Shown in pieces: positions 1 to 64,000 of a stretch of 64,000 nt of DNA (position 1 is its first letter; each line of letters opens with the position of its first letter). The translations under genes were made by a program, and so were the position numbers. This stretch comes from Croceivirga sp. (GTDB lineage: Bacteria > Bacteroidota > Bacteroidia > Flavobacteriales > Flavobacteriaceae): assembly GCA_028281025.1 (NCBI GenBank), contig JANQKR010000044.1:62001-126000 (forward strand), read 5' to 3'. The notes beneath the pieces are model-generated. The model did no database searches, was not told the DNA's origin, and saw only the letters and a program-made list of their open reading frames with translations.

Positions 1-167
1 TAGATTTGACCCGGAAGGTCCTCAGGGAATACGGGAACATGAGCAGTGCGACCGTACTCTATGTACTGGAGGAATTTATGAAAAAGGACGTACCAAAAGG
101 CCAACAGGGGTTGATTTTAAGTTTTGGACCCGGTTTTTCCGCCCAACGTGTTTTAATTGAATGGTAA
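1..167 (+). CDS. Type III polyketide synthase (chalcone/stilbene synthase family), C-terminal end only
   Basis: Reading from position 3, the last 54 codons carry the YGNMSSAT motif, whose Asn is the third member of the Cys-His-Asn triad in chalcone-synthase-fold enzymes. The family's closing LSFGPGFSAQRVLIEW segment (normally GFGPG) follows. The Cys and His lie upstream of the window. The family condenses malonyl-CoA onto an acyl starter without an ACP. The TAA stop overlaps the next ATG (TAATG), so it is translationally coupled to the FabI-like gene and is probably an upstream gene of the same operon. Product unknown; antiSMASH-type T3PKS loci are common in flavobacteria. Confidence 0.85.
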   Translation, partial: DLTRKVLREYGNMSSATVLYVLEEFMKKDVPKGQQGLILSFGPGFSAQRVLIEW

Positions 168-958
168 TGGCAGCAATCACCAAAGGGCAACCGTGGGCAT
201 TGATTTTGGGGGGCAGTACCGGACTGGGGCTGGCCACGGCCAAAAAGTTGGGATCGGAGGGCTTTAATATTATAGTTATTCATAGGGACAGAAAATATGA
301 TTTAGAGCAAATTAAATCCTCTTTCCAAGAAATTACTTTACATAATGTACAATGTGTGGGCTTTAATATGGATGCCACCAACCCAGACAGACAAAAGGGC
401 CTGGTACAAGAAATCAGGACCGTTTTAAAAGGCGGTAAAGTAAAGGTTTTGGTCCATAGTATTGCGAAGGGAAATGTAAAACCGATGTATGCCGCTGGGA
501 CCGGTGAATTGGAAGGTCAGGATTTTCAATTGACCATTCAGGCCATGGCCACAAGTTTGTATGACTGGATCAAACTGCTGGTGAAGGATCAAGTCTTTTC
601 CAAAGATGCCAGGGTTATTGCCTTTACCAGTGAGGGAAGTACAAAAGTTTGGCCAAACTACGCGGCTGTCTCCGCAGCAAAAGCGGCAATTGAAGCAATA
701 GTTCGGAGTATTGCCTTGGAGTTTGCGCCTTTAGGGCTAAAGGCCAATTGTATACAGGCAGGTGTTACGGATACCAAATCCCTGCGATTGATTCCTGGCA
801 GTGATCAATTGATTCAGGAAACCCTTCGTCGAAATCCAAATAAAAGGTTGACCACTCCGGAAGATGTGGCCAATGTGGTATATTTATTAAGCACTCCCGA
901 AGCTTCCTGGATCACGGGTACAGTGATTAAGGTGGACGGCGGGGAAAGCCTTCAATAA
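167..958 (+). CDS. Enoyl-ACP-reductase-like short-chain dehydrogenase
   Basis: A Rossmann SDR of about 263 residues with the cofactor loop LGGSTGLG near the N-terminus and VHSIAKGN in the middle, which resembles the HSIA of FabI. The catalytic pair is in YAAVSAAK, a Tyr-x6-Lys spacing typical of FabI/FabL enoyl reductases rather than the Tyr-x3-Lys of FabG. The closing GTVIKVDGGESL is typical of SDRs. I place the start at 167, where ATG overlaps the PKS stop; an ATG at 161 is in frame and would add two residues. Together with the dehydratase and ketosynthase downstream it would complete a reductive chain-extension cycle. Substrate is inferred. Confidence 0.75.
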   Translation: MAAITKGQPWALILGGSTGLGLATAKKLGSEGFNIIVIHRDRKYDLEQIKSSFQEITLHNVQCVGFNMDATNPDRQKGLVQEIRTVLKGGKVKVLVHSIAKGNVKPMYAAGTGELEGQDFQLTIQAMATSLYDWIKLLVKDQVFSKDARVIAFTSEGSTKVWPNYAAVSAAKAAIEAIVRSIALEFAPLGLKANCIQAGVTDTKSLRLIPGSDQLIQETLRRNPNKRLTTPEDVANVVYLLSTPEASWITGTVIKVDGGESLQ

Positions 959-1398
959 TGACAGCAGAGGAAATCATTGGCCATTTACCGTACGACTACC
1001 CTTTTCTTTTTGTGGACGCCTTGAATAAGGTCGATGGGGAAGGTTGTGAGGGACAATATACCTTTCGGTCGGATTTGCCCTTTTATCAAGGGCATTTCAA
1101 GACCCTTCCCGTAACGCCCGGGGTCATTTTAACGGAATGCTGCGCGCAGATTGGTTTGGTTTGTCTGGGAATCCATCTCATGGGGGAAGAACTGGATACT
1201 TCCGCTCAAGTAGCGCTTTCAAGTACTCAGATGGATTTTCTGCTACCGGTGTTCCCCAACGAAACGGTAACCGTTTTTTCCGAAAAAATCTATTTTCGGT
1301 TCCATAAACTAAAATGTAAGGTATCCATGCGAAATAGCGCAGGAAAAACGGTCTGCAAAGGCGTTCTTTCCGGAATGTTCAAAATCAAGGCAACATGA
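958..1398 (+). CDS. FabZ-like beta-hydroxyacyl-ACP dehydratase (hotdog fold)
   Basis: A 146-aa single-hotdog protein, the normal FabZ length. FYQGHF gives His46 and VTPGVILTECCAQIG gives Glu60, the FabZ/FabA catalytic pair in the right context (GHFP...PGVLxxEAxAQ). It would dehydrate 3-hydroxyacyl-ACP between the ketosynthase and the FabI-like reductase. It overlaps the previous gene by TAATG and the next gene by four bases, so the block is one operon. It is a pathway paralogue rather than the housekeeping fabZ, judging by context and by the unusual CCAQ in place of AMAQ. Confidence 0.78.
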   Translation: MTAEEIIGHLPYDYPFLFVDALNKVDGEGCEGQYTFRSDLPFYQGHFKTLPVTPGVILTECCAQIGLVCLGIHLMGEELDTSAQVALSSTQMDFLLPVFPNETVTVFSEKIYFRFHKLKCKVSMRNSAGKTVCKGVLSGMFKIKAT

Positions 1399-2663
1399 AG
1401 AATAGGGTGGTAGTGACTGGGATGGGGGTATGTGCGCCCAATGGAATAGGATTGGCAGCCTTTACAGAATCGCTCTCCAGAGGAAAATCCGGAATTGAAT
1501 GCATTGACAAACTAAAAGAACTAAAGTTTTCATGTCAAATAGCTGGTTTGCCTAATATTAGTGTGGTAAATTTAAATGATTACTTTACTAATGTTCAATT
1601 GAAGGGATTAAACTCCAATGGGCTTGTCTATGGGGTTATTGCCGGAATGGATGCCTGGAAAGATGCCGGTTTACGAATTGCTGATGCTCCGGACTGGGAC
1701 AGCGGAACCGTTTTTGGAACGGGCATCCTAGGGGTGGATAAATTTCGGGAAGCCATTTATAAGGTCGATGCCGGTGAGGTAAGGCGCTTGGGAAGCACTA
1801 CCGTTATACAGACCATGGCCAGTGGCATTAGCGCCTTTTTGGGAGGTAGATTGGGATTGGGGAATCAAGTTACGACCAATTCATCGGCATGTACCACAGG
1901 TACGGAAGCCGTATTGATGGGGTATGATGCCATTGCGAATGGAAAGGCAAAACGGATGCTGGTAGGGAGTTGTAGTGATAGTGGACCTTACGTTTGGGGT
2001 GGTTTTGATGCGATGCGTATTTTGCCCACAAAATTCAATGATGCCCCCACCAAGGCCAGTAGGCCAATGAGTGCCACTGCTTCTGGATTTGTGCCTGGAA
2101 GTGGTGCCGGAGCCTTGGTTTTGGAGTCCCTTGACAGTGCGTTGCAGCGCAAGGCCAAAATTTACGCCGAAATCATAGGAGGTGCCGTAAACAGTGGTGG
2201 TCATCGTAATGGGGGAAGCATTACCGCGGCCAATCCCATTGGGGTACAAAAGTGCATTTCAATGGCCTTGGAAAATTCCGGGATCAATGGAAAAGATGTG
2301 GATGCCATTAATGGGCATCTAACGGCTACCACAAAAGATCCGGATGAAATTGGCAATTGGAGCATGGCTTTGAACAGATCGGGGCGCGATTTCCCTTTTA
2401 TCAATAGCTTTAAAGCGCATTTTGGGCACTGTTTGGCGGCTTCGGGAAGTATTGAGTGCGTGGGTGTGGTATTGCAATTTAAGGCCCAGCAATTATTTGG
2501 GACTTTGAATTGTGAAGATATTCATCCCAAAATACTTGAGGTCGTGGACAAATCCAAAATAGTGGCACAAACCCTGGCGTATCAACCAAAAATTATTGCC
2601 AAAGCAAGTTTTGGTTTTGGGGACGTCAATGCCTGTGTTATTTTTAAGGCCTATTTGCAATAA
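1395..2663 (+). CDS. FabF-like 3-oxoacyl-ACP synthase (KAS I/II family)
   Basis: A 422-aa thiolase-fold ketosynthase. The Cys-His-His triad is intact: Cys166 in NSSACTTG, His308 in NGHLTATTKDPDE and His345 in KAHFGHCLAASG. The second motif deviates from the usual HGTGT, so this is a specialised branch. It would do decarboxylative Claisen condensation on ACP-bound chains. It starts inside the dehydratase gene (ATGA) and is followed after 5 bp by the ACP. With the type III PKS it suggests an acyl chain built on ACP and then extended or cyclised by the PKS, or the reverse. Similar ketosynthases occur in dialkylresorcinol and aryl-polyene loci. Confidence 0.82.
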   Translation: MKNRVVVTGMGVCAPNGIGLAAFTESLSRGKSGIECIDKLKELKFSCQIAGLPNISVVNLNDYFTNVQLKGLNSNGLVYGVIAGMDAWKDAGLRIADAPDWDSGTVFGTGILGVDKFREAIYKVDAGEVRRLGSTTVIQTMASGISAFLGGRLGLGNQVTTNSSACTTGTEAVLMGYDAIANGKAKRMLVGSCSDSGPYVWGGFDAMRILPTKFNDAPTKASRPMSATASGFVPGSGAGALVLESLDSALQRKAKIYAEIIGGAVNSGGHRNGGSITAANPIGVQKCISMALENSGINGKDVDAINGHLTATTKDPDEIGNWSMALNRSGRDFPFINSFKAHFGHCLAASGSIECVGVVLQFKAQQLFGTLNCEDIHPKILEVVDKSKIVAQTLAYQPKIIAKASFGFGDVNACVIFKAYLQ

Positions 2664-2668
2664 ATGTT

Positions 2669-2929
2669 ATGAAAAAGGAAATAAAGGAACGCTATGACCT
2701 GCTCAAAGGTATTGTGGAGCAGTATTTGCCTGATGATGTGGACGCTTCGACCATTACTATGGAAAGCCACTTCATCCAAGAGTTGAACATCAATTCTGCC
2801 AATCTGGTGGATATTGTACTGGATGTGGAGGACGCTTTTGATATCATGCTTGAAAATGAGGATATGGATGGGATGCAGACCGTTTCGGATGCATTGGGAA
2901 TCATCGATAGAAAGATTTCGAAAAAATAG
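2669..2929 (+). CDS. Acyl carrier protein
   Basis: An 86-aa acidic four-helix ACP. The phosphopantetheine attachment serine is Ser43 in LNINSANLVDIV, where the usual DSL is replaced by NSA, but the following NLVDIVLDVEDAF matches ACP helix II. It starts 5 bp after the ketosynthase stop. A dedicated ACP inside the operon supports ACP-tethered chain elongation by the neighbouring FabF/FabZ/FabI-like enzymes. The changed residue before the serine is a mild oddity that may select a dedicated phosphopantetheinyl transferase or partner. Confidence 0.8.
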   Translation: MKKEIKERYDLLKGIVEQYLPDDVDASTITMESHFIQELNINSANLVDIVLDVEDAFDIMLENEDMDGMQTVSDALGIIDRKISKK

Positions 2930-2935
2930 TAATCC

Positions 2936-3160
2936 ATGAACAGCAAAAGAAAGTGGTTATTCACTGGAGGTCTGGGTGCCTCACTTTTTGGATTTGGAGT
3001 TTGCGCTGTGCTGGAAAGTGCCTTTTTAAAGCACTCAGGGGCGCTATGGTATGTTTGGACGGTATTGGGTACACTTTCCCTTGCATCCATGGTTATGGGT
3101 ATTGTGCTGCTCATTAAGGCCGGTTTTATGGAGAGGGATATTAAAGAGGGCGGTCAATGA
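2936..3160 (+). CDS. Small membrane protein of the PKS operon (2 TM)
   Basis: A 74-aa protein with two hydrophobic helices (about residues 8-29 and 36-61) joined by a short loop, and a charged tail (ERDIKEGGQ). I do not recognise the family. It begins 6 bp after the ACP and its TGA overlaps the ATG of the next membrane protein, so it belongs to the operon. A role in anchoring the biosynthetic enzymes or handling a lipidic product at the membrane is inference only. Confidence 0.6.
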   Translation: MNSKRKWLFTGGLGASLFGFGVCAVLESAFLKHSGALWYVWTVLGTLSLASMVMGIVLLIKAGFMERDIKEGGQ

Positions 3161-3576
3161 ATCAGTTTTGGACATGGGCAAGGCCCAAATTAACCGTGGA
3201 TAAAAGATTGCTGTTCACCTACTGTATAGTATACTTCATTTGGGGCATGACCATGAACTGGGTCGGTCAGCAATTGGAAATTGCACGTTTTACGTATTGG
3301 TGGCAAGTAATTACATGCTACATCCTTTACATGGTGCCCATATCGCTATTGCTCAGGGGGCTGCCCTTTCATATGCAATATGCCTATGGCTTGATTGCCA
3401 TGGGATTATTGGAGTTCGGGGGGTATGCACTGGAAACTTCCTATGCGTATCCCAACAATCTTCTTGATCAGGTTTTTAACGAGCGAAACTTTAGTTTGGG
3501 AATGGCCCTGTTTTTCGCCCTTTATTTTCCCCTGGGAAATAAGCTCGTTTCCAAAACATATAGCACGTTTTTTTAG
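3157..3576 (+). CDS. Membrane protein of the PKS operon (4 TM)
   Basis: A 139-aa protein with roughly four membrane helices (LLFTYCIVYFIWGMT, VITCYILYMVPISLLL, YGLIAMGLLEFGGYAL and the C-terminal LGMALFFALYFPLG). I do not recognise the family. It starts inside the preceding gene (ATGA overlap) and is the last gene of the operon; a hairpin terminator follows about 100 bp downstream. Short overlapping frames in the same stretch are shadows. Confidence 0.6.
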   Translation: MNQFWTWARPKLTVDKRLLFTYCIVYFIWGMTMNWVGQQLEIARFTYWWQVITCYILYMVPISLLLRGLPFHMQYAYGLIAMGLLEFGGYALETSYAYPNNLLDQVFNERNFSLGMALFFALYFPLGNKLVSKTYSTFF

Positions 3577-3679
3577 CTAAACGGCTACGTATTCATCGGG
3601 AAAAGTAGAAAGTTCATCGAAACCTCCATAGGTTTGGGGCGGCACCGGTATCGACCAAATGTACCATATTATAGATAAG

Positions 3680-3709
3680 AAACCACAAAGTCATGGTTTT
3701 GTGGTTTTT
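3680..3709 (+). terminator. Rho-independent terminator of the PKS operon
   Basis: A perfect 10-bp stem (AAACCACAAA with TTTGTGGTTT) closes an 8-nt loop, and Ts follow the stem. It is about 100 bp after the last gene of the operon and just ahead of the next + strand gene. The T tract is short, so efficiency is uncertain. Confidence 0.6.
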
Positions 3710-3750
3710 ACATATGGCCATCTTACCTTTAAGTTGAGAACACTATTTTA

Positions 3751-4098
3751 ATGGGAAAGTACGTTTTGGCCTGTATCATGATGGTATTGGGCATCCATTT
3801 GGGTTATGGACAGCATACCAAAAAAGAGGAAATGGTAAAGCAGCGAAAAGCGTTCAGCGATCGAACCATGTTGCAACGTTTTGAACGTGAAATGGTGCCC
3901 ACCGCGGCAGAGCGCACAAGAAAGAGGGAAAAAATCAAGGCAAGGCGGGATGTATTGCTTACGATCATAGATACGTCCCAAATACGGCCTGAAGTGAAAT
4001 TGAGGTTAAAGAACGATGTGTTGGACGACCCCTTTTCCAATAGGTTGCGTAAGTTTATGGAGAAACACAATCTTAAGGAGATTGTTCTAGCGCACTAA
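3751..4098 (+). CDS. Small secreted hypothetical protein
   Basis: A 115-aa protein. The first 20 or so residues (GKYVLACIMMVLGIHLGYG) look like a signal peptide. The mature part is very basic and helical, rich in Lys, Arg and Glu (ERTRKREKIKARR), with no Cys pairs and no motif I know. Its last 12 bp overlap the convergent YceI gene on the other strand. Family and function not recognised; a small periplasmic or secreted helical protein is the most that can be said. Confidence 0.6.
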   Translation: MGKYVLACIMMVLGIHLGYGQHTKKEEMVKQRKAFSDRTMLQRFEREMVPTAAERTRKREKIKARRDVLLTIIDTSQIRPEVKLRLKNDVLDDPFSNRLRKFMEKHNLKEIVLAH

Positions 4099-4605
4099 AT
4101 CGAACTTAAAAAAAACCAACACCAGGTTATCGTTCTGTTTTTTCTTGATGTTGATGTCAAATTCGGAACTATAAAGACGTGCCTTACCCGTCAAGCCTTT
4201 GGAAGACTTTTTCATGGTAATTTCAAAAGGTTTTGTAATGCCCTTTATCGTAAGATTTCCGGTTACCAGGTATTGGTCTCCTTGTTTTTGGATATTGGAA
4301 CTTTTAAAGTGGATTCTAGGATGGGCCTTGGCATTGAAATAACGGGAGCTTCTTAGGGACCAATTTCTTAAGCCGTTATTGGTGTCCAGTGTGGAAACGG
4401 CAACCGAACCTTCAAAGAATGAGTTTTCCAGATTGTCCCAGTCAATTTTGGATGTGGACGCAAAACCCGCAATACTGCCCTTCACCTTTTTTGCAGGAAA
4501 TTCAAATGTAATGCCTGCAGTTTCAATTTTTGCCTCTTGGGCCTGAGCCCCAAGTATTGGAAAACCAATTGCTATGAGAAAAAACAGAACCGATAAACGC
4601 TTCAT
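4087..4605 (-). CDS. YceI-family periplasmic lipocalin-like protein
   Basis: About 172 residues with a signal peptide (MKRLSVLFFLIAIG...AQAQ). The start is placed at 4605, because the longer frame only adds nine residues ahead of the signal. The YceI pattern is present: an early FEFPAKKVKGSIAGF strand, ENSFFEGSVAVSTLDT, AHPRIHFKS, and TGNLTIKGITKPFEITM before the final strands. YceI proteins are beta-barrels that bind isoprenoid-type lipids in the periplasm. No cytochrome b561 partner is adjacent. Confidence 0.85.
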   Translation of the reverse strand: MKRLSVLFFLIAIGFPILGAQAQEAKIETAGITFEFPAKKVKGSIAGFASTSKIDWDNLENSFFEGSVAVSTLDTNNGLRNWSLRSSRYFNAKAHPRIHFKSSNIQKQGDQYLVTGNLTIKGITKPFEITMKKSSKGLTGKARLYSSEFDINIKKKQNDNLVLVFFKFDLVR

Positions 4606-4655
4606 GAATGGATTTTTGGTACTTAGTCCCAAAAGGCAATTTAAAACTTACAGGG

Positions 4656-4958
4656 TTAATGGGCCTTCATTTTTTCCTTTTTTTTGGAGAGTTGCCTATC
4701 TAAATCGCTAATGGACTCCTGAATGGACGCTTCAAAACTTTTGGTGTTGGCTTCCGCAAAAAGTAGGGGCCCTGGAACACTGAGTTGAATTTTACAAATT
4801 TTACCACTCATTGGCGAGCTGGTATTCTGAATTCTCAAAAAAACATGGGCCTGAACGATAAAATCGAATTTAGACTCCATTTTGTTTAACTTTTTCACAA
4901 TTAAGGCTTCCAATCGTTCGCTCGCTTTTACTCCATCATATTCAAAAGTGATGTTCAT
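4656..4958 (-). CDS. hpf: Ribosome hibernation-promoting factor (HPF/RaiA, short form)
   Basis: A 100-aa protein that matches short HPF: FEYDGVKASERLEALIVKKLNKMESKFDFIVQAHVFLRIQN, then CKIQLSVPGPLLFAEANTKSFEASIQESISDLDRQLSKKKEKMKAH. This beta-alpha fold binds the 30S decoding site and parks ribosomes in stationary phase. It has no C-terminal dimerisation domain of the long type. It lies 50 bp upstream (in transcription sense) of the YceI gene on the same strand and may be cotranscribed with it. Confidence 0.85.
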   Translation of the reverse strand: MNITFEYDGVKASERLEALIVKKLNKMESKFDFIVQAHVFLRIQNTSSPMSGKICKIQLSVPGPLLFAEANTKSFEASIQESISDLDRQLSKKKEKMKAH

Positions 4959-5152
4959 ATACCTAAAAATTTAAAAGGTTAATTCAATATCAGGAAAACA
5001 CTATAAAGGCTGAATTACCCTATGGTTAAGTTTCCATTAAGTCAAAACTAGGGGATGTTAAAGTTTAAAAAGATGACATTGGTCATGTTCATTGGCTATA
5101 GGATAATTCGTAAATTAGATAGGGAAAATGTGATCAAACATAATTTTAGTAA

Positions 5153-5473
5153 ATGACAACAGACAACATAGCCACTAACCTGGACGAACTAACCATGAAA
5201 TTGGAGCGAAACCACAGACAGGTATTGCACATGATCAAAAAGTTGTGTTCCTATCGGTACGAACCGAAAAACTACGATTGCTATATAAAATTACGGGATT
5301 TACAAAAGGGATTCAAGGATTTGGCCAATGACCAAATGCAACTTTTTGATAAAATACAGCAACACGGGGTAAATGCAACCGAAGCAAAACAGCTCATGGA
5401 TGAGGCGGCAACCAGGTTCATTGTTTTGGAAAAGTTAATGGCACAGTACATATTGGACATCAACGGGCACTAA
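5153..5473 (+). CDS. Helical hypothetical protein
   Basis: A 106-aa, almost entirely helical cytoplasmic protein with heptad-like stretches (DLANDQMQLFDKIQQHG; EAATRFIVLEKLMAQYILDIN), no signal peptide and no membrane segment. Start ATG at 5153 follows a TA-rich leader. I do not recognise the family. It lies between the divergent HPF gene and a universal stress protein, which hints at a stress-related role, but the sequence itself does not show one. Confidence 0.55.
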   Translation: MTTDNIATNLDELTMKLERNHRQVLHMIKKLCSYRYEPKNYDCYIKLRDLQKGFKDLANDQMQLFDKIQQHGVNATEAKQLMDEAATRFIVLEKLMAQYILDINGH

Positions 5474-5563
5474 ATTTTTTACTATAAATAAAAGTAATGC
5501 TATCAATAAAGAAAGTTTTATATTCATTAATGCGGTAATTACCTATATTTGAAAAAAAATGTG

Positions 5564-6025
5564 ATGGTAAACTCCAAAATTCTTTTGCTGACCAATCTTG
5601 AGCCCGAATCGGCCTCATTAATGAAGATGGCCATTGGGATGTCCAATGAAAAAGGCTCAAAACTATCCATCCTGCATGTAAAGACGCCTCTGTCCGTGGT
5701 GAACATGGAAAACCAATTAACGGCAAAACGGGCCATTTATGATGATCATCGAACTACCCTGAAGAAATTGGAGGAGTTATTAGCACCAATCCCGTTGCAT
5801 CGGAATGTAACTTTGGGAGTTAGATACGGACATTTAAAGAGTACCGTAAAAGAATATGCCAAGGAATATGATCCGGATATTATCATTGTAGGGTCAAAAA
5901 AACCCAAAAGATTGGCCTTTATGGGTGATGGACTGGTCAACTGGTTGACCAAAAAATTCAAGAACATCATTGTGGCCAACCCTGATGAATCTTTGCGCTT
6001 GCAGATAAAACAGTTGGTCATCTAA
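5564..6025 (+). CDS. Universal stress protein (UspA family)
   Basis: One Usp domain of about 153 residues. The first strand is KILLLTNLEPESASLMKMAI, followed by GSKLSILHVKTPLSVVN, GVRYGHLKSTVKEYAKEYDPDIIIVGSKKP and a closing NIIVANPDESL. The ATP-binding G-x2-G-x9-G(S/T) motif is not present in standard form, so this may be a non-ATP-binding Usp. The start is placed at ATG 5564; TTG 5549 and GTG 5561 are in frame, but the Usp first strand starts right after 5564. It is probably induced by stress; the gene is monocistronic. Confidence 0.75.
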   Translation: MVNSKILLLTNLEPESASLMKMAIGMSNEKGSKLSILHVKTPLSVVNMENQLTAKRAIYDDHRTTLKKLEELLAPIPLHRNVTLGVRYGHLKSTVKEYAKEYDPDIIIVGSKKPKRLAFMGDGLVNWLTKKFKNIIVANPDESLRLQIKQLVI

Positions 6026-6085
6026 CAATTTGCACAGTTTCCCATATTGGAATTATTGTATTTTTAGCATTTTTAAATAAATGCT

Positions 6086-7288
6086 ATGACTGCAAAGTAT
6101 TCCTGTTTTCTCCTCTGTTTTTCTGCCCTTTTGCTTTTGGTTATGGGTTCCTGTAAGAATCCGAATAAAAGTGCAACGGGCGAAGAAGTATTCCCAAGCG
6201 CGGCAGTTAACGATACCAGCTTAAAATTAAATACCCTTAAATTACCGGATGGTTTTCAAATAACCACTTTTGCGGAGCGCATAGATGGCGCGCGATCTAT
6301 GGCACTGGGAGATAAGGGTACCCTTTTTGTGGGTTCCAGAACTGAAAATACCCTCTATGCCGTTATTGATGGTGATTCGGATCATAAGGCAGATCAAATT
6401 ATGGTGTTGGATACTACCCTTAACACACCCAATGGAGTAGCTTTTAAGGATGGTTCCCTATATGTTGCCGAGGTCAACAGGCTATTGCGCTATGATGCCA
6501 TTGAAGAAAATTTGGACGAGCTTCCCGAACCCGTAGTGATTTATGATGACTATCCGGATGAATTTCATCACGGTTGGAAATATATTGCTTTTGGACCTGA
6601 TGAAAAGCTCTATGTTCCTGTTGGCGCTCCCTGCAATATTTGTGATAGCGCTGTTGTGGACAAGCGCTTTGCCTCCATTACCCGTATGGACGCCGATGGC
6701 GGTAATCGGGAGATCGTTGCCCACGGCGTTCGAAATACGGTAGGATTTACCTGGCACCCCCAAACCAAGGAATTATGGTTTACGGATAATGGTCGGGACT
6801 TGATGGGGGATGACGTTCCGCCCTGTGAGTTGAACCGGTTGGGAGAAGTAGGGCAACATTTTGGATATCCCTTTTGCCATGGAAGTTCCGTAGTGGATCC
6901 GGAATTTGGGAAAGACAATAATTGTAAAGAGTACGTACCCCCGGTCCAGGACCTTGGGGCGCACGTGGCTCCATTGTCCGTGAAGTTTTATCAGGGCAAC
7001 ATGTTTCCGGAGTCCTATAAAAAATATGCCTTTATTGCGGAACATGGTTCCTGGAATCGATCCAAAAAGGTGGGATATCGCATTTCATTGGTAGAATTGG
7101 ATGGAAATACAGCTGTTGGATATACCACTTTTATTGATGGCTGGTTGGATGAAGAAAGTCAGGAACGATGGGGCAGGCCTGTGGATATACTATTTCTGGA
7201 AGATGGGTCGATGCTGATTTCCGACGACTTTGGGGACGCCATTTATAGGGTAACCTACAAGGACAATTCCATAGCCATGGTGGAATAG
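6086..7288 (+). CDS. Sorbosone-dehydrogenase-like beta-propeller lipoprotein (PQQ-dependent sugar dehydrogenase family)
   Basis: A 400-aa lipoprotein with lipobox LVMGSC (Cys23). The mature part begins LKLPDGFQITTFAERIDGARSMALGDKGTLFVGSR, the typical first blade of the L-sorbosone/glucose dehydrogenase propeller. It continues with NTPNGVAFKDGSLYVAEVNRLLRYD, GWKYIAFGPDEKLYVPVGAPCNIC, HGVRNTVGFTWHP and LWFTDNGRDLMGDD, and ends RPVDILFLEDGSMLISDDFGDAIYRVTY. Family members oxidise sugars or aldehydes in the periplasm, often with PQQ. No PQQ synthesis genes lie in the window. Substrate unknown. Confidence 0.8.
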   Translation: MTAKYSCFLLCFSALLLLVMGSCKNPNKSATGEEVFPSAAVNDTSLKLNTLKLPDGFQITTFAERIDGARSMALGDKGTLFVGSRTENTLYAVIDGDSDHKADQIMVLDTTLNTPNGVAFKDGSLYVAEVNRLLRYDAIEENLDELPEPVVIYDDYPDEFHHGWKYIAFGPDEKLYVPVGAPCNICDSAVVDKRFASITRMDADGGNREIVAHGVRNTVGFTWHPQTKELWFTDNGRDLMGDDVPPCELNRLGEVGQHFGYPFCHGSSVVDPEFGKDNNCKEYVPPVQDLGAHVAPLSVKFYQGNMFPESYKKYAFIAEHGSWNRSKKVGYRISLVELDGNTAVGYTTFIDGWLDEESQERWGRPVDILFLEDGSMLISDDFGDAIYRVTYKDNSIAMVE

Positions 7289-7525
7289 GCCACACTCCAC
7301 CGAGGAAGGCGTACACTTCAACCTAAAGTACTATCGACAGCATCGTTCTTTTAAAAAATAACATGCCTTCTTACCCAATTAATAGCTTCATAGTTAGGAG
7401 CTTACTTTTTTGAAATAGTACAATATAGGCGAAGGGGATTATTTTCCTCTTATAGCGGTAATCCGTAGGTGGTATTTTTTCGTACATCCAACAATCATCG
7501 ACCAGAATTTTAGTTTTTTTGCGAA

Positions 7526-9469
7526 ATGGTATCAAGTTGGATAAGGAAACCTGTTTTTTGGGGTATTGTTTTTAGCATTTTTACTATAGGGATTTCCCTG
7601 GGGCAGGGCAAAAAGACCTATCAAGGCACTTATCGTGTTGGCAATCTTAGCGGTGAGGCGGACTTTGAATACCTCTTGTCCGGTTCGGACACCATTTTAG
7701 ACGGTGGTTTTAGTCTGAAAAGTTCCAGTTTGGAAGCCTTGTTGAAAGAGAACGATAGCTCGTTTTCCATTTTGGGGAACTTTACCGATGGAGTCCCCCA
7801 GGGAAAGTGGCTATTTCAATTTGGCGAGTTCCAAACGGATAGCACCAGCCAAGTGGTGGGCTACCAATACCGCGTGAATGTCAATGGAAACCAGGAGGAA
7901 ATCGAAGGTTCCCTTGAGAATGGTAGGCCCCAGGGCATCTGGAAAATAAACGCTAAAAGAATTGAGGACTCCCAAATCGCCGATACCCTTTTCCATAGCG
8001 AAATCCTTTTTGAGGAAGGTGTGCCACAGCAAAGCTTCCGCATAGCAACCAGCGAAAGCACGCTGGTCGGTCGGTTTCTCCGCAATGGATTGGCCCATGA
8101 CAGTTGGTCCCTTTTCTCCAATGACGAGGACGGCACGGAGAACTGGGTTTTTGATGAAGGCCGATTGACCAGAATTGAACGGGAGGATGAGGGGGAAGTA
8201 ATCAGCTCCGAAATATTTCCCAACTCCTTTTCGGCATCCAAGACCATCCGTATGGATGCTTCATTTTCCACCTTGGTGTCATTGTATCGATCCAAAATGT
8301 CGGGTACCTGGGATACCTCAAAAGGAATCATTGGCCTTCTATTGCAAAATGGCCAATACTATGCAAAAATAGATACCCTATTGGGCATGTTCGGGAATAC
8401 CGGTTTTCTTCCGGAGTTTAATGCTGTAGTGCCTTTTCATCCTTTAAATGAAACGGAGAAACAGCAATTGGATAGCATTTTGGTGCTGACAAAGGAATCA
8501 AAACAAATCACGGCTTCACTTTTGGCAAGTACCCAACTCAATTTGTTGAAACGTTCGGATGAAGACGCCGATTACCTTCATAAAGTCCTTGCACGCATAC
8601 AACAGGAATATGAAATGCCATTGCTGCAATTGGTCCATTTCAATGAACTGGATATTGTTGACTGTTTAAACCGTAAAAAACTGGTTGAAACACTTTTCCC
8701 TGCGGGAACACCTTCCATTTCAATAAAAGTTACACCAGACGACGGGGAAGCACCCGTTTTTTTAGGTCCCGATCATGGGCAATTCAATTTTTCGGGCCAG
8801 GATCTGGAATCCATCCATCAAATAGCTTCTTATATGCGCAAGAGCGTGGAACAGGTTGCCAATCAACTCAACGGGAAATTGGCCTTTGACAAGAAGCAAC
8901 AGGAATTTGTGGATTTGGAAGAAACCCTTATTGCCAAAGCAAATCGGTTGAACCAATATCCCGATTCCGTATTGGCCAACTTAACCAGGGCACAGTCAAG
9001 GGCATTGAAGCACCTACGCCGTACTTCGGAACAGCTGCTCGCTTCCTATTCCAAAATGGAAGTAAATCAGGAAAAGTTGCGGCGCGCCCATATTTTAATT
9101 TCGTGTTTGGAGGATCTGGATAGCCTTTCGGGGCAAATCCTTCTGCTTCCCAGGAATGCCGTTGAAATTGAAGAAAAGTACAAAGATGCGGTTTTCAATC
9201 CCTTCACGGCCACCATTATGGAGGAGGCGGTGAAAAGAAGAATTACAACGGCCTACAAAACCGTACTCCTTCCTTATTTGCTCGATGCCGTTGAAGCTCA
9301 AGTGAATTGTGACAATGCCGGGGAAATGACCTCGCTTTTCAGGGATTTGCACCTTAGGATGCTTGCGCTTCGGGAGGAGGACACCAAAAAACTGGAACGA
9401 AAACTGAGAAAGGTTCAGGACCCCATGACGGTATTGGCGCTTTTTGATTTGAAACCTTTGGAAAAGTAG
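7526..9469 (+). CDS. Large secreted protein with MORN-like motifs, function unknown
   Basis: A 647-aa protein with a signal peptide (to about residue 27). The N-terminal third contains antitoxin-YwqK/MORN-like phrases: GNFTDGVPQGKWLFQFG near 85-100, GSLENGRPQGIWKI near 128-141 and GRFLRNGLAHDSWSLF near 182-197. The rest is mostly helical and acidic, without a known motif. It is the first gene of a three-gene run with a DUF2490 outer-membrane protein and a MORN-repeat protein (9- and 34-bp gaps). Shared MORN-like grammar in the first and third genes suggests one envelope-associated function. Family not recognised. Confidence 0.65.
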   Translation: MVSSWIRKPVFWGIVFSIFTIGISLGQGKKTYQGTYRVGNLSGEADFEYLLSGSDTILDGGFSLKSSSLEALLKENDSSFSILGNFTDGVPQGKWLFQFGEFQTDSTSQVVGYQYRVNVNGNQEEIEGSLENGRPQGIWKINAKRIEDSQIADTLFHSEILFEEGVPQQSFRIATSESTLVGRFLRNGLAHDSWSLFSNDEDGTENWVFDEGRLTRIEREDEGEVISSEIFPNSFSASKTIRMDASFSTLVSLYRSKMSGTWDTSKGIIGLLLQNGQYYAKIDTLLGMFGNTGFLPEFNAVVPFHPLNETEKQQLDSILVLTKESKQITASLLASTQLNLLKRSDEDADYLHKVLARIQQEYEMPLLQLVHFNELDIVDCLNRKKLVETLFPAGTPSISIKVTPDDGEAPVFLGPDHGQFNFSGQDLESIHQIASYMRKSVEQVANQLNGKLAFDKKQQEFVDLEETLIAKANRLNQYPDSVLANLTRAQSRALKHLRRTSEQLLASYSKMEVNQEKLRRAHILISCLEDLDSLSGQILLLPRNAVEIEEKYKDAVFNPFTATIMEEAVKRRITTAYKTVLLPYLLDAVEAQVNCDNAGEMTSLFRDLHLRMLALREEDTKKLERKLRKVQDPMTVLALFDLKPLEK

Positions 9470-9478
9470 GATCGTCAT

Positions 9479-10306
9479 ATGCAAAATACCAATACACATC
9501 GCTTTAAGATCCTACCGCTGTTCCTTTTTCTGGCGGTAATACAAATAAAGGCCCAAAACGGGGAGGTACTTCCCGAAGAATCGGAGTTTAAAGAGCCTGT
9601 TACCCGGGTGTGGTACAATACGTATGGAATTATCCGAATCTGCAATCGATTGTACTGGGATGCCCAAACCCATTTCCGTTTTGTGGAAACGGAAAGTACA
9701 CCCTTTATGGGGCAGATCGGGCAGATTTACAATCGCCATGCCATTGGATATATTTATTCCAAATACATCAACTTCAGTCTTGGCGGAGTCTTACGGGTCA
9801 ATTTCAATACCGACGAATCTTCGGATGACCGCAATGTGGTTCCCGAATGGCGTATTTGGCACCAATATCAGTTTGCACAACCCGTATATAGCGCAATGAT
9901 TTACCATAGAATTCGTATAGAACACCGTTGGACACAAAGCTTTGCGGAGAATAGTGATTATATTTTCAGAAATCGATGGCGGTACATGTTTCGGGCCAAA
10001 GTACCATTGAACAGCAATAAACTGGAACCCAGGACCATTTATGTCTCTCCAGAAGCAGAAGTAATCATGCAAAGTGGTAAGGAGGTAGTGGGCAGTGTCA
10101 TGGAAGATTTGAGATTGACCACGACCTTGGGCTATATCATAAATCCACGATTAAAAGTAGCGGCAGGTCTTATGTATTCCCATGGACAAACCTTGGAAAA
10201 CCCTGGAATTTTTAGGCAAAATTGGACCATGCGTTTCCATGTCTACTTTTCCCCGGACATTAGAAAAATAAAAAATAAGCTACCCGCCATCCATTTTACG
10301 GATTAG
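9479..10306 (+). CDS. DUF2490-type outer-membrane beta-barrel protein
   Basis: A 275-aa protein with a signal peptide ending IQIKAQ. The alternating, Trp/Tyr/Arg-rich strands (TRVWYNTYGIIRICNRLYWDAQTHFRFVE; VVPEWRIWHQYQF; YRTRIEHRW-type motif read here as YHRIRIEHRWTQ; RNRWRYMFRAKVPLN) are typical of DUF2490 barrels, and it ends WTMRFHVYFSP. The role of the family is not established. It sits 9 bp after the large secreted protein and 34 bp before the MORN protein, so it is probably cotranscribed with both. Confidence 0.7.
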   Translation: MQNTNTHRFKILPLFLFLAVIQIKAQNGEVLPEESEFKEPVTRVWYNTYGIIRICNRLYWDAQTHFRFVETESTPFMGQIGQIYNRHAIGYIYSKYINFSLGGVLRVNFNTDESSDDRNVVPEWRIWHQYQFAQPVYSAMIYHRIRIEHRWTQSFAENSDYIFRNRWRYMFRAKVPLNSNKLEPRTIYVSPEAEVIMQSGKEVVGSVMEDLRLTTTLGYIINPRLKVAAGLMYSHGQTLENPGIFRQNWTMRFHVYFSPDIRKIKNKLPAIHFTD

Positions 10307-10340
10307 GTACGTATATGGAATTGAACAATGCTTTTTTAAG

Positions 10341-11210
10341 ATGAAAAACCGTAAGCCCCAATTCATTTTATTCCTTTCCCTAATCGTTGCAATTACCGCA
10401 CTGCTCTATGTTTTGAACACCAACATACAGCAAAAACGTCAATTGCAGTTACAAGGTGAGCATTTGGTTGAATTGCAGGATCAGCTAAAAGTCCAGCATG
10501 AATTATTACGTGTGGACACCTTATTGGTGGCGGGGAAGTATGAAGATGCCCTGGAACAGTATGGGAATGAGGAGCTCCGTATCGTTGCCGATGGAGCGCA
10601 TGGAATAGGTTTGCGCGTGGCCATAGCAGAACGTTTTTTGGCACTTCAGGAGAATGAAGTGGAACGTCATGAGGAACCTGTGGATTCGGTTGGATTGGAA
10701 TCCGATGAGATTGAAAACGATATCCTTTCCGCAGAGCTTGACCAAATGGATTCCCTGTCCTTTGTGCTGGAAAAAACCAAAGTGCAGTTGACACGATTAA
10801 AAAAACAATTGCAACAGAAATCATTTGGGGAGTATATCACTTTTACCAATAGTAAAGGAAGTCTGGTACACTATGTTGGCCAAGTACGAAAGGGAAAGGC
10901 CCATGGGTACGGTGTGGCCATCCTAAGTACGGGCAGCCGCTATATTGGGGAATGGAAGGACAACCATCGTCATGGCGTGGGTACGTACCATTGGAAAGAT
11001 GGGGCCTATTATGAAGGGGAATACAAGAATGACAAAAGGAACGGTCAGGGAACCTATTATTGGCCCAATGGTGAAAAATTTGTAGGACTTTGGGAAGATG
11101 ACGAGCGAACAGGGGAAGGGACTTTTTATGGAAAAAACAGTGATGTTGTTGCCAGTGGCCTTTGGGAGGACGATGAATTGGTCAAAGCGGACAAGAACTC
11201 CGGGCGGTAG
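10341..11210 (+). CDS. Membrane-anchored coiled-coil protein with MORN repeats
   Basis: 289 aa: one N-terminal membrane helix (about residues 7-25), a Gln/Leu-rich coiled coil (QQKRQLQLQGEHLVELQDQLKVQHELL), an acidic linker, a second coiled coil, and then four or five MORN repeats (YVGQVRKGKAHGYG; YIGEWKDNHRHGVGTY; YEGEYKNDKRNGQGTYYW; FVGLWEDDERTGEGTF). MORN repeats often bind membranes or act as rulers. Last gene of the + strand run; a convergent gene on the - strand ends 9 bp away. Confidence 0.75.
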   Translation: MKNRKPQFILFLSLIVAITALLYVLNTNIQQKRQLQLQGEHLVELQDQLKVQHELLRVDTLLVAGKYEDALEQYGNEELRIVADGAHGIGLRVAIAERFLALQENEVERHEEPVDSVGLESDEIENDILSAELDQMDSLSFVLEKTKVQLTRLKKQLQQKSFGEYITFTNSKGSLVHYVGQVRKGKAHGYGVAILSTGSRYIGEWKDNHRHGVGTYHWKDGAYYEGEYKNDKRNGQGTYYWPNGEKFVGLWEDDERTGEGTFYGKNSDVVASGLWEDDELVKADKNSGR

Positions 11211-11218
11211 CCTTTAGC

Positions 11219-12043
11219 TTATTCTTCCAAAAGCTGAAAGAATTCATTGGCGTCCTTAATATCTTCCAAACCCAGGATATAGCATATTTCAGAAAGATCG
11301 GAAAAATCCAGGCCACCTGATGCAACGGAGGTGTTTAAATAGCGTCCTTCCTTTCCATTGTACAAATTGCCAATGGAAATGGCCGTATCCCAAATCGTGA
11401 TAAGATTAGGGGTATCCCTTAAATGGCGTTTCCAGGCAATAGGTTGATCGGAACGAAATCCCGGGGTTCCATTTCCCATGGCATTCCCATCCGGAATCTT
11501 GTGGTAGTCAATCGTTTCCTTAACGTATTTGAGCAATTCGGGGTCCGTAACCTCTTCGTTCCAATTGCTATGTTGCACAATGTGAATCCGTTCCCTGACC
11601 TTTACCTTCGGTTGCCGTTTAAGGAGAAGCTTTATCCATTTTGCAGAGAAGTCGGACTGTCCAGCATCGGCTACCCAAATATCCCCACCTTGACGTAGGG
11701 ACCGTTCCACTTTTTCCAGTACTTCGTTCAACGCTTTTTTATGATTTCCATGGGCGTCGGACCAGTTGGCACCAAAAGCAAGTTCAAAAAGTTCCTCTGC
11801 GGGTACATACAGCCCCTCTTGTATGCCATAGGTCCCAGCCACTGCATGGTAATTGATATTCCCAAAATCCGGATGTGACACTAATGTGGACAAGGCTGCT
11901 ACCGTATGGAGATCATCCACATCCGTTTTGCAATCAAATTGGGCCAGCAAAAGATCTTTGTCAGGATGAAACCTTGGACTTTGGGCACGGGAAGGTCCCA
12001 TGACCCACAAGCACAACAGTATAAACCCAATCCCATATTTCAT
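11219..12043 (-). CDS. Secreted nucleoside-hydrolase-like protein
   Basis: 274 aa from the ATG at 12043, which begins a clean signal peptide (MKYGIGFILLCLWVMGPSRAQ); the longer upstream frame is not needed. The mature start LLLAQFDCKTDVDDLHTVAALSTLVSHP has a DxxxDxDD cluster like the DxDxxxDD calcium/ribose site of nucleoside hydrolases, and GDIWVADAGQSDF lies in the middle. The known hydrolase signature is only partly conserved, so activity on nucleosides is uncertain. A second, more canonical family member is at 27926. Confidence 0.6.
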   Translation of the reverse strand: MKYGIGFILLCLWVMGPSRAQSPRFHPDKDLLLAQFDCKTDVDDLHTVAALSTLVSHPDFGNINYHAVAGTYGIQEGLYVPAEELFELAFGANWSDAHGNHKKALNEVLEKVERSLRQGGDIWVADAGQSDFSAKWIKLLLKRQPKVKVRERIHIVQHSNWNEEVTDPELLKYVKETIDYHKIPDGNAMGNGTPGFRSDQPIAWKRHLRDTPNLITIWDTAISIGNLYNGKEGRYLNTSVASGGLDFSDLSEICYILGLEDIKDANEFFQLLEE

Positions 12044-12214
12044 AGCCAAAAGGTAGTTAATTATTGGTAATAAGGGCTGTCGATAGCACCAAGGAGGTTG
12101 TGTGCCATAGTCAAGGGGAAAACCCATGGCGCGTAAAAGAAATGAAATAAATGGTGGGGTATACAAATATTAGCCTCACCTTTGCAATCAATTTTAGTAA
12201 CTAATAACAGTAAA

Positions 12215-12406
12215 ATGAGTAAAGGAACAGTAAAATTCTTCAACGACACCAAAGGATTTGGATTTATTAATGAAGAGGGTGCCGACAAAGAACACTTTGT
12301 ACATGTTTCTGGATTGATTGACGAAATTCGCGAAGGCGACCAAGTTGAATTTGATTTGGAACAAGGAAGAAAAGGTTTAAATGCAGTTAATGTAAGGGTT
12401 ATATAA
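12215..12406 (+). CDS. CspA-family cold shock protein
   Basis: 63 aa from the ATG at 12215 (upstream in-frame TTG ignored). One cold-shock domain with the RNP1-type KGFGFI in DTKGFGFINEE and RNP2-type HFVHVSG, then EIREGDQVEFDLEQGRKGLNAVNVRVI. Acts as an RNA chaperone. It is followed directly by a strong terminator, so it is monocistronic. The second cold-shock-domain gene lies 113 bp downstream. Confidence 0.93.
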   Translation: MSKGTVKFFNDTKGFGFINEEGADKEHFVHVSGLIDEIREGDQVEFDLEQGRKGLNAVNVRVI

Positions 12407-12426
12407 GACATTGTACCAGTGAATGA

Positions 12427-12458
12427 AAAGGTCCATCAATCTGTGGTGGGCCTTTTTT
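12427..12458 (+). terminator. Rho-independent terminator of the cold shock gene
   Basis: The 12-nt arms AAAGGTCCATCA and TGGTGGGCCTTT pair with two G-T wobbles around a 5-nt loop, and a T6 run ends the element. It sits 20 bp after the stop of the cold shock gene. Confidence 0.85.
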
Positions 12459-12519
12459 ATTTGTTGGAATTGTCCGTCATGCAACATAAAAGTCCTAACT
12501 TGTAGGAAGAACACATTTT

Positions 12520-12975
12520 ATGGCAAAATCACAACAAACTTTTGGTAAACGCGAAAAAGAAAAAAAACGCTTAAAGAAAAGGGAAGAAAAACAAAAGAAA
12601 AAAGAAGCCCGCAAAGCCGAGGCCAAAGAGAGTGGGGGAGGTATCCCCTTTGCTTATGTTGACCAATACGGCAATTTAACGGACACGCCTCCGGATCCAT
12701 CGGAAAAAATCAAAGTGGAAGCAGAGGACATTGTTTTGGGCATTCCCCAAAAGGAAGATACCGAAGAGGAATTTGATCCCATCAGAAAAGGAAAAGTAGC
12801 TTTCTTTGACCATTCCAAGGGATTTGGTTTTATCATAGACTCGGAAACCCAGGAAAAATACTTCTGCCACGTGAGCGGTCTCAATGACGAAATCAACGAG
12901 AACGACAACGTCACTTTTGAACTGGAAAAGGGGCAGCGTGGGATGAATGCCGTCCGGGTAAGTTTGCAGGAGTAA
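12520..12975 (+). CDS. Cold-shock-domain protein with a highly charged N-terminal extension
   Basis: 151 aa. Residues 1-45 are a very basic Lys/Glu/Arg helix (KREKEKKRLKKREEK...), residues 46-85 are a linker that includes IPFAYVDQYGNLTDTPP, and the C-terminal 65 residues are a cold-shock domain (GKVAFFDHSKGFGFI, then YFCHVSGLNDEINENDNVTFELEKGQRGMNAVRVSL). Both RNA-binding motifs are present. The charged tail probably adds RNA or ribosome contacts. This layout is common in flavobacteria. It has its own leader after the terminator of the first Csp gene. Confidence 0.85.
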   Translation: MAKSQQTFGKREKEKKRLKKREEKQKKKEARKAEAKESGGGIPFAYVDQYGNLTDTPPDPSEKIKVEAEDIVLGIPQKEDTEEEFDPIRKGKVAFFDHSKGFGFIIDSETQEKYFCHVSGLNDEINENDNVTFELEKGQRGMNAVRVSLQE

Positions 12976-13148
12976 TTGATGGGGAATGGTGTTCTTCGCT
13001 TTGGTAGGGCGAAAACCGACCGTACTACCTGCATTGTATGCCGCTATAACAATCCCCATCTTAAAAAATAGTTGACTTCAGCATTTCGATTATACTTTTG
13101 ATATAAGAATTACTTTTTCGTAATCCATTACTTGTTAAATTATAGTAT

Positions 13149-13162
13149 TTTACTTAAGTAAA
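13149..13162. promoter_or_regulatory. 14-bp perfect palindrome upstream of the VKOR-fusion gene
   Basis: TTTACTTAAGTAAA reads the same on both strands and ends 12 bp before the ATG at 13175. It lies within a wider inverted repeat, TAATCCATTA at 13121-13130 and TAATGGATTA at 13166-13175. Palindromes in this position usually bind a dimeric regulator, but no regulator gene is adjacent and the AT-rich setting makes chance symmetry possible. Confidence 0.4.
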
Positions 13163-13174
13163 GTCTAATGGATT

Positions 13175-14740
13175 ATGGATGAAGTACTTTTTAAAGCCCT
13201 CATAAGTTATTTCAATGCCGAAAAAATAGAAATATCCCAGGATGAACTAAGACTCCAACTGTTCAGTCATCCACATACCCCTTCCCTCTACGCGGTGGCA
13301 GAGACCCTTACATTTCTAAAAATAGAAAATGTTGCCGCACAGGTGGAGCATGGGCAATTGGAAGTTTTGCCTAGTAATTTTATTGCCTTTTTACGGGATG
13401 AAAATGACAATGGATATTTTGCCCATGTGCACCAATCCGGAAACAGGGTTCTCTTAGCAGATAACAAGGGCAGTATTTCAAAAGAGGATTTTTGCAAGCG
13501 GTGGGATGGGATACTGCTCATTGCGGAGCAAGAAGATAGCGCCAAAGTCCAAAGGACATTTTGGCAAAAAGGGTTGGTGGTGCTCTTGGTCATGGTATGT
13601 ACCCTATTGGTTTGGCCAGGGATCCAAGCCCTACTTTTTTGCTTGATCGGGATATTGGGACTTATGCTTTCCGAAGAAATATTTAAGACAAGCAATAATA
13701 TGGGCTCTACCCTGGGGGCCAAAGTCTGCGGGAATGAAAAGCAAAACGGTTGTAATGAAATATTAGGTTCTGTCAAGTACAATATATCCCTATTTTCCCT
13801 TAATGATATCCTCTTCTCCTTTTTTGCAACGACCCTTATTTTTACCTTGTTTTACCCTTTGTTCAACTTTATGCACCTTGTGGTATATACTATGGCCATT
13901 GCAGCCGTCATGACTACGGTGTTCATTCAAAAGTTTATCGCTAAAAGTTGGTGCAGGTTATGCTTGTTGTCCAGTTTGTTGGTTGTACTGCAAGCGCTGA
14001 TTGTCTTGAAGGTCACATCTTCCCAGGAAACAGCACTTGTCTTGGAACCCCTATGGGAGAGCCTCAGGAAAGTATCTGTTTTCGGCTTCCTCTATTTGAT
14101 ATCGTTGTTCATCATATATCACTCCAGAAAGCTTAGAAAAATGAATCATGGGCTTGCCTTGGATCAAATAGACCTATTGAGATTTAAGCGTTCCCCCAAA
14201 ATCATTTCCCTTCTACTGTCCAATAGTGATCGCATTACATCCTTGGAAGGAAACAATCCATTGGAATCCGATAACAGGGATGCCGAGCATATTGTTCGGG
14301 TGGTATTGTCCACTTCCTGCAAGTATTGCAAAGACGCCTTTGCCCTGTTTTACGCGTATTATCGGGAAAATAAGGCCAAGTATGGGTTTCAAATCATTTT
14401 TAACCACTACGAAGTAAACAATTCAAAACGCAATGCAGTGGCTGCCAATTTAATTCAGATCTACAGAGCGGAGGGGTTCGAAAAGCTGCTCCAGAAAACG
14501 GATGATTGGTTCTCCCGTCCCAAGGATAGTGCGTACTTGGAAAAATACCATGGGCACATTCAGGATGAAAACTATACCGTGTTATGGGAGCAAAGGGATT
14601 GGTGCAAAGACAATGCCTTGTTCCATACACCCATATGGCTTATAGACGATTATGTCATCCCGGAATTCTACGATGCTTCCTTCATAAACGATTTCATGAA
14701 AACTGTGGAAGAAAATGATATTGATGCAGTTAGCGTATAA
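13175..14740 (+). CDS. C39-like / vitamin K epoxide reductase / thioredoxin-like fusion protein
   Basis: 521 aa in three parts. Residues 1-120 resemble a peptidase C39 fold without its catalytic Cys, but with a His (H84 in YFAHVH) and Asp (D96 in VLLADNKG) in the usual positions and the FCKRWDGILLIAE ending. Residues 130-315 are a VKOR-type membrane domain with Cys185/Cys193 in the loop and the redox CxxC Cys260-Cys263 (SWCRLC). From about 370 a soluble thioredoxin-like domain has the CxxC Cys382-Cys385 (TSCKYC). The enzyme would make or shuffle disulfides. The four-Cys GG-leader peptide begins 165 bp downstream on the same strand, so that peptide is the obvious candidate substrate, with the inert C39-like domain as a possible leader receptor. 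That link is inference. Confidence 0.8.
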   Translation: MDEVLFKALISYFNAEKIEISQDELRLQLFSHPHTPSLYAVAETLTFLKIENVAAQVEHGQLEVLPSNFIAFLRDENDNGYFAHVHQSGNRVLLADNKGSISKEDFCKRWDGILLIAEQEDSAKVQRTFWQKGLVVLLVMVCTLLVWPGIQALLFCLIGILGLMLSEEIFKTSNNMGSTLGAKVCGNEKQNGCNEILGSVKYNISLFSLNDILFSFFATTLIFTLFYPLFNFMHLVVYTMAIAAVMTTVFIQKFIAKSWCRLCLLSSLLVVLQALIVLKVTSSQETALVLEPLWESLRKVSVFGFLYLISLFIIYHSRKLRKMNHGLALDQIDLLRFKRSPKIISLLLSNSDRITSLEGNNPLESDNRDAEHIVRVVLSTSCKYCKDAFALFYAYYRENKAKYGFQIIFNHYEVNNSKRNAVAANLIQIYRAEGFEKLLQKTDDWFSRPKDSAYLEKYHGHIQDENYTVLWEQRDWCKDNALFHTPIWLIDDYVIPEFYDASFINDFMKTVEENDIDAVSV

Positions 14741-14904
14741 GGTAAACGTATCGTTAACAAAGTGAAGGTAATTGTTAATTGTGATTTTCCAGTATTCAAA
14801 AAAGTAGGAAAAAACTTACATATTCAGTATTTTTAGCATATAATTTCAGGCAAATCTCCGAAGCCCCATATTGAAAAAGAGGAGAATTATTAAAATTATA
14901 TGCA

Positions 14905-15048
14905 ATGGAAAAATTGAGTTTAAAAAACCTCAAGAATCAAAAATTGAATGATTCAAAATTGAAGGACATTTCTGGAGGGTTCCCAGGCTACCGGTGTCCA
15001 CCTTACTACTGCATGTACGTGAACCCTGGGGCAGATTGCTGCTCGTAG
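14905..15048 (+). CDS. GG-leader, cysteine-rich natural-product (bacteriocin-like) precursor peptide
   Basis: A 47-aa ORF that automated callers easily miss. The leader MEKLSLKNLKNQKLN...LKDISGG is short, amphipathic and ends in a double Gly after ISGG, the classic C39-peptidase site of Bacteroidota GG-precursor peptides. The 22-residue core that follows has Cys at core positions 6, 11, 20 and 21, two Pro-Pro/Pro-Gly turns and several aromatics. It has a terminator right after it and follows the VKOR/thioredoxin fusion gene. Two disulfides, or modified Cys such as thioethers or S-glycosides, are possible. No homologue was searched for. Confidence 0.75.
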   Translation: MEKLSLKNLKNQKLNDSKLKDISGGFPGYRCPPYYCMYVNPGADCCS

Positions 15049-15076
15049 AGAGCAGGTGCCCAAAGGGAATTCAAAG

Positions 15077-15117
15077 AAGTTCAAAGTTTGCACATCCTGT
15101 AGACTTTGAACTTTTTT
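15077..15117 (+). terminator. Rho-independent terminator of the precursor peptide gene
   Basis: A perfect 11-bp stem (AAGTTCAAAGT at 15077-15087, ACTTTGAACTT at 15103-15113) with a 15-nt loop is followed by a T6 run. It lies 29 bp after the peptide stop codon, which supports the ORF being a real, abundantly transcribed gene. Confidence 0.88.
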
Positions 15118-15187
15118 GTTTTGGACCAGCGATGGAAAAGGGATTGCTTATCTTCCGTACCCAGAACCAACTCTTGTTCATTTCCCG

Positions 15188-15814
15188 TTAGTCCAAAGCC
15201 AATATGGTCCCGAAATAGAGGATTTGTTTTTCCATGAATTCAAGTAGGGCGCTATCCAGTTGCTCATGGGGTATATCCAAAGTTTCTTTTACAAGCCCAA
15301 AAAACTCTTGGTACGTAAACTCATTTTCATAGCTGATGATATCCAGCAAAAGGGCTTGCAAGCCCGTTAGGCAAATTTCTTTGGGGGCAATTGGGAGAAA
15401 ACTTGGTACAAATAAATAATGTGTGGTTTTTGGCTCAATATTGGCGATGTCGTCAACATCCCAAAAAAAGGTGCTTTCTGCCAAATAATTGGAGATGGAA
15501 AGATTCATCCTAAAACGACTTTTGCGCTTTTCATCACCGGACTTGGCACAAAAAGCAATGGCGGAAGCCAAACGATCGACGGCCAACCGCCCATCCAGGG
15601 TATGGGATTCAAAAATGTGGTATCGCTGTTGCTCCAGATGGTAATAATCCAGTAGCATTGCCCTGGAATTGCCATTTACATCCTGCAACTTTTCCAAGAC
15701 GTCAAAGACATACTTTTTTTCATGGATGTTCAAAAAGGTAGCACGACTGATTTCGGACGTTGGGGGGTCCTCCAAGGTAGCCATCCAGTTCAGAAAATTT
15801 CTACGTGTATTCAT
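15188..15814 (-). CDS. Uncharacterised protein of the peptide locus
   Basis: 208 aa, soluble, no signal peptide. I do not recognise the family. The central part is beta-like (RKSRFRMNLSISNYLAESTFFWDVDDI). The last 50 residues (LTGLQALLLDIISYENEFTYQEFFGLVK..) are helical with a winged-helix look that loosely recalls PqqD-type peptide-recognition modules; this is a weak resemblance. Its ATG overlaps the last four bases of the DUF6734 gene, so the two are translationally coupled. It runs toward the precursor gene and ends 140 bp from it. Confidence 0.6.
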   Translation of the reverse strand: MNTRRNFLNWMATLEDPPTSEISRATFLNIHEKKYVFDVLEKLQDVNGNSRAMLLDYYHLEQQRYHIFESHTLDGRLAVDRLASAIAFCAKSGDEKRKSRFRMNLSISNYLAESTFFWDVDDIANIEPKTTHYLFVPSFLPIAPKEICLTGLQALLLDIISYENEFTYQEFFGLVKETLDIPHEQLDSALLEFMEKQILYFGTILALD

Positions 15815-16707
15815 ACCAAGCTGTGTTCATTACTAAACTGCAATAGTCGATGATAGTATTCCGGAAATTCCAATTGCAATCTTGCCACCACCTGTTCCAA
15901 AAATGCCGTGGAAAGCTTTAAATGACTTAATAAATGCACATAGGCCGCATCATGGGGTATTTTATGGAATGCCGCAAAATCAATTTCACTGTCCGCTTCT
16001 TCATAAAGTGTGACCAGGTCCACATTATAGCGGTATACAATATTGCTCAATAAAAATTGCTCGTAGTACAGGTTGAAAATCCCCCCGTTAATGCCCCCTA
16101 TCTTATCCTGGTTGTTATCTACAAGTTCAAAAGCCCGGGACGTGTACCGTTGGAAAACCTCCAATTCATTTCCCCCAATGACCCCTGCATTGATCAGTTT
16201 TAACTGCCTTGGGCCCTTTAATTCCTCCAGTTGAAATTCATCTGGGACCTTTCTAAAGTTTTCATTGACGTAGGGATGTATTTCGGAATACACTTTCATG
16301 TCAAGATCAAAACTCTGGGCGAATACAGGAGCCTTAAGGATTTTGTCCAGGACGGGGCCAAAAAGGAATACGTCACCGTCTATATGGCAAAAAGGTTCTT
16401 TTTGGAGCTGATAGGTATACAACTTCCCCAAAGCCCATGCTCCCTTGTGATAGTCATTTAAGTCATTTAAGGCGTTGGAAAACTTTACATAGGGTAGGCG
16501 TAAAGCATCCCTAAAAATGGCCATGCCATAGTCATCCGTTACCAACTGTAGGTTTGGATAATACCTTTTAATGGACAAGCAACTGTAGACCCAAGCACTA
16601 TAAAATAAAAAAGCATTGGGGAACCCACCATCATGTCTAAAGTTCCAGCTATTTCGATGTTCAATATCAAAGATAGGTTTCGACCAGAAGGACTGAATAA
16701 AGTTCAT
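15811..16707 (-). CDS. DUF6734-type glycosyltransferase-like protein
   Basis: 298 aa. The pattern MNFIQSFWSKPI, GGFPNAFLFYSAWVYSCLSIKRYYPNLQLVTDDYG, WALGKLYTYQLQKEPFCHIDGDVFLFGP matches Bacteroidota proteins that I know as DUF6734. The DGDVF motif is a DxD-like sugar-nucleotide/metal site of GT-A glycosyltransferases. Related genes often accompany GG-leader peptides, which would fit glycosylation of a Cys, Ser or Tyr in the core, but this is unproven. It starts the two-gene - strand operon convergent to the precursor. The DUF number is from memory. Confidence 0.65.
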   Translation of the reverse strand: MNFIQSFWSKPIFDIEHRNSWNFRHDGGFPNAFLFYSAWVYSCLSIKRYYPNLQLVTDDYGMAIFRDALRLPYVKFSNALNDLNDYHKGAWALGKLYTYQLQKEPFCHIDGDVFLFGPVLDKILKAPVFAQSFDLDMKVYSEIHPYVNENFRKVPDEFQLEELKGPRQLKLINAGVIGGNELEVFQRYTSRAFELVDNNQDKIGGINGGIFNLYYEQFLLSNIVYRYNVDLVTLYEEADSEIDFAAFHKIPHDAAYVHLLSHLKLSTAFLEQVVARLQLEFPEYYHRLLQFSNEHSLV

Positions 16708-16852
16708 AGGGGCATGAGGTGTTCGTCCTTTAAAAGTACGAAAAGTATTACATTTTGAAAAGGAAATTGACCTTTATAAATCGCCGGCAATCGTAGCTGA
16801 TTCTACCGTGGGGGCAAGGGCAACAGCATGTCGCAAACCCTTAAAATATCAG

Positions 16853-19045
16853 TTATGCCAAGATGCTTTCATGTCCGGAATCCTTGACGAACAAACAAGA
16901 GCTTTGTGTTTTTGCGGACATATCTTCCACAAACCCAAATCTAAGGTCTTCGTCCATCCCAAAAATATTCAGGTCGGCAGAAGGAGCATGGCGAACAACC
17001 GAATTAAAATCACCAATATGGACTTCCGTAAGTGTTTCGGGCAGTCGCGCCAGATTGATCAATAAATTCAAAAACTTTTTGGCATTCTCTTCTTCTTTTG
17101 GGTCACTAATGACGGTGATTATGCGAATACGCGCACCCCAGTTCATCTTAAGCTTGTAGGCCACAAGAATGGAAAGATCCAAATTGCCAATGTCCCAGCC
17201 CAAATCCCAATTGGTTCTTCGATCACTTACCCAAACGTTAATGGTATTGCGCTGCCCCAGTAGCGCGGTGGGGTGCGATAAATACAGCAGTACACCGATC
17301 TCCAATCGTATGGATTCTTTCATGACAGGCCGCAATTCGGTTTCGTAATCGTCATGGTTCTGGAGATTCAAAAAGACAATATTGGGCCTGAAAAAAGCGC
17401 CTTGCAAAGCCTGGTTTCCATAATTGATGCCCTTGGCAAATTCCTCGGTATGGATGACCGATGAGGACGAAAAAACATCTTTTTGCCGAAAAGAGGTGGA
17501 AATCGCCTCCAACTCTCCCGCCAGGGTACTGGATTCCGAGTAGGACTCGATGCCCAGGAGTTTTATGGAGCCTTTGGGTTTGGCTATATTCCTTAAGAAC
17601 TCGAAAGTTCCCTTTAAACCGTTGATATCCCGCACAGGAACCATTAAATTGGCCTTCCACGCCCGTTGCTGCATTTTTTTCATGCCCCAGGTATGTTTCG
17701 CCGCCCATTCCGCAAAAGAAAAGAATAGGCCGGAGCGCACATCTTCAAAAGGGGTCTCCAAATTCTGTCTTGATAAGTACCAGTAGACCATTAAAACAAT
17801 CAAAATGGAAAACAAACTAACGATCGGGTTAATAATGAACATGGCAAAGACGGATGATACCAGTCCAAACCAGGGAACCCACCTATGAATTTTAAAGATG
17901 GGCCGATAGCTTATGAGACCAAGGTTTTGCTCAATAATGACCACAATGTTGATCATGGCGTAGGTAATCAAGAAGAACAAGGTCACCAAGGGGGCAACGG
18001 CATTGATGTTTCGTAGCAGGAGTGTAGTGAAAATAAGTATCCCCGTGACCAGCATGGCATTTCTTGGTTGGCCATTGGCACTTTGCCCTGCCAAAAAATC
18101 GGAAAAGGGGAGTACCTTATGTTCCCCCATGGCAAATAAGATTCGTGAAGAACCTACTATGGAAGCCAAAGCCGATGAAAACGTAGCCCCCAATATCCCG
18201 GCAAGGATCAAGGGACCTATATAGGCCTTTTCCACCATGATATAATAGTTGTTCAGTAATTCGTTTTCCGAGGCACTCCTTGAAATCCAGAAGGCCATTA
18301 GCATGTAGATTACAAAGCTCACCCCAATGGCCCAAAGTGTTCCTGTGGGGATACTGCGTTTAGGGTCTTTCAATTCCCCGGACATGTTTGCGCCCGCCAT
18401 GATTCCAGTAGCTGCAGGAAAAAACACGGCAAAAACAAGCCAGAAATTGCTCCCACTAAAATTGTTTTCGATGGAGCCTTTAAAAGTACCCCATCGTAGG
18501 GCGTCACTGGTAGGTATGGTCATGGAACCTTCGTAGGCGGCAATGATGATCGAAATGAAGGACAGCGCAATAATACCCATGATGATGAACTGTGTTTTAA
18601 TGGCAAGATTTGCGCTTATATAGGCAATGGTAATGAGCAAGGCAAAAACAACGATGTCCACCAGGAAGGCATTGTGACCTGGAAAAATACCCAGCCAACC
18701 TTCACGGAAACCAAAAATATACATGGTAACCGCCAATCCCTGTGAAATGTATCGGGGAATTCCCAAACTACCGCCAACTTCCAGGCCTAAAGCTTGGGAA
18801 ACAATGGCATAGGCACCACCGGCGCCAATACGGATGTTTGTGGTAATGGCAGACATGGAAAGGGCCGTACATAAGGTAATCAAAAAGGAAATGCCAATGA
18901 TCAACCACGTGCCCAACAGCCCTGCATTGCCCACGACCCAACCCAATCGCAAATACATGATCACCCCTAGGATGGTCAACAGGGTAGGGGTGAATACCCC
19001 ACCAAAAGTTCCGAACTTTTTAAGGCTTTTGGATGGTTCTTTCAT
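16853..19045 (-). CDS. SLC12-type cation-chloride cotransporter (APC superfamily)
   Basis: 730 aa. About 12 membrane helices start after a short basic N-terminus: GGVFTPTLLTILGVIMYLRLGWVVGNAG, IRIGAGGAYAIVSQALGLEVGGSLGIPRYISQGLAV, and FFPAATGIMAGANMSGELKDPKRSIPTGTLWAI, all hallmarks of the Na-K-Cl/K-Cl cotransporter family. The C-terminal 240 residues are a soluble regulatory domain like that of SLC12 proteins. Expected to move K+, Na+ and Cl- or amino acids across the inner membrane. It is divergent from the GntR gene. Confidence 0.82.
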   Translation of the reverse strand: MKEPSKSLKKFGTFGGVFTPTLLTILGVIMYLRLGWVVGNAGLLGTWLIIGISFLITLCTALSMSAITTNIRIGAGGAYAIVSQALGLEVGGSLGIPRYISQGLAVTMYIFGFREGWLGIFPGHNAFLVDIVVFALLITIAYISANLAIKTQFIIMGIIALSFISIIIAAYEGSMTIPTSDALRWGTFKGSIENNFSGSNFWLVFAVFFPAATGIMAGANMSGELKDPKRSIPTGTLWAIGVSFVIYMLMAFWISRSASENELLNNYYIMVEKAYIGPLILAGILGATFSSALASIVGSSRILFAMGEHKVLPFSDFLAGQSANGQPRNAMLVTGILIFTTLLLRNINAVAPLVTLFFLITYAMINIVVIIEQNLGLISYRPIFKIHRWVPWFGLVSSVFAMFIINPIVSLFSILIVLMVYWYLSRQNLETPFEDVRSGLFFSFAEWAAKHTWGMKKMQQRAWKANLMVPVRDINGLKGTFEFLRNIAKPKGSIKLLGIESYSESSTLAGELEAISTSFRQKDVFSSSSVIHTEEFAKGINYGNQALQGAFFRPNIVFLNLQNHDDYETELRPVMKESIRLEIGVLLYLSHPTALLGQRNTINVWVSDRRTNWDLGWDIGNLDLSILVAYKLKMNWGARIRIITVISDPKEEENAKKFLNLLINLARLPETLTEVHIGDFNSVVRHAPSADLNIFGMDEDLRFGFVEDMSAKTQSSCLFVKDSGHESILA

Positions 19046-19294
19046 AGATGGGCCTGCGTCAATTTTCGGTATTAAAATAGTGATTAATTGATTTTAAACG
19101 GTATTTAAAGTACCATTCGACTATGTTCATGATTTGAATCCTCTTTTTACAGCGTAATTGAGCGGTCCATACCGGCAGGGTATGAAAGCCTGTTGGATCA
19201 CTCTCTTTTGCATCCCTGAAGTTATGGGCCGATCGATGTGGATGGAGTAGTGTTAAAATGTAGGTCCCTGACTTGGGTTTTTGACGTAAAAATA

Positions 19295-19310
19295 ATATGT
19301 TTGAACATAT
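19295..19310. promoter_or_regulatory. Palindrome at the gntR start, candidate operator
   Basis: ATATGTT-TG-AACATAT is a perfect 7-bp inverted repeat with a 2-nt centre. It lies 14 bp before the ATG chosen for the GntR regulator (19324), where an autoregulatory HutC-subfamily site would be expected. It covers the alternative ATG at 19297, which argues against that start. Confidence 0.45.
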
Positions 19311-19323
19311 AAACATAATAGCT

Positions 19324-20052
19324 ATGCAAATCGACCATTCCAGTTCCGTTCCCTTGCACTATCAGGTAGAAGAACTTCTGCGGAAACTCATCAAGGAGGA
19401 GCGCTATATCAACGGAGAACCTTTGCCGAAGGAGGTCGATTTGTCCAAACTACTGGGAGTGGCCAGAAATACGGTCCGACAGGCCACCAATAAATTGGTG
19501 TATGAAAATGCCATTGTACGGAAAAAGGGGGTCGGTTCTTTTGTCGCACCCAATAGCTTGAGCACAAAGCTGGACAAATGGTCAAGTTTTACGGAAGAGA
19601 TGACCCAACTCGGTGTGCAATTAAAAAACTATGGGATTAAGGCCTCCATGGTCAAAGCTGACCCCGATTTGGCCAGGACCCTGAACATCAAGGAAGGGAA
19701 GGAGGTACTTGAATTGGTTCGTTTACGAGGCGATGAAGAGGGCCCTTTTGTGTTGTTTTACTCGTATTTCCATCCTAGGGTGGGCCTGACCATCGATGAA
19801 GATTTTAGTGAGCCATTGTACAAAATCCTGGAATCCAAGTATGCCACTCGCGCTGTTGTTTCACAAGAGGAAATAAAGGCCATTGTCGCGGACGACCATT
19901 TGGCGAAAAAACTACGGACACCCGTTAATTTCCCATTGCTGTCCAGGGTGAGGCGGGTGCTCGATCCCGGCAATCGCATCATAGAATACAATTTGTGCTA
20001 TTACCGAAGTGATAAGTTTACCTATACCATCGACATCCATAGAAATCAATGA
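19324..20052 (+). CDS. GntR/HutC-family transcriptional regulator of the mannose locus
   Basis: 242 aa from ATG 19324. Residues 1-75 are the winged helix: PLHYQVEELLRKLIKEERYINGEPLPKEVDLSKLLGVARNTVRQATNKLVYENAIVRKKGVGSFV. The rest is a UTRA effector domain (LELVRLRGDEEGPFVLFYSYFHP, ending IIEYNLCYYRSDKFTYTIDIHRN). HutC-type regulators sense sugar phosphates or amino-acid derivatives. It overlaps the isomerase gene by ATGA, so regulator and enzymes form one operon; mannose-6-phosphate or a related sugar is the likely effector. The candidate operator is just upstream. Confidence 0.85.
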   Translation: MQIDHSSSVPLHYQVEELLRKLIKEERYINGEPLPKEVDLSKLLGVARNTVRQATNKLVYENAIVRKKGVGSFVAPNSLSTKLDKWSSFTEEMTQLGVQLKNYGIKASMVKADPDLARTLNIKEGKEVLELVRLRGDEEGPFVLFYSYFHPRVGLTIDEDFSEPLYKILESKYATRAVVSQEEIKAIVADDHLAKKLRTPVNFPLLSRVRRVLDPGNRIIEYNLCYYRSDKFTYTIDIHRNQ

Positions 20053-21836
20053 CCCTTCAAAGAAGAAAAACCACCCAAATCCTTTTGCCCAATGCAATAC
20101 GGCCCACGGCCAAAGGAATTTATGACGCATATCCCCATTTTAGTGTGGAGGGTGGTCATATCCATGAAGGCTACGAATCACTCTCGGAATACATTGTTCA
20201 ACATAGGACTGTTGTTGTAGATGGCTATGCAGGGGTGTTCTGGGAAGATTTCCGGAATGGGCTTACCACCGAATTTGAGAAGAAGGGAATACATGCCACT
20301 TTTATTAATGTTGCCATTGCCCAGAAGAAGGCTGGGGAAATAGATGCGCTTATAGCTCCTTTTTTGGGTGGGGACGATGCTATTTTTGGAACAAGGACCA
20401 CGCTGGATATCCATGACTTTTTTGATGTAAAAACACTTAAAACCTTACAGCCCGATCCCAACGCAGCGGTTTGTATTCTGTATGGCCCTGGAGCTACTTT
20501 ATGCCAATGGAAAGCCCCGTTGATCTATATCGACCTTCCCAAGAACGAACTTCAATTTAGGATGAGGGCGAAAGCCATCGCCAATCTAGGAGCGGACGGG
20601 CCATTGGACAATCCCAGGGAAATGTACAAACGATGCTACTTTGTGGATTGGGTCGTGCTGAACAAACATAAGCAGCAGCTTACCGGAAATATCGCCATTA
20701 TAGTGGATGACCAAAGGCCACAACGGCTTTATTGGACGACCGGGGCATGCCTGCGAACCTCCTTAAAAGTCATGAGTGAAAACTTTTTTAGGGTTAGACC
20801 GTGGTTTGAGCCTGGTCCCTGGGGCGGTAGTTGGATCAAGGAAAATTTTCAACAATTAAGTCGGGAAGTTCCCAATTACGCTTGGTCTTTTGAGCTGATC
20901 ACGCCGGAAAATGGATTGCTATTGGAAGACCAGGGGAAGGTGATGGAAGTTTCTTTTGACTTTTTGATGTATCAGGACTTTGAAAATGTACTTGGGGATG
21001 CAGCCCCATACTTTGGATATGAATTTCCCATTAGGTTTGATTACCTCGATACTTTTGATGGTGGGAATCTTTCCATCCAGGTACATCCCCAACAGGATTA
21101 TTTTGTTGGGGAATTTGGGGAAAACTTCACCCAGGATGAATGTTATTATATTCTTGATGCAAAGGACGACGCCAAAGTTTATCTAGGTTTTAAGGAAGGG
21201 GTTGACGCCAAGAAGTTCGAGGGCGAATTGCAAAAAAGCCAACAACATGCCACCCCTGTGGAAGTCGACCACTATGTGCATGCCCTAACGGCAAAAAAGC
21301 ATGATTTATTCTTGATCCCCAGTGGTACGATCCATGGTTCCGGAAAGAACAATCTTGTATTGGAAATTAGCGCGACCCCTTATATTTTCACCTTTAAACT
21401 ATACGATTGGTTGCGGCTGGATCTGGATGGAAAACCCAGGCCGATCAATATAGAAAGGGGTTTTGAAAATTTGGATTTCACCCGAACGGAATCGGTGATT
21501 GAAAGGGATTTCATTGCCAAGCCTACGGTGCTCAACCAAGGGGAGAACTGGAAAATAGTCCATTTACCTACACACAAACAACATTTTTACGAGGTACACA
21601 GGTATGAATTTGAGGACACACTGGAGGTAGCCACGGACAATCAGTGCCATGTACTTATGGTTGTGGAAGGGGAATCCGTTAGGCTTACCACCCAGAAGGG
21701 AGTACAACAACGCTTCAATTTTGCGGAAACCTTTGTCGTTCCCGCTGCCTGTGAATCCTATACATTGACCAATGAGGGAGAGTCGCTTTGCAAAGTGGTC
21801 AAAGCATTCGTGGCCATAGAAAAAATCCGGTTTTGA
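20049..21836 (+). CDS. Class I mannose-6-phosphate-isomerase-like protein with an N-terminal P-loop-like half
   Basis: 595 aa, about twice the length of a simple isomerase. The C-terminal half is a type I phosphomannose isomerase cupin: FDGGNLSIQVHPQQDYFVGEFGENF supplies the metal His, and LIPSGTIHGSGKNNLVLEIS the later His and product-site residues. The N-terminal half (about 1-260) contains VVVDGYAGVFWEDFRNGL and CILYGPGATLCQWKAPLIYIDLPKNELQFRMRAK, which looks like a nucleoside/nucleotide kinase fold lacking a standard Walker A lysine. It would convert mannose-6-P to fructose-6-P; the role of the N half is unknown. Overlaps gntR by 4 bp. Confidence 0.75.
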   Translation: MTLQRRKTTQILLPNAIRPTAKGIYDAYPHFSVEGGHIHEGYESLSEYIVQHRTVVVDGYAGVFWEDFRNGLTTEFEKKGIHATFINVAIAQKKAGEIDALIAPFLGGDDAIFGTRTTLDIHDFFDVKTLKTLQPDPNAAVCILYGPGATLCQWKAPLIYIDLPKNELQFRMRAKAIANLGADGPLDNPREMYKRCYFVDWVVLNKHKQQLTGNIAIIVDDQRPQRLYWTTGACLRTSLKVMSENFFRVRPWFEPGPWGGSWIKENFQQLSREVPNYAWSFELITPENGLLLEDQGKVMEVSFDFLMYQDFENVLGDAAPYFGYEFPIRFDYLDTFDGGNLSIQVHPQQDYFVGEFGENFTQDECYYILDAKDDAKVYLGFKEGVDAKKFEGELQKSQQHATPVEVDHYVHALTAKKHDLFLIPSGTIHGSGKNNLVLEISATPYIFTFKLYDWLRLDLDGKPRPINIERGFENLDFTRTESVIERDFIAKPTVLNQGENWKIVHLPTHKQHFYEVHRYEFEDTLEVATDNQCHVLMVVEGESVRLTTQKGVQQRFNFAETFVVPAACESYTLTNEGESLCKVVKAFVAIEKIRF

Positions 21837-21868
21837 AAATCAACAATAACAACATAAAACACTTTGGA

Positions 21869-24800
21869 ATGGAAAGGGATAGCTATAATTTAAAAGGATG
21901 GATGGTAGTGGTATTGGCTTTGGCCGTAAGTGGTTTGGGGATGGGTCAAAAGCGGTATTTTGCTGGATATCAAAAATCCCTGGCGGGCCAAAATTTCGCC
22001 TACCATTCGCCAAACTCCTCCAATGACGAGTCCTTATTGCTCCGGGCGGACAAAAACTTCGATCCCTTGGAATGGGAAACGGAAACGATTCCAGTTGACT
22101 ATAACCAAAGAACAATTTCCTTTATTTGGCTTTATGCCCTAAGTGTGCGTCCGGATGGAAAGACCTTTAAACTATCGGTGCAGGGAGAAGAACTACTCTC
22201 GTTTTCAAACCCCAGCAATAATGATGCGGAGGTCATTGAAATCAATGGGGCAAACAAAAGCAAACTTTTGTTTCGGAAGACGATGGAAGACCGGCATGGC
22301 GATCAAATGGGGTATGCCATTCTTACGCTCCCCACAAAAACCCTAAAAAAGGGAGAACCCATTACTATTAAGGTCAGCCCTTCAGATGCGCAGAGCGCTG
22401 CTTGGTACATGACCTATAAGGTAGTATTGAACGATAAATTTTCCGTATTTCAATTAAATACGGTAAGCAAAAAGAAAGGGCGTTTGTACAATACCATTCG
22501 TTTCAACATTGTCCATCTTGGAGATCCCTCAAATGTTGATGTTACGTTAAATGGGGAACAAAAACGGTTTTCACTTAAACCTGGTTTAAATGAATTGGAT
22601 TTTTTGGTTCCAAAAGTTGAGCAGGAAACCACAATGGTGGCCAATATTACCAGGGAGGGTAGGACAGAAGAAAAAACCATCAACTTAAAACCGGTGAAGG
22701 AATGGACCGTTCATTTGGTGCAACACAGTCACACAGATATTGGCTATACCCGACAACAATCGGAAATTTTAGCGGAACATCTCAGATATATTGATGATGC
22801 CCTGGATTTTTGTGACCAGACGGATGATTATCCGGATAATGCAAAGTTTAGGTGGACCTGTGAAGCGGCATGGACGGTAAGGGAGTACTTAAATAGCCGG
22901 CCCGCACAACAAATTGAGCGATTGCTACAACGTATCCGGGAGGGTAGGATAGAGGTCACCGGCATGTTTTTCAACTTCTCCGAAATTGTGGATGAAACCG
23001 CCTTGGCCATTCAAATGCAGACCTTAAACCAATTTAAGGAACAGGGGATCGATGTTACTACGGCCATGCAGAACGATGTGAACGGTATTGGTTGGTGCAT
23101 GATTGATTTCTACCATAATACGGGGGTTAAATACCTTACCATGGGACAACACGGGCATCGGGCACATGTGCCTTTTGATAAGCCTACCTCTTTTTGGTGG
23201 GAGTCGCCCTCGGGAAAAAAACTACTCGCCTTTAGAAGTGAACATTATATGCATGGAAATGCATTGGCACTTACTTCAGGAAATATGGACGTCTTTCGGA
23301 ACAATCTGTCCGAATATCTGATTGATTTGGAATCCAAGGACTATCCTTTGGATCGGATGGCCCTTCAGTTTTCCGGATACCTCACGGACAATTCACCACC
23401 CTCCACAAAAGCCTGTGACATTGTGAAGGAATGGAACGAGAAATACGAATGGCCCAAACTTAAACTTTCGTTGGACAGTGAATTTATGGTGTATCTGGAG
23501 CGGAATCATGGAGAACAATTGGACCGTAGAAAAGCGGCTTGGCCGGATTGGTGGACGGACGGATTTGGTTCTTCCATGCATGAAACCAAAACCGCTAGAA
23601 ATACCCATACCAATATGATTGCCACTATGGGATTGATGACCATGGCACAGGCTTCCGGAGCTAAAATACCTGAAGAAATGATGGATGATGTCCGTGAATG
23701 CTATGATAATTTACTGTTCTATGATGAGCACACCTTTGGAGCGGATGAAAGTATTTCCAATCCTACCAGTGAAAATGTCATAAATCAGTGGCATCAAAAG
23801 TTGTCCTATGTCTGGTCCGCCAACCAGCAATCCAATTTACTTCGGGAAAAAGCCATAGGTCTGATTCAGCCCTATGGTAAAAAATCAAAGGAACCTACGG
23901 TAATGGTCTACAATACCATGAACTGGAAACGGTCCGGAACGGTTGAAGTGTATATTGATCATGATAAATTACCATTGGATCGCGAAGCCCAAATTGTGGA
24001 CCAAGATGGAAACAAAGTACCTGCCCAGTTGCTGAAAAGCAGAAGCGATGGAAGTTATTGGTCCTTATGGGTCAAGGATGTTCCTGCATTGGGGTATTCC
24101 ACCTATAAAATTCTGGTAAGCGATCATCCGCTCAAGACTAAAACACAGGATTTGGAGGGGGCCAATCTTTTTGAAAATGAACATTATAGGATAGTAGTGG
24201 ACCCTTCCCAAAACGGAATTACCTCCCTTTACGATAAGGAGCTCCAAACAGAATTGATTGATGAAAATAGCACCTATAAACTGGGCACCTTGATTTACGA
24301 GCTTTTGGAAGACCGTCGGGAAATGGAAAGGCTGACCAATAATTTGAGGGATACCATATATAAGCCGCTAAACAAGGAAGTCCTGTCCTTATCGAATTTA
24401 AGGATTACCGGGGCCAAAAATGGTGGTATCTGGAAAAGTCTCTTTCTGAATGGTCAAATTCCACAGTGTGCGGATGAAAACGGATTGGACATTGAGTTAC
24501 GACTATATCACCACACCAAAAAAATGGAACTGCTCTATAGGATGAACAAACTGGAAAACACGGATGCCGAAGGTGTTTTCATTGCATTTCCTTTTTCTTC
24601 CGAAGACCAGGGGAAATTATTGTTTGAGGTACAGGGGGGCGTGGTTTATCCCGGAGTAAACCAGTTGGAGGGCACCGCCTCCGATTGGAATACCATTCAA
24701 AACTTTGCGGCCGTTAAAAGCAAAAATGCGCAGGTAGTATTCTGTAGTGGAGATGTTCCATTGGTGCATTTTGGAGGCATCAATACTGGTAGGTATTACT

Positions 24801-25294
24801 ACAAAAGACAACCCCCGAACAGTCATATCTACTCATGGGTATTGAACAATTACTGGGTGACCAATTTTAGGGCTAGCCAAAAAGGGGAATTGACATGGAA
24901 GTACCAAATTACGTCTTCAAGGGACAATTCCATCTCCTTTGCCGCTCGATTTGGAATAGAAAATCGCGTACCCATGATTGCAAGGGCGTATTCGGGAAGT
25001 ACGGAAAAATCATCCGTGCCAATGGCCGGTTCCATTCTTGATTTGGACTCACCCAAGAATCTTTTATTGGTCAATTCCAGACCTTCCAATACGGGCGAGG
25101 GGATACTATTGCACCTACGCGAAACCGAAGGGGACCATGCCGTACTGGATGTTACCAAAATCCTTGGCAATACCAACATTGCCGCGGTAAAGGAGGTGAA
25201 TGGCCTTGGAGAGACCATTCGCGAACTGGATAGACCGTTACTAATTGAGCATTTTGAGACCAAGTTCATTTTACTGGAGCTAAAATCCCAGTAA
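21869..25294 (+). CDS. Secreted alpha-mannosidase (glycoside hydrolase family 38)
   Basis: 1141 aa from the ATG at 21869, which opens a signal peptide (MVVVLALAVSGLGMGQ); 32 bp separate it from the isomerase stop. The N-terminal 220 residues are beta-rich. The GH38 catalytic domain starts at WTVHLVQHSHTDIGYTRQQSEIL (metal His-x-Asp), with FRWTCEAAWTVREYL, AMQNDVNGIGWCMIDFYHNTGVKYLTMGQHGHR and WWESPSGKKLLAFRSEHYMHG typical of the family. The rest is C-terminal beta domains. It would release mannose from alpha-mannosides or N-glycans in the periplasm; the upstream regulator and isomerase would complete catabolism. Confidence 0.88.
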   Translation: MERDSYNLKGWMVVVLALAVSGLGMGQKRYFAGYQKSLAGQNFAYHSPNSSNDESLLLRADKNFDPLEWETETIPVDYNQRTISFIWLYALSVRPDGKTFKLSVQGEELLSFSNPSNNDAEVIEINGANKSKLLFRKTMEDRHGDQMGYAILTLPTKTLKKGEPITIKVSPSDAQSAAWYMTYKVVLNDKFSVFQLNTVSKKKGRLYNTIRFNIVHLGDPSNVDVTLNGEQKRFSLKPGLNELDFLVPKVEQETTMVANITREGRTEEKTINLKPVKEWTVHLVQHSHTDIGYTRQQSEILAEHLRYIDDALDFCDQTDDYPDNAKFRWTCEAAWTVREYLNSRPAQQIERLLQRIREGRIEVTGMFFNFSEIVDETALAIQMQTLNQFKEQGIDVTTAMQNDVNGIGWCMIDFYHNTGVKYLTMGQHGHRAHVPFDKPTSFWWESPSGKKLLAFRSEHYMHGNALALTSGNMDVFRNNLSEYLIDLESKDYPLDRMALQFSGYLTDNSPPSTKACDIVKEWNEKYEWPKLKLSLDSEFMVYLERNHGEQLDRRKAAWPDWWTDGFGSSMHETKTARNTHTNMIATMGLMTMAQASGAKIPEEMMDDVRECYDNLLFYDEHTFGADESISNPTSENVINQWHQKLSYVWSANQQSNLLREKAIGLIQPYGKKSKEPTVMVYNTMNWKRSGTVEVYIDHDKLPLDREAQIVDQDGNKVPAQLLKSRSDGSYWSLWVKDVPALGYSTYKILVSDHPLKTKTQDLEGANLFENEHYRIVVDPSQNGITSLYDKELQTELIDENSTYKLGTLIYELLEDRREMERLTNNLRDTIYKPLNKEVLSLSNLRITGAKNGGIWKSLFLNGQIPQCADENGLDIELRLYHHTKKMELLYRMNKLENTDAEGVFIAFPFSSEDQGKLLFEVQGGVVYPGVNQLEGTASDWNTIQNFAAVKSKNAQVVFCSGDVPLVHFGGINTGRYYYKRQPPNSHIYSWVLNNYWVTNFRASQKGELTWKYQITSSRDNSISFAARFGIENRVPMIARAYSGSTEKSSVPMAGSILDLDSPKNLLLVNSRPSNTGEGILLHLRETEGDHAVLDVTKILGNTNIAAVKEVNGLGETIRELDRPLLIEHFETKFILLELKSQ

Positions 25295-25633
25295 GCCTTT
25301 TGAGCATAGCTGGTCAACACCATGGTATTTTGTGTGGGGGGTAAGGATTGGACCGGTACACCATCCTTACTTCCTTGTTCCACAACCATTTGATTGGAAA
25401 ATGGAAAAGGGGTTCCGAGAAAGCAATCGAATAAGTGGTTAAACCGTATGCAATAGAAGGAAAACCCCAGAAAATATAAGGTCAACGTGCAATCGTTTTC
25501 CTTTGGGAATCTGTATATTTATAGGATACTGAGTGTAGTATGCCAGCTTCTTCCCTCGAAGCAAGGAATGACCCATTTCCGGGTATTCCCTTTAGTTCTC
25601 CCACGAAATAGTTACTTCATAAAATTCAACGAT
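25295..25633. other. Intergenic region after the mannosidase
   Basis: 339 bp without a coding gene. A perfect 8-bp hairpin (GTAAGGAT at 25341-25348, ATCCTTAC at 25363-25370) may end the mannose operon, though no T run follows. The rest is the leader of the lipoprotein gene; the longer frame from 25487 is not supported by any motif. Confidence 0.5.
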
Positions 25634-25993
25634 ATGAAAACGGAAGTTTTTAGGTGTTCCTTGTTCATTTTTATTTTGTTGGGAACGTTTTTGCTCAATT
25701 CCTGTTATTCCGTTCGCCTACGGAGTGTTGAAGGAACCCCGGAGCCGGCATTTCCCATGGTTCGGGATGATTATTATCGAACGATGCAGGTAATCGAATT
25801 GGATACGGTGATCACTATTGGGGCTTTGGACAAGGATTTTACGTATTTGATCAAAAGATCGGACCTATGTCCCAGTGGCAAACTCCATACGGTTGAATAC
25901 CGCAATACTTTAGGAGCAGTTTTATTGAGCGGTATTACGTTTGGTCGCAAACGCAAGGTAAAGATCAAATATGTGTGCATGAAATCCAATTAA
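25634..25993 (+). CDS. Small lipoprotein of unknown function
   Basis: 119 aa from the ATG at 25634, which gives a clean lipoprotein signal (FRCSLFIFILLGTFLLNSCYSVRL) with lipobox LLNSC. The mature part is beta-rich (MQVIELDTVITIGALDKDFTYLIKRSDLCPSGKLHTVEYRNT) and ends in a basic, hydrophobic strand. Family not recognised. It lies 12 bp ahead of the flavoprotein gene and may be cotranscribed. Confidence 0.6.
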   Translation: MKTEVFRCSLFIFILLGTFLLNSCYSVRLRSVEGTPEPAFPMVRDDYYRTMQVIELDTVITIGALDKDFTYLIKRSDLCPSGKLHTVEYRNTLGAVLLSGITFGRKRKVKIKYVCMKSN

Positions 25994-26005
25994 AAAGAAA
26001 AAGTT

Positions 26006-27628
26006 ATGGCCAGAACAACCAAATTATCACTGGACGAGTGGGATACCTTACACAATAATGGACCCTGGGACCTAAAGTTCCTTTATAAGACCAAATTGGA
26101 AGCCTCTAGCCTTATGCCCTCCAATTTAGATCGGTATAATGATGCGGCCCGGGAAATTCAAAAGCTTTTGAAAGAGGCGAAAAACAAAAACGAAGGATTT
26201 AGGGCCTATGGTTCCGCCTGGTCCCTGTCGCACATTGCCCACCAAAAGGACAGAATGCATTTTAATGCCCATATGAACGAATATTTTTCGTTTAAAGATC
26301 AAGACCTCCATCACCTCTCGGGCTATGATGCGGATGATATTTTTATGTTTCAATGCGGTAATGTGATCAAGGAGATATCCGAAAAACTTGCAGGTCATGG
26401 CAAATCCCTAAAATCCTCTGGGGCCAGTAATGGCCAAACCATAGCGGGATGCATTTCCACGGGTGTGCACGGGTCGGGAATTAAGGTGGGTTCAGTTCAG
26501 GATTATGTCGTAGGATTGAATTTGATAGTTGGTCCAAATCCAGGTGACATCGTTTATCTGGAGCGGCATAGTAAACCGGTTTTAAACGATGTATTTGTAC
26601 AAAAGATAAGGTCCAGGGTAATTCGGAACGATGGGCTTTTTAACGCAGCCCTGGTAGGTCTGGGTTCCTTCGGGTTTATCCACGGCGTTGTTATTGAAAG
26701 TCAAAATTTGTTTTTGTTGAAGCGTTATGTTAAGTCCATTAAAAAGGAGTTGGCCTTGGAATTGGCGGAATCGTTGGACTTTAAAAACTTTAAGGAAATA
26801 CCGGAAGAAGTGGTTGGTGGAAAAGGGAGGGAACCGTACCACTATAAAGTATTTATCAATCAATATCAAAAGGATGATAGTGACTATATCGTAGAATTGA
26901 TGTACAAAAAAGACTTCAAGCTGAACTATCCCGATCCCTTTCCAGTAATCAAAAAATCCATTTATCGCGATTTGATTCAGCTAGCGGTTTCCTTGGGGGC
27001 CCAGTTTACCGGTTTGATTCCAAAATTTGTAAATGCCTTGGAATCCACCATACTGCCCAAAGTTGATGAGGTGTCCATAGGTACTTTGGCCGAAACCTTT
27101 TGGGACGCACCCTATCAAGGTCCTGCCTTTGCCATTTCTTTTGGGGTGCAACAAAATCTTTCAGGAAAAACATTGGAAATTCTTTCGGAGATAGCCAGAA
27201 AGAAAAGGACCCCAGGGATTTTTGCCATGCGGTTTATCAAAAAATCCGAGGCAACCCTCTCCTTTGCGCGTTTTGACAAAACCTGTATGATTGAAATTGA
27301 TGGGGTACTCTGGAATGAGAAAAAGAACCTGGGCTCCCTCAATGGCCTCAGTAGGGAAATGATGGTCGCCCTGCACAAAAACAATATCCCGTTTACCATT
27401 CATTGGGGTAAAAATGCGGACTGGGCCTTTGTTGGCGATGATTGGCAGGCTTCTTCCTTGGCCGACTATATGTATGGGGAAGATGCCAAGAAATGGAGGG
27501 AGTACCGCTCATCACTATTAGCTCCCGATATGCAAAAACTGTTCTCCAATCGATTTTTAAAGGAATGTGGACTGGACCGAAGTGAGTCCGTTCAAAACCC
27601 TTCGGATTTAGTAGCCTCCTTGGTATAA
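26006..27628 (+). CDS. FAD-binding oxidoreductase (VAO/aldonolactone-oxidase family)
   Basis: 540 aa. The FAD-binding domain spans the first 230 residues: RAYGSAWSLSHIAHQKD is the family RA-GSGHS-like entry, GNVIKEISEKLAGHGKSLKSSGASNGQTIAGCISTGVHGSGIKVGSVQDYVVG is the ALO/VAO PP-loop region. No His in the usual covalent-flavin position is evident. The C-terminal domain is the substrate cap with IHWGKNADW near the end, as in D-arabinono-1,4-lactone oxidases. Acts on an aldonolactone or alditol; substrate unknown. Lacks a signal peptide. Confidence 0.75.
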   Translation: MARTTKLSLDEWDTLHNNGPWDLKFLYKTKLEASSLMPSNLDRYNDAAREIQKLLKEAKNKNEGFRAYGSAWSLSHIAHQKDRMHFNAHMNEYFSFKDQDLHHLSGYDADDIFMFQCGNVIKEISEKLAGHGKSLKSSGASNGQTIAGCISTGVHGSGIKVGSVQDYVVGLNLIVGPNPGDIVYLERHSKPVLNDVFVQKIRSRVIRNDGLFNAALVGLGSFGFIHGVVIESQNLFLLKRYVKSIKKELALELAESLDFKNFKEIPEEVVGGKGREPYHYKVFINQYQKDDSDYIVELMYKKDFKLNYPDPFPVIKKSIYRDLIQLAVSLGAQFTGLIPKFVNALESTILPKVDEVSIGTLAETFWDAPYQGPAFAISFGVQQNLSGKTLEILSEIARKKRTPGIFAMRFIKKSEATLSFARFDKTCMIEIDGVLWNEKKNLGSLNGLSREMMVALHKNNIPFTIHWGKNADWAFVGDDWQASSLADYMYGEDAKKWREYRSSLLAPDMQKLFSNRFLKECGLDRSESVQNPSDLVASLV

Positions 27629-27743
27629 ATCGCACCTACGAAAAAGGGCAAAGTATAGGTGGTTTCCTTTTTTGGGGGACTAGGGCACCAATACATATAA
27701 TACGCAAAAGTAAGGGGAGTGCGAATTGCACGACCGAGATTGA

Positions 27744-27929
27744 TGTAATAACAGGAATCGTCGAAACTCCATCCCAAACGGCGTCCTTAATTTTACGCTT
27801 TCCCACAAGGAAACAAAAATTGAAGTCCGTTCAGATGTGTTCAATCTGTTCAATACCGTAAATTTGAATGGTTTCAGGACTAGTGCCACACAAAACAACC
27901 ATATACAAGAGGGGCGATTAAACGGATGA
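27744..27929 (+). pseudogene. Remnant: C-terminal end of a TonB-dependent receptor
   Basis: In the frame ending with TGA at 27927-27929, the translation reads ...GVLNFTLSHKETKIEVRSDVFNLFNTVNLNGF..., the unmistakable last strands of a SusC/CirA-type barrel (VRSDVFNLFNT). There is an in-frame stop at 27741-27743, and nothing receptor-like is open further upstream, so about 95 percent of the gene is gone. Its stop overlaps the ATG of the nucleoside hydrolase (ATGA), as if the receptor once headed that operon. A deletion that fused this end to the flavoprotein side is likely. Confidence 0.7.
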
Positions 27930-28864
27930 TACTAAAGAAATCAAAAAGGGCAATACTCCTTCTAACATTGGTGTTGACATCAATCGAATTTGTAGCGCAA
28001 AATACCATCGCAAAGCAGGCATTGATCATAGATGCGGACACGGCCAATGAGGTGGACGATCTTTTTGCACTTGTGCGGGCCATAGGGACACCGGAATTCG
28101 ATTTGTTGGGTATTACTTCGGCCCAGTTCCACACCTCTCCCTTGGCCAGCGACAGTACCGTGGCCGAAAGCCAACGTATCAACGAGGAAATCGTTCGCTT
28201 GCTTGGTAGAAAGGACATTCCTTTGCCATTAGGGAGCAACGGACCCTTGACAAAGGCAGACGAACCCCAACCCTCTGAAGCGGCAAGCTTTATCATTACG
28301 AAAGCACATCAAATGCAAGAGGGTAAAAAGTTGCAGTTGGTGATTTTAGGTCCCTGCACCAATGTGGCGTCGGCCATTTTATTGGATTCCACCATCGTCC
28401 CAAAAATACAGGTACATTACCTTGGTTTTTGGCACGACCCGGATACCAATACCTACAATAAGGAAGAGTTTAATTCCGGTAATGACGTTATCGCGGTAAA
28501 TGTTCTTTTGGATCACCCTACGTTGGACCTAAGCGTGATGACAGCAACCACAAGCCAACATCTGGTCTTTACCAAACAAACCGTGGACCAAAAACTTAAA
28601 GGAAAAGGGGGAATCGCGGATTACCTGGTCAATCGGTGGGAGACGTACCAACGATGGTGGACCAGGGAAGATTCCTTGAAAAAGAAATGGGTCATGTGGG
28701 ACGTGGCCATTGTCCAGGCTATGGCACATCCTGAATGGACCACGACGAAAAAGTTCCTTACCCCAACCGAGAATACCCAAAGACATATCAACATCCATAC
28801 GGCCATAGCGGTCGAAAAGATGGAAGCTGATTTTTGGCGCCATTTAGATACCCTTTTAAACTGA
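27926..28864 (+). CDS. Secreted nucleoside hydrolase (inosine-uridine preferring family)
   Basis: 312 aa with a signal peptide (KKSKRAILLLTLVLTSIEFVAQ). The metal/ribose site ALIIDADTANEVDDLFALV is DxDxxxDD in the form D-A-D-T-A-N-E-V-D-D. KKLQLVILGPCTNVASAIL is the family's LGPLTN motif, and GNDVIAVNVLLDHP is the conserved late segment, with the final active-site region HINIHTAIAV. It cleaves the N-glycosidic bond of nucleosides; the leader suggests periplasmic action on imported nucleosides. It lies 6 bp upstream of the kinase-like gene and overlaps the TonB-receptor remnant, so the operon handles imported nucleosides or derivatives. Confidence 0.83.
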   Translation: MILKKSKRAILLLTLVLTSIEFVAQNTIAKQALIIDADTANEVDDLFALVRAIGTPEFDLLGITSAQFHTSPLASDSTVAESQRINEEIVRLLGRKDIPLPLGSNGPLTKADEPQPSEAASFIITKAHQMQEGKKLQLVILGPCTNVASAILLDSTIVPKIQVHYLGFWHDPDTNTYNKEEFNSGNDVIAVNVLLDHPTLDLSVMTATTSQHLVFTKQTVDQKLKGKGGIADYLVNRWETYQRWWTREDSLKKKWVMWDVAIVQAMAHPEWTTTKKFLTPTENTQRHINIHTAIAVEKMEADFWRHLDTLLN

Positions 28865-28870
28865 ACCATC

Positions 28871-29842
28871 ATGCAACTCACAACAGCTATCGATATTACC
28901 CTTTTTACCGATTTTCTATGTGAAAAAGGGATGTTGAACCCAAATGAAAAAATAGAAAAGGTCGAAATACCCGGAGAAGGAAATATGAACGTTGTGCTTC
29001 GGGTGATTACGGGACAACGTTCGTTTATCGCCAAACAATCACGGCCTTTTGTTCAAAAATATCAGGACATTCCCGCCCCAATGGACCGCATTGGTGTTGA
29101 GCATAGCTTTTATAAAACGGTTCAGGGTTCCGGTATTGATGCCCACCTGCCAGGATTGCTGGGCTTTCTTCCGGAGCATTACATGCTGTTTCTGGAGGAT
29201 TTGGGGGAAAGTGAGGACATGTCCTTCATTTACAAAAAAAGGCGTATTTCCGATACCCATTTTGATCAATTGGTCTCCATTGCCAAAGGAATACATTCAA
29301 GTCCCATTGCGGTGGATTATCCCAAAAACCTGGAACTGCGGAAATTGAACCATCAACATATTTTTGTACTGCCTTTTTTGGAAGATAATGGTTTTTCGCT
29401 GGATGGTATCCAACCTGGTCTGGAGGCCCTGTCCCTTCCTTTCAAAACAGCTAAGGCCCTCAAGGAAAAAGTGGAGGGCTTGGGCACTTTGTACCTCGCT
29501 ACGGATGGGGCGCTTCTTCATGGGGACTACTATCCAGGTAGCTGGATGGCAAAAGGAGATACTGTATATGTCCTAGATCCCGAATTTAGTTACCAAGGTC
29601 CCCTTGAATTTGATTTGGGGGTTCTGGTGGCCCATCTTTGCATGGCTACAGGGGATATCGGTTTTTTTGATAAGGTCATTGGACGCTATGACGGACGGCC
29701 CAATGTTCAATTGGTCCGTGAGTTCGCGGGAATTGAAATTATTAGGCGTTTGATAGGTTTGGCACAACTGCCCTTGGACCGAACAATTGGGGAAAAGGAA
29801 CAATTGCTCCATTTAGCAGAAAAGTGGGTGATGGGCAATTGA
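28871..29842 (+). CDS. APH/MtnK-like sugar kinase (phosphotransferase family)
   Basis: 323 aa. Kinase-like fold: GEGNMNVVLRVITGQRSFIAKQSRPFVQKY is like the glycine-rich loop and ATP lysine of 5-methylthioribose kinase, ALLHGDYYPGSWM is the catalytic loop (HGD), and VYVLDPEFSYQGPLEFDLGVLVAHLC is the metal-binding Asp segment. These resemble MtnK (GDLHTGS, IDPEFAFYGPMGFDIG). The pairing with a nucleoside hydrolase 6 bp upstream fits phosphorylation of the released ribose or methylthioribose. Substrate inferred. Confidence 0.72.
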   Translation: MQLTTAIDITLFTDFLCEKGMLNPNEKIEKVEIPGEGNMNVVLRVITGQRSFIAKQSRPFVQKYQDIPAPMDRIGVEHSFYKTVQGSGIDAHLPGLLGFLPEHYMLFLEDLGESEDMSFIYKKRRISDTHFDQLVSIAKGIHSSPIAVDYPKNLELRKLNHQHIFVLPFLEDNGFSLDGIQPGLEALSLPFKTAKALKEKVEGLGTLYLATDGALLHGDYYPGSWMAKGDTVYVLDPEFSYQGPLEFDLGVLVAHLCMATGDIGFFDKVIGRYDGRPNVQLVREFAGIEIIRRLIGLAQLPLDRTIGEKEQLLHLAEKWVMGN

Positions 29843-29857
29843 ACGGAAATACACTAT

Positions 29858-30017
29858 GAACTCATTTAGACTTTTTCAAATGGCTAAAAAATTGTTCTTT
29901 TGCACCCATTTTCCGTCTTTTTTTCCTTCCGTAGCCCAACTATGCAACTCAAAAAAGCCAAAAAAGAGACACAAAAACCCTAATTTTCGCTTCATTCCAA
30001 AAAGTCTAAATGAGTTC
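29858..30017. repeat. Element with 19-bp perfect terminal inverted repeats (MITE-like)
   Basis: GAACTCATTTAGACTTTTT (29858-29876) and its exact complement (29999-30017) enclose 122 bp without a gene. The interior is T-rich then A-rich and shows no ORF of interest. It resembles a small non-autonomous transposable or palindromic repeat element; I see no clear target-site duplication. It separates the kinase gene (15 bp) from the MBL-fold gene (12 bp). Confidence 0.65.
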
Positions 30018-30029
30018 CATAAAAAATAG

Positions 30030-31169
30030 ATGAAACATAAATTTGTAAAATTTTTAAGGCGAATGTTACTGGGAATTGGAATAGCTACTGGACTTGTGGT
30101 AACTACAATACTACTGTTTGTTGGTTTAAGCCCACAATTTGGAGGAAAGGCCACTGAAGCGCAAAAGGCAACTTACGAACTATCGGATAACTACAGGGAT
30201 GGGAGGTTTGTGAATAGTAATGCGGTGCAATTGGATATGAGCTTTGGGGACATGTTAAAAAGCATAGTCGGCTTTTTAAGATCGCAACCCAATACCACCC
30301 CCAAGGAAAACCTTCCCGTACAAAAAATGGATTCCATGACCATTGCGAGTTACCAAGGGGAGGCACGTTTGTTTTGGTTTGGACATTCGGCTTTCCTGCT
30401 ACAGATGAACAACAGGAACATCCTCATCGATCCCATGTTTGGGGAAGTTCCGGCCCCACATCCCATGCTTGGCGGGAAGCGGTTTAGCAAAGAACTGCCC
30501 ATTGAGGTCGATAAAATTCCTGAAATAGATGCCGTACTCCTCTCCCATGATCACTACGATCATTTGGATTACGGTACCATCCAAAAACTAAAGCATAAGG
30601 TCAACATGTTCTATACTCCCCTGGGGGTGGGCGTCCATTTACAAAAATGGGGGATAGCCAAAAAACGGATTGTTGAATTGGATTGGTGGGAGGAAAACCG
30701 TTTAGGGGAATTGCGATTGGTATGTACACCAGCGCAACATTTTTCAGGTCGGGGAATTTCGGACAGGACAAAAACTTTATGGAGCTCATGGGTAATCCAG
30801 TCGGATAATGAAAATATCTTCTTTAGTGGGGATAGTGGTTATGCCGATCATTTTAAGGAAATCGGCACCAAATATGGACCATTTGATTTTGCCATGATAG
30901 AGTGTGGACAGTACAATGAAATGTGGCCCGATATCCATATGTTTCCCGAGGAAACGGCACAAGCGGGACTCGATGTGGGAGCTAAAAAAATAATGCCCAT
31001 CCATTGGGGGGCGTTCAAACTGGCCATGCATACGTGGACAGACCCCATAGAACGGGTCACCAAAAAGGCAAAGGAACTCAATGTGGACCTAGTGGCGCCC
31101 ACTATAGGAGAGCCCATCTTTGTAAAAGAAGGGGGTGCCATCAAAAAGCAATGGTGGAATACCTTTTAG
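30030..31169 (+). CDS. MBL-fold metallo-hydrolase (UlaG/NAPE-PLD-like)
   Basis: 379 aa with an N-terminal membrane helix (about 11-33). The metal motif is LLSHDHYDHLDYGTI (HxHxDH form SHDHYDH), with FSGDSGYADHFKEIG as the later Asp and PIHWGAFKLAMHTW as the last His. The region ARLFWFGHSAFLLQMNNRNILIDPMFGE is the UlaG-type entry. Substrate unknown; lactonases, NAPE-PLD and phosphodiesterases share this fold. The start lies 12 bp after the inverted-repeat element. Confidence 0.8.
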   Translation: MKHKFVKFLRRMLLGIGIATGLVVTTILLFVGLSPQFGGKATEAQKATYELSDNYRDGRFVNSNAVQLDMSFGDMLKSIVGFLRSQPNTTPKENLPVQKMDSMTIASYQGEARLFWFGHSAFLLQMNNRNILIDPMFGEVPAPHPMLGGKRFSKELPIEVDKIPEIDAVLLSHDHYDHLDYGTIQKLKHKVNMFYTPLGVGVHLQKWGIAKKRIVELDWWEENRLGELRLVCTPAQHFSGRGISDRTKTLWSSWVIQSDNENIFFSGDSGYADHFKEIGTKYGPFDFAMIECGQYNEMWPDIHMFPEETAQAGLDVGAKKIMPIHWGAFKLAMHTWTDPIERVTKKAKELNVDLVAPTIGEPIFVKEGGAIKKQWWNTF

Positions 31170-31462
31170 ACCCTATCTTCAGTTTTTAAATATGTAATCC
31201 TGGGCATCGCACCGACTTTGGCAAGAACATCCAACCGTTGATTGCAAGGGTTTAGGACCTATTCATTCTGCATAAAAACAGGTCCATGGATAGACACCCC
31301 ATTCCAAGATAAAATCAACGGGTGCCCGGATATTTAAGGGGAGTGGAGAATATACAACAATTCGTGGGCGATTTATATGGGAAAATGTCATGTTTTTAAA
31401 ACAATGAAACGGGTATTTTTAGTAAATTTTTAGTGCATTGTAACTCCTTAACTCTCCAACAG

Positions 31463-33565
31463 ATGAAAATATATGACGAAAAACACATTAAAAACGTAGT
31501 ATTTGTGGGTGCCCACGGCTGTGGCATGACCACATTATCTGAGACTATGCTTTTTGAAGCAGGACTTCTGAACAGAAGGGGAACCGTGGAAAATAAAAAC
31601 ACCGTCTCCGATTATCATACCATTGAACATGAAAGGGGCACCACAGTATTTGCAACACCACTGCATACCGAATGGCGCAACTATAAGATAAACATCATCG
31701 ATACCCCCGGACTTGACGATTTTGTAGGGGAAATCATGTCTTCAATTCGGGTGGCCGATACCGTGGTCACCATTATCAATGCCAGGAACGGCGTTGAGAT
31801 TGGTACGGAAATCATTTGGAACTATGTGGACACCTACCAAAAACCTACGCTCTTTGTCATCAATCAAATAGACCATCCCAAGGCCAACTTTGAGGACAGC
31901 TTCAATGATATCAAAGCGCTGGTGGGCAATAGTGCGGTTAAGGTACAGTACCCGCTGCAATTGGATGGGGCACAGTGTATCATTGATGTCCTTAAAATGA
32001 AAATGTACAAATTCCCTCCTCAGGGTGGCAAGCCTGAAAAACTCCCTATTCCGGATGACCAAAAGGAATTGGCGGACCAATTGCACAACGAATTGGTGGA
32101 AAAAGCTGCGGAAAACGATGAGGATTTGATGGAACTTTTCTTTGAGAAGGGGACCTTAAATGAGGATGAAATGCGACAGGGTATCAAAGCGGGGATGCTT
32201 AACCATGAGGTGTTTCCAGTGTTCTGCGTATCGGCCCTACAGGATATGGGCAGCGGCCGACTAATGGGCTTTATTGATAATGTGACGCCCGCTGCGGCAG
32301 ATTTAAAACCGGAACAAAGTGTTGAGGGATTCGATATTCCCCCCAAAGCAGACGCTCCCACCACCTTGTTCGTGTTCAAAACCGTTAATTTGCCCAATGT
32401 GGGCCAATTGACCTTCTTTAAAGTAAAATCAGGTACGGTTACGGTCAATGATAAGTTGATCAATTCCAGAACGGAGGAAACCGAAGTGTTGAACCAGTTG
32501 TTCATTATGGACGGTAAAAAGCGTGAACCGGTATCCAAACTGGTCGTAGGTGATATTGGGGCCACCCTAAAGCTAAAAGGTACGGAGACCAATGACACCT
32601 TGCACCAAGAAGGGCACAAAATGACCATTAAACCGATCAAGTATCCACAATCAAGATTGACCAAGGCAGTTTCGGCAGTATCACAACATGAGGAAGAAAA
32701 ACTAACAGAAGCCTTGCGGAAGATCCAAAGTCAGGATCCGACGGTTGTAGTGAGCTATTCCAATGAGTTGAAACAGCAACTGGTTGGTTGTCAAGGCGAA
32801 TTGCATTTGGCCACGGTTAAATGGATCTTGGAAAACACCTACGGCGTACAACCGAAATTTGAACAGCCCAAAATAGCCTATCGCGAAACCATAAAACGTT
32901 CCGCCCGGGCAAGTTATCGCCATAAAAAACAATCGGGAGGCGCAGGGCAGTTTGCCGAGGTGCATTTAAAGATAGAACCATGGCATGAGGGGATGCCCGA
33001 ACCGGAAGGATTCAATATCCGTGGAAAGGAAGAAGTGGATTTGCCCTGGGGAGGCAAACTCGTCTTTTACAATTGTATTGTAGGAGGTGTCATCGACCTG
33101 AGGTACTTACCGTCCATCAAGAAAGGAATTTTGGAAGTTATGGAATCCGGTCCATTGACCGGCTCCTATGTTCGGGATGTTCGCGTGTTGGTCTATGATG
33201 GAAAGATGCATTCCGTGGATTCAAACGATATTGCCTTTAAGATTGCCGGGGCACATGCCTTTAAAGAAGCATTTCTAAACGCAAAACCCCAATTAATGGA
33301 ACCCTTACGGGAACTTACGGTTAGGGTGCCCGAAGAAATGCTGGGCAATGTGATGACCGATCTACAATCCCGCAGATCGGTGATTTTAGGTTTTGATACT
33401 GTGGAACAGTATCAGATTTTAAAGTGTACCACTCCGGAAGCGGAACTTGGGGGCTATTCCACCAACTTACGTTCCCTAACGCAAGGTAAGGCAACCTTCA
33501 CTTCTGAATTTGCATCCTTTGAATCCGTTCCTGAAAACGTACAAAAAGAGCTGATCAAAGCATAA
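31463..33565 (+). CDS. EF-G paralogue with altered GTPase motifs
   Basis: 700 aa from the ATG at 31463. Aligns throughout with translation elongation factor G: GTP domain, beta-barrel, and domains III-V (SGGAGQFAEVHLKIEP; TGSYVRDVRVLVYDGKMHSVDSNDIAFKIAGAHAFKEA; EEMLGNVMTDLQSRR). The GTPase motifs are altered: the P-loop is GAHGCGMTT with Met22 in place of the Lys, DTPGLDDF has Leu instead of the catalytic His, and INQID has Gln instead of Lys (NKxD). The Bacteroides EF-G2 paralogue is known to lack GTPase activity and still support translation in colonisation. This gene is probably its flavobacterial counterpart. Terminated at 33574-33618. Confidence 0.85.
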   Translation: MKIYDEKHIKNVVFVGAHGCGMTTLSETMLFEAGLLNRRGTVENKNTVSDYHTIEHERGTTVFATPLHTEWRNYKINIIDTPGLDDFVGEIMSSIRVADTVVTIINARNGVEIGTEIIWNYVDTYQKPTLFVINQIDHPKANFEDSFNDIKALVGNSAVKVQYPLQLDGAQCIIDVLKMKMYKFPPQGGKPEKLPIPDDQKELADQLHNELVEKAAENDEDLMELFFEKGTLNEDEMRQGIKAGMLNHEVFPVFCVSALQDMGSGRLMGFIDNVTPAAADLKPEQSVEGFDIPPKADAPTTLFVFKTVNLPNVGQLTFFKVKSGTVTVNDKLINSRTEETEVLNQLFIMDGKKREPVSKLVVGDIGATLKLKGTETNDTLHQEGHKMTIKPIKYPQSRLTKAVSAVSQHEEEKLTEALRKIQSQDPTVVVSYSNELKQQLVGCQGELHLATVKWILENTYGVQPKFEQPKIAYRETIKRSARASYRHKKQSGGAGQFAEVHLKIEPWHEGMPEPEGFNIRGKEEVDLPWGGKLVFYNCIVGGVIDLRYLPSIKKGILEVMESGPLTGSYVRDVRVLVYDGKMHSVDSNDIAFKIAGAHAFKEAFLNAKPQLMEPLRELTVRVPEEMLGNVMTDLQSRRSVILGFDTVEQYQILKCTTPEAELGGYSTNLRSLTQGKATFTSEFASFESVPENVQKELIKA

Positions 33566-33573
33566 ACTATGTT

Positions 33574-33618
33574 ACGGCGGTAACCGTGCACTTTATATGG
33601 TTACTGCCGTTTTTTTTT
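33574..33618 (+). terminator. Rho-independent terminator of the EF-G-like gene
   Basis: A 12-bp stem (ACGGCGGTAACC at 33574-33585, GGTTACTGCCGT at 33599-33610, one G-T pair) followed by a T run of nine. It starts 9 bp after the stop codon. Confidence 0.92.
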
Positions 33619-33973
33619 GTACCGGGGCGGACTACAAAGGATTGGGATGACCTTATCACGGGTATGCCATATAAACTTCACTAGCAATCCGCTATGGCAA
33701 GCAATGCGCTGCCACTTGTAATGAATGGCGATTGTCCGATTTAACACCTTGAACGTCCTAAGGGAATCATCATTTATTTGGTATGGGAACGGTCTATTCC
33801 ATTTTTCTGGTGGCCAACCAAAAACGGCTGTTGAATGGCATAATTCTTGGTACTTAAGTAAAGGATGCCAGGGGTGGACCAGGCTTTGTAAACTACCCTG
33901 AAATCCAGATTTCATAAATGACCAATGTGAGTTCAAACCAAATTTTTACTATTAATTAATCAAAAAGTGCGTA
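33619..33973. other. Intergenic region, no gene recognised
   Basis: About 355 bp between the EF-G-like terminator and the SPFH gene. The minus strand has an open frame of 111 codons (33601-33936), but its codon use and composition look unlike neighbouring genes and it contains no motif I know. The last 60 bp are A/T-rich and probably hold the promoter of the SPFH gene. Confidence 0.5.
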
Positions 33974-34753
33974 ATGAGAGATGTATTTATGTTAAGCATT
34001 GCAGCTATGCTATTGTTTTCAAGCTGTGCAGTTATTCGACCGGGTGAAGCTGGGGTAAAGCAGACCTTGGGGAAGTTTGACGATCAGGTGGCCACCGAGG
34101 GCACCGTTTTTTTTAATCCCTTTACAAGTAAGGTGATCAAGGAATCAACACAAACGAATAACATTAAACTTATTTTGACCCTGCCCAGTAAGGAAGGGCT
34201 TAGTGTAGAATCGGAAATTTCAATTTTATACCGATTGGAACGAGAGAAGATTCCCAGTGTCCTACAAAATTTAGGGCGCGATTACGAATCCATAATTACC
34301 AGCGTATTTCGTTCCGCCTCTTCCGATGTCTGTGCAAAATTCTATGCCAAGGACATGCACTCGGGGATGCGTTCCAATATTGAGGAAGAAATCAAGGTGA
34401 AAATGAATGAAAATCTGAAAAAGCAAGCTGATGGCATTGAATTGATTGCCGTTTTGATGAAAAGCATCCAATTGCCCCCAGGTTTGGCAAATTCCATTGA
34501 GCGAAAACTGCAGGCGGAACAGGACGCCATGCGTATGGAATTTGTAATCCAACAGGCCAAGCTTGAGGCGAACCGTAAAATTATTGATGCTGAAGGGGAA
34601 CGCGATGCACAGAAAATCCTTTCCGAAGGTTTGACCGAAGAAATCATTAAGATCAGGAGCATTGAGGCATTCAATAGGCTCTCGACCTCACCTAACACCA
34701 AAATCATCCTTACGGATGGCAAGACCCCCATGCTTATCGATGCCAACGAATAA
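33974..34753 (+). CDS. SPFH/prohibitin-family lipoprotein
   Basis: 259 aa with lipobox FSSCAV (about Cys17). The band-7 core is VIRPGEAGVKQTLGKFDDQVATEGTVFFNPFTSKVIKESTQTNNIKLILTLPSKEGLSVESEISILYRLEREKI, followed by the helical KLQAEQDAMRMEFVIQQAKLEANRKIIDAEGERDAQKILSEG coiled coil typical of prohibitins. It would form large ring-shaped membrane scaffolds on the periplasmic face, given the lipoprotein signal. No protease partner (FtsH) is adjacent. Ends at a terminator. Confidence 0.82.
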   Translation: MRDVFMLSIAAMLLFSSCAVIRPGEAGVKQTLGKFDDQVATEGTVFFNPFTSKVIKESTQTNNIKLILTLPSKEGLSVESEISILYRLEREKIPSVLQNLGRDYESIITSVFRSASSDVCAKFYAKDMHSGMRSNIEEEIKVKMNENLKKQADGIELIAVLMKSIQLPPGLANSIERKLQAEQDAMRMEFVIQQAKLEANRKIIDAEGERDAQKILSEGLTEEIIKIRSIEAFNRLSTSPNTKIILTDGKTPMLIDANE

Positions 34754-34778
34754 GGCAGGGGAAGATATAATGATATAT

Positions 34779-34807
34779 AAGGCATGAAATCAATTTCATG
34801 CCTTTTT
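34779..34807 (+). terminator. Rho-independent terminator of the SPFH gene
   Basis: Arms AAGGCATGAAAT and ATTTCATGCCTT form a 12-bp stem with a very short centre (effective loop 4 or more nt), followed by a T run. It is 26 bp after the stop codon. Confidence 0.85.
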
Positions 34808-34913
34808 AGTTGATGGCCATTCCATCCAATAACTTTTTCTGACGGAATTATCATTTAAACAGTATGTACGGGTGTCTTGGTGTTATTTAGCCGAGGATTT
34901 CAAATATGTTGTT

Positions 34914-36029
34914 ATGTTTAAAAAATATCGAATCCTTAAATGGATATCCCTCGTTTTGGTCAGTCTCATTGTCGTGATTGTTTCTTTTGGATTTTGGTTC
35001 AGGAGTTTAATTCCCCCTAGGGACGTAGCTATTGAATCCACTACAATTGAAGACTTACCGTATTTATCGGAAAACGTGATCCCAATGAGGGGTAAAATAC
35101 TGGCCGTGGTAACAAGTACGGATGTCATGGGCAACAGTGGGAAAGGTACAGGTTATGAATTATCGGAGTTGGCCCGTGCCTATTATACGTTTATGGCAAA
35201 TGGTTTTGAAGTGGATATTGCGAGTCCAAAAGGAGGGAAGCCACCCGTAGTGATTGATGATGAAGATATGGGGGCCTATGATTTTGCCTTTTTGAACGAT
35301 TCCATTGCACAATACAAAACAAGCAATACGCTCAAAATAGATGATTGCATTGACGAACCGTATAAGGCCATTTTCTTTGTTGGAGGAAAAGGGGCGATGT
35401 TCGACTTTCCAAATAACAAAGCAATTCAGCATCTTGTGAAGGATTATTATGAAAGCAATAAAGTAATTGGTGCCGTTTGCCATGGTCCTGCCGCTTTGGT
35501 CAATGTAACGTTGTCCAATGGACGTCCACTTCTGGAAAATAAGGAAGTGACCGGATTTACAAATCGGGAGGAATTGCTTTTAATATCCGATGCCCAGGAA
35601 ATATTTCCCTTTCTATTACAGGATAAGATGATGGAGAAGGGTGCCCATTTTAAGGAAGGTGCCATGTACTTGGAAAAAATTGGCCATGATGGTAATTTAC
35701 TTACGGGACAAAACCCATGGTCGACCTGGAGTGTAGCTGAACAAATGATTAGACAATTGGGCCATGAACCGAAACATAGGGAGCTGACCGATGAAGAAAA
35801 TGCGGTAAAAGTGTTGTTGACCTACAAAACCCATGGTAAACAGGAAGCAAAAAAAATGATCGAGGCCATGTTGCTGAACGGGAACAAGCCCGTAAATAGG
35901 GTTTTAATTGCGAAACATGGCATAATTTCGGCGATGCAGGGTGAACTAGGTGATTTTTCAAATATGATGTCCCTTGTTGCTTTTACGAAGAAATGTGAAT
36001 CCAAAAGAAAGGACATAGCACTAAATTAG
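34914..36029 (+). CDS. Membrane-anchored DJ-1/PfpI-family protein
   Basis: 371 aa from ATG 34914. An N-terminal membrane helix (WISLVLVSLIVVIVSFGFWF) leads into a DJ-1/PfpI domain: AVVTSTDVMGNSGKGTGYELSELARAYYTFMANGFEVDIASPKGGKPPVV, KAIFFVGGKGAMFDF and the nucleophile elbow KVIGAVCHGPAALVNV with its Cys. Members are type-1 glutamine amidotransferase-like, chaperone or glyoxalase-like proteins. The C-terminal 100 residues (about 270-371) are an extra helical tail of unknown role. It is followed 16 bp later by a regulator gene. Confidence 0.8.
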   Translation: MFKKYRILKWISLVLVSLIVVIVSFGFWFRSLIPPRDVAIESTTIEDLPYLSENVIPMRGKILAVVTSTDVMGNSGKGTGYELSELARAYYTFMANGFEVDIASPKGGKPPVVIDDEDMGAYDFAFLNDSIAQYKTSNTLKIDDCIDEPYKAIFFVGGKGAMFDFPNNKAIQHLVKDYYESNKVIGAVCHGPAALVNVTLSNGRPLLENKEVTGFTNREELLLISDAQEIFPFLLQDKMMEKGAHFKEGAMYLEKIGHDGNLLTGQNPWSTWSVAEQMIRQLGHEPKHRELTDEENAVKVLLTYKTHGKQEAKKMIEAMLLNGNKPVNRVLIAKHGIISAMQGELGDFSNMMSLVAFTKKCESKRKDIALN

Positions 36030-36044
36030 CAGAAAAATAGTGGG

Positions 36045-37100
36045 TTGGGTTTTTTGGATATATTTCTCATCATTTTAGCCAGTGCAGGACTTTTACACGG
36101 GGTAACATTTGCTACTTACCTGTTCTTTTTCAAAAAGAAAAGAATGGTAACCCATTATCTATTGGCCCTTATCCTTGTTTTTATGGCCTTTCGGATAGGC
36201 AAATCCGTCCTTTTGTATTTTGGTAATGACTTGGAACCTGTCTTCATTTTTGTAGGATTGACTTTTCTATTGTTGATTGGTCCCTTATTACGGTGGTACG
36301 TTGCTGGAATGACCACTCCAAATTATAAACTGCCACGTTACTATTTTGTGGCACTGATCCCATTTACGGCATTGTTTTTTTCCAGCTTTTTTGTCACCAG
36401 AAATTGGTTTGAGAGCAATACCCAGGAAGTCCTTATTGTATTTGCCAGCCTTCTTGCTTTTATCTACTTGCATTTTGCCTCTTATATTTTTAGTGCCCAT
36501 AGGGTATTGAAAAAAGTCAAGAAAAGCTACCCTAAAGCACTGCGCACAAAATCCCAGAAAGCAGTTGTTACCTGGTTGAATCTGGTTGTGGTTGGTTTTA
36601 TCCTGATATGGGTGTCCTATTTTTTAAACATCATAGAAGATACCGTTCCCTATATTACAGGACCGATCATCTATTCCCTGGTCGTCTATTTTTTAAGCTT
36701 TAAGGCTTTTCAACTTAAAGCAACCGATATGGACGGAACTGTTTTTAAAAAGAATGACGATACACAGTTATTTGCCCAGATCGTCAAATTGATTTTGGAC
36801 GAAAAACAATATCTGGAACCCAACGTGTCCCTGGCCAGTATAAGTAAGTCCATTCACAAAACCACCCAGAAAACCTCCGAGGTCATTAACCAATACGCCA
36901 AACAAAACTTCAATGATTTTATAAATTATTACAGAATTCAGGAAGCAAAAGAAAGACTTAAGGGGGTGGATGGCAAGGACCTTACCATATCTGCCATTGC
37001 GTTTGATTCAGGGTTTAGCAGTTTGTCGTCCTTCAATAACGCCTTTAAAAAGTTTGAAGGTATGACCCCTTCTACCTACAGGAAAAAGAATGGGGTATGA
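36045..37100 (+). CDS. AraC-family regulator with an N-terminal multi-pass membrane domain
   Basis: 351 aa starting from a TTG at 36045; no ATG is in frame nearby. Residues 1-210 contain six or seven membrane helices (7TM-like: FLIILASAGLLHGVTFATYLFFF, LLALILVFMAFRIGKSVLLYF...). The last 100 are a two-HTH AraC domain (NDFINYYRIQEAKERLKGVDGKDLTISAIAFDSGFSSLSSFNNAFKKFEGMTPSTYRKK). Membrane-anchored AraC regulators are common in Bacteroidota and sense extracytoplasmic signals. 16 bp after the DJ-1 gene, so probably one operon. Confidence 0.8.
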   Translation: MGFLDIFLIILASAGLLHGVTFATYLFFFKKKRMVTHYLLALILVFMAFRIGKSVLLYFGNDLEPVFIFVGLTFLLLIGPLLRWYVAGMTTPNYKLPRYYFVALIPFTALFFSSFFVTRNWFESNTQEVLIVFASLLAFIYLHFASYIFSAHRVLKKVKKSYPKALRTKSQKAVVTWLNLVVVGFILIWVSYFLNIIEDTVPYITGPIIYSLVVYFLSFKAFQLKATDMDGTVFKKNDDTQLFAQIVKLILDEKQYLEPNVSLASISKSIHKTTQKTSEVINQYAKQNFNDFINYYRIQEAKERLKGVDGKDLTISAIAFDSGFSSLSSFNNAFKKFEGMTPSTYRKKNGV

Positions 37101-37299
37101 ATCCGTTTGGAACCAACCCCTTGGAGAAATGATCATAAGGTTTGTTGAAATGTTGATCTTTGTTAACAATGATCCCTGGATTTTTGTGTTTAGTTGAGAA
37201 GGTCTGGATTAAAAAAGTACAGAACAAAGCGCTAAAATCAATGTCTTTAAGTACTTTCCTTCCTGTAAAATGACCTAGACAGCCAAATAAAAATATCAC

Positions 37300-38148
37300 A
37301 TGAGATTTGAATCGGACCATTTAATTGGAGTAAGAACAAGGGATGACCTAGTGCACACAGCAAAAGAAAACAATATTCCTATTGCCAAAACACTGGACAA
37401 ATTAAAGTACGAAGTTGAACTAAGAAAATTACAGTCCGAATTTGTAAATCTTCAGAAATGGATTGCCGAAAAGAAAATGAGGATCGCCATTGTTTTCGAA
37501 GGAAGGGATGCTGCGGGAAAAGGTGGGTCGATCAAACGATTTAAAGAACATTTGAATCCAAGAACATCTAGGGTGGTGGCCTTGACCAAACCCACTGAAG
37601 TCGAAAAAGGACAATGGTATTTTAGGCGATACATCAAAGTGCTACCAAATCCAGGGGAAATTGTTTTTTTTGATAGAAGTTGGTACAATCGTGCGGTTGT
37701 TGAACCAGTTATGGGCTTTTGTACAAAAAAGCAATATGATCAGTTCATGGTTCAAGTCTCGGAGTTTGAACATTTACTATACGAGGATAATTTGAAAATC
37801 ATCAAGTTTTGGTTTTCCATTTCCAAAGAAGAACAGAAGAAAAGGTTTGATGCCCGTTTAAGTAACCCTCTTAAACGTTGGAAATTTAGCCCTGTTGATA
37901 TGAAGGGGCAAGAGTTATGGGATAGCTATACGCACTATAAAGAACAAATGTTCAGTAAAACCCACACCAATTTTAGCCCTTGGATCATTGTAAAAACAAA
38001 CAATAAAAAACAAGCTCGATTGGAAAGTATGCGGTATGTATTATCGCAATTTGATTATGATGAAAAGGGGGACTCCAACATTTCCCTTTTACCGGATCCA
38101 AATGTAATTATGAAATATCACAGAAGTGCTGTTCAAATAGATATTTAA
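37300..38148 (+). CDS. ppk2: Polyphosphate kinase 2 (first of a tandem pair)
   Basis: 282 aa. Walker A is IVFEGRDAAGKGGSIKRF and the Walker B-lid region is VFFDRSWYNRAVVEPVMGFC, hallmarks of PPK2. The N-terminal 50 residues are the usual helical extension and the C-terminal RWKFSPVDMKGQELWDSYTHYKEQMF is family-typical. PPK2 transfers phosphate between polyphosphate and nucleotides, usually making GTP or ATP from the diphosphate. The second copy starts 3 bp after its stop. Confidence 0.9.
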   Translation: MRFESDHLIGVRTRDDLVHTAKENNIPIAKTLDKLKYEVELRKLQSEFVNLQKWIAEKKMRIAIVFEGRDAAGKGGSIKRFKEHLNPRTSRVVALTKPTEVEKGQWYFRRYIKVLPNPGEIVFFDRSWYNRAVVEPVMGFCTKKQYDQFMVQVSEFEHLLYEDNLKIIKFWFSISKEEQKKRFDARLSNPLKRWKFSPVDMKGQELWDSYTHYKEQMFSKTHTNFSPWIIVKTNNKKQARLESMRYVLSQFDYDEKGDSNISLLPDPNVIMKYHRSAVQIDI

Positions 38149-38151
38149 GAC

Positions 38152-38925
38152 ATGAAGAATAGGGCATATACGGAAGAAGAAATAGAACTGCTTAATTCAA
38201 AGATAGGTTTGCATACGCTTTTTAAGAATAAAAAAGTCAAAATGGACAAAGTCCTTGAAGAAGTTAAATATCTGACCGAGGTAAGAAAGCAGCAGGAAAA
38301 ACTGATAAAACTTCAAAATTGGGTCATACAAAACGATAAGAAAGTAGTAATTCTTTTCGAGGGAAGGGATGCCGCAGGTAAAGGTGGGGCCATAAGACGA
38401 ATCACCGAATATATTAACCCAAGGCACTTTAGAACGGTGGCCTTGAACATTCCTTCGGAGGATGAAAAAAGGCAATGGTTTTTCCAACGGTATATCAATC
38501 AATTGCCCAAACCTGGAGAAATGGTATTTTTTGATAGAAGTTGGTACAACAGGGCAGTGGTGGAACCAGTTAACGGTTTTTGTACCGAAAAGGAATATAG
38601 GGTTTTCATGTCCCAGGTCAATGATTTTGAAAAGATGCTTGTACAATCAGATACGTATCTGATCAAATTGTATTTTTCAATCACTAAAAAAGAGCAAGCC
38701 CATAGATTCATGGAAATAAAAAATGATCCGCTGAAACGTTGGAAGATAACTCCGGTTGATGAAAAAGCGCAGGCTTTGTGGGACGATTATACTTTTTATA
38801 AAACCAAAATGTTTGAAGCTACAAACACAGAAACCGCACCTTGGTTAATTATTGATGCAAACAAAAAATCAAATGCCAGATTGAAAGCAATTTCACATAT
38901 TCTTACTGTCATACCGTATGAGTAA
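38152..38925 (+). CDS. ppk2: Polyphosphate kinase 2 (second of a tandem pair)
   Basis: 257 aa. Same signatures as its neighbour: ILFEGRDAAGKGGAIRRI and VFFDRSWYNRAVVEPVNGFC. The two proteins are clearly related but far from identical, so this is an old duplication, not a recent copy. The differences in the substrate-facing stretches suggest different nucleotide preference or direction (polyP synthesis versus use). The gene starts 3 bp after the first, so they are coexpressed. Confidence 0.9.
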   Translation: MKNRAYTEEEIELLNSKIGLHTLFKNKKVKMDKVLEEVKYLTEVRKQQEKLIKLQNWVIQNDKKVVILFEGRDAAGKGGAIRRITEYINPRHFRTVALNIPSEDEKRQWFFQRYINQLPKPGEMVFFDRSWYNRAVVEPVNGFCTEKEYRVFMSQVNDFEKMLVQSDTYLIKLYFSITKKEQAHRFMEIKNDPLKRWKITPVDEKAQALWDDYTFYKTKMFEATNTETAPWLIIDANKKSNARLKAISHILTVIPYE

Positions 38926-39135
38926 TGGCTCAAATGGCATGATGTTTTTTATTTGACAGCTAAAATATTTAAGGGCTACAGGCCTATTTTATCTGCATCA
39001 TTTCTTAATGAATGGTAAGGATTCATTTCCTGTGGAAGAATATGCAAGGGTTAAATACATGCCGCTTGGAAACATTCCCCAATTCCCTGGAAACCGACCG
39101 ATTTTGTCTTAGGCTGGTCACGATATGCAGTATCT

Positions 39136-39609
39136 TCATCGTCCTAAATTTTTAATGTTTCGTAAACTAGGTTGGCCCAACCCTTGAATGGTCCGGTCCG
39201 CGGAGAACCGGCCCCCACCAAGTACGATCAGGGCGGTACAGATACTTAGGACCAATAAATGGTACTCATAGCCTTCCATACCTGCATCATACTGTCCGTT
39301 CCAGTTCATTTGGAATCCAATGGCACCGTGTACGGTGACGATCATTCCAACGAAAAGGCCGAACATGGCCATGGCATTGATTCGGGTTGCAAAGCCAAGG
39401 ATGAGCATCACCGATCCCGCAGTCTCAATAAAGGCAGTGGCATAGGCCACAACTGCCGGAAGTCCCATATATTCAGTAATAAAGCCTTCAAATCCGGCAA
39501 AACCGCCTCCCAGTTTTGTGGTCCCATGGATAAGGATAATGATTCCCAAGGCCACTCGTAAAATAAGGGAGGCCCAATTATTGTCTGTGTTGAACACGAG
39601 GTTTTTCAT
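39136..39609 (-). CDS. DoxX-family membrane protein
   Basis: 157 aa with four membrane helices: ASLILRVALGIIILIHGTTKLGG, AVVAYATAFIETAGSVMLILGF, INAMAMFGLFVGMIVTVHGAIGF and HLLVLSICTALIVLGG. The first helix's RVALGIIILIHGTTKLGGGF is typical DoxX. Homologues are linked to respiratory stress and thiosulfate oxidation, but the function is often unclear. It is 65 bp downstream of a secreted protein gene on the same strand, below an AraC regulator. Confidence 0.8.
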   Translation of the reverse strand: MKNLVFNTDNNWASLILRVALGIIILIHGTTKLGGGFAGFEGFITEYMGLPAVVAYATAFIETAGSVMLILGFATRINAMAMFGLFVGMIVTVHGAIGFQMNWNGQYDAGMEGYEYHLLVLSICTALIVLGGGRFSADRTIQGLGQPSLRNIKNLGR

Positions 39610-39674
39610 GTTGGAATTTTTAGAGTTTTACTTTTTTAATGGTATACCGGATTTCCCTGTTTGGGTATTACGGG

Positions 39675-40292
39675 TCAGAATTCAAGGCGTACAAAAATCC
39701 CCGGATCGGCCTCAAAGTCCCCATCGTTACCAAACTGGTAGGTAGTAAGCCCCAGTCCAAACTGCAATGTTTTCACACTAAGGCCGACCCTTAGGCGCTG
39801 GAACGAAAAAAGGTGCCCATCGCCATCAAAATTTGTTGAGTTCTGGAACTGACTGAAGAAGCCCAGCTTTTGGTTCAAAGGAAATCGGTATTGGGCCAGG
39901 AGGTACCATTCATAGAGTGGGGCATCGCGAACCTCGGTCGTAATATTGGTTGTGATTAGGAACCCTTCCCCCGCCTTGTTCCATTGGATACCTGCCAGGG
40001 CGCTGGCGCGACCATCAAAAACACGCCCGCCCAGGACAGGTCCAAAACCCTTCCAGGCATCATAGCCCAAAACGGTGTAGGAAACGAATTCCGTCGCTTC
40101 GGTATCGTAATCGATAACGGCATCGTTCAAACTGAATATGGTGAATTTGTAGTCTTCGGTAAGGGGTTTGAAAAACCATGCTTCAATGATCATCCCATCG
40201 GTATCGGAAAAGGTCTCGATGGTGGTTTGGGCCCGGTTTTTCGTAACCATGGCCACAAGTAATAGCAAAAGGATAAAAGGGTGACGTTTCAT
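39675..40292 (-). CDS. Secreted beta-rich protein, possible small outer-membrane barrel
   Basis: 205 aa with a signal peptide (ILLLLLVAMVTKNRAQ). The rest consists of alternating aromatic strands (GMIIEAWFFKPLTEDYKFTIFSLNDAVIDYD, EWYLLAQYRFPLNQKLGFFSQFQNSTNFD, LRVGLSVKTLQFGLGLTTYQFG) and ends in FVRLEF, with the Phe terminus usual for outer-membrane proteins. Family not recognised. It lies between the AraC regulator and DoxX on the same strand, so they may be regulated together. Confidence 0.6.
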   Translation of the reverse strand: MKRHPFILLLLLVAMVTKNRAQTTIETFSDTDGMIIEAWFFKPLTEDYKFTIFSLNDAVIDYDTEATEFVSYTVLGYDAWKGFGPVLGGRVFDGRASALAGIQWNKAGEGFLITTNITTEVRDAPLYEWYLLAQYRFPLNQKLGFFSQFQNSTNFDGDGHLFSFQRLRVGLSVKTLQFGLGLTTYQFGNDGDFEADPGIFVRLEF

Positions 40293-40372
40293 GGCGTTTT
40301 AATTTGTCACCCCAAAAGTAGGCCGCCGCAAACCGCTTTTTTATATCATTTAAAAGGTAAAAAGGGTAAATA

Positions 40373-41260
40373 TTATGGTAGTTTACGATAGGCTCCGGGG
40401 GTAATGCCCGTATTTTTCTTGAAGTATTTGTTGAAATTGGTAGCTTCCGTAAAGCCCAATGATTCCGCAATGGTCCCGATTGGACTATCCGTCTGCTTTA
40501 AAAGGCTCTTGGCTTTCAGGATCACATATTCTTGTAAGATACTGATGGCCGTCTTGCCAGTGGCTTTTTTTACGGCTTCCGAAAGATAGGGGGTACTAAT
40601 ATGCAGTTGTTCCGCAAAATGGGGAATTTTTAGGTCGTATCGGGCTTGATCCTTCAAAAGGACCTCAAATCGAAAGGCAATTTCCTGGATCCTACTTGCA
40701 AATCCCAAATTTGCCGGGGTCTGAAACAATCCCTTTATCTTCTCCAGGATAATGGTCAAATAGGACGCCAGGATGGTTTCATGCCCTTTCTGTTCCGCAT
40801 TGTTGTACTCCATATGTAATGTACGCATCAAACCAACAATGGTGGTTTGTTGTTCGTTGTCCAAAAAGAGCATTGGCGCAGTATGCAGGTTGAGAAAGGG
40901 ATAGGTTTTGTAGAAATCAATTTTATCCAGGGTAGCGTCCAGGAGTTGGGGCCTGAAAAGGATCATATAGCCCAACGAATCCTTGTGGAAGCGGTGAAGC
41001 GTCCAGGAAGTGATCTGGTAAGGAGGTGTAAAGGAAATGGACGCTTTAATGGGATTGAACCGGGACGCCCCTATGGTGATGTCCGCATCATGCCCAATAC
41101 CGAAGGTCAATTCAAAAAAATCCTGCTGGTAGGGGCCAAATGCCAAGGGTTTGTCCTCAAAATGATCCTCAATCCGGAAAATATGGATATTCCCGTTGTT
41201 GGGTGTTGAATGGATGCCCCAATCCAAAAGAAGGTCCCCTATGTTATGGTAGAGTTTCAA
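40373..41260 (-). CDS. AraC-family transcriptional regulator
   Basis: 295 aa. The N-terminal domain resembles the cupin sensor of AraC proteins, and the last 100 residues (DLKIPHFAEQLHISTPYLSEAVKKATGKTAISILQEYVILKAKSLLKQTDSPIGTIAESLGFTEATNFNKYFKKNTGITPGAYRKLP) form the double HTH. It is divergent from a + strand gene at 41527 and lies upstream of the outer-membrane-like protein and DoxX, which are its likely targets. Confidence 0.83.
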   Translation of the reverse strand: MKLYHNIGDLLLDWGIHSTPNNGNIHIFRIEDHFEDKPLAFGPYQQDFFELTFGIGHDADITIGASRFNPIKASISFTPPYQITSWTLHRFHKDSLGYMILFRPQLLDATLDKIDFYKTYPFLNLHTAPMLFLDNEQQTTIVGLMRTLHMEYNNAEQKGHETILASYLTIILEKIKGLFQTPANLGFASRIQEIAFRFEVLLKDQARYDLKIPHFAEQLHISTPYLSEAVKKATGKTAISILQEYVILKAKSLLKQTDSPIGTIAESLGFTEATNFNKYFKKNTGITPGAYRKLP

Positions 41261-41526
41261 AAAGGTGTGGACCCAATCACGGACCCATTTACAATAATCG
41301 CTATCCCTAAAGATAATTCCTTTTTGAAGGTGGTAAAAACTTTAGTGCAATAGGTAGGGCTGGAATTACCCCATCACTTATTTTTTCAGTGAAGCACTTA
41401 TGCATTGCTTTTTGTCCATATTCCCGCCTTGGGCTAGTTTGATTTTCTGTGTTTAAAGTAAGATCTTAAAGACTATGAAAATGAACTTAAGACACATATT
41501 CATGGTTTAACAAAAAACTGCCCCAA

Positions 41527-41910
41527 ATGACACAAAAAATAAGTTTGGGTGTGGTAATGGTCATCATTGGGCTAATGGCCAATGAAAGTATTGCCCAAAG
41601 TCAGATAGATAGTGTATTTGTTGATGACAACTGGGAATACCTGGCGCAATCAAAAACGGACAAGACCATTTTTTATCCTGATGAACCCAATATGGAAAAT
41701 ATCTTTTTCTTTAAATCGGATTCCATCTTTACGTTCGAGCCAAAGAAGGTCATTGATATAAGAAGGTACATTTGGAGTCGTCCGTTCTACCGCAAAAAGA
41801 CCTATTTGGATATAACTATTGATTTTGCAAAATATTTCGAAAACAAAAGATTGTTCCTAAAGCAAGATGATGGGTTTGTGGAGTTAATCCCTGGCGTAGT
41901 TTTTGACTAG
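41527..41910 (+). CDS. Small secreted protein, first copy of a tandem pair
   Basis: 127 aa. Signal peptide (KISLGVVMVIIGLMANESIAQ), then IDSVFVDDNWEYLAQ, KTDKTIFYPDEPN, NIFFFKSDSIFTFEPKKVIDIRRYIW, and LFLKQDDGFVELIPGVVFD at the C-terminus. Family not recognised. From codon 27 onwards it is nearly identical to the second copy (42006), because both lie inside 420-bp direct repeats; only the signal peptides differ. Confidence 0.6.
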   Translation: MTQKISLGVVMVIIGLMANESIAQSQIDSVFVDDNWEYLAQSKTDKTIFYPDEPNMENIFFFKSDSIFTFEPKKVIDIRRYIWSRPFYRKKTYLDITIDFAKYFENKRLFLKQDDGFVELIPGVVFD

Positions 41911-42530
41911 ACCATGGATTTGTTGAATACGTAAAGGCTGGGATAGTGGGCGCCGATATAAAATGTAAACATTCCCAGCCGAAGTATAAGCTCCGGATAA
42001 ACGAAATGCCGTTGACGACAAAATTAGTTGTGTTTACTTGCACCCTTATGCCAATATTATGTCAATCACAGGTGTCCGATATATTCGCAATTAGTGCTGT
42101 CCAACATCCTATAGATAGTGTATTTGTGGATGACAACTGGGAATACCTGGCACAATTAAAAACGGACAAGACCATTTTTTATCCTGATGAACCCAATATG
42201 GATAATATCTTTTTCTTCAAATCGGATTCCATCTTTACGTTCGAGCCAAAAAAGGTCATTGATATAAGAAGGTACATTTGGAGCTGCCCATTTTATCAAA
42301 CAAAGACCTATTTAAAGATATCTACCGGATTTATGAAACATTTCGATAATACAAGATTATTCTTAAAGCAAGATGATGGGTTTGTGGAGTTAATCCCTGG
42401 CGTAGTTTTTGACTAGACCATAGATTTGTTGAATACGTAAAGGCTGGGACAATGGGTGCCGATATAAAATGTAAACATTCCCAGCCGAAGTATAAGCTTC
42501 CAATAAACGAAATGCCGTTGACGACAAAAT
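41605..42530 (+). repeat. Two 420-bp direct repeats with 506-bp period
   Basis: 41605-42024 and 42111-42530 match over 420 bp with a constant offset of 506, so no net indels. The repeat holds the mature part of the small secreted protein, its downstream spacer (including the inverted repeat GGCTGGGA/TCCCAGCC at 41936-41980) and the first codons (MPLTTK) of a next gene. The second copy ends in a signal-peptide start that has lost its body, followed by the convergent gene. This is a recent tandem duplication. Confidence 0.85.
42006..42416 (+). CDS. Small secreted protein, second copy of a tandem pair
   Basis: 136 aa from ATG 42006, which opens a signal peptide (KLVVFTCTLMPILCQSQ). The mature part copies the first protein with scattered substitutions (IWSCPFYQTKTYLKISTGFMKHFDNTRLFL...). 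The C-terminal VELIPGVVFD is identical. An earlier in-frame ATG at 41946 would start in the intergenic repeat and is unlikely. Function unknown. Confidence 0.6.
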   Translation: MPLTTKLVVFTCTLMPILCQSQVSDIFAISAVQHPIDSVFVDDNWEYLAQLKTDKTIFYPDEPNMDNIFFFKSDSIFTFEPKKVIDIRRYIWSCPFYQTKTYLKISTGFMKHFDNTRLFLKQDDGFVELIPGVVFD

Positions 42531-42599
42531 CTTGGGGAATTAAAACGTATACCGCTATCTTAATTCCCCGAGGTTTTATTTTTCCGGCGTACAAAGACT

Positions 42600-44045
42600 T
42601 TATTGACAACCGCCATACTCATCAACAATGGTTTTTAGATTTTCGAAATTACTTAAATCAAATTCCTGGTTTTTCAGATCATTGGAAAGTGATTTACAAT
42701 TGTCGACAAATCCGGCCAGTGCATTGGATACCTTTTCATTCTCGCGATTATCGATCATAAACCCTAATTTTTTATCGGCGAATTTTAAGACCAATGTATT
42801 GGGTTCACCGGGTTTGGAGAGTACACTGTGGTCCGAATTGGTATACGCCACTTCGTAGAAATACGAATTGTCAAAACCGAGGTTCGCTGCATTTGAAAAC
42901 TTTTTCATAGCGTTTCCCTTGGTCTTCATACCATGGAACACCTTTTCCTTACCTTCATCATTTGCACCAAATACAATATTGTTTCTTGCAGCAAAACGTT
43001 TGGTACGTAGTCGTCCTTTTTCGTTTTTGTATTTGACACTTACAAACTTCCCGAATTTGTCTATGGAATTCATATCATAGAGGTCGCTTTCTTGCTGGGC
43101 GGGGTCCAACTGCAATTTTTCAAAAACGGCATAGATGGTCCCTTCATAGGTGGTACCGTCTTCGTCAATAACATAACCGGGAACCCCATAAAGGTTAACA
43201 CTGTTTTCTTTGGCAACCTTTACTTTTTCATTGTGCAGGCTTTTTTTGTAGGCAGTCGCTTCACGGCCCAGTTGGTAATCCCTTCCCAATAATTCCTCAA
43301 CAAAAATTTGTGCGAACGATCTTGAAAAACGTCCGGTCATCATGGTCTTGGAACCATAATCGAACTCAAAATCCTCATCGGTGAAGGTCTTGGCCTTTAC
43401 GGTAGTACAGGTGGCACATCCCGTGGCGGTGCCAATAGTGATTCCATCCAGATCGGTAACGGTATAGGTATTGGTTCCATGGGTCACGCGCCCCATAATC
43501 CTGGTACCGGTCGCCCCTCCAAAAACAATGGTTCCGTCATCCTTTACAAAGGGTTTATAACGCCCAACTTTTGCCTGGCGTTCCATTTGGTCATTTTTGG
43601 CGGCCATTACCGTTTTTGCATACTTGTCACTCAATACTTCCCGCTCCGTTGCAAAAAACGCGGCAACGGTCTCGCTATCAATGCCTTCGGTGGTAATCAG
43701 TCCATATTTGGCACTTAAGAGTTTAACGATCAATTTGGTCTGGTTCAAGGATGTCATTAAGATTTCATACGGAATCTCTGTTTTTTCGCCATTGGCCGAG
43801 GTCAGTTCCAACCATTGGAACCCTTCGATATTAGAGGCGGACATCCCTTTAAATACAACATCAAATGCTTTTTCCCCGGACATGGTGGAGAAAAGAAAGT
43901 TGTCCCGCAATTCGGTATTGACTTTGGCAACCTCCTTTCCATCGAACGTAATGACTTCTTTTTTGATTTTGATTTTTTGTGCATTGGCCCATAGGGGAAC
44001 AGTGGTCAATGCAATTAAAATGAGTTGTTTAAAGGTTAGGTTCAT
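42600..44045 (-). CDS. Large secreted protein of unknown function
   Basis: 481 aa with a signal peptide (FKQLILIALTTVPLWANAQ), start ATG 44045. The N-terminal half includes KIKIKKEVITFDGKEVAKVNTELRDNFLFS and the GTATGCATCTTVKAK segment with a CxxC pair; KEKVFHGMKTKG and KYKNEKGRLRTKRFAARN lie further on. I do not recognise the family; flavobacteria have many such ~480-aa secreted proteins with GKEVAKV-type entry. It is convergent with the duplicated small secreted genes. Confidence 0.6.
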   Translation of the reverse strand: MNLTFKQLILIALTTVPLWANAQKIKIKKEVITFDGKEVAKVNTELRDNFLFSTMSGEKAFDVVFKGMSASNIEGFQWLELTSANGEKTEIPYEILMTSLNQTKLIVKLLSAKYGLITTEGIDSETVAAFFATEREVLSDKYAKTVMAAKNDQMERQAKVGRYKPFVKDDGTIVFGGATGTRIMGRVTHGTNTYTVTDLDGITIGTATGCATCTTVKAKTFTDEDFEFDYGSKTMMTGRFSRSFAQIFVEELLGRDYQLGREATAYKKSLHNEKVKVAKENSVNLYGVPGYVIDEDGTTYEGTIYAVFEKLQLDPAQQESDLYDMNSIDKFGKFVSVKYKNEKGRLRTKRFAARNNIVFGANDEGKEKVFHGMKTKGNAMKKFSNAANLGFDNSYFYEVAYTNSDHSVLSKPGEPNTLVLKFADKKLGFMIDNRENEKVSNALAGFVDNCKSLSNDLKNQEFDLSNFENLKTIVDEYGGCQ

Positions 44046-44051
44046 GATCAA

Positions 44052-44461
44052 GGTGGGGATTAGTTATCAATAGGCTGTTAGGATTGGTTTTCAAGGGAAA
44101 CTTGACATTGGTGATAGTGTACAATTCTCCCTGGATTAATTCAAAACGAATTAACCCTGGTTTTGGTATGTTAAAATGAAGTGTTGTAGGGAGACATGAA
44201 ATTGACAATCTCCAACCAACCCAACAGCGTGTGATTGATTTCCCTCAAATAACTAATGAAAAAGGATTTACATGACCTTGTTACAGTAGGAAAGTGCTTT
44301 ACGCTTGGAATGGATGGTAGTGGTCTTCCAATACCTGATAAGGGTCAAAAGTGAACTTTTGACAATTCAACGGGCCGTAACGATGGTTCAGCAAAAAAGC
44401 CTTCCCGACAATGGATTGAAAATTGATTTTTGGGCTGTGTTAAACCATAAACCAAACCACA
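44052..44461. other. Intergenic region, no gene recognised
   Basis: 410 bp between divergent genes. A 10-bp near-perfect inverted repeat (GGATTAATTC at 44133-44142, GAATTAACCC at 44148-44157) may be a regulator site. No convincing coding frame; the open frame from 44305 lacks a known motif. Confidence 0.45.
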
Positions 44462-44881
44462 ATGACAACAGCAGAAGTTTTTTCAATTGCCAATACCATG
44501 GCGATGCCCATGTGGCTTTTGATGATCATACTTCCCAAATGGAAGGTGACCCGATTTTTAATTGATTACAGGGTAGTACCCATTCTCCTATCCCTTTTTT
44601 ATGGGTACTACATGACGGTACACCTCCAGACCGGTGCCGGCTTGGATTTTGGGAGTTTATCCTCCGTGATGTCCTTGTTTACATTGGAAAATGCCGTAAT
44701 GGCCGGTTGGGTGCATTATTTGGCTTTTGATCTTTTAGTGGGGATGTGGATGTTGAACCAAAACCAAAAATTGGGTATCCACCAGCTATTGATGGTCCCT
44801 TGTCTTTTGGCCACCTTCATTCTGGGACCTGTAGGCTTTTTGCTCTTTATGCTGATGAGAACCTTTAAAATTTCCAGATGA
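44462..44881 (+). CDS. ABA4-like (DUF4281) membrane protein
   Basis: 139 aa with four membrane helices: VFSIANTMAMPMWLLMIILP, VVPILLSLFYGYYMTVHL, LENAVMAGWVHYLAFDLLVGMWM and LLMVPCLLATFILGPVGFLLFMLMR. The WVHYLAFDLLVG and GPVGFLLF motifs are those of the plant ABA4/DUF4281 family, known for neoxanthin synthesis and of unknown role in bacteria. Its stop overlaps the next membrane gene, so the two are coupled. Confidence 0.78.
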   Translation: MTTAEVFSIANTMAMPMWLLMIILPKWKVTRFLIDYRVVPILLSLFYGYYMTVHLQTGAGLDFGSLSSVMSLFTLENAVMAGWVHYLAFDLLVGMWMLNQNQKLGIHQLLMVPCLLATFILGPVGFLLFMLMRTFKISR

Positions 44882-45681
44882 TGAGCGGCCTGAAACATGT
44901 ATTACAAACCGTTAGGAGGGAAAGCCCCATTTTGTATGGAATTGCCATGTTCCATTTTATACTTGTTGCCTTATGTTTTGTAGGGTGGATGGTGGACGAT
45001 CGTATGCTGACCGGTCTCAATATTTGGGTCAAACCAATGAAATTTTCACTTTCAGGAGGCGTCTATGTGCTCACTGCAGGATTTTTGATTACCCTTTATC
45101 CCTTTTCCCGAAGAAAGAAGAACATCGTCAATAACATCATTTCCTGGACCATGGCATTGGAAATCTGTATTGTGGTCTTTCAGGCGGCCCGTGGAGTGCG
45201 GTCGCACTACAATCAATCCAGCTTGTTCGATGGCATCCTATTTGGCAGTATGGGTGTTCTTATCAGTATCATTGTGCTCACCATGGTGTTTTTTATTGTA
45301 GAGACCATAAGGCTAAGGCTCAACACCTCCAGACCGGTGCAGTGGGGCATCCTATTGGGCTGGCTTGTGGTATTGTTTGGAAGTTGGGTAGGAGGGCAAA
45401 TGATCGGTCAAATGTCCCATAATGTTGGTGTTCCCGATGGGGGCGAGGGACTGCCCTTGATCAATTGGAGTACCATTGCCGGTGATTTGCGCGTTGCCCA
45501 TTTTTTTGGATTGCACGGCATTCAAATTATTCCTTTATTCGCAGTACTGCTTACCAAGAAATGGAGCGGCCCTAAGCTGGCTAAAAACCTGGGCGTCCTG
45601 TTTTTTGGACTATTTTATGCCGCATGGATCGGATTTACCTTTTATCAAGCAAAACAGGGCATGCCTTTGATAAGGCTATAA
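44878..45681 (+). CDS. Seven-helix membrane protein coupled to the ABA4-like gene
   Basis: 267 aa (ATG 44878 or 44881) with about seven membrane helices; GLNIWVKPMKFSLSGGVYVLTAGFLI, QAARGVRSHYN and VAHFFGLHGIQIIPLFAVL are conserved-looking stretches. I have no family name. The His residues in HFFGLHG and the ARGVRSHYN motif might bind a cofactor. Overlaps the ABA4-like gene and precedes the LytS-type kinase by 12 bp, so it is part of a regulated operon. Confidence 0.65.
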   Translation: MMSGLKHVLQTVRRESPILYGIAMFHFILVALCFVGWMVDDRMLTGLNIWVKPMKFSLSGGVYVLTAGFLITLYPFSRRKKNIVNNIISWTMALEICIVVFQAARGVRSHYNQSSLFDGILFGSMGVLISIIVLTMVFFIVETIRLRLNTSRPVQWGILLGWLVVLFGSWVGGQMIGQMSHNVGVPDGGEGLPLINWSTIAGDLRVAHFFGLHGIQIIPLFAVLLTKKWSGPKLAKNLGVLFFGLFYAAWIGFTFYQAKQGMPLIRL

Positions 45682-45693
45682 ACCATTTGGGGT

Positions 45694-46782
45694 ATGGGGT
45701 TTTTCAATAAGGCGAAACGCATCAAATATTTGGGGTTCAACGATATCTGGTTCATGTTGATCGGCATTGTTTTGCTCAGTTTTGTGGCCGATTTCATTAT
45801 TTCCCGGAGTTCGTTCAGTCGTCTCCCCTTTATTGAGGCCACCATCAATTGGAGCGTTTCCCTACTGTTTTCCACATTCAATTGGTTGGTAATGCGTACC
45901 ATTTTAATAGCACTACGAAAAAAGTATCCCAGTTTAAAGAGCAACAAAAAACGCATTCCACTATTTTTCCTGTCCATTGTCATTACGGTCTTGTGTGTGG
46001 ATTACATTGGGAATATGATGCTTGGGTACATTTTTGATCAAAGCTATAACCACCCACTGCGATCCAAGATCGTACTTCCGGTAATCTTGATCAGTACCAT
46101 GACCATGGCCATTTACGAAGCGCTATACTACTACATTCGTTTAAAGGAGTCCATACGGGAAGAGGAGCAGGCCAAGCGAGCCATTGTGCAAGCACAATTG
46201 GATACCCTGCGCAATCAGGCGCAGCCCCACTTTTTTTTCAACACATTAAATACACTACGCGATATTATCGATCAAAATACCAGGGAGGAAGCCAAGGAAT
46301 TTGTGAATCGATTGTCCGAGGTGTATCGTTTTATTCTGGAATCCGGCAATGCAAACCTAATTGCGCTGCGGGACGAGTTAAAATTTGCCAGGGCCTATAT
46401 CCACATACAGAAGGAACGATTTGGCGACAATCTCACGGTAGATTGGAAAGTATCCAAAAATGATAGGGATTGGTTGATTATTCCCATGAGCCTTCAACTC
46501 CTATTGGAAAATGCGGTCAAACACAACGTTATCTCCAAAGCAAAACCCTTGCATGTGGAGGTAGCCATTGAAAACGGACAGTTGGTGGTGCATAACAGGA
46601 TACAACCTAAAACCACCCAATTGCCCACCACAAAGCTGGGCTTAAAAAATATAGAACGGCGGTATGCGCTGATATCGGATAAACAAGTGGTCATCACTTC
46701 GGATAATGGGCATTTTAAGGTGAAATTACCCTTACTGACCATAGCCGACCAAAAACATTCCTATGCAGATACTCATCATTGA
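45694..46782 (+). CDS. LytS-type sensor histidine kinase
   Basis: 362 aa. Three to four membrane helices in the first 140 residues, then the HisKA_3-like dimerisation segment with phospho-acceptor His179 in AQLDTLRNQAQPHFFFNTLNTLRDIID, then a HATPase region (LIIPMSLQLLLENAVKHNVI; TKLGLKNIERRYALI). This is the LytS/YpdA family, which pairs with LytTR regulators; the next gene is one and overlaps by 20 bp. Confidence 0.88.
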   Translation: MGFFNKAKRIKYLGFNDIWFMLIGIVLLSFVADFIISRSSFSRLPFIEATINWSVSLLFSTFNWLVMRTILIALRKKYPSLKSNKKRIPLFFLSIVITVLCVDYIGNMMLGYIFDQSYNHPLRSKIVLPVILISTMTMAIYEALYYYIRLKESIREEEQAKRAIVQAQLDTLRNQAQPHFFFNTLNTLRDIIDQNTREEAKEFVNRLSEVYRFILESGNANLIALRDELKFARAYIHIQKERFGDNLTVDWKVSKNDRDWLIIPMSLQLLLENAVKHNVISKAKPLHVEVAIENGQLVVHNRIQPKTTQLPTTKLGLKNIERRYALISDKQVVITSDNGHFKVKLPLLTIADQKHSYADTHH

Positions 46783-47515
46783 AGACGAAGCCCGGGCAGC
46801 CAATCAATTACAGCGCCTGTTGCAAACTTTGGAATTTGATTATAGGTTATTGGGTATCCTGGACACGGTTGAGGAAAGCGTGGGTTGGTTCCAAAACAAC
46901 AAGGACCCCGATTTGGTGTTCATGGACATTCAACTGGCAGATGGACTAAGCTTTGAAATATTCCAAAAAGTACGGTTGCAATGCCCGATCATATTTACCA
47001 CTGCTTTTGACCAGTACGCCATACGCGCCTTTAAGGTGAACAGTGTCGATTATCTTTTAAAGCCCGTTCAACTGGAGGATTTGCAACACGCATTGGAAAA
47101 ATTCAAACGTTCCAAACAACAGCTTACGCTAAACCCTGAAACCCTTCAACGTTTTTTGGACGACATGCAAACCACAGAACGGCGAGAAGGTATTTTGGTA
47201 AAAGAAGGGAATGGTTTTGTACAATTGCGAATTTCGGATCTGTTGTATGTATACTCCGAAGAGAGCATCACATTTGGGGTCACTGGGGACAAACGGGTTA
47301 TCATAGATGAAACCCTGGACCAGCTTTATCCGTCATTGGACCCCAACCAATTCTATCGAATTAACCGCAGTCAGATTGTAGCAAAATTGGCCATTGTAAA
47401 AATTGGGAAATACTTTAATCATCGTTTGAAATTGACCCTAACTAAAGCAAGGGACATGGAATTTATTGTAAGCCGGCCAAAGACCAACGATTTTAAAAGT
47501 TGGATGAATCGATAA
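46763..47515 (+). CDS. LytTR-family response regulator
   Basis: 250 aa. Receiver domain with acidic pair IIEDEARA, phospho-acceptor Asp55 in DLVFMDIQLADG, and Lys100 in NSVDYLLKPVQ. The C-terminal LytTR DNA-binding domain contains RISDLLYVYSEESITFG and LDPNQFYRINRSQIVAKLAIV. Cognate partner of the kinase 20 bp upstream overlapping. Its target may be the ABA4-like/7TM genes in the same operon. Confidence 0.88.
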   Translation: MQILIIEDEARAANQLQRLLQTLEFDYRLLGILDTVEESVGWFQNNKDPDLVFMDIQLADGLSFEIFQKVRLQCPIIFTTAFDQYAIRAFKVNSVDYLLKPVQLEDLQHALEKFKRSKQQLTLNPETLQRFLDDMQTTERREGILVKEGNGFVQLRISDLLYVYSEESITFGVTGDKRVIIDETLDQLYPSLDPNQFYRINRSQIVAKLAIVKIGKYFNHRLKLTLTKARDMEFIVSRPKTNDFKSWMNR

Positions 47516-47875
47516 GATGCCCCAATCACCATGCTGGGATAACAAGTGGGCCGTTGTGCTTAAAGATTCTTTGTTTGGGGTTTTCCGGTAAAACCACATT
47601 TTGTAAGAAAAAAAAGTATGCTTTTGATAGCGGTAACCCAATTGTGTAGGTAAATGGGCATGAAATGGTATAAAACCCATAGAAAGAATAAGGTTTTTGT
47701 GTAGTTGATTTTACCGGACAATTGTTATTTTCAAAGACCTCAATATCCGGACCGGCCTTAGTTTACATCCCCCACAAATTACATGTGCCAATGGTCGTCA
47801 ATGAATAGCCCGGGTACCTATACTTTGGGAATTCTACAGCATATATCGGATGGATTAATTTTTAACGCTTTTGTC
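47516..47875. other. Intergenic region, no gene recognised
   Basis: 360 bp after the response regulator. No ORF with a recognisable motif; the longer frame from 47783 only extends the next gene. The sequence is AT-rich; no clear terminator or promoter could be assigned. Confidence 0.4.
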
Positions 47876-48613
47876 ATGGAAAATAAAAAATGGTACCAAT
47901 TGGGCGAGGCCGCCAATAGAAACAGACTGGCCACCATAATAATCTGGTTCACTTTTGTGGCTATCATTGTACTGGCACTCCTGTACTATCTCCTATCCAA
48001 AAAAGGCGCTGATACCATGGGGGACATCTTTGACACATTGATTCCTTTGTTCGCCACCTGGGTCGGGACCGTACTGGCGTTTTATTTCGGAAAGGAGAAT
48101 TTTGATATTGCCACCAAACGCTACAATAAATTGATTGATAAACTAAGCCCGGATGTTTTGGATGACATCAATGTCACCCAGATCATGATTTCCAAACAGA
48201 CCATGGTCTACAAAGATTTAACGGAAGTACAAGGGAAAAAAGTACAGGAAATCATAGACTTCCTTTCGGAGGTAAAAAAATCAAGGCTTCCGATCCTTGA
48301 TAATGACAAAATTAAATATGTGATCCATAAAGCTACCTTTCTGGACGCACTGAATGAATTGGGAAATACGGTTCCTGCAGCCAACTATGATTTCAAAGCG
48401 TTTATCTCCAATGCAAAATACCAAAAATTGGCCAGCAGCTTTTTAACATTTGATGAAGCGGTGATATTGGAGAAAATTCGATTGGCACTGACCAAAGACT
48501 CCAGTGTGAAGGATGTGTTTATTATTGATAAAAATAAAAACGTGGTAGGTTGGTTGACCGATACCTTGATTCTGAGGTATCTTTCTGGGGGGAAGGAAAC
48601 GATGGATTCCTAA
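47876..48613 (+). CDS. Two-helix membrane protein with a CBS-like cytoplasmic domain
   Basis: 245 aa from ATG 47876. Two membrane helices (about 19-40 and 51-72) precede a cytoplasmic region of about 165 residues with SRLPILDNDKIKYVIHKATFLDALNELG and VKDVFIIDKNKNVVGWLTDTLILRYLSG, which look like a CBS-domain pair (nucleotide sensing). First gene of a four-gene group with a GH46-like protein and two orphan paralogues. Function unknown; CBS reading is by pattern only. Confidence 0.55.
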   Translation: MENKKWYQLGEAANRNRLATIIIWFTFVAIIVLALLYYLLSKKGADTMGDIFDTLIPLFATWVGTVLAFYFGKENFDIATKRYNKLIDKLSPDVLDDINVTQIMISKQTMVYKDLTEVQGKKVQEIIDFLSEVKKSRLPILDNDKIKYVIHKATFLDALNELGNTVPAANYDFKAFISNAKYQKLASSFLTFDEAVILEKIRLALTKDSSVKDVFIIDKNKNVVGWLTDTLILRYLSGGKETMDS

Positions 48614-48692
48614 AGCGGTGGCAGTGATTATTTTCAAATTTCATTGTACCCGCCCAGTATTGGTGGCCAAATTACCTGGGATGGGGCAATAA

Positions 48693-49412
48693 TTGTATAG
48701 TCTGGAAGTGGATAAGAAAAATAAGATAATACAGGTTTTAAATGTTTTTGAGACTGGGGTGGCCCAAGGAAAATATCATTTGATTTCCGTTTACCAGGAC
48801 GGACCGATGGATAAAAACACGGGACGTAACATTTATCAAATCACCTATGGTAGAAGCCAAACCACCGAATTTGGGAACTTAAAGCGCCTTATTGAGGTAT
48901 ACATGGAAATGGATGGAAAGTTTTCAAATTCTTTCCAAAACTACGTGAATAGAATTGGCCAGAGGCCATCTTTAAGAAAGAACAAGGAATTTATCAAGCT
49001 ACTTAAACGGGCCGCTTTGGAGGACGTGGTAATGAAAAATGCCCAAGATGTCTTTTTTGATCGCTATTATTACAAACCCGCCCATGCGTGGTTTACGGGA
49101 CATGGTTTTACACTTCCGTTGAGCTTACTGGTCATTTATGACAGCTTTATACATTCTGGACGGATCTTGGGAAAATTGAGGCAAAAATTTGCGGAAGTAC
49201 CTCCGGTAGAAGGAGGGGATGAAAAAAAATGGATCACCAACTACGTCAATGCAAGACACGATTGGTTATTGTCATTCCAATATCATTCCAATCCAAAGCG
49301 AAGGGTATTGGCAAAAACCGTTTATAGGACGCAGTGTTTCAAAGATTTAATAGCGGCAAATAACTGGGAACTGGAAGGTACCATAAACGCCAATGGCGTG
49401 CTTATTCCATAA
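48693..49412 (+). CDS. GH46 chitosanase-like protein
   Basis: 239 aa, starting at TTG 48693 (no better ATG in frame). NVFETG (Glu20) and LISVYQDGPMDKNTGRNIYQITYGRSQTTEFGNLKRLIEVYME match the catalytic Glu/Asp part of GH46 chitosanases and phage-like endolysins, and the helical remainder is consistent (AWFTGHGFTLPLSLLVIYDSFIHSG). It has no signal peptide, so it acts inside, or is exported by another route or by lysis. The chitosanase fold is related to lysozyme. Part of the 47.9-51.1 kb group. Confidence 0.68.
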   Translation: MYSLEVDKKNKIIQVLNVFETGVAQGKYHLISVYQDGPMDKNTGRNIYQITYGRSQTTEFGNLKRLIEVYMEMDGKFSNSFQNYVNRIGQRPSLRKNKEFIKLLKRAALEDVVMKNAQDVFFDRYYYKPAHAWFTGHGFTLPLSLLVIYDSFIHSGRILGKLRQKFAEVPPVEGGDEKKWITNYVNARHDWLLSFQYHSNPKRRVLAKTVYRTQCFKDLIAANNWELEGTINANGVLIP

Positions 49413-49458
49413 ACCATACTCAAATAGGTATTGCAATAATTTAATTTTTACGAACTAT

Positions 49459-50280
49459 ATGGCAACAAAATGGCAATCACTGGAAGAAGTAAATGTCCAA
49501 TTGCTGGATACTGCGCTCAGGACCAGGGTGAACGAACTAAAGAGTGAAAGTGTCAATCTTTCCGACCCCGACATTACGCTTTCGGAGTTTAGGGTGTATC
49601 AAAAACAGGTTAACCGAAATGTTTCCTCCTCAATAAGTGTAGCGCCTTATTTTAAGGGGGATGGGGAGTACGATGATTTGGAATTCCGTTATTTTGCCGG
49701 TGCCTTTTCCGATCGGCATCGGTTTACAAAGGGAACTGATACTTCGATAATTGCCGAACGTTTTGGCCTGGGGATCCAAATAGACCTTAAGGTGACCCAG
49801 ATAAAAAGTGCCATCAATTTAGGATTTGGTATGATTGCCGCTGCTGTGGAAATGGGCTTGGCGGAAGCCAATTATTCCTATAAAATATATGCATTGCCCT
49901 CGGGAGAATTCCATGATACCTTGCCCAAGGTTGGAAGATTCAACCAACAATCCATTAAACAGTTTCAAAAGCTTGTGAACAAGCTTAAGGAATTGTATTC
50001 CAAAAGCTTAACCAATTTGGAACTGTCCGCTATTGGGGTTTTGACATCGGATTCCATTAAAGAGGACGGAACGGAAAATGCCCCATCGTATTACTTTGCT
50101 GCCAGACGGATCATTGAAGCAATGTCCTTAAGGGATGCCATAAAGTTGTCCAGAAGGCGATCGGAACCCTACAATGAAGACGCTATCCAATATCTCTACG
50201 GCAGATGTGGCATTACCGGTTTAGAGGAAAAACCGATAAGCAGTACTATTTCCAAAGCAAAGAAAATAATCCTTGAATAA
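49459..50280 (+). CDS. Unknown protein, orphan paralogue 1
   Basis: 273 aa from ATG 49459 (longer frame only adds non-coding-looking sequence). No signal peptide and no membrane helix. The middle has GLGIQIDLKVTQIKSAINLGFGMIAAAVEMGLAEANYSYKIYAL, a beta-hairpin-rich stretch that recurs in altered form in the next gene. N- and C-terminal parts are helical. I do not recognise the family. It follows the chitosanase-like gene by 46 bp. Confidence 0.6.
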   Translation: MATKWQSLEEVNVQLLDTALRTRVNELKSESVNLSDPDITLSEFRVYQKQVNRNVSSSISVAPYFKGDGEYDDLEFRYFAGAFSDRHRFTKGTDTSIIAERFGLGIQIDLKVTQIKSAINLGFGMIAAAVEMGLAEANYSYKIYALPSGEFHDTLPKVGRFNQQSIKQFQKLVNKLKELYSKSLTNLELSAIGVLTSDSIKEDGTENAPSYYFAARRIIEAMSLRDAIKLSRRRSEPYNEDAIQYLYGRCGITGLEEKPISSTISKAKKIILE

Positions 50281-50292
50281 ACTATCTTAAAA

Positions 50293-51117
50293 ATGGCATT
50301 AATCAATATTCCTGTAAATCCTTCATTAAATGAGAAAGGGGAATTTGCAACACTGGACAACTTTCTTTCCACACCCTTAAAACCGGTCCCGTTTAAAAAC
50401 GCTGATAAGGGAAGAAATGAATTTGGACAAGAATATAAATTTAACCTGTCCACTTCCTCCAAGTTGGAGATTGCCGCAATTGGGGGTATCGAAAACAACC
50501 ATAACACTACGGTATTTATCCATGATTCCATAATATACAGGCTAGCAAGAAGCAAGGATACCGACCCTAAAAACATTATCAAGGGAACATGGTGGGGGTA
50601 CGGTCTTCGTATAAAAATAATGGTCAAGAATACGCAATTTGGTGTCGATATCAACTGGGGCGCGGTTTCCGCTGCCACCCAATTGGGATATGCCGATGCG
50701 GAATTTGAAATTGCAGGTATTGGAATTACAAATTCCGATATCTTTAAATTATTGCCATCCCCCACAGATTTAAATCTGGACAGTTATGGTGAGGTTTTGG
50801 AAATAGGAAACTCAATTCGAAATTATCTTGGTAGTGCAGACCCCACGGGAGTTGAATATAAACCTTTGAGAATTGAGGTTGATGAATCTTCCATTCTCGC
50901 CATTGATCCCATTGAAAATGACCGACACTTGATTTTTACCTATCAAAAAGTGAATCAAAGAAAACGCATACGTGACATACGGAAAGAAGCCATTGACAAA
51001 GGACTGAACCCTGATTTAATCAAGACGTACTACAACGAGGTTTTTCAAATTTCGGATGATGACAAAAAGCCCTCAACCTCAGATAGGAGGGAAGCAAAGG
51101 CATGGCTTGATCGCTAA
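50293..51117 (+). CDS. Unknown protein, orphan paralogue 2
   Basis: 274 aa, 12 bp after the previous gene. Its middle (GTWWGYGLRIKIMVKNTQFGVDINWGAVSAATQLGYADAEFEIAGIGI) shares spacing and residues (INxGxxxAAxxxGxAxA) with the first paralogue, while the rest differs. The C-terminus is charged and helical (RRIRDIRKEAIDKGL...). No signal peptide. Unknown family; pairing and conserved core suggest a heteromeric partner relation. Confidence 0.6.
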   Translation: MALINIPVNPSLNEKGEFATLDNFLSTPLKPVPFKNADKGRNEFGQEYKFNLSTSSKLEIAAIGGIENNHNTTVFIHDSIIYRLARSKDTDPKNIIKGTWWGYGLRIKIMVKNTQFGVDINWGAVSAATQLGYADAEFEIAGIGITNSDIFKLLPSPTDLNLDSYGEVLEIGNSIRNYLGSADPTGVEYKPLRIEVDESSILAIDPIENDRHLIFTYQKVNQRKRIRDIRKEAIDKGLNPDLIKTYYNEVFQISDDDKKPSTSDRREAKAWLDR

Positions 51118-51286
51118 AGGGATGGGTAGTTAATGGTATCCACGAACGTTTCAGAAAAAAGGCCCCAATAAAGCTATGGAATCGTCCCTAATGGATTATT
51201 GAAATTCCACATTCCATACTATTTTTGTTTTGACTTAAACCTATAGTAAACGTCCGAACAAAAGAGGAACCCTATAACAAAAAACT

Positions 51287-52003
51287 ATGGAACTAAAACG
51301 TATTGCGATAACACTGGTCATTCTACTATGCACGGGCTGTAAAAGCGATCAGGTCGGATTGGATAAGGGTTCAACACAGAAAGAGGGCCATGAACACCAG
51401 GCCGATGGGCACTCAAAACACGGATCGGCAAATGAGTTTATGCACCAATCCTCCGCTCAGGACTTAATTAAAAGGTTCGAGTCCCCGGAAAGGGATACCT
51501 ACCAGCAACCGCAAAAAGTTTTGGAGTACCTTGGGGATATACGAGACCAGACCATTGTTGATATTGGGGCGGGTTCCGGTTATTTCTCCGTGAAGTTGGC
51601 AGAAAAGGGCGCAAACGTCATTGCTGCCGATGTGGATGATGCGTTTCAGGAATTCATCGAGAAAAGGATAACCGAAAATAACCTAAAGAATATTGAAACC
51701 CGAAAAATCCCCTACGATTCCCCTGGCCTGAAGGAACAAGAGGCCGATAAGGTATTGATCGTGAATACGTACCATCATATCGAAAATAGAGAAGCATATT
51801 TTACCAAAGTAAAGCAAGGGACCACGGCCGATGGTGAACTGATCATCATTGATTTCTTTAAGGTTGAAGCACCGGTAGGACCTCCCGTCGATCACAAAAT
51901 TGCGATAGATAAGGTTGTGCACGAGTTAAAAACAGCAGGATATACTTCTTTTGATATCAATGTCGATTTACTCCCGTATCAATATATTGTACGGGCGAAA
52001 TAA
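51287..52003 (+). CDS. Class I SAM-dependent methyltransferase, predicted lipoprotein
   Basis: 238 aa. Lipoprotein signal with lipobox LLCTGC, then a His-rich stretch (HEHQADGHSKHGSANEFMH) that could bind metal. The methyltransferase fold has motif I as VDIGAGSGYFSVKLAEKG and IIIDFF/LIVNTYHH later. A SAM enzyme outside the cytoplasm would be odd, because SAM is cytoplasmic; either the signal anchors it on the inner face, or the protein has another role. Stand-alone gene. Confidence 0.72.
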   Translation: MELKRIAITLVILLCTGCKSDQVGLDKGSTQKEGHEHQADGHSKHGSANEFMHQSSAQDLIKRFESPERDTYQQPQKVLEYLGDIRDQTIVDIGAGSGYFSVKLAEKGANVIAADVDDAFQEFIEKRITENNLKNIETRKIPYDSPGLKEQEADKVLIVNTYHHIENREAYFTKVKQGTTADGELIIIDFFKVEAPVGPPVDHKIAIDKVVHELKTAGYTSFDINVDLLPYQYIVRAK

Positions 52004-52102
52004 GGGTTTGTGTATAGGGAAATCCGTCAAAAGCAGGGTATTAAAAGTTTCACCATGGCTATCAGCTACCCTTAACGTTCAAAGAAGCATAAAACCAAGT
52101 TT

Positions 52103-52558
52103 ATGGAAGTGAGGTTTGCCCATACCAACATCGTCAGTACCAATTGGAAATTGCTTGTCGATTTTTACGTAAGGACCTTTAATTGCAAGGTTGTACCTCC
52201 CATCAGGCAGCAGTCGGGGGAATGGCTTGAAAAAGGGACCGGTTTAAAAAATGCCAAATTGGAAGGAGCCCACCTGTTACTTCCAGGGTATGGCGACAAA
52301 GGACCCACGCTTGAGATCTATGAATACGGGCATATGGAAAGTCAACATCCGGTACCGCCAAACAAAAGGGGCTTTGGCCATATTGCCTTTGAGGTTGAAA
52401 ATGTGGATGCGGTTCTCAGGATTTTAGAGGAAAATGGAGGAACGGCCTCCGGGGAGATCACCAAGCGGAAAGTTAATGGGGTAGGGGAAATCACCTTTGT
52501 CTATGCCAGAGACCCGGAAGGGAACCTAATTGAACTACAACGTTGGAATGTCATATAA
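52103..52558 (+). CDS. VOC-family (glyoxalase/bleomycin resistance) protein
   Basis: 151 aa. Two beta-alpha-beta-beta-beta modules: RFAHTNIVSTNWKLLVDFYVRTFNCKVVPP, then LEIYEYG, GFGHIAFEVENVDAVLRILEENGG and VYARDPEGNLIELQRW. The metal ligands (His in FAHTN, Glu in LEIYEY, His in FGHIAF, Glu in IELQRW) are in place. Activity unknown; VOC enzymes include glyoxalases, dioxygenases and resistance proteins. A convergent VOC-like gene ends 21 bp away. Confidence 0.85.
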   Translation: MEVRFAHTNIVSTNWKLLVDFYVRTFNCKVVPPIRQQSGEWLEKGTGLKNAKLEGAHLLLPGYGDKGPTLEIYEYGHMESQHPVPPNKRGFGHIAFEVENVDAVLRILEENGGTASGEITKRKVNGVGEITFVYARDPEGNLIELQRWNVI

Positions 52559-52578
52559 AATGGGCGAATCATCCACAA

Positions 52579-53001
52579 TCAATACTTCGGATTATAATTG
52601 ACCATCCACATTACGCCGAATTTATCGGTAAATGCGCCAAAATAGTCGCCCCAAAACTGGTCTTCCATGGGCATTTCTATGGCACCTCCTGCCGACAGTC
52701 CGTTGAACAATCGATCCGCTTCTTCCCGTGAAGTGGGATGTAGGGAGATGTGATTGTTGTTTCCGGCATTCCATTGGTGTCCCGAGGAAGCTGGGGTGTC
52801 CGAGGCCATCAGAATGGTATCACTACCTATGGGCAGTGAAATGTGCATGATACGGTTTTTCTCCTCTTCCGATAGCTTTTCACTATCGGGAGCATCGGTC
52901 ATTTTCATATGGGCGGTGAATTCCCCACCAAAAACGGACTGGTAAAAAAGGAATGCCTCTTCGGCATTGCCGTCAAAATTGAGATAAGGATTGACTTTCA
53001 T
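52579..53001 (-). CDS. PhnB-like VOC-family protein
   Basis: 140 aa, the usual PhnB length. MKVNPYLNFDGNAEEAFLFYQSVFGGEF is the PhnB start, then NRIMHISLPIGSDTILMASDTP, FNGLSAGGAIEMPMEDQFWGDYFGAFTDKFGVMWMVNYNP is the typical C-terminal half. Often annotated as 3-demethylubiquinone-9 3-methyltransferase-like by name only. Function unknown; convergent with the VOC gene. Confidence 0.85.
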   Translation of the reverse strand: MKVNPYLNFDGNAEEAFLFYQSVFGGEFTAHMKMTDAPDSEKLSEEEKNRIMHISLPIGSDTILMASDTPASSGHQWNAGNNNHISLHPTSREEADRLFNGLSAGGAIEMPMEDQFWGDYFGAFTDKFGVMWMVNYNPKY

Positions 53002-53357
53002 TTGCTATGGTTTTATTGTTCCAACGGTTCCTATAAAGATACAGGGTTAAGATGGGATTTGGACGTTGGGAATGTGTCAATTCCACAGGTCATTTGGGAC
53101 ATGGTTTTGCATTCTGGACCTTCCCACTTATCTCCATATACACCCGATTGATAAACCACATTTTTTACCCATCCTTGGATTATAGAGATTAGAAATATTC
53201 TTTCTAACAAGTAAAGAATATACGTACAAACTATGGCGCAAGTTTACGGCCTGCCGATATTGCTGTTTGATGGTTGTCAACTGAGCATAGTTTGAAGCGC
53301 CATCCATAAGGCAACATATAACATTAGGAACCTAATCTAATTCGTAAAACATAGTAT
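53002..53357. other. Intergenic region, no gene recognised
   Basis: 356 bp between divergent genes. A small hairpin (TTAGAAA at 53189-53195, TTTCTAA at 53201-53207) and a 5-bp palindrome (TTAGG-AA-CCTAA near 53320) are the only structures; no coding frame is convincing. Confidence 0.45.
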
Positions 53358-54059
53358 ATGGACATTCCCTATTATTTGCAGGACCTTCACGTAGGTCCGG
53401 ACCAAGATCAGAAAGTTGGAAAAGTACAACCTAGAGGTTCCCTTAACGAAGAAGATCTCTTAAACCGTATGGACAAGCGGGGCACCGGTATCAGTTGGGA
53501 GGACATGCAGGCTACCCTAAACCTGTTGACCCAAGAGGTATCGGATGCTTTGGCCGATGGCTATACCGTAAATATGCGGCTGGCCAATTACAGACCTGGC
53601 CTAAAGGGCGTTTTTAGCAATGCCACAGATGCCTTTGATGCCTCCCGGCATTACTTTAGGGCCAGTATTAGCGAGGGCGTAGTGTTAAAAAAGAAAATGC
53701 GCGAAGCCAGTGGAGAACGGGTTACCGTTCCGTTACGGGCACCAAGACCGATCCAGTATGAAGATCACGGCAGTGAAACCATAGACAGTGTATTGACCCC
53801 AGAAAGTATTGGCGAAATAAACGGGGAGGAACTTAAGTATGATTCCTCCAATGATTCGGAAGGCATTTATTTTATTGCTACGGAAAGTGGAGAAGCCACC
53901 AAGGTGGAAACCGTATCCATACTTACGGATGGCCGTTTAATGTTTATGGTTCCCCCCAGTTTGGACAAAGGGCAGTATACCCTGGAAGTCCGCCGGGCCT
54001 ATACCAATGAGGGTACCATACGGATAGGGACCTTTCACCATAGCCTAACGGTGGAATAA
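53358..54059 (+). CDS. HU-like DNA-binding protein with DUF4469 (IG-like) C-terminus
   Basis: 233 aa. The first 125 residues follow the HU/IHF-like layout of Bacteroidota DNA-binding proteins (VGKVQPRGSLNEEDLLNRMDKRGTGISWEDMQATLNLLTQEVSDALADGYTVNMRLANYRPGLKGVFS); the last 100 (FIATESGEATKVETVSILTDGRLMFMVPPSLDKGQYTLEVRRAYT) match the DUF4469 Ig-like fold. Such proteins are often multi-copy in Bacteroidota and might bind nucleoids or polymers. Single gene, followed by a minisatellite. Confidence 0.75.
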   Translation: MDIPYYLQDLHVGPDQDQKVGKVQPRGSLNEEDLLNRMDKRGTGISWEDMQATLNLLTQEVSDALADGYTVNMRLANYRPGLKGVFSNATDAFDASRHYFRASISEGVVLKKKMREASGERVTVPLRAPRPIQYEDHGSETIDSVLTPESIGEINGEELKYDSSNDSEGIYFIATESGEATKVETVSILTDGRLMFMVPPSLDKGQYTLEVRRAYTNEGTIRIGTFHHSLTVE

Positions 54060-54158
54060 ACTCCTTTTGGATGTTCGGTCGTAGCGCTACACAGGGGATG
54101 GTACTCCCCTAAAAAGCCAAGTTTTCAACACGATAAGCACCCCGTCCCAAAAAGTTTA

Positions 54159-54260
54159 ACTTAAAGTCTCGGAAAGATGAACTTAATGTTTTGGAGAGAT
54201 GAACTTAAAGTCTTGGAGAGATGAACTTAAAGTTTTGGAGAGATGAACTTAAAGTTTTGG
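54159..54260 (+). repeat. 22-bp tandem repeat (minisatellite), 4.6 copies
   Basis: Units at 54159, 54181, 54203, 54225 and 54247 share ACTTAAAGTTTTGGAGAG (variants: unit 1 has TCTCGGAAAG, unit 2 AATGTT). 22 bp is not a multiple of 3 and no ORF spans it, so it is non-coding. The period is close to two helical turns, which would put protein sites on one DNA face. Rest of 54060-54465: no gene seen. Confidence 0.85.
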
Positions 54261-54465
54261 CCAGCAGGGTGGTAGAGGGGTACCGAGGTTCATTTAATGG
54301 TTTTGGAAGGTGCAATCGAACGGAGATATGCATTCATTTGGGCTATCAAATAGGGATTCCAATGACAAAGGATATCCCTTAAGCTTACTATTTCAATTCA
54401 AGTAATTCTACAAGCACTGAAATCAATGATTTATTTGTTCAATATAGTAATCTAAGTCGATAGTA

Positions 54466-54861
54466 ATGAAAAAATCACTCCTATTTTTGTGCACGGTTTT
54501 CTTAGGCTCTTGTGATAAAAACTGTGATGATTGTGGCACATATACTTCCACCTCCTATTCAATAATCAACAGATTAGGAGCTGACATCAATTTAGTATTT
54601 TTTCAACAAGGTCAAAATACCGAAGTTTTGGCTGAAAATGATAAAGAAACTGTTTTATATCAGTTATCAGTCGTATCTCAGGAAGGCGAATTGGATTTGG
54701 AGCCAATCATGTATGATTCATTGTTAATTAGTGATATTAAATATTTTAGAGATGACTGTTCCCCAACTGTAAACATGTTATGTATTGAAAATTACATATT
54801 CTCTCAAACAGAAGATGAATTAGGAAATATGTTCAATAAATACTCATTGGAAATAAAATAA
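54466..54861 (+). CDS. Small lipoprotein, AT-rich, unknown function
   Basis: 131 aa. Signal and lipobox FLGSC, followed by a Cys-rich start (CDKNCDDCGT) and a later Cys pair (DDCSPTVNMLCIE). The mature part looks beta-rich. More AT-rich than neighbours, with ATA/TTA codons, which suggests recent acquisition. No family recognised. Confidence 0.6.
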   Translation: MKKSLLFLCTVFLGSCDKNCDDCGTYTSTSYSIINRLGADINLVFFQQGQNTEVLAENDKETVLYQLSVVSQEGELDLEPIMYDSLLISDIKYFRDDCSPTVNMLCIENYIFSQTEDELGNMFNKYSLEIK

Positions 54862-54961
54862 CACTTTTGCTAACATGGTATAAATGCAATTCAATATGGA
54901 CGATGAACCATGGGCAAGTCCAGTATATTTTTATGCTGTTCCGCTTTCCAACGTAAGTGAT

Positions 54962-55139
54962 GTGGGTTCAACCTAAGAAAATTACGTCATTTTGAGTGTT
55001 TTTGCGATAGCAAAAATGTATCGAAAAACGAGTAATTTTCTTGCAAAATCCTAATTTCGATACAATTTTTCTTCATTTCATTACAAAAAATCACTCAATT
55101 TGACGGATTTTGGTTGACAAAAAATTATGTCGAACCCAC
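54962..55139. repeat. Palindromic repeat element with nested inverted repeats (MITE/REP-like)
   Basis: Outer arms GTGGGTTC (54962-54969) and GAACCCAC (55132-55139); next CGTCATTTTGAGTG (54985-54998) with CACTCAATTTGACG (55092-55105, 12 of 14 paired); then TGTATCGAAA (55017-55026) with TTTCGATACA (55055-55064), and a hairpin TTTTTGC-GATA-GCAAAAA (54999-55016). This type of nested palindrome is spread through flavobacterial genomes. Its right arm overlaps the end of the Ada Zn-domain gene. Confidence 0.78.
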
Positions 55140-55363
55140 TTTAAATATGCCTGCCGCATACAATGTCCACAAGGGCGGTACCCTAAATTTTGGGCTTCCG
55201 TTTCATCCTTAAAGAATACCCGGTTCTGCTTTTTCATTCGTTTTCCCGAACCACAGTGCAGTCGGCCATAAATCTTCAGTTTTTTGTTTCCGCCAAGGGT
55301 CAGGCTGCCCTCCTTTATTTTTTGGCGAAGCGCTTGTGGGGATAGATGGGTATGGGACCACAT
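55091..55363 (-). CDS. Stand-alone Ada metal-binding-domain protein
   Basis: 90 aa. LKIYGRLHCGSGKRMKKQNRVFFKDETEAQNLGYRPCGHCMRQAYLKW matches the Ada N-terminal Zn domain (CRPSC...NVSFYANASEALAAGFRPCKRC), but only three of the four metal Cys remain: C-GSG-K has Lys in place of the second Cys. It is common in Bacteroidota as a short separate protein. It may sense methyl phosphotriesters or bind DNA. Its ATG overlaps the dioxygenase TGA (TGATG). The last 16 residues are encoded by the right arm of the palindromic element. Confidence 0.8.
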   Translation of the reverse strand: MWSHTHLSPQALRQKIKEGSLTLGGNKKLKIYGRLHCGSGKRMKKQNRVFFKDETEAQNLGYRPCGHCMRQAYLKWVRHNFLSTKIRQIE

Positions 55364-56082
55364 CAGCTTTTGGCATCGTGGAATATAATTCCCAGGGTAT
55401 ACCTTTCCCCACTTTTCAGTTCACTCACACCATGCCGCATATTGGCCCGGTAATAGCCCCTTTTTCCGAGGATAGGTCTAAAATTGGTAGCGAAGACCAC
55501 CATATCACCTTTTTTGGGATGGAGCACTATGGCCTTGGACTGTGCCCTGGGTACCTGTTGTGTCAATACAAATTCGCCCCCGGTGAAATCAATTTCGGGC
55601 GCCGTCAGGTTGAAAACCGCCTGAATGGGAAAATAATGATCGCCATAAAGATCCTGGTGCAAGGTGTTGAATCCTCCTGGACCATATTTCAGCAATAGGG
55701 GCGTAGCCTCTTTTTGCCCATTTTCATGGCATTGTTGCCGCAACCTTTCATGTACTTCCGGGTACCGGACATCAATTTTCAAGGCTTGCATCCATGCATT
55801 GGCGATTTTGGTCAGTGGCGTATACAGTGCTTCCCGCAGTTGCTGGATGATAGGGGGGAGCGGATAGGTAAAATATTTGTATTCCCCCTTTCCAAAGCGG
55901 TGGCGTTCCATGACCACCTTTTTTCGAAACAGATCATCCTGATCGTAGTGCTTGGTTATGTCGTTACATTGCGCTTCGGTCAGCACATTGGGCACCAGGG
56001 CATAACCCTTGGTGTGCAATGCTTCCGTAATGGCATTCCAGTCAAGGGCCAGGATGTTGTTTTCAACAGTTTCAGCTTTCAT
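55363..56082 (-). CDS. 2-oxoglutarate/Fe(II)-dependent dioxygenase of the alkylation-repair operon
   Basis: 239 aa. Iron triad His-x-Asp...His: HQD in FNTLHQDLYGDHYFP and the distal His in MRHGVSEL; 2-OG-binding Arg in SGERYTLGIIFHD. The double-stranded beta-helix of AlkB/PhyH-type enzymes. Because the two neighbours are Ada-type repair proteins, a role in oxidative dealkylation of DNA or RNA is likely, but PhyH-like proteins on other substrates cannot be excluded. Middle gene of the operon. Confidence 0.78.
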   Translation of the reverse strand: MKAETVENNILALDWNAITEALHTKGYALVPNVLTEAQCNDITKHYDQDDLFRKKVVMERHRFGKGEYKYFTYPLPPIIQQLREALYTPLTKIANAWMQALKIDVRYPEVHERLRQQCHENGQKEATPLLLKYGPGGFNTLHQDLYGDHYFPIQAVFNLTAPEIDFTGGEFVLTQQVPRAQSKAIVLHPKKGDMVVFATNFRPILGKRGYYRANMRHGVSELKSGERYTLGIIFHDAKS

Positions 56083-56188
56083 GTTATTTGTATTTTGCGG
56101 GTAAGGGGTCGTATTCGGGCCTTTTAGGCAAATCCCTGAATTACGCCCTTCAGTTTTAAGATTTAGCTAACTAATGGATGACCTTGAT

Positions 56189-57022
56189 TTATCGGACGGC
56201 CTCCCAACCGATCATGGCCGTTTTTCGGGTACTGCCCCAGGCATAGCCCCCAATGGTCCCGGATGCCTTGATCACGCGATGACAGGGAATCAAGTAAGCC
56301 ACTGGATTGTTGCCTATGGCGGTGCCCACTGCCCTTGAAGCCTTGGGCGCATTAATAGTTTTGGCAATGGCCCCATAGGTGGTCAACTGTCCTTGCGGTA
56401 TTTTCAAAAGGGCTTCCCAAACCTTTAATTGAAAAGGGGTGGCATTCAAGTGAAGCTTGATCTGGTTGAGTTTGCTCCAATCGTTCTGAAAGATAAACAG
56501 TGCATCTTGCTGTAAGGTATCGACCACCTGCCGATAGGTGGCATTGGCGAAACGTGTTTTGAGTTCCTGCATGGCTTTTTCCTCATCGTTGATAAATGCC
56601 ATATGGCATATCCCTTTTGGTGTAGAGGCAACAATAAGATTGCCGAACGGACTTTCGGCAAAACTAAAATTGATGGAAAGGTTTTCCCCTGCATTTTTGT
56701 ACTCCCCAGGGGTCATGCCCTCAATGTTGATAAAAAGGTCATGCAACCTGCCCGTGCCCGACAGTCCCGTTTCATGTGCCGCATCAAACAAAGTCGCCTG
56801 CTGTTCCTTTAGCAATTGCTTGGCATACGCTACGCTGATATGCTGCATGAACTTTTTTGGACTCACGCCCGCCCATTCACTGAACAAGCGTTGAAAATGG
56901 TAGGGACTCAAATGGACACTTTCGGCAATAGCATTCAACGAAGGCTGTTCCTTAAAGTTTTTCCGTATATGGCGGATGGCCGCGGCCACTCGATTGTAAT
57001 TTAATTGCTGTTGTGTATTCAT
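56189..57022 (-). CDS. ada: Ada-type regulator / O6-methylguanine-DNA methyltransferase
   Basis: 277 aa from ATG 57022. Residues 1-110 are AraC-type HTH (FKEQPSLNAIAESVHLSPYHFQRLFSEWAGVSPKKFMQHISVAYAKQLL). The rest is O6-alkylguanine methyltransferase with the acceptor Cys in AYLIPCHRVIKASG and the RAVGTAIGNNP DNA-binding segment before it. The N-terminal Zn methyl-phosphotriester domain of E. coli Ada is absent and is instead encoded by the separate 90-aa gene. Heads the operon; would autoregulate on alkylation damage. Confidence 0.88.
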   Translation of the reverse strand: MNTQQQLNYNRVAAAIRHIRKNFKEQPSLNAIAESVHLSPYHFQRLFSEWAGVSPKKFMQHISVAYAKQLLKEQQATLFDAAHETGLSGTGRLHDLFINIEGMTPGEYKNAGENLSINFSFAESPFGNLIVASTPKGICHMAFINDEEKAMQELKTRFANATYRQVVDTLQQDALFIFQNDWSKLNQIKLHLNATPFQLKVWEALLKIPQGQLTTYGAIAKTINAPKASRAVGTAIGNNPVAYLIPCHRVIKASGTIGGYAWGSTRKTAMIGWEAVR

Positions 57023-57250
57023 GTCTTTTAAATTTACAGCCAAAAGTAGGAGATAGGCAAGCCGCTAAAAACCCGATTCTTGCTCACTTGTGTCAACCTT
57101 TTAAAAATACATTTCCTGGGTAATTTAAAAACGATACCAGGACTATAAATCAAGACAATATTGCGGGCAAGTAGCTGCAATTCGTTAACTTCAAATTAGA
57201 AATAATTCACGGCTGGATTCCTGCCTGCCGTAAACCCAAAAGATAACAAT

Positions 57251-57628
57251 ATGAAAAACTATATAGACGGTTTTGTCCTTCCAGTTCCCCAGATGTATTT
57301 GGAAGAATACCAAAAGGTGGCCGAAAAAGTAGCTGAGATTTGGAAAGAATACGGGGCGTTGGCATACTTCGAATTTGTTGGCGACGATTTGTTTTTGGAA
57401 GGTACCAAGTCCTTTATCGAAAGCGTAGCGGCAAAAGAAGACGAGGAAATTGTATTTGGTTGGGTGGTGTTTCCTTCCAAAGCGGTACGTGACCTGGCCA
57501 ACAAAAAAGTTCCCCTGGACCCTAGAATGACGGCCTTGGTTGCCCCATTGACCGACCCTAAAAAGCTAATATTTGATGGCAGTAGAATGGTGTATGGAGG
57601 GTTTCGATCCCTTGTAGCATCTGAATGA
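57251..57628 (+). CDS. DUF1428-family protein
   Basis: 125 aa, the family's normal length. MKNYIDGFVLPVPQMYLEEYQKVAEKVAEIWKEYGALAYFEFVGDD opens a ferredoxin-like (YciI/dimeric alpha-beta barrel) fold and KLIFDGSRMVYGGFRSLV is the conserved DUF1428 ending. Biochemical role unknown. Convergent/divergent context with the ada gene upstream shows no functional link. Confidence 0.85.
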   Translation: MKNYIDGFVLPVPQMYLEEYQKVAEKVAEIWKEYGALAYFEFVGDDLFLEGTKSFIESVAAKEDEEIVFGWVVFPSKAVRDLANKKVPLDPRMTALVAPLTDPKKLIFDGSRMVYGGFRSLVASE

Positions 57629-57641
57629 ACAGTCCGATTCC

Positions 57642-58868
57642 ATGCGTACATCATTTATCAGTATCCTTTTTTTATACGTTGCCCTTGTTGACCTATCTGC
57701 TCAAATAGCCGTGGAAGGAAAGGTCTATTTTGACCAAAAACCAATACCCAATGTCACGGTATTTCTCAATAACACCACTGTGGGAACCATTACAAACAGC
57801 GATGGGGAGTTCAAGCTTCGTATGCCCGATGGCGTTTATGAATTGGTCATTTCCCATATTGGCTTTAAAACCGTAAAATATGATTTGGACACCTCAACGT
57901 ACACCGATCCCCTTTTTTTCCCACTTTCCGAGGAAAAGTTGGCTTTGGATGAAGTGGTTGTGGTGGGGAAACAAAATGATGGGGAATGGAACTATAACTT
58001 TTCTGTCTTTGTAAAGGAGTTTCTGGGGACCAGTGAATTTTCAACATCCTGTACCATCCTTAACCCCAATGCATTGTTTTTTGAATTTGATGCAGAAAAT
58101 AATAGCCTTACTGCACAGGCCATGGAGACCCTACGAATCAAAAATGAAGCCCTGGGTTATGAAATACGTTATGATTTGGAACATTTTTCAATAGAAAACA
58201 AGCTTACAAGATATGCTGGGTATGCCTATTTCAAGGAATCAACTGGTCGAAAAAACAAATATAGGAAATGGAAAAAAAATAGATTGCAGGCGTATAAAGG
58301 TTCCCAATTACATTTTTACAGAAGTGTGCTGAACCATACGGCCCAGGAAGAAGGATTTGTGATCCATCAGTTCGCAAGAAAGAAGAATACAAAAAGACCA
58401 ACTGAGGAAGAATTGTCAAAAGCACGAAAGATAGTGGCGTCATCCAATGTCAGGGTAAACATTTCAAAAAAAATAGGTCCCCCAAAAAACGCACTGGATT
58501 CTGCCGTACTTACTTTAAACAAGGCAAGACTCCCAAAATATGTGGATTACCTGTACAAGTCGGATTTGGCTTCATCGGATATTGTTCAGGTAGTGGATGC
58601 CAAAACCTATCTAAAATTTGATGATAATTTGAGAATTACCTATCTCCACGAAAAGGAAGAAGAGGGCTATATTTTAAGAAACCCCTTTAGCAAGCCGCGA
58701 AAGGCACTACCGCAAACTTCAAACATCATTCCACTGGCCGATAAAATTTTGATCTACAATGAAGGTATTTTGGCAGACCCGTTGAACGTACTTTATGAAG
58801 AATACTGGTCCTATGAAAAATTCGCTCATGCCCTACCTTTGGATTATGAACCGGATCATCAGGAATAG
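57642..58868 (+). CDS. Secreted CarboxypepD_reg-like protein
   Basis: 408 aa with a signal peptide (to about residue 21, SAQIAVEG). Residues 22-100 form a carboxypeptidase-regulatory-like beta-sandwich (VYFDQKPIPNVTVFLNNTTVGTITNSDGEFKLRMPDGVYELVISHIGFKTVKYDL). This is the same module found at the start of TonB receptors, but no plug or barrel follows. The rest is a mixed domain of unknown function. 13 bp after DUF1428 but probably independent. Confidence 0.75.
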   Translation: MRTSFISILFLYVALVDLSAQIAVEGKVYFDQKPIPNVTVFLNNTTVGTITNSDGEFKLRMPDGVYELVISHIGFKTVKYDLDTSTYTDPLFFPLSEEKLALDEVVVVGKQNDGEWNYNFSVFVKEFLGTSEFSTSCTILNPNALFFEFDAENNSLTAQAMETLRIKNEALGYEIRYDLEHFSIENKLTRYAGYAYFKESTGRKNKYRKWKKNRLQAYKGSQLHFYRSVLNHTAQEEGFVIHQFARKKNTKRPTEEELSKARKIVASSNVRVNISKKIGPPKNALDSAVLTLNKARLPKYVDYLYKSDLASSDIVQVVDAKTYLKFDDNLRITYLHEKEEEGYILRNPFSKPRKALPQTSNIIPLADKILIYNEGILADPLNVLYEEYWSYEKFAHALPLDYEPDHQE

Positions 58869-58914
58869 CCACGGTTGCCTATGCTTTTCCGCGCCTTAGA
58901 TCAGGACGAACGTT

Positions 58915-59487
58915 ATGAAAATGAACCCCATAGTGACCAAATATTTTGCGGATAGAAGGGAATGGCGAAAGTGGCTCGAGGAAAACTTTGGGACTGCGGA
59001 TGAAATTTGGTTGGAATACCCCTTAAAGAAGACCGGGAAGCAACGCATAGTGTACAATGACGCCGTTGAAGAAGCGCTCTGTTTTGGATGGATTGATAGT
59101 ACCGTTAAATCACTGAACGAAGAGACCACCATTCAACGGTTTTGTAGGAGAAGGAAACAATCGTCTTTTTCACAACCCAACATAGAACGCTTGAAATGGC
59201 TCTTTAAAAACAACTTGATCCACAGTTCAATTACAAAGGAAGTAGCGGAAATAATTGAACAAGAATTCGTTTTTCCGGAAGATATCATTGCGCAGTTAAA
59301 ACAGGATAAAACGGTGTGGGAGCATTATCAAAATTTCTCAGCGCCCTACAAACGAATTAGAATTGCCTATATTGATAGTGCAAGGAAAAGAGGCGATGAA
59401 TTTGCGAAACGCTTGAACAACTTTATGGAAAAAATAAAAGAGAACAAGCAGATCAAGGGGTTTGGGGGAATTGATAAATACTATTAA
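58915..59487 (+). CDS. YdeI/OmpD-associated-family protein
   Basis: 190 aa. MNPIVTKYFADRREWRKWLEENFGTADEIWLEYPLKKTGKQRIVYNDAVEEALCFGWIDSTVKSLNEETTIQRFCRRRKQSSFSQPNIERLKWL is the standard YdeI start, and the helical end contains APYKRIRIAYIDSARKRGDEF. The family is common and poorly understood, with reports of bacteriocin or polymyxin protection. Cytoplasmic, no signal peptide. Confidence 0.82.
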   Translation: MKMNPIVTKYFADRREWRKWLEENFGTADEIWLEYPLKKTGKQRIVYNDAVEEALCFGWIDSTVKSLNEETTIQRFCRRRKQSSFSQPNIERLKWLFKNNLIHSSITKEVAEIIEQEFVFPEDIIAQLKQDKTVWEHYQNFSAPYKRIRIAYIDSARKRGDEFAKRLNNFMEKIKENKQIKGFGGIDKYY

Positions 59488-59522
59488 GATAAATAACAAG
59501 CACTAGTAAGCTCAGGGTTGGC

Positions 59523-59554
59523 TTTGGTGCGAAAATGCGCTATATTGCACCAAA
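59523..59554. promoter_or_regulatory. Inverted repeat upstream of parDE, candidate operator
   Basis: TTTGGTGC (59523-59530) and GCACCAAA (59547-59554) are perfect arms with a 16-bp gap, ending 9 bp before the ATG of parD. ParD-type antitoxins bind such repeats in their own promoter; a TATATTG motif that may be the -7 element lies in the gap. Confidence 0.55.
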
Positions 59555-59563
59555 TTGTATGGT

Positions 59564-59806
59564 ATGGAAACGGTTCGAAAATCAATCACTTTTACAAATC
59601 AACAGGACAATTGGATAAAACTGAGGGTTCAAAATGGTGACTTCACCAATGACAGTGAGTATATCCGTGATTTGGTCAGAAAGGACCAACAGCAACATAT
59701 GAAGCTGGTCGAACTCAAAAATGCGATAGACGAAGGATTACAAAGCGGGAAAAGTTCATTGAAGATCAGTGATATCATTGAACAAGTGGATAATGGCAAA
59801 TTATAA
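59564..59806 (+). CDS. parD: ParD-like antitoxin
   Basis: 80 aa from ATG 59564. Ribbon-helix-helix start (METVRKSITFTNQQDNWIKLRVQNGDFTNDSEYIRDLVRKDQQ) and a flexible toxin-binding tail. Overlaps the toxin gene start by 14 bp, as usual for type II TA. Likely binds the inverted repeat upstream to autoregulate. Confidence 0.87.
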   Translation: METVRKSITFTNQQDNWIKLRVQNGDFTNDSEYIRDLVRKDQQQHMKLVELKNAIDEGLQSGKSSLKISDIIEQVDNGKL

Positions 59807-60086
59807 TTTATCCACCAGGGCCCAATATGATGTAGTAGGCATTTATAAATATGGCATCAAATACTTTGGTCGACCCCAGGCAACCAGTTACTTGTTGGAA
59901 CTGGAGAATTTTCTGATCGAACTTTCCCAAAGGCCGGAACTGGCCAAAGATGCTTCCTCCATTTCCAATGCCTTAAAATTTTACAGTTTTAAGGCGCACG
60001 TTATTTTTTATATGTTCGATGCTGAGAATGAAATATATGTGGTAAGGGTTTTGGGCAAACGGATGAATTTTGTGGAACACCTATAA
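59793..60086 (+). CDS. parE: ParE-like toxin (RelE superfamily)
   Basis: 97 aa from ATG 59793. NLSTRAQYDVVGIYKYGIKYFGRPQATSYLLELENFLIELSQRPELAKDASSISNALKFYSFKAHVIFYMFDAENEIYVVRVLGKRMNF matches ParE/RelE-fold toxins (gyrase-poisoning ParE subfamily). The final RMNFVEHL is the usual ParE C-terminus. Overlaps the antitoxin gene. Confidence 0.88.
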   Translation: MANYNLSTRAQYDVVGIYKYGIKYFGRPQATSYLLELENFLIELSQRPELAKDASSISNALKFYSFKAHVIFYMFDAENEIYVVRVLGKRMNFVEHL

Positions 60087-60104
60087 AGTTCAAATACACA
60101 ATCA

Positions 60105-60671
60105 ATGAAAAATACCTTTCTTATACTGTTTCTTTTGTGCTTCCTAACGGGGTGCCACCATCAAAAACTGACCCACAAAGAGACCGTCACCGCCTATTAC
60201 AAGGCATTTGATTCGGGGAATTATACCGAAATTAGGACATTGATCGATGATACCCTTACCGTTACTGCTGGAGCGTATGTCACCCCATACACCCATGAAA
60301 GTTTTTATACGTTTTTTAAATGGGATTCCATATTTAAAACCTCCTATACCATAGTTGAATTAGAGGAAAAAAGTGACCATATTATGGCCACCGTGGCCTC
60401 AAAGTCCTTACGTTATGCGTTTTTAAAAAACAACCCGCTGACGTGTCGATTTACAATCACTTTTAATTCCGGTAAGATTTCAAGAATTGAGTCCGGGGAA
60501 TGCGCGGGGGCTGATTGGAACATTTGGGAAAAGGAAAGGGATTCCTTGGTCGATTGGATAAAAACCAATCATCCCAAGTTGGATGGTTTTATCAATGAAA
60601 TGACCATGGATGGGGCAATACGTTATCTACAGGCGATTGAATTGTACGAAACCAATAAAAACGCCCCTTAA
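60105..60671 (+). CDS. Small lipoprotein with an NTF2-like mature domain
   Basis: 188 aa. Lipobox FLTGCH. The mature part (TVTAYYKAFDSGNYTEIRTLIDDTLTVTAGAYVTPYTHESFYTFFKWDSIFK) follows the NTF2/SnoaL pattern of an N-terminal helix pair then a beta sheet. Function unknown; no catalytic residues can be named. Stands after the TA pair with an 18-bp gap but is probably separate. Confidence 0.6.
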   Translation: MKNTFLILFLLCFLTGCHHQKLTHKETVTAYYKAFDSGNYTEIRTLIDDTLTVTAGAYVTPYTHESFYTFFKWDSIFKTSYTIVELEEKSDHIMATVASKSLRYAFLKNNPLTCRFTITFNSGKISRIESGECAGADWNIWEKERDSLVDWIKTNHPKLDGFINEMTMDGAIRYLQAIELYETNKNAP

Positions 60672-60695
60672 CCAGTTCAAGAAAACAATACCTAT

Positions 60696-61217
60696 ATGAA
60701 ACTCGCTGTAATTTCCGATATCCACGACAACATCTGGAACCTGCAAAAAGCCTTGGCCATGCCCCAGCTACAGGCTACGGAAGCCATGCTCTGTTGTGGT
60801 GACCTTTGTTCCCCGTTTATCATTCATTTACTGGGTAAGGCGTATACCAAACCCATTCATATGGTCTTGGGCAATAATGATGGGGATGTTGCGGCAATCA
60901 TAGGCAATGCCAAGAAGTATTCCAATATTCATATTCATGGGGAATATTTTAAAAGTACCCTTGGTGGGCGGACCCTGGCCATGAACCACTATCCGGACAA
61001 AGCGAGGTCAATTGCCAATAATGGTGGGTTCGATATTGTGTGCTATGGACATAACCATACCATGGTAAACGATGAAATGGTAGGAAATACCTTGTTGATC
61101 AATCCCGGGGCGATTATGGGGTACCATGGTGGGAATCTACGGAATATAACTGCAACATGGTTGCTACTGGACACGGCGCAACTAAAAGCGGAAGTACATC
61201 ACATACAAACGACTTGA
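60696..61217 (+). CDS. YfcE-like metallophosphoesterase
   Basis: 173 aa. Metal ligands: LAVISDIHDNIWNLQKAL (DxH), MLCCGDLCSPF (GD), VLGNNDGDV (GNND), and FDIVCYGHNHTM (GHNH) in the standard order of MJ0936/YfcE-type phosphodiesterases. Substrate unknown, small phosphodiesters. Compact, no other domain. Confidence 0.88.
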   Translation: MKLAVISDIHDNIWNLQKALAMPQLQATEAMLCCGDLCSPFIIHLLGKAYTKPIHMVLGNNDGDVAAIIGNAKKYSNIHIHGEYFKSTLGGRTLAMNHYPDKARSIANNGGFDIVCYGHNHTMVNDEMVGNTLLINPGAIMGYHGGNLRNITATWLLLDTAQLKAEVHHIQTT

Positions 61218-61269
61218 TATCTTTTGAAATGGGTTACCAAAGTCCAACTAAAGGATTTAATAAAGATGT

Positions 61270-61443
61270 ATGGATAAAAAACAACAGAATGCCCCAAAGA
61301 CTGGTTTGATCATAAGAGTCTGCGGTTTTATTGCTGGGATTTTTTTAATTTTTTCCAATCAGATCATCATTGGTATTGCGGGCTCATTCGCCAGTGCAGG
61401 AATAGCCATTAAGGGTTGTACGGATTTGAAAAAGTTGAAATAA
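61270..61443 (+). CDS. Small membrane protein (57 aa)
   Basis: 57 aa (ATG 61270, stop TAA 61441-61443). A basic N-terminus is followed by two short hydrophobic helices (GLIIRVCGFIAGIFLIFSN; IIIGIAGSFASAGIAIKG). Not recognised. It lies three bases before the next gene, so they form a small operon with the following two genes. Confidence 0.5.
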   Translation: MDKKQQNAPKTGLIIRVCGFIAGIFLIFSNQIIIGIAGSFASAGIAIKGCTDLKKLK

Positions 61444-61446
61444 ACG

Positions 61447-61788
61447 ATGGATCGGGAAATCCTTATTTTACAAGCTTCCCCCAGGATTGAAATAGTGTTC
61501 TACGAACACATATTTAAGGTAAGAAAATCAGGTGCGGTATTAATTGATGAAACCGAATATGCCCAATTAAAAAGTGTTAGGTTTATAAAGGGTAGAATAC
61601 CATGGATTACTGGAATATTAACAGCCGTGCTTGATTTGATAATTGGACATGGCGTCGGTCACTGGAAAAGGGGCGGGGGACAACTGGAATTGGTTACCAA
61701 TACTCAGACTTATTCCATAGCACTTGTAAACTATGACAGGGGACAAACTCCTATTGCCTTGAAAATGTTAAAAGAAAGGCTCAAATAA
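61447..61788 (+). CDS. Small hypothetical protein
   Basis: 113 aa. No signal peptide; a hydrophobic stretch (WITGILTAVLDLIIGHG) lies in the middle. N-terminus REILILQASPRIEIVFYEHIFKVRKSGAVLIDETEYAQLKSVRFI looks beta-rich, and the C-terminus is KALVNY-like helical. Family not recognised. Part of a three-gene run. Confidence 0.5.
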   Translation: MDREILILQASPRIEIVFYEHIFKVRKSGAVLIDETEYAQLKSVRFIKGRIPWITGILTAVLDLIIGHGVGHWKRGGGQLELVTNTQTYSIALVNYDRGQTPIALKMLKERLK

Positions 61789-61800
61789 ACGATTCCTCCA

Positions 61801-62319
61801 ATGCGCAAATACCGTTCTTCTTCGAGATTTTACATTACAGATTCGGTGATATCAGTTGTAATGATAATTGGTTTTGGTTTTATTGGGGCAACTGCAACTG
61901 AAAATATAGCTGCTCAAATAAGTGTAGTAATGGTGACTACTCTCATTTCACTTTGGTTTGTTATTCGCACTCGGGACAGGGTAATCGATGTTGAATTCAA
62001 AGAGCAATTCATGGTTGTCAATCACATCTTTAAAAATACTAAAGCAAGGATTCAATATGAGGACATTGTGGCACTGGAATTCATATCGGTCCATAAGAGG
62101 CCCACAATAAATAAGATCAAATTCCACTTTATGGGGAAAATAGAATCGATAAGATTCAGAACGGTGGCCTATGGGCCCGAGTTCATTGACTTTGTAAAAT
62201 GGCTCAAATCCAAAAATGATAATGTAAAGGTATCAGTTCATCCCCCAGATGATTACATGAATCATAGGCTTCAAGAGGAATATGGATTCAACTATAGAAA
62301 AGTTCCCAAAATTGATTGA
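61801..62319 (+). CDS. Small membrane protein with a PH-like tail
   Basis: 172 aa. Two membrane helices (ISVVMIIGFGFIGATAT; AQISVVMVTTLISLWFVI) are followed by a beta-rich domain (RVIDVEFKEQFMVVNHIFKNTKARIQYEDIVALEFISV) that recalls bacterial PH domains. Function unknown. 12 bp after the previous gene. Confidence 0.55.
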   Translation: MRKYRSSSRFYITDSVISVVMIIGFGFIGATATENIAAQISVVMVTTLISLWFVIRTRDRVIDVEFKEQFMVVNHIFKNTKARIQYEDIVALEFISVHKRPTINKIKFHFMGKIESIRFRTVAYGPEFIDFVKWLKSKNDNVKVSVHPPDDYMNHRLQEEYGFNYRKVPKID

Positions 62320-62404
62320 TGAAAACTAAAGCTATTCAATTTTAAAATTCAAATAAACGATTGGCAAGTGCACAATCAACCCCTTCCAATTTATCTTAAC
62401 TTCT

Positions 62405-63727
62405 TTATTTCGTGAATGCGTCAATGACCTGTTGCCCGACTTGATAGCCTACTTCCAAGCCCACTTCATTATCGGTACGGAAATGCACCCCTCCTTCAAA
62501 GCGGGATTCCGAACACTCCTTCGCAAGCTCGTAAAATAATGGTTCATCCCTGGGAAACAGGAAGGCCAGCACTTTGGCAATGGATCCAGCGACGGTAGTA
62601 TGCCCAGCGGGATAACCCGGAAAATTGGGGGTGTCGATCAAAATGGGTTGGAAAGAGGGATCGTACTGAAAAGGTCGGATGCCCCAGTAATGGTATTTCC
62701 CATCCCAGGCGGCAATAATACCATCGAAGCGTGCGGTGTGAAAAACCGCATTCGCAAAGGCGGCTTCCAGGGGATCCAGGTTATATTCCAGAATCTTACG
62801 TTCGATCAGTCGGTCCCAGATCGGTTCGTTTTTCCACTTCCAGGCGATTTCACTGGTTTGATGTGCGGCATTGAATCGCCTGAGCTCTTCCATGTCCACA
62901 GACCAGTCCGTAGGAGGAGGACCTGGCCTAAACTGATCGGGGCGGAGTAGGGTAAGGGGCTTCCATTGCCTTTTCATGGGGTCCCAGGGGCCGGGATTCC
63001 CGGTCCAGAGGCTATCCACTTTGGGTACACGCCCTTCCCAGCGAAGGTCCGTTCGATCCCCCTTGGCGTAGGCAATGTATTGATCCGCTATTTTTCTTCC
63101 GATTTCCAGTCCCTTTTCAATATCGGAAGGAAATTGTAGCCCTGTGGCCAGACGGGCAGATTTGAAGGCTGAAAGTTCCCTATCGAGCAATTGCTTTTGC
63201 TCCGGAAAGTAATATCCAATGACCCGATGTGCGGCCCCGGCAGCTGCACTCCATTCGCAAATAAAAGTGGAAAAGTCTGGTTCCTGCCCAAGCTCTTTTA
63301 CCCTTGGGTCATACTGGTAAGCCGGTTTCCGGAAATGGCCCTTTTTGTGCTTCCAAACTTCTACCATGGCATCATAGATCGAAAGATGCATGATGGCTAC
63401 CCGACCTCCATTTTTATGGCCCTTATGGTTTTGGCTGACCTGCATGAGCAATTGATGCCAGCGGTAAGCGGGATAAGAGCCGCTCCAATATCGTATGGCC
63501 CACGAATTGGTTTTCTCCATTTGCTGCTGAATGGCAACTATCTCCGAAATTTCATCGCGAAGAAGTTTTTCATTGACCGCGGGAAAACGCTCCCCGAGTT
63601 CAAATTTGAAGGACTGAAAAGGGGAGGATTTCGTTTGCCCATGCCCTATGTGCGGTATGATCAGTATAGCGATCCAACAAAATGCGGACAGGAATAGCTC
63701 AGTGAAAATTTTAGTAGATAAGTCCAT
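62405..63727 (-). CDS. Vanadium-haloperoxidase/PAP2-superfamily protein
   Basis: 440 aa with a signal peptide (TELFLSAFCWIAILIIPHIGHGQ). The C-terminal active region has PNFPGYPAGHTTVAGSIAKVLAFLF (the PAP2 second motif, with His) and ECSESRFEGGVHFRTDNEVGLEVGYQVGQ (RxxGGxHF, third motif, with His). Haloperoxidases use vanadate and PAP2 enzymes use phosphate in the same site; which one this is cannot be told from the motifs alone. Secreted, single gene. Confidence 0.82.
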   Translation of the reverse strand: MDLSTKIFTELFLSAFCWIAILIIPHIGHGQTKSSPFQSFKFELGERFPAVNEKLLRDEISEIVAIQQQMEKTNSWAIRYWSGSYPAYRWHQLLMQVSQNHKGHKNGGRVAIMHLSIYDAMVEVWKHKKGHFRKPAYQYDPRVKELGQEPDFSTFICEWSAAAGAAHRVIGYYFPEQKQLLDRELSAFKSARLATGLQFPSDIEKGLEIGRKIADQYIAYAKGDRTDLRWEGRVPKVDSLWTGNPGPWDPMKRQWKPLTLLRPDQFRPGPPPTDWSVDMEELRRFNAAHQTSEIAWKWKNEPIWDRLIERKILEYNLDPLEAAFANAVFHTARFDGIIAAWDGKYHYWGIRPFQYDPSFQPILIDTPNFPGYPAGHTTVAGSIAKVLAFLFPRDEPLFYELAKECSESRFEGGVHFRTDNEVGLEVGYQVGQQVIDAFTK

Positions 63728-63771
63728 TTGCAGTCCTTGAATTTAAATGAAATTTAATACAAATAGGGTAA

Positions 63772-64000
63772 CCCACAAAGATTAAAGTTAGTGGGCTACC
63801 CAGTGCGGGAAGTGGTTCAAGCATGACCTCACGCAATATGATCAAGTGGGGCCTTTTGGCCATGAATAAAGGGAAATGGAACGGCGAACAATTGGTTCCG
63901 GAAGCGTTTATGACCAAAGCAAGGAGTAGGGTCCTCTTTACTGGCGATGATAACGTCTTTGGTGGTGGCAAGGATGTCTCCAATCAAGGGTATGGGTATT
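63772..64000 (+). pseudogene. Fragment of a serine hydrolase (beta-lactamase superfamily)
   Basis: Reading the frame after an in-frame TAA at 63769-63771: GSGSSMTSRNMIKWGLLAMNKGKWNGEQLVPEAFM... resembles the SARDMAKWGLLLLNKGKWNGKQLIPEAF stretch of class C beta-lactamase-like serine hydrolases. The SxxK and YxN motifs of the N-terminal half are absent and nothing serine-hydrolase-like precedes it, so it is 5'-truncated. The fragment continues past the window end. Confidence 0.7.

What the first reader, a model, noticed from the sequence alone, without database searches (positions are those of the whole stretch)
13149..16707. Compact peptide-natural-product locus: VKOR-fusion, four-Cys GG peptide, DUF6734 and an orphan
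Seen: a palindrome before the VKOR fusion gene, a Cys-rich GG-leader peptide with its own terminator, and two translationally coupled - strand genes facing it. Known: GG-leader peptides in Bacteroidota are secreted by C39-type transporters; VKOR/thioredoxin proteins form disulfides. Inference: the fusion oxidises the peptide, and the DUF6734 and orphan proteins modify it. No C39 ABC transporter lies in the window, so export would use a distant transporter.
Basis: partly seen in the sequence, partly recalled or inferred. Interest (0 to 1): 0.85.

Follow-up and report, generated by a model that had tools for sequence, protein, structure and literature searches.

The report
Four-gene factory for a cysteine-rich peptide
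A small set of genes shared by several marine bacteria appears to make a short, cysteine-rich secreted peptide, with one membrane protein that would form its disulfide bridges and a predicted sugar-attaching enzyme paired with a predicted leader-binding helper; the sugar step and the product itself remain untested.

Summary
In detail: fusion gene, 47-codon GG-leader peptide gene with terminator-like hairpin, and two coupled minus-strand genes lie where stated. The palindrome looks like chance. The four genes form a real set: among 199 family-level genomes the peptide (E<=2e-23), the orphan and fusions of >=43% identity occur in the same 4; with named genomes 9 loci are known, all with all four genes, peptide always tail-to-tail with the orphan. 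New readings: (1) the fusion is C39-like (no catalytic Cys) + VKOR + DsbA-like thioredoxin, six redox Cys invariant in 45 aligned fusions, common beside GG-peptide/C39-transporter genes; (2) DUF6734 is predicted to be a GT8/glycogenin-like glycosyltransferase; (3) the orphan's model has the βββ-ααα order of a RiPP recognition element (weaker evidence), and canonical DUF6734 proteins elsewhere carry a fused or adjacent partner; (4) core motif CxxYYCxxVNPxAxCC, with an extra Cys pair present or absent together. Best reading: a glycocin-like RiPP (disulfides plus leader-guided glycosylation) of Flavobacteriaceae, exported by a C39 transporter encoded elsewhere (found in all 9 genomes). Glycosylation is inferred from fold, not shown.

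The parts
13149..13162 (.).
13175..14740 (+). membrane fusion: degenerate Peptidase_C39-like domain (match res. 17-121, no Cys before C107) + VKOR (C185, C193, C260, C263) + DsbA-like thioredoxin (C382xxC385, P486)
14828..14835 (+). TATTTTTA, like the Bacteroidota -7 box (TAnnTTTG, recalled); a TAnnTTTR match at this place in 8 of 10 peptides
14855..14885 (+). conserved 31-nt element with a 5-bp stem TCTCC/GGAGA around a conserved loop; only copy found in its genome
14905..15048 (+). precursor peptide, 47 aa: double-Gly leader (25) + core FPGYRCPPYYCMYVNPGADCCS (22)
15072..15118 (.). terminator-like hairpin between the convergent genes
15188..15814 (-). 'orphan' 208 aa: N-terminal helices + C-terminal RRE-like winged helix; proposed leader-binding partner of DUF6734
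15811..16707 (-). DUF6734 protein, 298 aa; GT-A fold, GT8/glycogenin-like; D110xD112, H258(x5)K264 invariant in 12 aligned members

Best explanation
A RiPP locus of a glycocin-like kind. The 47-residue precursor is made from its own promoter. In the cytoplasm the RRE-like orphan binds the leader and presents the core to DUF6734, which transfers a sugar to it (acceptor unknown; the invariant Tyr-Tyr, Asn or a Cys are candidates). A C39 ABC transporter encoded elsewhere removes the leader after Gly-Gly (Gly-Ala in two relatives) and exports the core. The fusion, its C39-like domain in the cytoplasm (a non-cutting leader or transporter docking site) and its thioredoxin domain in the periplasm, forms two disulfides (three in six relatives), passing electrons to quinone. 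Shown by computation: conserved gene set, domain make-up, invariant redox Cys, paired presence of two Cys. Inferred from predicted fold: glycosyl transfer, leader binding. Inferred from homology or general knowledge only: topology, quinone use, export, disulfide formation. Biological role (antimicrobial, signal or other) not addressed.
Confidence: 0.57

Rival explanations
1. Disulfide-only peptide: the fusion oxidises the peptide, while DUF6734 and the orphan act elsewhere (e.g. glycosylate an envelope glycan or protein, perhaps for self-protection).
For: DUF6734's near folds include the galactosyltransferase LgtC (an LPS enzyme, recalled); no acceptor is known; I saw no obvious immunity gene in the 9 loci but did not search for one.
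Against: DUF6734-orphan adjacency and tail-to-tail placement of orphan and peptide in 9 of 9 loci; DUF6734 near LanB, C39 ABC, C39-VKOR or GG ORFs in 9 of 13 other canonical loci; RRE-like partner model.
Confidence: 0.22
2. DUF6734 is a GT-fold protein that does other chemistry or is a non-catalytic scaffold; the product bears a different modification.
For: Fold does not show function; identity to the listed solved glycosyltransferases is 8-15%.
Against: DxD plus H-x5-K, the layout of GT8 metal and phosphate ligands (recalled from glycogenin), is invariant in 12 of 12 aligned members.
Confidence: 0.12
3. Same biosynthesis, but the peptide is a metal-binding or signalling peptide rather than an antimicrobial (compatible with the best explanation, which leaves the role open).
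For: Invariant CC pair; no killing tested.
Against: Nothing here separates it from an antimicrobial role; the redox fusion argues for disulfides rather than free thiols.
Confidence: 0.3
4. Chance neighbours: an ordinary DsbB-like oxidase beside unrelated genes and a spurious small ORF.
For: The fusion family is widespread (29 of 199 genomes); some loci share wider flanks.
Against: Nine complete loci, same 4 of 199 genomes, conserved core motif, rearranged order with the set kept.
Confidence: 0.02

Closest known systems
Glycocins (thermoglycocin, orniglycocin, glycocin F, sublancin; PMC12457901, passages read)
   Same: leader peptide removed by a C39 ABC transporter, a glycosyltransferase, disulfides, a pair of thioredoxin-like proteins
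   Different: their transferase is SunS-like (family recalled); here a DUF6734/GT8-like protein with an RRE-like partner, one C39-VKOR-thioredoxin fusion, no linked transporter, Gram-negative host
RREs fused to glycosyltransferases of PF00535 in RiPP clusters (PMC12710340, passages read)
   Same: leader-recognition domain joined to a glycosyltransferase: a precedent for the idea
   Different: another transferase family; DUF6734 is not named in the papers searched
TglHI (PMC10880893, passages read)
   Same: partner with a helical N-terminus and an RRE C-terminus next to the modifying enzyme
   Different: enzyme is a predicted glycosyltransferase, not an iron enzyme of the DUF692 family
GlyS-type areas in Bacteroidales (PMC10352776, passages read)
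   Same: predicted peptide S-glycosyltransferase genes in RiPP areas of Bacteroidota (some B. fragilis and P. distasonis)
   Different: combined there with radical SAM and LanC; the terms thioredoxin, disulfide and epoxide reductase do not occur in its main text
VKOR-thioredoxin fusions (3kp9/4nv6)
   Same: VKOR membrane domain followed by a thioredoxin domain
   Different: extra N-terminal degenerate C39 domain and tie to GG-leader peptides
TIGR04149 / Bacteroid_pep GG-leader peptides
   Same: leader type
   Different: window peptide scores below both cut-offs; core is another Cys motif

Membership tests
Glycocin | SunS-like GT2 (PF00535) peptide glycosyltransferase (definition recalled) | tested here: not met
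   DUF6734 protein matches PF20508 only at E<=1; fold nearest GT8. So glycocin-like, not filed as a glycocin
Glycocin | glycosylated core peptide | not testable with these tools
   needs mass spectrometry
Glycocin | disulfide-bonded core with linked thiol-oxidising enzyme | tested here: inconclusive
   enzyme present with all redox Cys; disulfides themselves unseen
RiPP recognition element | βββ-ααα winged helix order (definition from PMC12710340) | tested here: met
   model strands 111-116, 129-136, 145-149 then helices 152-159, 168-176, 183-201; one confident model of five
RiPP recognition element | match to an RRE/PqqD sequence family | tested here: inconclusive
   no such Pfam family at E<=10 in 9 members scanned; 4 unrelated families with one member each
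RiPP recognition element | binds the leader | not testable with these tools
   needs binding assay
GT8-like glycosyltransferase | GT-A fold nearest glycogenin/LgtC | tested here: met
GT8-like glycosyltransferase | DxD and H-x5-K metal/phosphate motif (recalled) | tested here: met
   D110, D112, H258, K264 invariant in 12 of 12
Peptidase C39 | score over the Pfam cut-off | tested here: met
   27.6 vs 22 bits
Peptidase C39 | catalytic Cys | tested here: not met
   first Cys of the window fusion is C107; match starts at profile 26. Not a protease
VKOR | score over the Pfam cut-off | tested here: not met
   window protein 15.8 vs 27.5; 44 of 45 fusions match at E<=0.1
VKOR | four redox Cys (loop pair and CxxC) | tested here: met
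   C185, C193, C260, C263 in 45 of 45
TIGR04149 precursor | score over the NCBIfam cut-off | tested here: not met
   22.1 vs 25 bits, window peptide only

The most novel reading that the evidence does not exclude
A previously undescribed class of glycosylated RiPP in Bacteroidota: DUF6734 is a GT8-type peptide glycosyltransferase steered by an RRE partner (a neighbour gene here, fused to it in many other Bacteroidota), and a dead C39 domain has been turned into a leader or transporter docking module for a membrane disulfide-forming enzyme, coupling export to oxidative folding.
Probability: 0.4. Interest if true: 0.78.

Novelty: new variant of a known kind. Interest (0 to 1): 0.63.

Why it matters
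It gives a testable function to two uncharacterised families (DUF6734 and the 208-aa orphan), points to a common Bacteroidota enzyme (C39-like + VKOR + thioredoxin) as the likely disulfide catalyst of GG-leader peptides, and offers a compact gene set for heterologous expression. Peptides of this kind can be antimicrobials or signals.

Tried and rejected
Palindrome as operator: rejected. The 5' region as a large conserved RNA: the long outer stem of the window (14836-14846/14893-14903) is not kept in relatives; folding z-scores run from -2.45 (window and GF1, same sequence) to +1.84 over 10 sequences; only the 5-bp inner stem shows covariation (2 pairs, 3 cells; 17 of 500 shuffles as good), and the upstream GGC/loop GCC pairing fails in 4 of 9. 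No Rfam family (one sub-threshold miRNA match, E 0.37). Orphan vs the 233-aa partner and vs the L060 C-terminus by hhalign: no match. DUF6734 and orphan profiles vs PDB sequences: nothing significant. Window fusion alone vs PDB: nothing. Invertible-switch idea: no inverted repeat of 11 nt or more was seen at both ends of the turned block. Order-level orphan search: 1 of 395 genomes, the own one. 'Module sits in six unrelated places', which I first concluded from 6-kb flanks, was withdrawn after the 10-kb check. Left out of A5: L085 (492 aa, shorter), L086 and L087 (same genome as L071), so 45 of the 48 fusion genes fetched by then; fusions met later (L146, L151, L152) were not added. Left out of partner counts: broken DUF6734 copies in G164 and G645; the partial fusion hit in G162 was not fetched. 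G059's three near-alike loci (L071, L086, L087) count as three of the 38; the C39 ABC of L085 is in pieces.

Papers: search listings; passages of four papers (PMC12710340, PMC10352776, PMC10880893, PMC12457901); no paper read whole. In that open library no paper holds the word DUF6734; the listings for C39 + vitamin K epoxide reductase (5 papers) and RiPP + vitamin K epoxide reductase (12) show titles that look unrelated (not read). Most subscription papers are not in it.
Full report
OBSERVATION. The fusion (13175-14740) has three parts: a Peptidase_C39-like N-terminus that passes Pfam's cut-off (27.6 vs 22 bits), then VKOR and thioredoxin regions that score below theirs. The 47-codon ORF (14905-15048) has a double-Gly leader with hydrophobic residues at -4, -7 and -12 and a 22-residue core with four Cys. 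DUF6734 scores 310 bits; the 208-aa orphan matches no Pfam or NCBIfam family at E<=1. The palindrome is one of 8 of its length in the window, 4.4 being expected, and has no exact copy in the GF1 locus; I drop it.

THE GENES BELONG TOGETHER. In 199 genomes of the same family: fusion matches in 29, DUF6734 in 7 (one broken), orphan in 4, and a strong peptide match (best E per genome 1e-30 to 2e-23) in 4. Peptide, orphan and fusions of >=43% identity (all others <=29%) are in the same four genomes, and DUF6734 is in all four. Three more genomes have weak peptide hits (E 1e-3 to 7e-3: G177, G138, G012); in G138 and G012 these lie beside a C39-VKOR fusion, so they look like other GG-leader peptides. 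A pattern-based scan of the genome collection with the orphan gave 8 loci, 3 of them the same genomes again; an order-wide search of 395 genomes gave only the own copy. In total 9 distinct loci: the window; Flavobacteriaceae bacterium GF1; Flagellimonas aequoris; Ulvibacterium marinum; Ulvibacterium sp.; four uncultured Flavobacteriaceae. All 9 hold all four genes. Window versus GF1 dN/dS is about 0.14, 0.07 and 0.08 for fusion, DUF6734 and orphan; the peptide gene has 0 of 144 differing bases while its neighbours differ by 5-8%.

A CAUTION ON LINKAGE. Near neighbours are widely shared only within window/GF1 (10 genes) and within the three Ulvibacterium-like loci (8-10 genes). But over 10 kb some loci share single genes: an about 80%-identical transporter gene between window/GF1 and the Ulvibacterium-like loci, sensor-kinase genes (61-65%) between G120 and G018, and one or two genes between G018 and the Ulvibacterium-like loci, among other weaker pairs. 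So shared descent at a related place, not repeated transfer, may explain part of the linkage. The set nevertheless stays complete at 35-44% fusion identity and through a change of gene order. I leave the odds nearly as they were (0.57 instead of 0.58).

ARRANGEMENT. In six loci the order is fusion > DUF6734 > orphan > < peptide. In the window, GF1 and F. aequoris the DUF6734-orphan-peptide block is turned round relative to the fusion. Orphan and peptide are tail-to-tail in 9 of 9. In the tree of the three proteins F. aequoris groups with G102 (support 0.92), apart from window/GF1, which suggests more than one turn; a tree of the fusion alone with outgroups is weakly supported.

THE PEPTIDE. 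Ten precursors align; the core motif is C-x2-YY-C-x2-VNP-x-A-x-CC, its four Cys kept in all. Six precursors have one more Cys before the motif and one more inside it (ACCC), always both. Window and GF1 have neither. G102's two precursors lack the in-motif Cys and have odd totals: 5, and 9 in the one with two tandem cores, so a bridge between peptides is possible. On the tree the joint change happened at least twice, which is what a disulfide between those two positions predicts; this rests on the G102-F. aequoris grouping. A TAnnTTTR match (14828-14835 in the window; 8 of 10 peptides) and a 31-nt element (14855-14885) precede the gene. The covariance model of the element finds one copy in the own genome and, among 49 sources (913,642 bases), only the ten it was built from; the next match has E 1.2. 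Its 5-bp stem has two covarying pairs; whether it acts as RNA or DNA is open.

THE FUSION. 45 of the 48 fusion genes fetched by then were aligned; C185, C193, C260, C263, C382, C385 and P486 are invariant. VKOR and Thioredoxin_4 match 44 of 45 and Peptidase_C39 38 of 45 at E<=0.1. The family profile matches an ABC bacteriocin transporter with C39 domain (4ry2 residues 79-192, E 2e-4; PCAT1, name recalled), a VKOR (6wv9, E 7e-7) and DsbA-like proteins. The window's C39-like domain cannot be a cysteine protease of this kind: there is no Cys before position 107 and the match starts behind the catalytic Cys, which is at about profile position 13 by comparison with the genome's own C39 ABC protein (motif recalled). 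It is therefore likely a binding domain. Of 38 loci with fusions outside the module, 27 hold a C39 ABC gene, 26 an HlyD gene and 13 a Cys-rich GG ORF; 32 hold an ABC gene or a GG ORF, 6 neither; the same ORF pattern appears in 1 of 38 reversed sequences. This general link is the strongest support for oxidation of the peptide by the fusion. Topology (C39-like part inside, thioredoxin part outside) is taken from solved VKOR-thioredoxin proteins, not tested.

DEPTH OF THE LINK. Among those 13 DUF6734 loci, 4 have a C39-VKOR fusion next to DUF6734: G026 of the same family (L060), G721 of another family of the class (L146), a Hymenobacter plasmid with a Cys-rich GG ORF between them (L151) and an Emticicia plasmid (L152). 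Within the stretch read, 9 of 13 have a lantibiotic dehydratase, C39 ABC gene, fusion or GG ORF; L139, L141, L142 and L143 have none seen. The own genome's second DUF6734 lies in a LanB-LanC-C39 ABC locus (L013).

EXPORT. None of the 9 module loci has an ABC or HlyD match in the stretch read. Each of the 9 genomes has a full-length C39 ABC gene elsewhere (own genome; G102 and G018; the other six: 717-736 aa, E<=5e-98 to the own-genome transporter, Walker A motif present; my ABC-signature pattern was seen in 3 of the 6). Export in trans is the reasonable reading.

PRECEDENTS. RREs fused to glycosyltransferases of PF00535 are already reported (PMC12710340), and glycosyltransferase genes in Bacteroidales RiPP areas too (PMC10352776). 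What differs here is the transferase family, the fusion and the gene set.

VERDICT. Observation confirmed and interpretation supported in outline, with a sharper mechanism: glycocin-like division of work (leader-guided glycosyl transfer, disulfides, C39 export) with other parts. It is not filed as a glycocin, since the transferase belongs to another family. Sugar, disulfides and leader binding all remain to be shown at the bench.

Noticed in passing
L012, L014, L015 (own genome, contigs C8 and C31): Three further C39-VKOR fusions in the same genome: one with C39 ABC + HlyD + two long GG ORFs, one in a LanB/LanC locus, one beside two GG ORFs with no transporter in the stretch read.
   Followed up: partly
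L013:5718-11917 (own genome, contig C3): DUF6734 + 233-aa partner + LanC + LanB + Lant_dehydr_C, with HlyD and C39 ABC behind: a lanthipeptide-type locus with a DUF6734 gene; no precursor found with my pattern.
   Followed up: partly
L062 (same-genus genome G164): A DUF6734 match interrupted by several stops, about 10 kb from a C39-VKOR fusion with a Cys-rich GG ORF and C39 ABC.
   Followed up: no
L149 and L061: Lower-scoring DUF6734 genes without RiPP genes seen around them; L149 looks phage-like to me (not tested). The fold may have other uses.
   Followed up: no
L150:7486-9185: Tandem divergent DUF6734 relatives in another gene context; paired copies also in G314 and G347.
   Followed up: no
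window 14905-15048 vs L096:10823-10966: Peptide gene identical in all 144 bases although neighbouring genes differ by 5-8%; extra constraint or local exchange.
   Followed up: partly
L058:11944-12156: Precursor with two tandem cores (9 Cys) next to a 5-Cys precursor.
   Followed up: no
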